A stretch of 34,108 nt of DNA from the NCBI GenBank assembly GCA_903881065.1, contig CAIRRW010000506.1, positions 1 through 34,108 on the forward strand, read 5' to 3'. Below, piece after piece: positions 1 through 34,108 of the stretch. The translations under genes were made by a program, and so were the position numbers. A model generated the notes under the pieces. That model had not been told where the DNA came from. It worked only from the letters and a program-made list of their open reading frames with translations, and made no database searches. Origin of the DNA: an uncultured Bacteroidota bacterium (GTDB lineage: Bacteria; Bacteroidota; Bacteroidia; 2-12-FULL-35-15). Within the stretch, counting starts at the first letter, position 1. Each line of letters opens with the position of its first letter.

Positions 1-2
1 AG

Positions 3-119
3 CAGCTAAGAAAGCAATTATTGCAAATTAACAAGTCCTTAGCTACTGAATACCTTAATGATATCCGTATCAATTATAAACGAAGGCGCAACCTGATTGC
101 ACTATTATTAAAATTATAG
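3..119 (+). CDS. C-terminal fragment of an unidentified protein (5' end outside window)
   Basis: Frame open from window start: QLRKQLLQINKSLATEYLNDIRINYKRRRNLIALLLKL*, TAG at 117-119. Alternative frame 2 ends at 31; not resolvable. Confidence 0.35.
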   Translation, partial: QLRKQLLQINKSLATEYLNDIRINYKRRRNLIALLLKL

Positions 120-238
120 TTTTACTCTGGAAGATATGGAAGGGGTTTTCTGTATATAAGATTTATCCTCAAACAGGAATGTCCATTTGTTTATATCAGG
201 AAACTTAAAAGACAACTCAAAGAAAATAGGATAAATTG

Positions 239-298
239 CGGATTGCGGATTTTTGATTGCGGAGAAATCCGAAATTGAAATCCAAAATCCGAAATCAA
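239..298. repeat. Imperfect inverted repeat built from GATTGCGGA / TCCGAAATC words
   Basis: gcggattgcggatttttgattgcggagaaatccgaaattgaaatccaaaatccgaaatc: the GGATTT..GCGGA words are mirrored by TCCGAAATTGAAATCC. Confidence 0.55.
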
Positions 299-299
299 C

Positions 300-334
300 A
301 AAATCCTGCTCTTGAAAAAGGGCAGGATTTTTAT
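300..334. terminator. Rho-independent terminator hairpin
   Basis: AAATCCTGCTC-TTGAAAAA-GGGCAGGATTT followed by TT; A-rich on the 5' side. Confidence 0.7.
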
Positions 335-376
335 GTTTTCCTTTTCAGTAAATAAAAATTTATTTTGAACAGGATG

Positions 377-406
377 TTGTTTATACAAATAAATTTCCTA
401 CTTTTG
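377..406 (+). promoter_or_regulatory. Bacteroidota-type promoter for the rplK operon
   Basis: TTG (377-379), 19-nt spacer, TACTTTTG (399-406) matching the TAnnTTTG -7 consensus; leaves a leader of about 165 nt before rplK. Confidence 0.6.
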
Positions 407-578
407 CCCTCCCTAAAAAAATCGGTAGGGGATATTATAGTAAAAATTACAAACGATAACAGGCAGAAAATAATAAGCTTCCATTAGTATTTACGCAGGT
501 TACAAGGGAATAGAGAAATAAAAAAAGATAGTGCCAAAAAGGTACTTTAATCATACTACAAAATATTAAAATAAGCAA

Positions 579-1025
579 ATGGCAAAAGAAGTAAGTGCAA
601 TGATTAAGTTGCAAATTAAAGGAGGAGCAGCAAATCCTTCACCTCCAATTGGACCTGCATTAGGTGCAAAAGGTGTTAATATCATGGAGTTCTGCAAGCA
701 GTTTAATGCAAGAACACAGGATAAAGCAGGAAAAGTAATTCCGGTAATTATTACTGTATATAACGATAAATCATTTGAATTTATTACTAAAAATCCACCG
801 GTAGCAGTTTCGTTATTGGAGATTACAAAAGTAAAACAAGGTTCAAAAGAATCAAATCGTTTGAAAGTAGGTAACGTATCATGGGCACAGATACGTGAAG
901 TGGCAGAAGCAAAAATGCCCGATTTAAATTGTTTTACAATTGAATCGGCAATGAGCATGGTAGCTGGTACTGCCCGCAGTATGGGATTAACCGTAACAGG
1001 TGAATCTCCGTTGGAAAAAAAGTAA
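579..1025 (+). CDS. rplK: 50S ribosomal protein L11
   Basis: [43 protein letters not shown]... is diagnostic L11. Confidence 0.98.
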
Positions 1026-1084
1026 GAGTTTAACAGGTGGAGTCTGAACAAAGTAAGACGCTCGAACACCATAAATTAATAAAA

Positions 1085-1777
1085 ATGAAAATTTCAAAGA
1101 AAAGAAAAGCTGCCTTGGCAAAATATGATTCAACAAAATCATACTCTTTGGCAGAAGCATCAAAAATTGTAAAAGACATCACTTCTACAAAATTCGATTC
1201 CTCAGTAGAAATAAGCGTTCGCTTAGGAGTTGATCCTCGGAAAGCAAATCAAATGGTTCGTGGTTCAGTATCTTTACCACACGGAACCGGAAAAACATTA
1301 AAAGTATTAGCCTTGGTTACTCCTGATAAAGAAGCAGAAGCAAAAGCTGCAGGTGCTGATTTTGTTGGTTTGGATGAGTATATCGAAAAAATTAAAGGTG
1401 GCTGGACAGATGTTGATGTTATCATCACAATGCCTTCAGTAATGGGTAAAGTAGGTGCTTTAGGGCGTGTACTTGGACCTCGTGGTTTAATGCCGAATCC
1501 AAAAACAGGAACTGTAACAATGGATATTGGAAAAGCTGTTACTGATTCAAAAGGAGGTAAAATAGATTTTAAAGTTGACAAAGCAGGAATTGTTCAGGCT
1601 TTGGTAGCTAAAGCATCGTTCGATAGCAATAAAATTGCTGATAATGCAAATGAATTATTACAAACGATAATGAAATTAAAACCATCGTCAGCAAAAGGAA
1701 CATATGTAAGAAGCATTTTTATGTCATCTACAATGAGTCCAAGTATCGAAATCGATTCAAAATTTTTAGGGCAATAA
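1085..1777 (+). CDS. rplA: 50S ribosomal protein L1
   Basis: [11 protein letters not shown]...; [21 protein letters not shown] is the L1 signature. Start placed at internal ATG 1085 instead of ORF start 1037. Confidence 0.97.
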
Positions 1778-1831
1778 TTCTGCAGTATTTGCAGAAAAAA
1801 TCACATTTGCACTGGCTTCCACTGGGCAAAT
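1778..1831 (+). promoter_or_regulatory. Two small hairpins in the rplA-rplJ spacer (possible L10-type leader)
   Basis: TTCTGCA(gtatt)TGCAGAA at 1778-1796; ATTTGC...TGGcttCCA...GCAAAT at 1805-1831. Confidence 0.4.
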
Positions 1832-1848
1832 AAATTAACTTAATAGAA

Positions 1849-2373
1849 ATGAAAAAAGAAGAAAAAACAGAAGTAATAGACTCGTTGGTAAAGCAATTAG
1901 CAGACAACAGTCATTTCTATTTAACCGATGTTGCTTCTTTAACTGCTGAAAAAACATCACAGTTGAGAAGATTATGTTTTAAAAAGAACATCAAAATGCT
2001 GGTAGTTAAAAATTCTTTGCTTCAAAAAGCAATGGAACGTAGCGAAGGCAAAGATTATCAACCGTTGTTCGGCTCATTAAAAGGCTCAACAGCAATTATG
2101 TTTTCGGAAGTAGGAAGTGATCCTGCAAAGCTTATCAAAGAATTCAGAGTGAAAAATGATAAGCCGGTTTTGAAAGCAGCATTTGTTGAAGAGTGTGCTT
2201 ATATAGGCGATAATCAATTAGAAGTTCTTGCTAGTATCAAATCTAAAAATGAGCTTATTGGCGACATTGTTGGATTGTTACAATCACCTGCTAAAAATGT
2301 TATTTCTGCACTTAAATCAAGTGGTGGTAAATTGGCAGGTATAGTTAAAACATTATCGGAAAAAGAGAATTAA
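1849..2373 (+). CDS. rplJ: 50S ribosomal protein L10
   Basis: L10 family sequence (MKKEEKTEVIDSLVKQLADNSHFYLTDVASLTAEKTSQLRR...) in the conserved position between rplA and rplL. Confidence 0.96.
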   Translation: MKKEEKTEVIDSLVKQLADNSHFYLTDVASLTAEKTSQLRRLCFKKNIKMLVVKNSLLQKAMERSEGKDYQPLFGSLKGSTAIMFSEVGSDPAKLIKEFRVKNDKPVLKAAFVEECAYIGDNQLEVLASIKSKNELIGDIVGLLQSPAKNVISALKSSGGKLAGIVKTLSEKEN

Positions 2374-2430
2374 AATAGTAATAGTAAAATCAATAAAAAA
2401 GTAATTAACAATTAAAAACAATAAATAAAA

Positions 2431-2805
2431 ATGGCAGATTTAAAATCATTCGCAGAGCAATTAGTAAACTTAACTGTAAAAGAAGTTAATGAGTTAGCTC
2501 AAATTTTAAAAGATGAGTATGGTATCGAACCAGCAGCAGCAGCAGTAGCAGTAGCAGTAGGTGGTGGTGCAGGAGCAGCAGCAGTTGCTGAAAAAACTAC
2601 TTTTGATGTAATCCTTGTTGAAGCAGGAGCAGCAAAATTAGGTGTTGTTAAAATCGTTAAAGATTTAACAGGTCTTGGATTAAAAGAAGCAAAAGACTTA
2701 GTTGACGGAGCACCAAAACCATTGAAAGAAGGCATCTCTAAAGAAGAAGCTGAAACAATGAAGAAACAATTAGAAGAAGCAGGAGCAAAGGTTGAGATTA
2801 AATAA
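2431..2805 (+). CDS. rplL: 50S ribosomal protein L7/L12
   Basis: Ala/Gly hinge and C-terminal [40 protein letters not shown]. Confidence 0.98.
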
Positions 2806-2830
2806 GCTTTTCGCTGATACACAATATTAA

Positions 2831-2874
2831 GGTTTAGACCTTGGTCTGTCAATTTGATGGACAAGGTCTATACC
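2831..2874 (+). promoter_or_regulatory. Hairpin in the rplL-rpoB spacer (attenuator/processing candidate)
   Basis: GGTTTAGACCTTG ... CAAGGTCTATACC, 12 of 13 paired, followed by gttttgttgttt. Confidence 0.55.
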
Positions 2875-2953
2875 GTTTTGTTGTTTATAGTTGTTTTATC
2901 TTATTAACCAGTTTGCTACTTAAAAAATAGTAACAAACATAAATCTTAACAAA

Positions 2954-5900
2954 TTGGCTCAAACAAAAAAATCTCAAAGAATAAGTTTCGCATCTATAAA
3001 AAGTCAAATTGATTACCCTGACTTTTTAGATATTCAACTTAAATCGTTTCAAGACTTTTTTCAGTTGGAAACAACTTCCGAAAATCGTCAAAACGAAGGA
3101 TTGTATAAAGTTTTCGCAGAAAATTTTCCAATCTCAGATGCACGAAATAATTTCGTGTTAGAATTCCTAGACTATTTTATCGATCCTCCACGTTATGCTC
3201 TTGAAGAGTGTATTGAAAGAGGATTGACATACAGCGTTCCGCTAAAAGCGAAGGTACGTTTGTATTGTACTGACCCTGAACATGAGGATTTCGAAACCAT
3301 TGTTCAGGATGTTTATTTAGGTACAATACCTTATATGACTCCTAAAGGAACGTTTGTAATAAATGGAGCAGAACGTGTTATCGTTTCTCAGTTACATCGT
3401 TCTCCTGGTGTGTTCTTTGGTCAGAGCCGCCATGCAAACGGAACAAAACTTTATTCTGCCCGTGTTATTCCTTTCAAAGGATCATGGATAGAATTTGCTA
3501 CGGATATCAATAGCGTTATGTACGCTTATATTGACCGTAAGAAAAAATTACCTGTTACAACACTTCTTAGAGCTATCGGCTTTGAAAGCGATAAACAAAT
3601 TCTTGAAATATTTGGTTTAGCTGACGAAGTAAAAGTAAGTAAACCGAATTTAAAAGGAGCACTAGGTCGTAAGTTGGCTGCAAGGGTATTAAAGACATGG
3701 ATAGAAGATTTCGTGGATGAGGATACCGGTGAGGTGGTTTCAATCGAACGTAATGAGGTAATCATTGACCGTGAAACTATACTAGATGAAAGCCATATTG
3801 AATTGATTATTGATGCAAACGTAAAATCTGTAATTCTTCATAAGCAAGATGTGAATGCAGGTGATTACGCCATTATATATAATACATTACAGAAAGATAC
3901 TTCCAACTCTGAGAAAGAGGCTGTGGAGCATATCTATCGTCAATTGCGTAATGCAGAACCACCTGATGAAGAGACAGCTCGTGGTATTATTGACAAATTA
4001 TTTTTCTCTGATAAACGTTATGATTTAGGAGAAGTTGGCCGTTACAGAATCAACAAAAAGTTGAATCTTACTACTCCGATGGATCATAAAACATTGACTA
4101 AAGAAGATATTATCTGTATCATCAAATATTTGATTGAACTTATCAATTCAAAAGCTGATGTGGATGATATTGACCACTTGAGTAACAGACGTGTGCGTAC
4201 AGTTGGAGAACAATTGTATTCTCAGTTTGGTGTTGGTTTGGCTCGTATGGCTCGTACAATCCGTGAGCGTATGAACGTTCGTGATAACGAGGTATTCACT
4301 CCAACTGATTTGATTAATGCTAAAACATTATCTTCAGTTATCAACTCATTCTTTGGAACAAATCAGTTGTCTCAATTTATGGATCAAACAAATCCATTGG
4401 CTGAAATAACTCATAAGAGAAGGTTATCTGCCCTAGGGCCAGGTGGTTTATCCCGTGAGCGTGCTGGTTTTGAAGTTCGTGACGTTCACTATACTCACTA
4501 CGGACGTTTATGTACAATTGAAACTCCTGAAGGTCCGAATATCGGTTTGATTTCTTCACTTTGTGTATTCGCAAAAATAAATAAATTAGGCTTTATCGAA
4601 ACTCCATATATGACTGTTACAGACGGTAAGGTGGATATTGAAAAGAGTGTTACTTATTTAAGTGCTGAAGAAGAAGATTCAAAAACTATAGCACAAGCAA
4701 ATGCGCCAATTGATGCGAAAGGAAACTTTGTAGAAGCAAAAGTGAAAGCTCGTTACGAAGGAGATTTCCCCGTTGTAGAGCCTGAAAAATTACAATTGAT
4801 GGACGTTGCTCCTAATCAAATCGCATCTATTGCAGCTTCATTAATTCCATTTTTGGAACATGATGATGCTAACCGTGCATTGATGGGATCAAACATGCAA
4901 CGTCAAGCTGTACCCTTATTACGCCCAGAGGCTCCAATTGTTGGAACTGGATTAGAGCCATTAGTTGCTCGCGATTCTCGTGTGTTAATTAATGCTGTTG
5001 GTGAAGGTGTAGTAGAATATGTAGATTCAAACGAAATTGTAATCCGTTACAATCGCACGGAAGATGAAAAACTTATTAGTTTTGATGAAGATGTAGTTCG
5101 TTATAAACTAACTAAATTCCGTAAAACCAACCAAAGTACCTGTATCAACTTAAAACCAATTGTAAAGAAAGGTGAAAAAGTTTCTAAAGGTCAGGTATTA
5201 TGTGATGGTTATGCAACACAGAATGGAGAATTGGCATTAGGTCGAAACATGAAAGTGGCATTCATGCCATGGAAGGGTTACAACTTTGAGGATGCTATTG
5301 TTATTTCTGAACGTGTTGCTCGTGAAGATATTTTCACTTCAGTACATATTGATGAATATTCATTGGAAGTACGTGATACAAAACGTGGTTTAGAGGAATT
5401 AACTGCTGATATTCCAAATGTTTCGGAAGAAGCAACAAAAGATCTTGATGAAAACGGATTGATACGAATCGGTGCTGAAGTAAAAGAAGGTGATATTTTA
5501 ATAGGTAAGATTACTCCAAAAGGTGAAACCGATCCTTCTCCTGAAGAAAAACTTTTACGTGCTATTTTTGGTGACAAAGCTGGTGATGTGAAAGATGCAT
5601 CTTTAAAAGCACCTCCATCATTACGTGGTGTTGTTATTGAGAAAAAATTGTTTTCAAAAATTATTAAAGATAAGAAAGCAAAACAAGAAGAAAAACCTTT
5701 GTTAGAAAAAATTGACAAAGAACATAATGTTGAAGTGGCAGCATTGAAAAACAAGTTAGTTGATAAACTTACTAGTTTAGTTAATGGAAAAACTTCGCAA
5801 GGTGTTTATAATCTTCTAAAAGAGGAAGTTGTTCCAAAAAGCACTAAATTTACTCAGAAACTTCTTGAGAAAATTGATTTTAGCTCAGTGAATCCAGGTA

Positions 5901-6763
5901 AATGGACAACTGATAAAGAAACCAATGAGAAAATAAAAACATTGCTTCATAACTATTCAATACGTTTCAACGACTTACTTGGCGCTTATAAACGCAAAAA
6001 ATTTGCTGTAACTATTGGAGATGAGCTGCCATCTGGAATTGTACAACTTGCGAAAATTTATATAGCTAAAAAGCGTAAATTAAAAGTAGGGGATAAAATG
6101 GCTGGTCGTCACGGTAACAAAGGTATTGTTGCGAGAATCGTTCGTGATGAAGATATGCCATTCCTTGATGATGGAACGCCTGTTGACATTGTGTTGAATC
6201 CACTTGGTGTGCCTTCACGTATGAACTTAGGTCAGATTTATGAAACTGTACTTGGTTGGGCAGGACAAAAATTAGGTGAGAAATTCTTTACCCCTATTTT
6301 TGACGGTGCAACTACTGAACAATTGAATGAATGGACAGATAAAGCCGGCTTACCTCGTTTTGGTCGTACCTTCTTAACAGATGGCGGAACAGGTGAGAAA
6401 TTTGATCAACCAGCAACTGTAGGTGTTATCTATATGTTGAAACTTGGTCACATGGTGGATGATAAAATGCACTCTCGTTCAATAGGACCTTATTCATTAA
6501 TTACGCAACAACCTTTAGGAGGTAAAGCACAGTTCGGTGGACAGCGTTTTGGTGAGATGGAGGTTTGGGCATTGGAAGCATTTGGTGCTGCGAACATTCT
6601 ACAGGAAATCCTTACTATTAAGTCGGATGACGTAATAGGAAGAGCAAAAGCCTACGAGGCAATTGTAAAAGGTGAAAATATGCCAACTCCAGGAATCCCT
6701 GAATCGTTCAATGTATTATTGCACGAATTAAGAGGACTGGGATTGAATATCACTCTTGACTAA
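2954..6763 (+). CDS. rpoB: DNA-directed RNA polymerase subunit beta
   Basis: [43 protein letters not shown] and [14 protein letters not shown] motifs; apparent TTG start. Confidence 0.98.
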
Positions 6764-6774
6764 CAACTGGTATA

Positions 6775-6829
6775 AAGTTTCAGGTTTTAAGCTAACTTAT
6801 GTTTCTTAAAACCTGAAATTTAAAATTTC
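6775..6829 (+). promoter_or_regulatory. Two overlapping, mutually exclusive hairpins in the rpoB-rpoC spacer
   Basis: TTTCAGGTTTTAAG (6778-6791) pairs with CTTAAAACCTGAAA (6805-6818), perfect 14 bp. Second hairpin GAAATTT-A-AAATTTC (6815-6829) reuses its 3' arm. Confidence 0.55.
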
Positions 6830-6862
6830 AAAAAATAACTTTAAACTATAAATTAATAATAA

Positions 6863-9800
6863 ATGGCTTTCAACAGAAGAGATCAAAAACTTAAAAGCAA
6901 TTTCTCGAAAATTACTATAAGCCTGGCGTCACCTGAAGCAATTCTGGAACGTTCAAGTGGTGAGGTAGTAAAGCCCGAAACCATCAATTACAGAACTTAC
7001 AAACCAGAAATGGGCGGATTGTTCTGTGAACGAATTTTTGGTCCGGTAAAAGATTGGGAATGTGCCTGTGGAAAATATAAACGTATTCGTTACAAAGGTA
7101 TTGTTTGTGACCGTTGTGGGGTAGAGGTAACGGAAAAGAAGGTTCGTAGAGAGCGTATGGGGCACATTGGTTTAGTTGTTCCTGTTGCACATATTTGGTA
7201 TTTCAAATCTTTGCCAAATAAAATAGGATATCTATTAGGTTTACCAACAAAAAAATTGGATACTATCATTTACTATGAGCGCTATGTAGTAGTAAATGCT
7301 GGTGTAAAAGCATCTGATGGTGTAAACTATCTTGACTTTTTATCTGAAGAAGAATATTTGAATATTCTTGAAACATTACCAAAAGATAATCAGCATTTGG
7401 ATGATGAAGACCCTAATAAGTTTATCGCTAAAATGGGTGCTGAGGCATTGCAGGAATTATTGAAGCGCGTAGATTTAGATGCTTTATCTTTCGACTTGCG
7501 AATAAAAGCAAATACAGAAACATCTCAACAACGTAAAAACGAAGCATTGAAACGTTTGCAAGTGGTTGAAAGTTTCCGTCATGCAAATGATCATGTTGAA
7601 AATCGTCCTGAGTGGATGATTGTAAAAATTGTACCTGTAATTCCACCGGAATTACGTCCGTTAGTTCCATTGGATGGCGGTCGTTTTGCGACATCTGACT
7701 TAAATGACTTATACAGACGTGTTATTATCCGTAACAACCGTTTGAAACGATTAATAGAAATTAAAGCTCCGGAAGTAATCTTACGTAACGAAAAACGTAT
7801 GTTACAGGAGTCTGTGGATTCATTATTTGATAACTCACGTAAATCGAATGCTGTGAAAACAGAATCGAACCGTGCTTTGAAATCACTTTCTGATTCATTG
7901 AAAGGTAAACAAGGTCGTTTCCGTCAGAACTTACTTGGTAAACGTGTAGATTATTCAGCACGTTCGGTAATTGTTGTAGGACCTGAATTGAAATTACACG
8001 AATGCGGATTGCCGAAAGATATGGCAGCAGAGTTATTCAAGCCATTCATCATTCGTAAAATGATTGAGCGAGGTATTGTTAAAACTGTTAAATCAGCAAA
8101 GAAAATAGTTGACAAGAAGGAGCCTGTAGTTTGGGATATTTTGGAAAACGTATTGAAAGGACATCCAGTTCTTTTGAATCGTGCTCCGACATTGCATAGA
8201 TTAGGTATCCAGGCTTTCCAACCAAAATTAATTGAAGGAAAAGCGATTCAGTTGCATCCTTTGACTTGTACTGCGTTTAACGCGGATTTTGACGGGGATC
8301 AAATGGCAGTTCACGTTCCATTGGGACATGCTGCAATATTGGAAGCTCAGTTATTAATGCTTGCTTCGCATAACATTTTGAACCCAGCTAACGGTGCTCC
8401 GGTAGCGGTACCTTCTCAGGACATGGTGCTTGGTCTGTATTACATGACCAAAGGAAAAAAATCTACTAAAGAAGAAAAAGTAAAAGGCGAAGGTCTTGTA
8501 TTTTATTCTGCAGAAGAAACTATTATTGCTTACAACGAAAAGAAAGTTGATTTGCATGCTTTTGTTAAGGTTCGTTTGCAAGTAAAAGAAGGCGGCAAAA
8601 TTGTTAATAAATTAATGGAAACTACTGTTGGTCGTATCTTGTTTAATCAAGTGGTACCGGTAGAAGTAGGTTACATTAATGAGCTATTGACTAAAAAATC
8701 TTTAAGAGATATTATCGGAACTATTGTTAAGGAAACAGGTATGGCTAAAACAGCTAAATTCCTTGATGATATTAAAGGCTTAGGTTATATGAGTGCATTC
8801 CGTGGCGGTTTATCATTTAACTTGGGAGACGTAATGATTCCTGAAGATAAACCGAAAATGATTGCAGATGCAAATGCTCAGGTGGAAGAAGTGGTAGGAA
8901 ACTATAACATGGGTTTCATCACTAATAATGAGCGTTACAATCAGATTATCGATATCTGGACACATACTAACTCACGTATTACTAAAAAAGTATTGGATAC
9001 ATTGACGAGCGATCGTCAAGGATTTAATCCGGTATTTATGATGTTGGATTCTGGTGCGAGAGGTTCAAAAGAACAGATTCGTCAGTTGGGCGGTATGCGT
9101 GGATTGATGGCGAAACCTCAAAAAGGTGCCGGCGGCGGTGAGATTATCGAAAACCCAATCCTTTCTAACTTTAAAGAAGGATTATCCATCCTTGAGTATT
9201 TTATTTCTACTCACGGTGCACGTAAAGGGCTTGCGGATACGGCGTTGAAAACAGCGGATGCAGGTTACTTAACCCGTCGTTTAGTGGATGTGGCTCAGGA
9301 TGTTATAATCACAATAGAAGATTGCGGTACATTACGTGGATTGATTGCTACTCCATTGAAGAAAAATGATGAAGTGGTTGAATCGTTATACGATAGAATA
9401 CTTGGAAGAACTGCAGTTCATGATGTTTATAATCCATTAACAGGTAAAAAGATTATTGCTTCAGGAGAAGAAATTACTGAAGATTATGCAAAACAAATTT
9501 CTGATTCTCCAATTGAGCAAGTAGAGATTCGTTCCGTATTGACCTGCGAAAGCAAAAACGGTGTTTGCGGTAAATGTTACGGACGTAACCTTGCTACAGG
9601 CAGAATGGTTCAGCGAGGTGAAGCAGTAGGTGTTATTGCTGCACAATCAATCGGTGAGCCGGGAACACAGTTGACATTACGTACATTCCACGTTGGAGGT
9701 GTTGCGGGTGGCTCTGTTGCTTCTTCTAAAATAGAAGCTAAATACGATGGTATCCTTGAAATAGATGAGTTGAAAACAGTAAAACGTAAATCAGGAAAAG

Positions 9801-11158
9801 AAATGGTTGACGTTGTTATCGGCCGTTCTGCTGAGATGCGCATTATTGATGCTACTACTAAAATTGTATTGACTACAGGAAATATTCCTTACGGTTCACA
9901 GGTTTATGTGACTGGAAATACAAAAATCAAAAAAGGTACTTTGATTTGTGACTGGGATCCATACAATGCTGTAATTGTGTCTGAATTCGGTGGTAAACTT
10001 GAATTTGATAATATCGAAGAAGGCATTACTTTCCGTGAAGAATCGGATGAACAGACAGGATTTAAGGAAAAAGTGATTGTTGAAAGTCGTGATAAATCCA
10101 AGAACCCTGCAATCAGAATTATTGCAAACAAAGAGGTTTTACGTACCTATAACATTCCGGTGAGTGCACACGTTATTGTAAATGACGGAGCGAAAATAGA
10201 GCCGGGACAAATACTTGTTAAGATTCCTCGTTCGTCAGGTAAATCAGGCGATATTACAGGTGGTTTACCACGTGTAACTGAGTTGTTCGAAGCACGTAAC
10301 CCAAGTAACCCAGCTGTGGTTTCTGAAATTGACGGTATTGTTTCTTTCGGAAAAATCAAACGTGGTAACCGTGAGGTATACGTAGAATCGAGAACTGGTG
10401 AGCGTAAAACATATCTTGTACAGTTGAGTAAACACATACTTGTTCAGGAAAACGACTTTATCAAAGCCGGTGAGCCGCTTTGCGACGGTGCAATTACTCC
10501 TAGCGATATACTTGCGATAAAAGGACCTACTGCGGTTCAGGAATATTTAGTGAATGAGGTGCAGGAAGTTTACCGTTTGCAAGGTGTGAAAATCAATGAT
10601 AAACATTTCGAAGTAATTGTTCGTCAGATGATGAGAAAAGTGGATATCAGCGAAGCTGGAGATTCTACTTTCCTTGAAAAACAATTGATAAACAAAGCAA
10701 CGTTTATGGAAGAAAACGATAACCTGTATGCTAAAGTAGTGATACTTGATGCAGGCGAATCGACTCTTTATAAAGCAGGCCAGATTATCAGTGCGCGTAA
10801 ATTAAGAGATGAAAATGGCTCGTTGAAACGCAGAGATATGAAACTTATTGAAGCTCGCGAAGCTATGCCGGCTACATCCAATGCGGTGTTGCAGGGTATT
10901 ACACGTGCTTCGTTGCAAACCAACAGCTTTATGAGTGCTGCATCGTTCCAGGAAACTACAAAAGTATTGAACGAGGCTGCTGTGAGCGGAAAAGTGGATC
11001 ATTTGCTTGGATTGAAAGAAAACGTAATTGTTGGACATTTAATACCTGCAGGTACCGGCTTGAGAGCTTATGATAAGATGATTGTTGGATCTCAAGAAGA
11101 GATGGATAAATTGATGGCTTCGAAAAAAGAAGCTATGGAAGTGGAAGATGATGAATAG
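6863..11158 (+). CDS. rpoC: DNA-directed RNA polymerase subunit beta'
   Basis: [25 protein letters not shown] zinc site and [15 protein letters not shown] catalytic motif. Confidence 0.98.
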
Positions 11159-11203
11159 TTCATTGGTTCATAAGTTGATTGGTTAACTAGTCAATAGAAG
11201 TAT

Positions 11204-11240
11204 AAAAAGAGGGATGACGAAAGTTGTCCCTCTTTTTTTT
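11204..11240 (+). terminator. Rho-independent terminator after rpoC
   Basis: AAAAAGAGGGA-tgacgaaagttg-TCCCTCTTTTTTTT: 11-bp perfect stem plus T-tract. Confidence 0.9.
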
Positions 11241-11294
11241 ATTCGTTTAAGTATTACTCATTTTTCTCAATTTTTTTCTTTACAGAAATGAAAA

Positions 11295-11479
11295 CCGGAC
11301 GTTCCAGTCGCACAGCCGGAACTTCGGGAAGTTCAGCCCGATTGTTCAGCCGCCCAGCCGGAACATCGGGCAGCTCAGCCGGACTATCCAGACACCCAGC
11401 CGGACAATCCAGACGCCCAGCCAGAACATCGGGCAGCTCAGCCGAACCGTCCAGACGCCCAGCCGGAACATTCGGCAGG
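11295..11479. repeat. GC-rich 21-bp tandem array, 9 units of two alternating types (A B A B A A B A B)
   Basis: A = CCGGACnnTCCAGnCGCCCAG, B = CCGGAACATCGGGCAGCTCAG; unit starts at 11295, 11316, 11337, 11358, 11379, 11400, 11421, 11442, 11463. Confidence 0.95.
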
Positions 11480-11672
11480 AAGAATAATAGCACGAACTTG
11501 CTTAAAATCAAGTCCTTGTTCGAGTAACGCGATACTTCGAGGCTCTGCTTCAGGGTTATTCTTTTTTTCTCTTTTATTCATTCTCTCTTTATTTTGACAT
11601 AAGCAAAATAGAATAAATAATAAAAAAGTACTTTCCGTAATTGCCCGTTATTTCCGTCATTCAACTTATTTT

Positions 11673-11704
11673 TTTGTATATAATAATTTAATGAACTAAC
11701 TTTG
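11673..11704 (+). promoter_or_regulatory. Bacteroidota-type promoter for the T9SS cargo gene
   Basis: TTTG (11673-11676), N20, TAACTTTG (11697-11704), 40 nt before the likely ATG. Confidence 0.6.
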
Positions 11705-11744
11705 AGAGTTATTAATAGTGCAAAGGCTTTTGTTATATACAAGA

Positions 11745-14700
11745 ATGAAGATATATTACTTTACATATTTTTTACTGGTTATCTTCCTTTCTAGTATTGA
11801 TAAAGGTTATGCCATCGGCATAAAATCTCCGCATCTGGAGTCTGCAATTAAATTTACCGAAAATAAAAAACAATGGGATAAACAAATTCTCTATCGTGCT
11901 CAATTGGATGGTGGGGTTCTTTTCCTCGAAAAGAATTGTTTCACCTATAGTTTCTATGATAAGGAAACGCTCCGCGAAAATCATATAGGAAATTATAAAA
12001 AGGCATCAACAAAAAAGAATGCACCTATACATTCACATGCTTTCAGAATGACTTTTATTAATGCTGAGAAATCTCCAAAAGTGTCGTCAACAAAGGTAAC
12101 AACTGATTACTGCAATTATTATATAGGTAATGATGAGAAGAAGTGGGCAGGTAATGTAAAAAATTATCGTGAGGTAAATTATAAAGGTTTGTATCGTGGC
12201 ATTGATATGCAAATTGAGGGCATGGAGAACACTGTGAAATATAATTTCATAGTGGCTCCTCATGCAAATACCAACGAAATTATATTGTTATATGAAGGAC
12301 TTGAAAAAATTTATCTTGATAAAGGAGCTTTAAATTTTGTTACTTCTGTAAACCAAATGCAGGAGCAGCCGCCTGTTACGTATCAAATTATTGAAGGAAA
12401 AAAGGTAATGGTGAATTGCGAATTTGTTTTAGAAAACAATACAGTACATTTTAATTTTCCGGAAGGGTATGATAAAAATAAAGAACTGATAATAGATCCA
12501 GTGCTTGTGATGGCTTGTTCTTCCGGTTCATTTGCAGATAATTTTGGAATGACTGCTACTTATGATTCACGCGGAAATTTATATTCGGGTGGTACTTGTT
12601 TCGGACAGGGATTTCCTACTACGCTTGGAGCGTATGATACTGTATATAATGGATTGGTGCAGCAAGGAAGAACGGATGTGGTGATAACAAAATATGATTC
12701 GGCAGGTACAGCTTTAGTTTACTCTACCTACTTAGGTGGTGCTACCGGAACAGAAATAGTAACAAGTCTGGTAGTTGACTACCAAAATAATTTACTGCTA
12801 TACGGAGCCACCGGTTCGTCTGATTTTCCTACCAGTACCACTGCTTACGACCAAACATTTAATGGCGGAACTTATTTAAGTTTTGTTGCAAATGGAACTA
12901 GATTTAATGGCGGAACAGATATTTATATTGCTAAATTTAATGCGACAGGCACTTCCTTATTAGCATCTACTTATATTGGCGGTAGTGGCAATGATGGTGT
13001 AAATAATAATAACGATACACTTTATATTCCTTCGTGGGGGGTGTATGAATATCCGCTGGACTCGCTGCAATACAACTATGGCGACCAATACAGAGGAGAG
13101 ATAAATGTGGATGCTTCGGGCAACGTTTATATTGCGAGTTCAACACGGTCAGCAGATTTTCCTATTGTAAATGGTTTTGATAATTCACTAGGCGGAAAAC
13201 AGGATGCGGTGGTTTTTAAAATGAACAGTAATTTATCTCAGCTAATATGGAGTACTTATCTTGGCGGAACGGATAATGATGCAGGGTATGCTTTGGTGCT
13301 GGATGATTCGCTTAATTTATATGTAACAGGAGGGACAAGGAGCAATAATTTTCCGACTACAGCAGGAGTTTTAAAGCCTAATTACTGTGGAGGGAAAGCA
13401 GATGGATATATTACGAAGATAAAAAAGGATGGTTCGGCAATTCTGAATTCTACCTATTGGGGTACTGCCAGCTACGACCAGAGTTACTTTGTACAACTGG
13501 ATCAGAATTCAAATGTATATGTTGTTGGTCAGTCGGAGGGCGCAATGCCAATAACACCGGGTGTTTACAATAATCCAAATAGTGGACAGTTTATTACAAA
13601 AATGAACAGCACCTTGAGTACACTTGTGTTTTCAACTGTTTTCGGAAATGGAAATGGTTTGCCAACTATTTCTCCTGCTGCATTTTTAGTTGATGATTGT
13701 GGTAATATTTATATGACAGGGTGGGGTGGAAATATTATTACCGGTGCTCCTACTTATAATATGCCGCTAACGCCGAATGCTATTCAGCCAACAAATCCAG
13801 ATGGTTTTAACTTTTATTTATTTGTGCTTACTACCAATGCAGCTTCATTGAATTATGCAACTTATTTTGGAGGAGCGCAAAGTAGAGAGCACGTTGATGG
13901 TGGCACGAGCAGGTTTGATAGAAAGGGAGTAGTGTACCAATCGGTATGTGCAGGTTGTCAGGGACATGATGATTTTCCTGTGAAGCCTGGTTGCTGGCCG
14001 TATACAAGTCCAAATTATACTGCTACCACAGGAATCAATTTTGCAAGTAATTGTAATAACGGAACATTCAAATTTGATTTTCAAGTTCCACCTATTACTG
14101 CTGTTTTCAGCGCAGATAGTCTGAAAGGCTGTGCGCCATTCTCCGTTACTTTTCATAATCAAAGTACTTCATGGGGAAATTATTTATGGAACTTTGGAAA
14201 TGGCGATACTACTTCAACAATATTCAATCCAACTCATGTGTTTAATACAGCAGGTACCTATCCCGTAACTTTATTTGTAAATAACGGAACTTGTTCCTCT
14301 AAAGATACAGCTATACATACTGTGATAGTTTATCCGCCAATCACCAGTGATTTTAATTTTGTAAATCCGCCTTGCACCAATACTGTTGTTTTTAAAGATT
14401 CATCTTATGCTTCACCTGCTGTGTGGCAATGGAATTTTGGTGATGGCAGTTCTACATCAACGCTTCAAAATCCTACACATATATATGCTACATCTGGAAA
14501 TTATAATGTAACACTTATAACAGCAAATGCTTTTGGTTGCAAGGATACAACAGTAATTAATTTTGATAATCTTTCAGGAGTAAGTGTCAATCCTTCTACA
14601 AGTATATGTACGGATAACAGTACGCAGTTATCTGCATTAGGCGGAATAGCTTATCATTGGTCGCCTTCGGCAGGTTTGAGCAATACTGCTATTCCCAATC

Positions 14701-15341
14701 CTACTGCTAATCCTGCAGTAACTACCAGTTACAGTGTAAATGTAACGTATGTTACAGCGCATCATGATACTTGTTCGCAGATATTGACTACAACAGTTTC
14801 AGTGTTTACACCCAGTACTTTCCCTCTTTCGGCAACCACCAATAAAGACACTATCACTCAGGGACACTCAACAATAATACATGCTGTTACAGATACGACG
14901 CTTTCAATACAATGGAGTCCGGCTAACGGGTTGAGTAGTGCAACGTCGTTTAATCCTGTTGCATCACCTTCTGTTACCACTACTTATACTGTTACAATTA
15001 CTGATTCATCAGGTTGTCCGAAAAATGCATTTATAACAATTTATGTTATCTCCATGAAATGTAATTCCGATGACGTGTTTGTTCCTAATACGTTTACACC
15101 CAATGGTGATGGGAAGAATGATATATTATACGTAAGGAGTAATAGTGTACAGGAAATTTATTTTGCCGTTTATAATCGTTGGGGAGAAATGGTATTTGAA
15201 ACCAATGATATTCATAAAGGATGGGATGGCATTTACAAGGGAGAGTTGGCGAATACTGATGTTTATGCATGGTATGTAACTGCAAAATGTTACAATGGCG
15301 ATGAGGTGAAGAAGAAAGGAAATGTAACATTAGTTAGGTGA
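11745..15341 (+). CDS. Large secreted T9SS cargo protein: N-terminal conserved domain, SBBP-like propeller repeats, PKD domains, gliding-motility-type C-terminal sorting domain
   Basis: Signal peptide MKIYYFTYFLLVIFLSS; repeated STYLGG...DFPTT...; PKD motifs (LWNFGNGDTTS, WQWNFGDGSSTS); C-terminus VFVPNTFTPNGDGKNDILYVRS...YNRWGEMVFET...WDGIYKGE. ORF start 11718 is GTG; ATG at 11745 fits a signal peptide. Confidence 0.9.
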   Translation: MKIYYFTYFLLVIFLSSIDKGYAIGIKSPHLESAIKFTENKKQWDKQILYRAQLDGGVLFLEKNCFTYSFYDKETLRENHIGNYKKASTKKNAPIHSHAFRMTFINAEKSPKVSSTKVTTDYCNYYIGNDEKKWAGNVKNYREVNYKGLYRGIDMQIEGMENTVKYNFIVAPHANTNEIILLYEGLEKIYLDKGALNFVTSVNQMQEQPPVTYQIIEGKKVMVNCEFVLENNTVHFNFPEGYDKNKELIIDPVLVMACSSGSFADNFGMTATYDSRGNLYSGGTCFGQGFPTTLGAYDTVYNGLVQQGRTDVVITKYDSAGTALVYSTYLGGATGTEIVTSLVVDYQNNLLLYGATGSSDFPTSTTAYDQTFNGGTYLSFVANGTRFNGGTDIYIAKFNATGTSLLASTYIGGSGNDGVNNNNDTLYIPSWGVYEYPLDSLQYNYGDQYRGEINVDASGNVYIASSTRSADFPIVNGFDNSLGGKQDAVVFKMNSNLSQLIWSTYLGGTDNDAGYALVLDDSLNLYVTGGTRSNNFPTTAGVLKPNYCGGKADGYITKIKKDGSAILNSTYWGTASYDQSYFVQLDQNSNVYVVGQSEGAMPITPGVYNNPNSGQFITKMNSTLSTLVFSTVFGNGNGLPTISPAAFLVDDCGNIYMTGWGGNIITGAPTYNMPLTPNAIQPTNPDGFNFYLFVLTTNAASLNYATYFGGAQSREHVDGGTSRFDRKGVVYQSVCAGCQGHDDFPVKPGCWPYTSPNYTATTGINFASNCNNGTFKFDFQVPPITAVFSADSLKGCAPFSVTFHNQSTSWGNYLWNFGNGDTTSTIFNPTHVFNTAGTYPVTLFVNNGTCSSKDTAIHTVIVYPPITSDFNFVNPPCTNTVVFKDSSYASPAVWQWNFGDGSSTSTLQNPTHIYATSGNYNVTLITANAFGCKDTTVINFDNLSGVSVNPSTSICTDNSTQLSALGGIAYHWSPSAGLSNTAIPNPTANPAVTTSYSVNVTYVTAHHDTCSQILTTTVSVFTPSTFPLSATTNKDTITQGHSTIIHAVTDTTLSIQWSPANGLSSATSFNPVASPSVTTTYTVTITDSSGCPKNAFITIYVISMKCNSDDVFVPNTFTPNGDGKNDILYVRSNSVQEIYFAVYNRWGEMVFETNDIHKGWDGIYKGELANTDVYAWYVTAKCYNGDEVKKKGNVTLVR

Positions 15342-15350
15342 AATTGAAAG

Positions 15351-16385
15351 ATGAAAAGAGTAGTGATAATATTATTTATTTGTTTTTCTTCTCTTTTCTG
15401 GAGCGGAGCAGGAGGTGATTTGTCTGCACAGGATATTCATTTTTCTCAGTTTAATGCTTCTCCTCAAAATTTAAATCCTGCACAAACAGGTTTATTTAAT
15501 GGTGATTGGCGATTTGTTGGAAACATTAGAAGTCAATGGGCTGCTGTGCCTGTGCCCTACCGAACGCTTTCTGTTTCTGCAGATAATCGATTGAAAAAAG
15601 ACTTTGCGGGAGGAACCATTGCGGTGGGATTAATTGTAAATACTGATAAGTCCGGCGATTCCAAATTAAGTACAACCAATGTTTATCTCTCACTATCATA
15701 TATAAAAAAGTTGACAAAGGACTCTACACACTTTATTTCCATTGGAGTACAACCTGGCGCTACAACAAAAAATTTCAATCCTTCGGCTTTAACATTTGAT
15801 AGTCAGTATGACGGCGATAGTTTTAATCCTGCATTACCTACTGGTGAAAACTTTACAAATTATAGAATAACTTATTTTGATATTGGGGCAGGATTGGCTT
15901 ATTTATATAGAAAAAATAACAGGTTGTTTGCAAATATTGGTGTTTCGGCATTGCATCTTACTCAGCCTAAAGAATTATTTTTCGGCAGTAGCAGCAGCCA
16001 ATTGGATATTAAAACTGCCGTAAGCAGTATTGTTGAATTCCCTGTTTCGGAGAAGCTGGATGTGGTGCCAACTGTCTTATATCAACATCAAGGAACGTAT
16101 AACGAAACAGTAGCTGGAGGATTTGCAAAATATTATTTAGCCCATGAAGATGGCATGACATCAGCGATTGCCTTGGGAGGTTTCTATCGTATTAAAGATG
16201 GTTTTATTGTTGCTGCGAATATGGATTATCGGAATTTCAATATAGGAATAAGTTATGATGTGAATACTTCTAAACTTATTGCGGCAACAAATCATAGAGG
16301 AGGATTTGAAGTTTCAGTGATTTATATCTTCAGAAAAATTGTTCCTTTTGTTGCGAAAAAAAGAGTCTGTCCTATTTATATGTAG
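15351..16385 (+). CDS. PorP/SprF family type IX secretion membrane protein
   Basis: DIHFSQFNASPQNLNPAQTGLFNGDWRFVGNIRSQW... is typical PorP/SprF; begins 10 nt after the cargo gene. Confidence 0.9.
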   Translation: MKRVVIILFICFSSLFWSGAGGDLSAQDIHFSQFNASPQNLNPAQTGLFNGDWRFVGNIRSQWAAVPVPYRTLSVSADNRLKKDFAGGTIAVGLIVNTDKSGDSKLSTTNVYLSLSYIKKLTKDSTHFISIGVQPGATTKNFNPSALTFDSQYDGDSFNPALPTGENFTNYRITYFDIGAGLAYLYRKNNRLFANIGVSALHLTQPKELFFGSSSSQLDIKTAVSSIVEFPVSEKLDVVPTVLYQHQGTYNETVAGGFAKYYLAHEDGMTSAIALGGFYRIKDGFIVAANMDYRNFNIGISYDVNTSKLIAATNHRGGFEVSVIYIFRKIVPFVAKKRVCPIYM

Positions 16386-16462
16386 GTAACTGGTCACGAT
16401 TTAATTTAACTTATCCTCCACTTATAATTTTTATGTGGATAATTTATTTTACAGAAAATAGA

Positions 16463-18364
16463 TTATTTCCCTGCAATAGCATCCAATCCTTTTTTAGCGT
16501 CTTCTTTATTAGGATTTAACTGAAGGGAATTATTCCATGCGTTTCTTGCCTTCTGATAATCATTAATTGTGTAATAGGCACCTCCTAGATTATACCAGTA
16601 GTCAGCATTTTCAGGATCCAACTGAACGGCTTGTTCAAGAAATTTAATAGCTTCTAATGGTTCCTTACCACCTTTTTCCATTCCTCTGTTATAATAAACT
16701 GAGGCAAGCACAGCGTAATTTCGCTTTAGAAAAGGATTGCTAGGATACAGTTCATTTACCTTATCCCACTCCACACGGGCACTGTCATAGTTTTTTAATT
16801 TATAATATGCTACGCCCATATTCAAGTAGCCATTTACATATTCTTTATGAACATTTACAGCACGGTTGAAATGAACAATTGCTTTACGAATCAATTCTGT
16901 TTCCTGTGATTTATTTTCCGGCTTTTCCGACAAATCTAGATATGCTTTTCCGGCATTTCCATTAACCAGTGCACTGTTGGGTGCCGTTTCAGCATCAGCA
17001 ATAAACAGGCTTGTATCATTCTTCCACTCGGCATTCCTAGGGATTACTTTTGCCGCGCAAAATATTGTAATTAAACTAAGAACAGAGATTGTAGTTATCT
17101 TTTTTACTTGAGGAGAATTGATTTTCTCAACCAACCAATTAATGAAAATAGCAATGATTAATAAGAACCCGAATGATGAATGATAGATTAATCGTTCACC
17201 CATTGTTGCGCCAATATCCATTATTAAGTTACTTACCAAAAATAGATGAAGCAAATAAAAGGCTAGAGCGAAAGCAATAATATTTCTTCTTACAAATAAA
17301 ACAATGGTTGCTGCAATAGCTGATAGATGAAAGAGAATGGCAAACCAAACCATCGGGTTTCCGAAGTTAGTGTAGGCAATGGTACTGTACGAATAATCAC
17401 TGGAAAGCGGGTGTGGGAAAAATAATAATCGCAAATAGTGATTCAGAATTTCAATTTTGGTAGCCCACTTTTCCGGCTGAGTAGCAAACTTATATGGGTT
17501 ATTTAAAACATCAGGATTTTCCATTGTTGCTCCCTTTCCTACAATAGAAAAACGAATTATTAAATATATTGCGGCTATAAATACATATGGCAACACACCT
17601 ATAATTGCATCTTTCATTGAATCGCCTTTTGCAATATACAATAACATTGGAATAAGAATTAGTAAGGTTACTGCATATTCTTTTGAAAGTAATGCACAGA
17701 AATAAAATACTAAAGCAGCTAATAACTGTCCCGTTTTCTTCGATTCTCTATATCTAAATACTTTTATAAACGTGAGAATGATAAATAAAAAAGATAAAAT
17801 TTCGTCCCTGCTTTTTACGTTTGAAATAACTTCGGTATGTAAAGGATGTATTAAAAATAATAAGCAAGTAATAAAAGCAACTAGCGGAGTGTCTTTAAAT
17901 ATAAAGGTTTGGAGAAAATATAACAGTACAATAACAGACAATATATAATACACAACATTTAATACATGCCTGATAAAAGCGACGTCGGCAGCAGGTTTTA
18001 CTTTTTCATTACTTCCAAATAATTGCTGTTCGATTGCAAAAGTAATAACAGATAGCGGACGGTAACGGCCACCTGAAAGCTGTTGTTTTGCATTCATCGA
18101 TCTGTAAAAGCTATCATAAGCATCTGTTTTTAATATTTTCGGAATACCTTTAAACCCTTGCTGTACATAATCATTCTTTTCAATTACAATTCCATCATCT
18201 AAGGCGTATTCATTTAAAAATGAATTTCCATAAATAATAAGTCCAATAATAGCCAACACAATTACTTGAATTTTGAATTCGGGGAAGAGGTTGATTTTAT
18301 TGAGATTAGAAGAAATATTAACTTCTTTGATCTTATTCTTTTTATTTATTGCCTGTTTTCCCAT
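16463..18364 (-). CDS. Multi-TM protein with C-terminal TPRs (TMTC-like)
   Basis: NEYALDDGIVIEKNDYVQQGFKGIPKIL...GGRYRPLSVITFAIE N-terminus, many TM segments, C-terminal TPRs (AVQLDPENADYWYNLGGAYYTINDYQKARNAWNNSLQLNPNKEDA). Confidence 0.8.
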   Translation of the reverse strand: MGKQAINKKNKIKEVNISSNLNKINLFPEFKIQVIVLAIIGLIIYGNSFLNEYALDDGIVIEKNDYVQQGFKGIPKILKTDAYDSFYRSMNAKQQLSGGRYRPLSVITFAIEQQLFGSNEKVKPAADVAFIRHVLNVVYYILSVIVLLYFLQTFIFKDTPLVAFITCLLFLIHPLHTEVISNVKSRDEILSFLFIILTFIKVFRYRESKKTGQLLAALVFYFCALLSKEYAVTLLILIPMLLYIAKGDSMKDAIIGVLPYVFIAAIYLIIRFSIVGKGATMENPDVLNNPYKFATQPEKWATKIEILNHYLRLLFFPHPLSSDYSYSTIAYTNFGNPMVWFAILFHLSAIAATIVLFVRRNIIAFALAFYLLHLFLVSNLIMDIGATMGERLIYHSSFGFLLIIAIFINWLVEKINSPQVKKITTISVLSLITIFCAAKVIPRNAEWKNDTSLFIADAETAPNSALVNGNAGKAYLDLSEKPENKSQETELIRKAIVHFNRAVNVHKEYVNGYLNMGVAYYKLKNYDSARVEWDKVNELYPSNPFLKRNYAVLASVYYNRGMEKGGKEPLEAIKFLEQAVQLDPENADYWYNLGGAYYTINDYQKARNAWNNSLQLNPNKEDAKKGLDAIAGK

Positions 18365-18486
18365 GTTAAGTTTGGTATAATTTATGAGGTTTTAAAAACG
18401 TCCCCAATATATTTCTTTACTTTTGTTAAGAATGTAAAAATAAAATTCAGTTCTAAAAGTAATTAATAGTTCGCAATTATAATAAA

Positions 18487-21400
18487 TTGAAAACAATTTT
18501 TAAAAATAAAATCTATTTGATTTTTTTCGCTTTCCTGTTATTTGGGATTGCTTATTTTTTGCATCACTCTTTTGACAACAATTCCTCCACATCTGTTTCC
18601 AGATTTGAAACTACGCTGCATTTAAAAGAAAAACGGTTAAATGATGAAATGGCTTTGCTTGCAGCACAAGCAGTAACTAAAAATTACAATCAACTTTTTA
18701 CCGAAAAGCCCGCTTATTATAATGAAATGCTTGAAGAAGATGGCTTGGCATTGTTAATTTATGAGAATGATACATTAAAATTTTGGAGTGATAATTCCAT
18801 TGCGGTTGAAAACTGGATAAAGGAAGTTTGTCTGGATACAAAGATGGCAAAGCTCCATAATGGCTGGTTCGAAGTGATGCACCCAAATACTAATGCCACA
18901 ACCACTAAAACAATTGTAGGGCTAATTTTAATTAAAAATGTTTATCCATATCAGAATAAATATTTGGTAAATGAGTTCCAGAAAGATTTTGATGTTTCTA
19001 CAGAAACTAAATTGCATACAGATCGTCCTAAAAGTAATTATAGCATTAAGAATTCGAAAGGGGAATATTTATTTTCACTTGAGTTTAATCCGGCAGGTTA
19101 TTCCAATAACACATCTGTATTATCGGCATTGCTCAATGTATTAGCATGTCTTTTACTGTTGGTTTTTATGAAGGTGTCTTTCCAAGAGCTAAGTGGAAAA
19201 ATTGGGAAAAACGTATCAGTATTCCTTTTTGTGATAAGCATAGCTATACTTCGTTTTATATCAATTAAGTTTTCCTTACCTGAAAGCTTTTATTCTTTTG
19301 AAATGTTTTCTCCAAAAATATTCGCTGATGCTAATTCAATTTGGCTTTCATCACTAGGTGATTTGTTTGTAAATGTTGTTTTGCTTTTCTATTTGGTATT
19401 TTATGTTTTAAATGAGATAGATTTTAAACTAATTATCTTTCGTATAAAAGGTGCAAGCAGAGTTGTTATTTCTCTAATTCTACTTCTTCTCTTATTCTTG
19501 TTCTCTTGGATAATTACAGAACTATTTACCGGCTTAATTAAAAATTCAAACATTGTTTTCAGTATTAATAATTTATTTAGTCTCAATAGATATAGTTACA
19601 CTGGTATTGTAATCATCGGCCTTTTATTATTCGTTTATTTTTTAATAGTAGACAAAATCGTCGGAATATTAATTGATCTGAAGTTACAAATAATGCAGTA
19701 TTTAATTATTTTCCTTATTTCGTGTTGTTTTCATTTAGTCATTTCGCTTTTTCTTGGCGCATTTGATATAATGGTAGTTGGATTACCTATTATTATAATT
19801 ATATCGATTGCCATTTTAAAAAGAAAACAAACTGTTTATTCTTTTTCAGGTATTGTTTTACTTGTATTTATTTTTTCGCTGTATTCTGTTCATGTTTTTA
19901 TTAAGTATTCGGGAATCAAAGAAAATGAAGCAAGAAAGATTTATGCAGAAAAATTAGCTGCAGAACAGGACCCTGTGGCTGAGCTTTTATTTCAGGATCT
20001 AGATGATGACATTCAAAACGATGTTTTGTTGATGTCATATATTTATCGAATTGATAAACAACCTGCAAATTTTGAAAAACGAATTAAACAGCAATATTTC
20101 AGTGGTTTTTGGGATAAATATGATTTGCACATTGCTCTGTTTGATACCATGTGTCTTCCTGTTTTTAAGTCTCGAAATCCGATCTTTGACAATATCTTTT
20201 ATTTCGATGATTTAATTGAAAGAAAGGGAAAGCCTACATCTTGCGAACATTTTAATTTCATAAAAAACGAATCCGGTAAAATTAGTTATTTAGCGAAGCT
20301 GGATTTTTATAGAAACCAGCAAACGAAGCAAAAGTTTGGAACATTATATTTAGAACTTGATTCGAAATTTATTTCGGATGAAATAGGGTTTCCTGAATTA
20401 TTGCTAGATAAAAATATCGGTTTGTCAGAAGAAATATCCAACTATTCTTATGCTAAATATAAACATCATCAACTTATTAATCAGTACGGAAAACTCACCT
20501 ATGGTTTAACAAGTAAAAATTTTGATGAGAAAAAAAGTAAAAATGAATTTCAGTTTGTAAATTATGAAGACTACAATCATCTTTTGTTTCAGCCAAATCC
20601 GGAAACATTGATTGTATTGAGTAAGCGCACCGAAGGTTTTATAGGGCATGTAACCACATTCTCCTATCTGTTTGCTTTTTTTAGCTTGTTGTTGTTGTTA
20701 GTTTTATTTCTTCGGCAACTTTCATTAGGAGTTTTATTTGAGAATATTTCTTTTAAATATCGAATACAAGCGGTGTTGGTATTAATTGTTTTAATCTCCC
20801 TTGCATTGTTTGGCGGAGGTACCATTTATTATATTAAACAACAGTTCGAAACACAAAATCAGGAAAGCATAAGTGAAAAAATTCATTCTGTTTTAATTGA
20901 CGTTGAAAGTAAATTGGCTGCTGAAGATAATCTGAATAAAAGTCTTACTGATTATGTTTCGTTTATTTTAAAGAAATCTTCGACCGTTTTTTTTACTGAT
21001 ATAAGTTTATACGATGCAAAGGGAAATCTTTATGCATCATCTCGTTCGCAAGTATTTGATGAGGGATTAACTTCAAAGAAAATGAATCCGGAAGCATTTC
21101 TTCAAATTGCTGTTTTAGGGAAAACAGAATTTGTGCATGAGGAACGAATTGGTAAATTAAATTATGTTTCAGCTTATATTCCATTCAAAAATAAAGATGG
21201 AAAATTGCTTGCTTATCTTAATCTGCCTTACTTCGCGAAGCAAAGCAAACTTGAAAAAGAGATTTCTGAATTTCTTGTAGCATTGATAAATATTTATGTT
21301 CTGCTGTTTGCATTATCTATTATTACGGCCATTTTAATTTCTAATTATATTACAAAACCACTTAAGTTAATTCAGGATAAATTAAGTAAAATTAAACTTG

Positions 21401-22194
21401 GCAAAACAAATGAACCTATTGAATGGAGGGAAAAAGATGAGATTGGAAATCTGGTGAGTGAATATAACAGAATGATTGCCGAGTTGGCAAATAGTGCTGA
21501 TTTACTTGCGCGGTCGGAACGTGAAAGTGCATGGCGGGAAATGGCGAAACAAGTGGCGCATGAAATTAAAAATCCATTAACACCGATGAAATTAAGTGTT
21601 CAGCATTTACAGCGTACTTGGAACGACCATGCACCGGACATGAATGAAAAGATGGAACGTTTGACAAAGATTATTATTGAGCAAATTGATACGCTTTCTA
21701 CCATTGCTACTGAGTTTTCCAACTTTGCAAAGATGCCGAAGTCAAATCATGAGAAAATAAATGTGAAAGAGTTGCTACTAAATTGTATTGGGTTATATAA
21801 TGGAATGCAACATATTCACTTCAATTTTTCGTGCGCTGAAAATGAATTGTATTATGTAAATGCGGATAAAGAACAGTTGCTGCGGGTGTTTAATAATCTT
21901 ATAAAAAATGCGATGCAGGCAATCCCTGAACAGCAACAGGGAATTATTAACGTAGCGATAAATATAGAAAACCAACAGATTATTATAAGTATCGCTGATA
22001 ATGGAACTGGAGTGGATGCAGCGCTGACAGATAAAATATTTTCACCGAACTTTACTACAAAAACAGGCGGTATGGGACTTGGTTTGGCGATTGTGAAAAG
22101 CATCCTCGAAGATATTAATGGGGAAATAGGGTTTACCACTAAAAAGGGAGAAGGAAGTGTGTTTTATATCACCTTGCCATGTTTTAAAGGTTGA
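18487..22194 (+). CDS. Large multi-TM sensor histidine kinase (HAMP, HisKA, HATPase_c; NtrY-like)
   Basis: HAMP-like ITKPLKLIQDKL...; H-box MAKQVAHEIKNPLTPMKLSVQHLQRTW; ATP site NNLIKNAMQAIP, DNGTGVD, TGGMGLGLAIVKSI. TTG start. Confidence 0.92.
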   Translation: MKTIFKNKIYLIFFAFLLFGIAYFLHHSFDNNSSTSVSRFETTLHLKEKRLNDEMALLAAQAVTKNYNQLFTEKPAYYNEMLEEDGLALLIYENDTLKFWSDNSIAVENWIKEVCLDTKMAKLHNGWFEVMHPNTNATTTKTIVGLILIKNVYPYQNKYLVNEFQKDFDVSTETKLHTDRPKSNYSIKNSKGEYLFSLEFNPAGYSNNTSVLSALLNVLACLLLLVFMKVSFQELSGKIGKNVSVFLFVISIAILRFISIKFSLPESFYSFEMFSPKIFADANSIWLSSLGDLFVNVVLLFYLVFYVLNEIDFKLIIFRIKGASRVVISLILLLLLFLFSWIITELFTGLIKNSNIVFSINNLFSLNRYSYTGIVIIGLLLFVYFLIVDKIVGILIDLKLQIMQYLIIFLISCCFHLVISLFLGAFDIMVVGLPIIIIISIAILKRKQTVYSFSGIVLLVFIFSLYSVHVFIKYSGIKENEARKIYAEKLAAEQDPVAELLFQDLDDDIQNDVLLMSYIYRIDKQPANFEKRIKQQYFSGFWDKYDLHIALFDTMCLPVFKSRNPIFDNIFYFDDLIERKGKPTSCEHFNFIKNESGKISYLAKLDFYRNQQTKQKFGTLYLELDSKFISDEIGFPELLLDKNIGLSEEISNYSYAKYKHHQLINQYGKLTYGLTSKNFDEKKSKNEFQFVNYEDYNHLLFQPNPETLIVLSKRTEGFIGHVTTFSYLFAFFSLLLLLVLFLRQLSLGVLFENISFKYRIQAVLVLIVLISLALFGGGTIYYIKQQFETQNQESISEKIHSVLIDVESKLAAEDNLNKSLTDYVSFILKKSSTVFFTDISLYDAKGNLYASSRSQVFDEGLTSKKMNPEAFLQIAVLGKTEFVHEERIGKLNYVSAYIPFKNKDGKLLAYLNLPYFAKQSKLEKEISEFLVALINIYVLLFALSIITAILISNYITKPLKLIQDKLSKIKLGKTNEPIEWREKDEIGNLVSEYNRMIAELANSADLLARSERESAWREMAKQVAHEIKNPLTPMKLSVQHLQRTWNDHAPDMNEKMERLTKIIIEQIDTLSTIATEFSNFAKMPKSNHEKINVKELLLNCIGLYNGMQHIHFNFSCAENELYYVNADKEQLLRVFNNLIKNAMQAIPEQQQGIINVAINIENQQIIISIADNGTGVDAALTDKIFSPNFTTKTGGMGLGLAIVKSILEDINGEIGFTTKKGEGSVFYITLPCFKG

Positions 22195-22310
22195 TTTCTT
22201 TCAAGACGGAATCAATTTTTATACCTTCTTCAACCTCATAATTGCCTTATTACTATAAGGATATAAGTTAATTAGTCAGTTTAGTATTTGTTTTCCTTGA
22301 TAAAAAACTA

Positions 22311-22514
22311 AGTTCCTTTATTTTATTCGGGGACTCCTTTATTTTAAAAAGGAGTTCCTGTATTTTAAAAGGGAGTTCCTGTATTTAAAACAGGAGCTCC
22401 TGTTTTTAAAAGGGAGTTCCTGTTTTTTATAAGGGAGTTCCTGTTTCTAATAATTGGCTTCCTTTATTTAAAAAGGGAACTCCTGTTTTTTTTAAAGGAA
22501 CTCCTTTATTTTTA
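22311..22514. repeat. AT-rich 21-bp tandem array, about 10 units, core GGAGTTCC / GGAACTCC
   Basis: CC of each core at 22315, 22336, 22357, 22378, 22399, 22419, 22440, 22461, 22482, 22503: steps of 21 with a single 20. Confidence 0.95.
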
Positions 22515-22633
22515 CTTTGAAAAGGTAAAATGAAGAAATAGCCTAAACTATTTCTAATTCCTGTTGTTTTTGAAAGTAGTTTTTTGGTTGAATATCTTAC
22601 TAGTTATATATTAAATGGTCAAGCGCCGAACAA

Positions 22634-24316
22634 TTAATAATTTATCTCGTACAGATAAGCAGGTTCGTCAGTTCCTTCCGTTTTCAGAAGTTTCAATTTT
22701 TCAGGATATTTCTGAACTACAGGTCCAAGCATTCGTTGAATAGTATTAATAATTCGTCCGTTGTTTTTCTTTGGATTCTGACGCAGGTTAGGCATTATAA
22801 CGTATTTCACATTTTCTTTTTTCCAATCCATCAGCACCGTATCTGCATTCTCGGAATTTACAATATACTGACCAACAAACTTTTTGCCCTTACCATATAT
22901 AAAACTCATGTTAGGTTTGCGCGATAATACCTGTGCATCTTTCGGCAAGCTGTCGGCACAGTACTTACTAAGTTTAAGGAAATTTTCCCAATCAGGAGTG
23001 TATCCATAATACATATCTCCACTCATATTTTTCTTTAATGCAACGAAATTTTGTTTCGCATTAATACTTGATTTACCTAAGGAAATAACCAGCATAACGA
23101 TTGAAAACGCGATGAAGAAAAATTGTAATGTCGAATTTCGTTTTGCAAATTCATACATTCCATAAAATAGTACCAGAAAAATAAGGGGAATGGCAATTAT
23201 AATTAATCGCGACTGCATGTTGTTTGCCTGAACACCAAAAAATACGCCACCTACAAGAGCAATCAGATAAATGCTAGAGAAGAAAATAAATTTATTTTTC
23301 TTGTAACTAAAGAATGTAAATACCGCAAGAATTATTGTAGATACAAATGAAAGTGCAGGTAAAGGAGTAATTGTTTCACCATCTAGAACCTCTATGCTGC
23401 CAATCAACCGGAGGTTAAAAATTCGATACATATGATAGGAAACGTACGTATTAAAATTAGCGAAGAAGCGGTCTATCATTCCACCCATATCTTCATGTCC
23501 ACCTTCTGGTTTATACAAGTCTTTTCGTAACATTAGTTCCAGTTGATTTGAATCATTGGCTCCATACATTGAAGTGGTAATTAACTGGTAGATGCCACGG
23601 AATACAAGGTAAGCGGCGAGTGCATAAACGATTTGCTTATAGTTTTTATTTAATAAGAAGTAGAGTAAAACCCCTGCAATGGTAACAAAAGCAATACTCT
23701 TGGAAATAGTTAATACAACAAACATCAATCCGAACAGCAGCCATAATTTATAGTTCTCCTTGAAACCTTCTGCCCATCCTGCTTTCTCGTTGATGTTGTC
23801 AATAATATTAAAGGTGATGTACAAACAGATAGATTGAACAAATAGAAAAAATGTTTCGGTATAGGTCTGACTGGCATAATACTGAACGAAATTATTCACA
23901 GAAATAAATGCAATCAACGCGAAAAGAACAGTATATGGTATGCGTTTGCGGAAAGTGAGATACGTTACCCATACAAAACCGAACTGACAAAGAACAGATA
24001 GAAATTTAAGAGCAACAATATTTAATCCGAATATTCTCATGAAAAAAGAAAGTATCACAGGATAACCTGGCCCTTGAAAATAAGGGAACTTGCCTTCGTT
24101 TATCAACGACCATGCTCGTTCAATATAACTGGAATCATCCCCACCTAATGACACTTTGGAATCGAACAAAAGCAAAGTAAATAATGTAGAAAGAAATAAT
24201 ATTGAGTAAAATACTTTCTTGTCCCTGGCTTCTAGCCATTTATTTAAATTGTCCAGCATACCTGTCTTAACTGGTTGCGAATTTTTCTTATTTGCGGGTT
24301 GATTCTTTTTAGACAT
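22634..24316 (-). CDS. GT-C-like membrane glycosyltransferase (ArnT/PMT-like), putative
   Basis: Multi-TM protein with luminal DDSSYIERAWSLINEGKFPYFQGPGYPVILSFFMRIFG typical of GT-C enzymes. Confidence 0.7.
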   Translation of the reverse strand: MSKKNQPANKKNSQPVKTGMLDNLNKWLEARDKKVFYSILFLSTLFTLLLFDSKVSLGGDDSSYIERAWSLINEGKFPYFQGPGYPVILSFFMRIFGLNIVALKFLSVLCQFGFVWVTYLTFRKRIPYTVLFALIAFISVNNFVQYYASQTYTETFFLFVQSICLYITFNIIDNINEKAGWAEGFKENYKLWLLFGLMFVVLTISKSIAFVTIAGVLLYFLLNKNYKQIVYALAAYLVFRGIYQLITTSMYGANDSNQLELMLRKDLYKPEGGHEDMGGMIDRFFANFNTYVSYHMYRIFNLRLIGSIEVLDGETITPLPALSFVSTIILAVFTFFSYKKNKFIFFSSIYLIALVGGVFFGVQANNMQSRLIIIAIPLIFLVLFYGMYEFAKRNSTLQFFFIAFSIVMLVISLGKSSINAKQNFVALKKNMSGDMYYGYTPDWENFLKLSKYCADSLPKDAQVLSRKPNMSFIYGKGKKFVGQYIVNSENADTVLMDWKKENVKYVIMPNLRQNPKKNNGRIINTIQRMLGPVVQKYPEKLKLLKTEGTDEPAYLYEINY

Positions 24317-24383
24317 AATTAATTTGTTTGATGGTTTAAAATTAGAGAAAAAAAGGATAGTGGGAAATATTAAAGTAAAATAG

Positions 24384-24439
24384 AACCTCTCACTTTTATT
24401 CTGCTGTCATAAATTATTGCAGAATGAAAATGAGAGGTT
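24384..24439 (-). terminator. Long imperfect hairpin, candidate terminator of the minus-strand operon
   Basis: AACCTCTCACTTTTATTCTGC (24384-24404) vs GCAGAATGAAAATGAGAGGTT (24419-24439): 19 of 21 complementary; minus-strand RNA continues CTATTTTACTTT. Confidence 0.6.
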
Positions 24440-24584
24440 TAAATAAAGTGTTCTGAAAATATAATTGGCTATTATATTCTGAAGAAATACTATGTGGTGT
24501 TTAACTAAATTCTATAATACTTATATTTTTAAAAAGTACTTTATTTAAAACCTTATCAGGAATGAATAATTAAATATCGATTTT

Positions 24585-25667
24585 CTATTTTATCAATGCC
24601 AATCCTTGCAATGCTGATGTATCACCAGGAGCAAGCATTAATACTTTATTAAACAAGAGTTTAGCTTCTGCTGTTTTGCCTGTTTTGAAATTTGCCCATG
24701 CGTATAATATTAAACCATCGTAACTAAAAGGATATAGATTTACTACTTTCTCGAGATATTGATAAGCAGCGGAATAATCGTTTTTTGAATAATAATAAGA
24801 TCCAAGACCATAATTCGCAAAACTATTTTGAGGATTTATTTCAACAATTTTCTTGTTTTGTTTGCTTATTTCATCATAGTTACCTAATGCACCTAGCGGA
24901 TAATTGATGCCAAAGCGAGGTTCAATAGAATTTGGCTTTAAGTCAATTGCTATCTGATAATATTTAATCGCCTCCTTATTAAGCCCTGAAAGGTAATTTA
25001 ACCATCCCATACGCAAGTTAACATCATAATATTTAAGATCGTAAATGTCTTTTATTGAAGTTATAGCGGAAGCATAATCTTTTTTATATTCAAAATCATA
25101 ACTTTTCGCAAATGCAGCAATTACTTTATCGCTTTGCTTCTCCGACTTGTTTATCTGTTGCCAGGTGTCTCTTAAATAAGGCTCATAACCGGAAGGATAT
25201 AAACTAATTATCTTCTCGAATTGTTTTTTGGCTAGGTCATAGTTCTTTTTGTTGTAATAAATATAGCCTAACTGATAGTTGGAATTAACATCAAGCGGAT
25301 CAACTTCCAATATTTTTTTATAAACTACTTCTAATTCATCCATTTGATTTTGTGCATAAACAGGATAAATGAGTCCAGTTTTTGCTTCAATGGAATAAGG
25401 CATTAATTTAACAGCATTTTGGTAATAAGTAGCAGACTCCTTATTCTTTCCTGCTTTATAGTACAACCAGCCCAACCGAAGATTCTCTTCGTAAGAAGTA
25501 GTTTCATAACTATCCATAAGCGCTTTTATTGCGCCATCATAATCTTTATTTTTTTCAGCTGCATAACTTTTAGAAAAAGCACTTGCCAACTTAACATTTT
25601 GAGCAAACGAATTGTTGATACTCAATAAGAGGATACCTCCGATAATAATTTGTTTGATTTTTTTCAT
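24585..25667 (-). CDS. Secreted TPR protein with internally duplicated halves
   Basis: Signal peptide MKKIKQIIIGGILLLSINNSFAQ, then two homologous halves (ASAFSKSYAAEKNKDYDGAIKAL... and AAFAKSYDFEYKKDYASAITSI...). Confidence 0.8.
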   Translation of the reverse strand: MKKIKQIIIGGILLLSINNSFAQNVKLASAFSKSYAAEKNKDYDGAIKALMDSYETTSYEENLRLGWLYYKAGKNKESATYYQNAVKLMPYSIEAKTGLIYPVYAQNQMDELEVVYKKILEVDPLDVNSNYQLGYIYYNKKNYDLAKKQFEKIISLYPSGYEPYLRDTWQQINKSEKQSDKVIAAFAKSYDFEYKKDYASAITSIKDIYDLKYYDVNLRMGWLNYLSGLNKEAIKYYQIAIDLKPNSIEPRFGINYPLGALGNYDEISKQNKKIVEINPQNSFANYGLGSYYYSKNDYSAAYQYLEKVVNLYPFSYDGLILYAWANFKTGKTAEAKLLFNKVLMLAPGDTSALQGLALIK

Positions 25668-25684
25668 GATTCTAATTGAAGGGT

Positions 25685-27217
25685 TTATTTATTTGTAAAT
25701 TTATTAAAGTTTTTAATTCGTATTCCAATAAAAAAACTGTTGTAATAATAATTAAGTGTTACAGGTAAATTTGTTCGTTTATCTGCAGGAACGGGCAAAG
25801 TAGTTAAATTGTTTTCATAGGTGTAAATTGCAAAAAAGTCAAGATGCTTTCCTGCAGGAATATTGCCAATAATTGAAAGTCGAGAAAGTGTTTTATCTGA
25901 TGAATTATTTATGAAAAGTCCGTTCCCTTCAATAATATTATTATTTGTATCGTCTTTTTGTTTATCATTAAAATCAACCAAATAGTTTAATGTAAACGAA
26001 ATCTTACTAGTAGGCATAAATGTAATATAAGGTGATATTGCTGCCCTTCCTTCAGCCGAATCAATAGTATAAACATAGTGTGCATCACATCCAATTACAA
26101 GTCGGTTATTACCAAATGGGGCATAGGATATAGAAAGAGTACTCTGTACCCTCTTAGTGTTGTTAATATTTGAAAAAGTATTTCCAAGAGCTAAAGATAG
26201 ATTGGAAATGTATTTCGAGACAGTAAATGCCTCAACAAAATAACTACTATGTGAGGTTGATTGTGAACTTAGTAATTTTGGGTTGAATGGTACTTCTACA
26301 ACTGTAGGAGGACCCATAGGAGGATGACCAATAATAGTACCAAATACAGTATTTTCTGTTTTGTGAAGAATATTACTACTAATATAATGTACTGCTGGTG
26401 ATATACTCCAATTTTTTTTTAAAGGAATATTTGCTCCCAGATAATATTGATATTGATTGGTAATATCGTCATTATTATTTATTATTGGTGCAGAAAAATG
26501 GTTGGTTGAATTCACTGGAAAAGGAGGAGGGTCGTGTAAATCAAAAGTTTTAAAGCCATGATTATAATGCGAACTTTCCTGATTAAAATAGGTAAAGGCA
26601 TGAAATAAATAAATCCTATTCTTTACGTAATGCCCCAAAGCAACCTGAAAATACTTGGCGGTGGAATAATGGATTGAATCAGTTTTATTTACAGTAATTG
26701 AATCATTATTGCGAATATTATTTAATTGTTCAGGATGTGGGTTTTCTAAATAAGATGAACTTGGCTGTTTAACACCACCACTCATCTGTATTAAAGCTAG
26801 TGATGATATTTTATCTATTCCTGTTTTAGCTATCAACTCGGTATCAAATGACTTACTTAGAACTCGCGCATCAACATATCTGCCTGAATAAATATAACAA
26901 TAGTATAGATATTCTTTCGAAAGATTATCACCTGAATAAAACGTTAAAGCCTTCTGAAATTGTTTAGTGGCAAACAGATATTTTTTTTTCTCATAATAAG
27001 CAATCCCGAGTCTCAAACGCAAATAGTAATAATCAAAATCCTTTTTTATTGCTTTGTTAGAGAAGGTAATAAGTTCGTTCCAATTCTTGTCAATATAAAG
27101 CTGATAAGATTTTTTTTCAACAAAGGCCGTATTTAGTGTGTCTTGGGCATAAGTTTTCCCTAAAGTAAAAATGAAAAGTAAGATAATTATTCTCCGATAT
27201 TTTCCGCTGAAATCCAT
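25685..27217 (-). CDS. Secreted protein: N-terminal TPR-like region, C-terminal putative outer-membrane beta-barrel
   Basis: Signal peptide; YYLRLRLGIAYYEKKKYLFATKQFQKALTFYSGDN helices; C-terminal half of alternating beta strands (KHLDFFAIYTYENNLT...VTLNYYYNSFFIGIRIKNF). Confidence 0.6.
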   Translation of the reverse strand: MDFSGKYRRIIILLFIFTLGKTYAQDTLNTAFVEKKSYQLYIDKNWNELITFSNKAIKKDFDYYYLRLRLGIAYYEKKKYLFATKQFQKALTFYSGDNLSKEYLYYCYIYSGRYVDARVLSKSFDTELIAKTGIDKISSLALIQMSGGVKQPSSSYLENPHPEQLNNIRNNDSITVNKTDSIHYSTAKYFQVALGHYVKNRIYLFHAFTYFNQESSHYNHGFKTFDLHDPPPFPVNSTNHFSAPIINNNDDITNQYQYYLGANIPLKKNWSISPAVHYISSNILHKTENTVFGTIIGHPPMGPPTVVEVPFNPKLLSSQSTSHSSYFVEAFTVSKYISNLSLALGNTFSNINNTKRVQSTLSISYAPFGNNRLVIGCDAHYVYTIDSAEGRAAISPYITFMPTSKISFTLNYLVDFNDKQKDDTNNNIIEGNGLFINNSSDKTLSRLSIIGNIPAGKHLDFFAIYTYENNLTTLPVPADKRTNLPVTLNYYYNSFFIGIRIKNFNKFTNK

Positions 27218-29385
27218 TTATCTTTTTCCTTAATTGTAAACTTTGATATTCTATTGTTAGATAATTCCAACTCGAAATTAATTTCTCTGTTATTTCCTCC
27301 TACAGCTTTGGCAATAGCGTTAGAAGCAATCTTTATTTTTGTAGGGTGTTGATAGTCGTCAATTTCTTTAAATGTGGATGAGTATTTTGCTTTTAGGAAT
27401 ATAGAGAATGGTGCAATAAAATCCTGCAGTGTTTTTATAATGCCAGGATAGAATCCGCTTATCGGTAAAGCATCAGTTACCTTCATTTCGTGGAAATAGC
27501 TCAATAAAACTTTATGTGTTCCCAAGTAGAAATAATAAAGTAAAGAGTCAGTATCACCTTTAAATGAAGTAAAATAATGCAGTGTTTCATTATTCACAAA
27601 ATAAGCAATTGATTTTGTTTGGTGACAATACATATAAGTTAGGTTTGCCGAATCGACAAATACTTCCCATTTCACTTTTGATTTCTTATCACCATTCGTC
27701 ACTTCAAACTCCATAACCATTCCTGGTGTAAAATGAAATGCTTGAGTCAATAATGGAGTAGGAGTAGTCCTGAATATTTGCTGACCCTCCAAAGGATAAT
27801 CGAAGGAATGAAATTCGTATTTATTATTTTGTTTTGATACATAATATGCAATAGGATATTTCAATGTCTTCGCCCCAACAAACTCAGTTGACTGAAGTTG
27901 GAAATGAATATGCGGTTCAGGCGAACGGCCTGAATTACCACAATTAGCAAGGATATCACCTTTCTTTACATAATCTCCAATTTTAACTTTAAAACTATTT
28001 GCTTTAATATGACTTATCTTGCTGAAAAAATAATCACCATGTTTTATTACTATTGAATTGCCCCAGTTTTCTCCAAGATTCACATCTCCAATAGCATTAT
28101 CTTCTATTCCATCCACAAGGTTAATAATGTAACCTGCACAAGGAGCGAGGATCGGCAATGAATAACAAAAGAAATCTGAAACTTCTTTTCCTGGAAGTTT
28201 AAATGTTTTTTGTGTTTCATCTGTTACTACAAAGTCCCAAGCGTAGCGATAATCTTCCTTGTGAGTTATTTCTCCTTCATGCGCCTGCGATACAAACCAT
28301 TGTCCATAAAAAGGAAGATGAATATGAAAATAAGTGTCATTTTTAAATCGCTCCAAACTATTAGTATAGGCATATAAATTCTTTTCAGGGGAAAACTGCT
28401 GGTATTGAACAAGGTTAAGTTTGTGCACGAAATACCTATTGTTCAATGTGAATATTATTAAAATAACTACTAGTGAAAAAGGAAGAGAATATAATGGCAA
28501 TTGAAAAACTCCAATCATATTTCCTAACGCACTTATCATTAACCCTACCAAAGGAACAGATATTAATGCCCATAAATAGGAGCGAGTAGAAGCAATTAAA
28601 AAATATCCACCGATGGCAATTGCAGATAAAATATAATTAAAACCTATATAACTATATTCCAGTTCAGATAAATTCCCTTTGACAAAATAGCAAAACAGAT
28701 AACCGGTAAAGAAGCCTACAATAGAAAGTGAAAATGCAATGCGCGAGTATATAAATAATCCAATCATTATTAATAACCCTGATATAATATTGTATTGAAA
28801 GAAGATTGCTCCTAATGATTTTAGATATACTTCAGCAAGTAATGGGAATTTCCAAGAGTTTGTTTTTTCATAAATATTAACGAGTGTCGCTCCTCCAATA
28901 TTCCATAATTCATTGAAAGAATAAATGCTTCTTTCACTTAATTGTAATGCTCCAAAACTTCGTGAACACAGAAGAATCATCCAAATGCCTATTATGAAAG
29001 GCAAACTTAAAAATGGAACTTTATAAGCTGAAAATACGGATGCAATTGAAACAGTAAGAATAAGTGTTAGGAAAGAAGCGATTAGTAGCATCACGAAAAA
29101 TGGTATGGTACAATGGAAAAATATTCCCATCGCAAGACCAGTAAGTAATGAATTGTAGCTGTATGTTCCACTTCGGATTATAATTGGATTAAGACCTAAT
29201 AGTTTTGCGAAAAAGATAGAAGAAAGTGCACAGATAATCCCGCTTAATCCGGTAAAAGGATCAATAAAAGAGGCAGCAATAACAAAAAGTGCAAGCCAAA
29301 TGTTGTTCGAAAACAACATTTGGCTGTAACTATTTGTTATACTATCTCTATAAAACTTTACCTGCTCTTTTACGCTACCCTGCAC
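27187..29385 (-). CDS. Urea transporter-like membrane domain fused to an M23 metallopeptidase domain
   Basis: N-terminal FIDPFTGLSGIICALSSIFFAKLLGLNPIIIRSGTYSYNSLLTGLAMGIFF (UT family); C-terminal GENWGNSIVIKHGDYFFSKISHIKANSFKVKIGDYVKKGDILANCGNSGRSPEPHIHFQLQ (M23, HIH motif). One uninterrupted ORF. Confidence 0.88.
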   Translation of the reverse strand: MQGSVKEQVKFYRDSITNSYSQMLFSNNIWLALFVIAASFIDPFTGLSGIICALSSIFFAKLLGLNPIIIRSGTYSYNSLLTGLAMGIFFHCTIPFFVMLLIASFLTLILTVSIASVFSAYKVPFLSLPFIIGIWMILLCSRSFGALQLSERSIYSFNELWNIGGATLVNIYEKTNSWKFPLLAEVYLKSLGAIFFQYNIISGLLIMIGLFIYSRIAFSLSIVGFFTGYLFCYFVKGNLSELEYSYIGFNYILSAIAIGGYFLIASTRSYLWALISVPLVGLMISALGNMIGVFQLPLYSLPFSLVVILIIFTLNNRYFVHKLNLVQYQQFSPEKNLYAYTNSLERFKNDTYFHIHLPFYGQWFVSQAHEGEITHKEDYRYAWDFVVTDETQKTFKLPGKEVSDFFCYSLPILAPCAGYIINLVDGIEDNAIGDVNLGENWGNSIVIKHGDYFFSKISHIKANSFKVKIGDYVKKGDILANCGNSGRSPEPHIHFQLQSTEFVGAKTLKYPIAYYVSKQNNKYEFHSFDYPLEGQQIFRTTPTPLLTQAFHFTPGMVMEFEVTNGDKKSKVKWEVFVDSANLTYMYCHQTKSIAYFVNNETLHYFTSFKGDTDSLLYYFYLGTHKVLLSYFHEMKVTDALPISGFYPGIIKTLQDFIAPFSIFLKAKYSSTFKEIDDYQHPTKIKIASNAIAKAVGGNNREINFELELSNNRISKFTIKEKDKWISAENIGE
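29294..29325 (-). other. Perfect 14-bp inverted repeat with 4-nt loop (UUCG on the sense RNA), inside the CDS
   Basis: agccaaatgttgtt-cgaa-aacaacatttggct; arms 29294-29307 and 29312-29325. Confidence 0.95.
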
Positions 29386-29388
29386 AAT

Positions 29389-30747
29389 TTATAATTTGAA
29401 ATCTTTTAAATATTTTGGCGTTACTTCGTCTCCCTGAATACTATTTAATGTTTCTCGGTTCCTTATAATATGAGCTTTTTCTTCCATATCAATCATTATA
29501 ATTGCCGGTCGCAATGCAATAAACTGCATCCATTGTGTCATATTATACGCTCCCACTGTATGCACTACCACATGGTCATCTCGTTTTAATGGTGGCAAGG
29601 TAATGTTTTCACGAATAACATCAATATTCATACACAATGGGCCATACAATACAGCGTCTTCGGTATATTGGCTAAACTCCTGTGCCGGACTAACTTTATG
29701 GTCATACCAGAAAGAAGTGAATAAAATATTTACTCCGAAATCCATAATTGTTGCACGTCTTCCATCTGCTAATCGTTTGTTCGAGATAACTGTTCCTAAC
29801 AATGATCCTGCTTCATCTATTAACGCCCGTCCTGTTTCAAGTATTAATAAAGGTAACTCGTTCTCAACAAAACCTGCATTTAAAATCGCTGTAGTTATTG
29901 CTTCAGCAAACTGATCAAAGGATGGAGAAGAGTCCGCACCTTGTAAATACGAGCCTTTTAGCGTGTTTTTAGATGCAAAACCTCCACCCATATCAATGTA
30001 TTCAACATTCTTTTTATATTTCTTTTTGATGCTTAAAGCAAGTTCCGAAAGTTTGGAAGCTGCCACACCGTAAGCACTAGGAGCCAACATAAATGTTCCT
30101 ATATGTGAATGCAAGCCTACTAAATCCATAGTGTCATTCAACATTATTTTGTTGATGGCATCCCAAGCCTGTCCATTCTCATAGTTGAAACCAAATCTGT
30201 CCCACATCGGATATACTCCAGTGTCCATATTCACTCGTATTGCTACTCTAGGTCGCTTTTTGGCATTTGTTGCCAACTCTTTTATCAAATATAATTCATC
30301 TAAATGATCAATATGAATCAATGAATTATTCTCAATAGCAAGTTTTAATTCTGCTTCTGTTTTATCTGGACCGTTAAAAATAATCTTATTTCCCGGTACC
30401 CCATTATGTAAAGCTTTGTTGTATTCAAAACCCGATACAACCTCCGCCCACGAACCTTCTTGGTGAAATACATTACAAACTGCATTGTTGTAATTCGTTT
30501 TGTACGACCAGGCAAACTGCACTTTAGGATAACGTGTTTTAAACGCTCTATTCGCATCTCTTAAAGTCCTGCGGATGGTCTTTTCGGAGATTACAAATAA
30601 TGGTGAACCATATTTATTTATAAGTTCTTCTACCGAATTCCCATCAATATGAGTTACCGGTGCGTATTCAGTTTTCTTTCCGAATTTGTTCATTACCCCA
30701 ACGTTCAAACGTTGTATTACGGGGCGTTCATACTGTAGTCTTTTCAT
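29389..30747 (-). CDS. Fold-III PLP-dependent decarboxylase (diaminopimelate/ornithine decarboxylase family)
   Basis: PLP-Lys region FAWSYKTNYNNAV, HSHIGT, DMGGGFASK, ETGRALIDEAG, GPLCMNIDVI, VGAYNMTQWMQF. ATG at 30747 preferred over ORF start 30771. Confidence 0.88.
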   Translation of the reverse strand: MKRLQYERPVIQRLNVGVMNKFGKKTEYAPVTHIDGNSVEELINKYGSPLFVISEKTIRRTLRDANRAFKTRYPKVQFAWSYKTNYNNAVCNVFHQEGSWAEVVSGFEYNKALHNGVPGNKIIFNGPDKTEAELKLAIENNSLIHIDHLDELYLIKELATNAKKRPRVAIRVNMDTGVYPMWDRFGFNYENGQAWDAINKIMLNDTMDLVGLHSHIGTFMLAPSAYGVAASKLSELALSIKKKYKKNVEYIDMGGGFASKNTLKGSYLQGADSSPSFDQFAEAITTAILNAGFVENELPLLILETGRALIDEAGSLLGTVISNKRLADGRRATIMDFGVNILFTSFWYDHKVSPAQEFSQYTEDAVLYGPLCMNIDVIRENITLPPLKRDDHVVVHTVGAYNMTQWMQFIALRPAIIMIDMEEKAHIIRNRETLNSIQGDEVTPKYLKDFKL

Positions 30748-30830
30748 ATTCTGTATTGTTATATTGTTCAATGGTTATATTGTTGTTGTGTCACTTGATT
30801 TTCAAATTAGCACATTCAAAAATTTAATCT

Positions 30831-31880
30831 CTATAATTCTCCTAAAGTTGAAATCTTTTCAAACTCTTCTAACTCTACAATTAAATCGTATGAATATCTA
30901 ACAAATAATTTACCCACATCATACTTTTTAAAAGGTTTTACATCTTCACCTAATGCCAGACTTACCAATGCTTCCGGATGGTTTTGTCCACAACCTACTG
31001 CCAGGTAAACCCATGCTGGGAAACGAGGATTAATCTCCAACAAATAATAATCACCTTCATTGGTTTTAATAATCTCTAGTTCCATACCACCTCTCCATTT
31101 ACAGCCTTTAAAAAGCTTTTTCGTCATATCCAGCAAGTTTTTATCATCCAGTGATATACCTGACCATGCTTTCCCTTTGTCTGTAATGTACTGTTTACGC
31201 ATCGGTACAGCACCTATCACATTTCCTTTGCCGTCTCCTATGGCTGTTACATTTACTTCCTGGCCATATACCATTTCCTGAATGATAATTGGCAAGCCCC
31301 ATTTAGCGCTTATCTTATTGAAATAAGTGGCAGCTTGTTCAGGTGTATAAGCAATCGAAGCATCATAAAATTTACCTTTAACAACTAATGGATAAGTAAA
31401 TTCATCTTTAAGTGCAGGTATTTCAGCAGTACTGAAAATCATTTTTCCATACGGAACTTTAATGCCGTGTTTCCTTCCATACTCCGAAAGATTTGCTTTG
31501 TGACGCTCCTCAAACTGTTCCAAAGTAGGTAGAAATGTTTTTATCTTCATTTCCTTTTTTAACGTATCCGCCAACGTGATAAAATTATAAAGCTCAGCAT
31601 CAAAGTTTGGAATCAATACATCAATCTTTTCTTTTTCATGTATATATTTCAATCGTGTAAGCAATGCAGCCTTTCCTGTCGATGGAAATGGAATCTGGTA
31701 TGTTTTGTCAACAAGATCATGCATATAAATACCCGGCTCCAATGTCTCATACGAAAGCCCAATGATGCGTACATCATATAGTTTACTTTCTTTCAATGCA
31801 CGTATTACCGGCACTCCCGGGCCGGGACTGTCAATGGCATTTAAGCCGGTAACAGCTACATTAATCTTTTTTCTTTTCAT
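30831..31880 (-). CDS. ATP-grasp domain ligase (CPSase-large/carboxylate-amine ligase-like)
   Basis: N-terminal NVAVTGLNAIDSPGPGVPVIRALK; ATP-grasp VVKGKFYDASIAY, IIQEMVYGQEVNVTAIGD, YLLEINPRFPAWVYLA. Confidence 0.88.
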   Translation of the reverse strand: MKRKKINVAVTGLNAIDSPGPGVPVIRALKESKLYDVRIIGLSYETLEPGIYMHDLVDKTYQIPFPSTGKAALLTRLKYIHEKEKIDVLIPNFDAELYNFITLADTLKKEMKIKTFLPTLEQFEERHKANLSEYGRKHGIKVPYGKMIFSTAEIPALKDEFTYPLVVKGKFYDASIAYTPEQAATYFNKISAKWGLPIIIQEMVYGQEVNVTAIGDGKGNVIGAVPMRKQYITDKGKAWSGISLDDKNLLDMTKKLFKGCKWRGGMELEIIKTNEGDYYLLEINPRFPAWVYLAVGCGQNHPEALVSLALGEDVKPFKKYDVGKLFVRYSYDLIVELEEFEKISTLGEL

Positions 31881-32121
31881 CGTTTTCTGTAAGTTTTATT
31901 TTACTTAACATCTCCACAAAGTCGAAATAATCTTTTTCAAAACTTACCTCATCTATCATGTATAGTTTTACAATGGCAGCTTTTATTTCCTGAGGAGTTT
32001 TCTCTTCCTTAAGCATTTTTATTATCTCCAACCCTATCGGATTAGTTGAATAGGAGTCGCCTGTTGATGGATCAAATACAAATCCCGAATCGCTTAATGC
32101 TACGTTTCTTTTTATTTTCAT
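31861..32121 (-). CDS. PqqD family protein (86 aa)
   Basis: VALSDSGFVFDPSTGDSYSTNPIGLEIIKMLKEEKTPQEIKAAIV matches the PqqD-fold pattern; overlaps the ATP-grasp gene by 20 nt. Confidence 0.75.
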   Translation of the reverse strand: MKIKRNVALSDSGFVFDPSTGDSYSTNPIGLEIIKMLKEEKTPQEIKAAIVKLYMIDEVSFEKDYFDFVEMLSKIKLTENDEKKKD

Positions 32122-32153
32122 TGATATTATTATTTGTAAGTCTATATTAATGT

Positions 32154-32161
32154 CAAAAGTA
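32154..32161 (-). promoter_or_regulatory. -7 box (TAnnTTTG) for the PqqD operon
   Basis: Minus strand TACTTTTG, 32 nt upstream of the ATG; no clear -33 TTTG. Confidence 0.45.
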
Positions 32162-32209
32162 ATAATTTATTTTCCCCTTAATCTATTTACTGCTAAATTG
32201 GAACTGTTC

Positions 32210-32905
32210 CTAATTAGCTAAATGGCGCATTGCATCCTTCCTGTATTTATTACCAATCGGAATCTCTCGTCCGGCAATTGAAATGATTCTGCTTTTTACA
32301 TTTTCGATTCTATTCAGAGGAATAATATATTTACGATGAACACGTATAAATTCATTCGTGTTTAATTTCGATAGCATCATTTTCATAGTAAGTCGGGTAG
32401 TTATCCGCTTCTGATTCTGCAGGTAAATATTAATATAATCTCCCAGTGATTCAATATAAAGTATATCCGAAAGTATAAACTTCCTCAATCCATAATCAGC
32501 ACGCAGAAACATATTTGGTTTTTCTTCTGCATTATTGCTATTCAATTTAATGTTGTAATTTAAAATAGCTTTATTCAACGCTACAGATAATCTGTCTTCC
32601 GAATAAGGTTTTAGCAGAAAGTCAATAGCATTCATGTTATATGCATCCACAGCAAGGTCTTTTGTTTCCGAAACAAAAATAACCATGGTGTTTAGCTCCG
32701 ATAATAATCTGAAATCAACCCCCGAACCTTTTGCCATCTCAATATCTATAAACAGCAAGTCAACTGGCGATTTGTGCAAATATTTCAGTCCTTCATTAAT
32801 AGTAGTAAATAGCTTTTTGAGTTGAAACCTTTGCGAATCAATACACCCTTTTTCTATAATTTCTTTAAACAAAGGTTCTTTATCTATAATTATGGCTTGT
32901 AACAT
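32210..32905 (-). CDS. LytTR-family response regulator
   Basis: REC domain (DLLFIDIEMAKGSGVDF, FVSETKDLAVDAYNMNAIDFLLKPY) plus LytTR (ILYIESLGDYINIYLQNQKRITTRLTMKMMLSKL...FIRVHRKYIIPLNRIENV). Confidence 0.93.
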   Translation of the reverse strand: MLQAIIIDKEPLFKEIIEKGCIDSQRFQLKKLFTTINEGLKYLHKSPVDLLFIDIEMAKGSGVDFRLLSELNTMVIFVSETKDLAVDAYNMNAIDFLLKPYSEDRLSVALNKAILNYNIKLNSNNAEEKPNMFLRADYGLRKFILSDILYIESLGDYINIYLQNQKRITTRLTMKMMLSKLNTNEFIRVHRKYIIPLNRIENVKSRIISIAGREIPIGNKYRKDAMRHLAN

Positions 32906-32942
32906 CTCTAAAATAATTAAAATGAACTCCCTTTTAACGACA

Positions 32943-32950
32943 CAAAGATA
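32943..32950 (-). promoter_or_regulatory. -7 box (TAnnTTTG) for the LytTR gene
   Basis: Minus strand TATCTTTG; weak -33. Confidence 0.4.
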
Positions 32951-33047
32951 TGCCGACTAAAAAATAGCCACGTTACAGTATTATAAAAAAATGTAATGAA
33001 ATTTAGTTCGACCTTGACTCTATTGATCAAAAAAACGCTGATGACGC

Positions 33048-33650
33048 TTAATCCAACAGCGAATTCAGAGATTTTCTGTCCTTTTTACCCAGATTTTTAT
33101 AGTCGCTTACCGTATAGCCTGTAATCTGTTTAAACTGATTGCTCAAGTATTGAACACTGCTGTATCCCATAAAATAAGCTATTTCACTAAGCGTATATTC
33201 ATCATAGCTTATCATCTCCTTTATTTTCTCCGCTTTTATAAGTATAATATATTTCTCCAAAGTCATTCCGGTAGTTTCCGAAAACACCTTGCTCAAATGC
33301 TGATACGATTGTTGCAGCTTCTCACTCAAATAATCCGAATTCTTGATCAGCGAAGTATTATTATTACCATAAAAAACAAACTGAATCACTGTAGTCTTTA
33401 TCTTTTCCACCAGCTTTTTATTCGTATCCCGCAACAGTTCGAAACCATTTTTTTTCAGAATCTCATTCACCACATCCAAATTAAATACCTGCGTATCCAG
33501 CTGAATCTCCGCTTCACCCAAGCTCACATTTATCACTTCTATAAACCCCGTCCGTTCCAGTTCCTGCCGCACTAGTTTAATGCAACTATCACTCACCATA
33601 TTTTTAATATAGATAATCGTTCGTGTAGTATTGAAGTTATGTTTTTGCAT
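33048..33650 (-). CDS. Transcriptional regulator: N-terminal HMA-like domain plus C-terminal AraC-type HTH
   Basis: IYIKNMVSDSCIKLVRQELERTGFIEVINVSLGEAEI (HMA-like) and YTLSEIAYFMGYSSVQYLSNQFKQITGYTVSDYK (AraC HTH). Confidence 0.85.
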   Translation of the reverse strand: MQKHNFNTTRTIIYIKNMVSDSCIKLVRQELERTGFIEVINVSLGEAEIQLDTQVFNLDVVNEILKKNGFELLRDTNKKLVEKIKTTVIQFVFYGNNNTSLIKNSDYLSEKLQQSYQHLSKVFSETTGMTLEKYIILIKAEKIKEMISYDEYTLSEIAYFMGYSSVQYLSNQFKQITGYTVSDYKNLGKKDRKSLNSLLD

Positions 33651-33671
33651 TTTCCTATTTCAAATCCACAT

Positions 33672-33702
33672 CAAAGGTATAAAAAGTTAGAGTATAACTC
33701 AA
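33672..33702 (-). promoter_or_regulatory. Bacteroidota-type promoter for the AraC-type gene
   Basis: Minus strand TTG (33702-33700), N20, TACCTTTG (33679-33672). Confidence 0.5.
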
Positions 33703-33859
33703 TTCGTCTCGCAGGTCGGAAGTTTCAATATTTACAGAAACAAAAACCGCTTTACATTATTAAATTGGAAGAAACATCAACTGAAGTTCAAATCTATAAA
33801 ATCATCCTTCTCAAATTTCTTTACACATCTTTCCTCTCGAAACTCGAAATTATGTCCAC

Positions 33860-33939
33860 GCGACATCAAATTAAACACTCGCGATGTCAAATTAAACACT
33901 AGCGACATCAAATTAAACACTCGCGATGTCAAATTAAAT
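33860..33939. repeat. 21-bp tandem array, 4 units, alternating GCGACATC / GCGATGTC cores with AAATTAAACACT spacer
   Basis: GACATC at 33862, GATGTC at 33883, GACATC at 33904, GATGTC at 33925: spacing exactly 21. Confidence 0.95.
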
Positions 33940-34057
33940 GCTATTTTATTTGAAAAAAACACCCTCAGAAAAATGTTTCCCCCTTTTTGTGCCCGCCAGT
34001 CCGCTTCCTATCCTAAAAACCTCTTTTCTCGTTTTCTAAAGAAATCCTTCATTTTGA

Positions 34058-34075
34058 GCGATTTTCGAAAAGCGC
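34058..34075. repeat. Short near-perfect palindrome
   Basis: GCG-A-TTTTCGAAAA-G-CGC, one mismatched pair. Confidence 0.5.
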
Positions 34076-34108
34076 AATTATTTCTGAAAACAAAGAACGA
34101 GTTTCCAG

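Follow-up and report, generated by a model that had tools for sequence, protein, structure and literature searches.

Six open reading frames, all on the minus strand, lie at positions 24585-32121 of the window (the whole stretch of 34,108 nucleotides that was analysed), and neighbouring frames overlap or nearly touch. This operon is a real, tightly packed gene set, and its genes and flanking features, listed from upstream to downstream, are:

33048..33650, minus strand: AraC-family regulator; judged by eye, the N-terminal part looks like a heavy-metal-associated domain, with no Pfam match there
32210..32905, minus strand: response regulator of the LytTR family, 88 nt upstream of the operon
32154..32161, minus strand: TACTTTTG, a weak Bacteroidota -7-like box (motif frequency compared with shuffles)
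31861..32121, minus strand: PqqD-fold (RRE-like) protein, 86 aa (Pfam PF05402, 5.4e-7)
30831..31880, minus strand: ATP-grasp ligase, CPSase/PRK12767-like, 349 aa (Pfam ATP-grasp, 5e-10)
29389..30771, minus strand: fold-III PLP decarboxylase, FslC/FigC-like, probably not citryl-specific (Pfam Orn/DAP/Arg decarboxylase, 2e-29)
27187..29385, minus strand: UT-M23 fusion, 732 aa (Pfam UT, 8e-60; M23, 1e-12)
25685..27217, minus strand: secreted protein with TPR and a 16-strand outer-membrane beta-barrel, 510 aa (AlphaFold, Foldseek)
24585..25667, minus strand: periplasmic TPR protein, 360 aa (Pfam TPR, 1e-25)
24384..24439, minus strand: intergenic hairpin past the last gene (fold z = -5.1)

The same-strand six-gene set had been described in a sequence-only reading of this DNA, whose junctions of -20, 3, -31 and 17 nt we reproduced; its 83-nt gap is obtained as well if the decarboxylase starts at the ATG at 30747 and not at the upstream TTG at 30771. 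The ATG is the likely start, giving a protein as long as most orthologues (452 aa). Pfam backs the gene labels for the PqqD, ATP-grasp, decarboxylase, UT plus M23 and TPR proteins. The barrel protein has no convincing Pfam family, and its label is borne out by an AlphaFold model (pLDDT 82.8, pTM 0.78) that combines TPR-like helices at the N-terminus with a barrel of 16 strands, and for which Foldseek returned FadL/OmpG-type outer-membrane barrels; outside its nearest relative it is weakly conserved (~16-35%). The 360-aa TPR protein is a tandem duplication of a TPR family of ~200 aa (the halves align with a score of 324), and single-unit homologues of 200-217 aa are present in most loci. None of the six operon proteins matches any PADLOC model for anti-phage defence.

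The strong hairpin noted downstream is real, with 21-nt arms (24384-24404 and 24419-24439) that are 90% complementary, and is a possible terminator. The -7 box noted upstream is present as a sequence, but such boxes are not enriched in the window (47 observed versus 53 expected from shuffles), and it therefore counts as weak evidence. The LytTR response regulator is a probable regulator of the operon; members of its family adjoin the operon in 18 loci, and regulators of the AraC plus heavy-metal-associated-like type do so in 19.

The gene order pqqD, ATP-grasp, fold-III decarboxylase, UT-M23 and TPR, with or without the barrel, recurs in more than a hundred of the bacteria examined and across families, the carriers being Bacteroidota (Ignavibacteria included), MAGs of Myxococcota/Deltaproteobacteria and single MAGs filed elsewhere. 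Because this order is kept across families and in at least two phyla, it reflects more than a chance neighbourhood. Among 121 loci, each scored only where its sequence reaches, pqqD adjoins the ATP-grasp gene in 116 of 117 and the decarboxylase gene adjoins in 110 of 111, and UT-M23 is next in order in all 98. A clear score gap sets the ATP-grasp family apart in 34 of 396 sampled genomes of the phylum, and the three largest core genes, ATP-grasp and UT-M23 among them, occur in these same 34; the UT-M23 fusion is found in every one of them and in none of the other genomes (Fisher p ~ 6e-50, a value that ignores the relatedness of the genomes). Pairwise distances of the operon genes are correlated (r = 0.66-0.88). 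The neighbourhood search across Bacteroidota, set in advance as a check, thus found the homologues to co-occur and not, as the counter-case would have it, to meet rarely, which agrees with the single module originally proposed.

IF-2B-like, ECF sigma and UPF0047 genes are inserted between the decarboxylase and UT-M23 genes at some loci, but these inserts are recurrent only locally and were not counted as core genes. An apparent natural split of UT and M23 in one genome (G040, locus L100) lies at a run of seven T with homology unbroken across it and was rejected as a frameshift or sequencing error. Apparent ligase-decarboxylase fusions in high-GC MAGs proved to be long ORFs due to few stops, domain mapping giving separate genes. 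A plasmid search yielded only relatives at 30% identity or less among the matches listed, and no paper describing the operon was found in the literature searched for this gene combination.

The closest solved structure to the decarboxylase is 7kh2 (FslC/FigC), with 278 bits by profile versus 202 for the best DAPDC. The catalytic set K91/H221/E312/R315/C380/D384/Y409 is invariant in 112 of 112 operon decarboxylases, as are M381, I383 and Q413, and T352 is kept in 111. The changes R→T352 and E→M381 fall at positions where FigC departs from DAPDC. Residue roles in FigC, including those of the citryl-contacting H357 and R387, have been described (PMC7857480); these two positions correspond to I383 and Q413 in all 112 operon enzymes, and with both contacts replaced, citrate is unlikely to be the acyl partner. 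The best NCBIfam match is NF041039 (N-citrylornithine decarboxylase, FslC), at 237.5 bits far below its cut-off of 500. The idea of a conjugated amino acid as the substrate of the decarboxylase is backed by this closest solved relative and by clade 2 of the AR-fold enzymes, which also holds BtrK and MccE (PMC7857480). Membership of clade 2, whose marks are this catalytic set and an enlarged, non-DAP pocket, is tentative: the set is intact and the T and M residues are present, and the tree placement of the single FslC sequence, on a long branch, is uncertain.

The ATP-grasp ligase has conserved K168, ELE 267-269 and EINPRFPAW 282-290, and the PqqD-like protein has a conserved GFxF..tG.....N core. 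The underlying alignment of 41 PqqD-like orthologues shows no carrier hallmark, be it a conserved Ser, Lys or Cys or a C-terminal Glu. No PP-binding (phosphopantetheinyl carrier) match was obtained for the six window proteins and none recurred among the neighbour families examined, and the core genes are too close together for a carrier or small-ORF gene between them. The analogy to BtrJ/BtrK drawn earlier thus lacks its defining acyl-carrier protein. The earlier remark that no precursor peptide was recognised holds more widely, as the 700 nt ahead of pqqD contained no conserved small ORF or precursor peptide in the 114 loci searched.

The UT-M23 protein consists of a UT channel fold (14-313), an M23 metallopeptidase (~355-500) and an unassigned, beta-rich C-terminal domain (~510-732). 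Its first part has the UT fold over its full length (TM-score 0.85 to dvUT), but beyond the fold the label urea transporter is doubtful. We scored the urea-slot residues, two pore Thr and one Glu/Gln, in 38 operon UTs and in 8 stand-alone UTs of the phylum. Whereas the stand-alone proteins keep both Thr and the E/Q in 8 of 8 cases, the operon proteins mostly have Ser at the Thr positions (35 and 25 proteins) and Ala, Ser or Leu at the Glu position (35). Urease was convincing in 1 of 40 operon carriers versus 6 of 10 genomes with a stand-alone UT. A role in urea transport is unlikely for the UT part.

The zinc and catalytic residues of the M23 domain (H375/D384/H459/H492/H494) are kept in 38 of 38 proteins, and its fold resembles LytM domains. 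M23 enzymes are normally extracytoplasmic. The flanks of the UT part are basic at both the N- and the C-terminal side, its central loop is acidic, and no extra hydrophobic membrane helix was found after it; in UT proteins both termini are cytosolic. Because of this charge pattern and the same-side termini, the M23 domain is predicted to be cytoplasmic, and it is therefore probably not a wall hydrolase. The envelope use suggested for the UT-M23 protein is thus doubtful. If this topology holds, the protein would represent a peptidase attached at the inner mouth of a channel.

The reading we favour, to which we give about an even chance, is a dedicated biosynthesis and transport operon that decarboxylates a conjugated amino acid and exports a small product via UT and barrel. 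In the cytoplasm, the ATP-grasp ligase would couple an amino acid with a partner that bears no charge: a small acid, a peptide, or a carrier bound to the PqqD-like protein. From this conjugate the FslC-like decarboxylase would strip the alpha-carboxyl group, yielding an amine. Hydrolysis of the conjugate by the M23 domain, at the cytoplasmic side of the channel, may free a small amine or amide for exit via the pore of the UT part, and transfer across the outer membrane might fall to the TPR-barrel together with the periplasmic TPR protein. The possible cargo is limited because UT channels carry very small molecules. The identity of the partner, the order of steps, export over import, the M23 domain as releaser and the PqqD-like protein as presenter of the substrate are parts of this scheme that we infer. 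A bolder version, which we regard as speculative, is an undescribed class of pathway in which PqqD-like subunit, ATP-grasp ligase and decarboxylase together assemble a carrier-bound amine and the channel-fused cytoplasmic M23 domain cuts the product straight into a rebuilt urea channel, so that release is coupled to export.

Several other explanations are conceivable. The PqqD fold would fit a RiPP or scaffold-peptide pathway in which it recognises a peptide encoded elsewhere, the ATP-grasp ligase adds an amino acid or forms a macrocycle, the decarboxylase finishes the product, the leader is removed by M23 and export runs through the barrel; published work has taken PF05402 proteins to be recognition elements and has used ATP-grasp genes to mark RiPP pathways (PMC12710340), and MccE, a clade-2 decarboxylase, works on a peptide-nucleotide antibiotic (PMC7857480). 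However, with neither a conserved small ORF in the 700 nt upstream at 114 loci nor spare room between core genes, a UT-type pore too small for a peptide and no ABC exporter in the operon, such a pathway is unlikely. The resemblance of the barrel to the uptake channels FadL and OmpG, the cutting of wall peptides by M23 relatives and the two-component and AraC regulators that often adjoin the operon would suit uptake or salvage, with barrel and UT importing small amides or wall-derived fragments for processing by cytoplasmic M23, ATP-grasp and decarboxylase. This is quite unlikely, as ligase and decarboxylase form a biosynthetic pair, no catabolic enzyme is recurrent in the conserved core, and wall peptides exceed the UT pore size.

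It is improbable that M23 is periplasmic and that the enzymes' small-molecule product serves to cap or edit peptidoglycan: the intact, LytM-like catalytic site and the envelope nature of the TPR and barrel proteins agree with this, but charge pattern, same-side UT termini and the missing extra helix place M23 on the other side of the membrane. Hardly credible is a housekeeping explanation in which the decarboxylase is the LysA of the cell and the remainder consists of chance neighbours and a urea transporter. The own genome and two relatives indeed show no canonical LysA; however, a separate gene exceeds the LysA cut-off in 29 of 36 genus genomes, four operon carriers included. These separate genes score 306-395 bits against TIGR01048 (LysA; cut-off 297.9) and keep the DAP-recognition residues used as markers, an Arg on the specificity helix and a Glu after the catalytic Cys, whereas the operon decarboxylase scores 218 bits and has T352 and M381 instead. 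Gene order kept across phyla and the near absence of urease from carriers also oppose this explanation, and the view that the enzyme is not an ordinary LysA is upheld.

Known systems share parts of the favoured biosynthesis and transport scheme. The FslA/FslC (FigA/FigC) rhizoferrin pathway of Francisella likewise uses a ligase and then a decarboxylase with a conjugated amino acid as substrate, but its ligase is an NIS synthetase and not an ATP-grasp enzyme, its citryl-binding His and Arg are Ile and Gln in the operon enzyme, and PqqD, UT-M23 and barrel are all missing from it. In butirosin biosynthesis, BtrJ/BtrK also combine an ATP-grasp ligase and a fold-III decarboxylase on a conjugated amino acid; in contrast to the operon, BtrK needs the acyl carrier BtrI, and the operon is not an aminoglycoside cluster and is much more widely distributed. 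In scaffold-peptide pathways (PEARL, ammosamide/3-thiaglutamate type) an amino acid is built on a carrier and released later, and RiPP pathways are known to include partners with the PqqD fold. Compared with PEARL-type pathways, no scaffold gene was found for the operon and an ATP-grasp enzyme stands in place of the aminoacyl-tRNA ligase; that a channel-fused M23 domain releases the product is a proposal. The operon UT shares the full-length fold of the dvUT/Yut urea transporters but differs in its pore Thr and Glu positions, the fused M23 domain and the near absence of urease. Its M23 domain has the fold and all zinc and catalytic residues of LytM/M23 endopeptidases (DipM, lysostaphin), but is predicted to be cytoplasmic, lies C-terminal to a channel and is followed by an extra beta-rich domain.

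The five- to six-gene cassette, present in ~9% of the sampled genomes of the phylum, probably makes a widespread, not yet known small molecule. In automatic annotation its genes are easily mistaken for those of a cell-wall peptidase, a urea transporter and LysA. Some carriers, Pedobacter and Hymenobacter for example, can be cultured, which makes the product accessible to a direct test.

The operon is real and strongly conserved. All six genes proposed by the sequence-only reading were recovered on one strand, with junctions of -20, 83, 3, -31 and 17 nt:

24585-32121, minus strand: genes for PqqD, an ATP-grasp ligase, a fold-III PLP decarboxylase, a urea transporter fused to an M23 domain (UT-M23), a TPR/barrel protein and a TPR protein

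The 83-nt gap follows if ATG 30747 is taken as the start of the decarboxylase, giving it the length of most orthologues. Pfam backs every proposed gene label except the barrel, for which AlphaFold predicts TPR-like helices followed by 16 strands and Foldseek finds FadL/OmpG-type barrels at modest TM-scores. The strong downstream hairpin is real; the suspected -7 box is present but not enriched over shuffles. A 29-nt inverted repeat (29279-29340; 86% complementary, 14-bp perfect core, 4-nt loop) lies within the opening codons of the UT-M23 reading frame and is kept only partly in the nearest relative (L029).

Of 396 genomes sampled evenly across the phylum, 34 encode the ligase; every match has E < 1e-88, and the range from there to the 1e-25 limit is empty. 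The same 34 genomes encode the decarboxylase at >=47% identity (two weak 30% matches lie in other genomes) and the UT-M23 fusion, while in the remaining 10 genomes with a UT domain it forms a stand-alone protein some 300 aa long. The Fisher value for co-occurrence of UT-M23 with the ligase is uncorrected for relatedness, as are the correlations between pairwise gene distances (r = 0.66-0.88). Scanning 85,462 species gave at least 560 ligase relatives, of which 80 were kept. In our set of 121 loci (a few being the same contig fetched twice), wherever sequence allows, pqqD adjoins the ligase in 116/117, the decarboxylase does so in 110/111, and UT-M23 lies downstream in 98/98. Some Bacteroidales (L136, L137, L148) carry an additional gene, encoding about 305 aa, between decarboxylase and UT-M23; inserted genes are IF-2B-like in L136 and encode an ECF sigma factor or UPF0047 elsewhere. 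At locus L100, from a one-contig genome, the UT-M23 reading frame is interrupted at a T7 run around 11000-11030.

The operon is present in 6 of the 35 other genomes of the genus, one of which has an additional diverged pqqD-grasp-decarboxylase copy (L035, G012:C126) that groups with Hymenobacter and Pedobacter enzymes, which suggests horizontal transfer. The operon also occurs in Pedobacter, Hymenobacter, Ignavibacteria and high-GC MAGs with a Myxococcales or Deltaproteobacteria label. Single MAGs filed under Melainabacteria, Clostridia or Gammaproteobacteria may be misbinned, which makes the precise count of carrier phyla uncertain; in the Melainabacteria-labelled contig (L145) the decarboxylase nests beside the window genus, possibly through transfer or misbinning.

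The sequence-only reading would have failed had the decarboxylase been the ordinary LysA. It is not LysA: the operon enzyme scores 218, short of the LysA cut-off of 297.9, and in 29 of 36 genomes of the genus a separate gene passes that cut-off. No gene exceeds it in three carriers (G000, G022, G024) or in four genomes without the operon (G016, G030, G031, G033), which may reflect lysine auxotrophy or missing contigs. Catalytic residues are invariant across 112 operon sequences. The specificity-helix Arg of DAPDC, to which the FigC paper assigns binding of the distal carboxylate of DAP (PMC7857480), is Thr in 111/112, and the Glu after the catalytic Cys is Met in 112/112; genus LysA proteins, in contrast, keep Arg and Glu, whereas FslC has the same Thr and Met. 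FslC/FigC (7kh2) is also the closest solved structure; the tree gives FslC no firm placement. In FigC, H357 and R387 are proposed from docking to be citryl contacts (PMC7857480); the operon enzymes have Ile and Gln at these positions in 112/112. The pocket thus looks FslC-like yet unsuited to citrate. FigC has been grouped with SbnH, AcsE, MccE and BtrK, all acting on conjugated amino acids (PMC7857480).

The UT-M23 model is confident (pLDDT 90.6); its predicted UT part aligns in structure with dvUT (TM-score 0.85), and its M23 part with LytM domains. In stand-alone UTs of the phylum the two pore Thr and the Glu/Gln, positions that contact urea in the dvUT structure, are all retained, whereas in operon UTs Ser and Ala mostly replace them. 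Urease was convincing in 1/40 carriers versus 6/10 stand-alone UT genomes; five further genomes gave only weak matches, taken to be related amidohydrolases. The M23 domain retains all five zinc/catalytic residues and is predicted from charge bias to face the cytoplasm, in agreement with known UT topology.

What the analysis shows is the gene content, the active-site states and the folds; the substrate, the transport direction and what PqqD and M23 do are inferred. On the best reading, which is a hypothesis of function, the ligase would first join an amino acid to a partner and the decarboxylase would act on the conjugate; M23 might release the product, which would then cross UT and barrel. The suggested parallel with BtrJ/BtrK is apt as logic but does not extend to membership, because the operon, unlike that system, has no carrier protein. 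PqqD is conserved chiefly at structural positions, its orthologue alignment showing no carrier-type residue, and no small ORF within 700 nt upstream of pqqD is conserved beyond near relatives. No published description of the operon was found in the literature searched, which covers a minority of subscription journals.

LytTR, AraC and histidine-kinase genes adjoin the operon in 36 loci, and a secreted protein of about 280 aa with a T9SS sorting domain is encoded upstream of pqqD in 15 (L108-L116 and others). Elsewhere in the window, a T9SS-type PKD/CHU_C protein followed by PorP/SprF (11718-16385), adjoining rpoB/rpoC, is ordinary Bacteroidota gene content.
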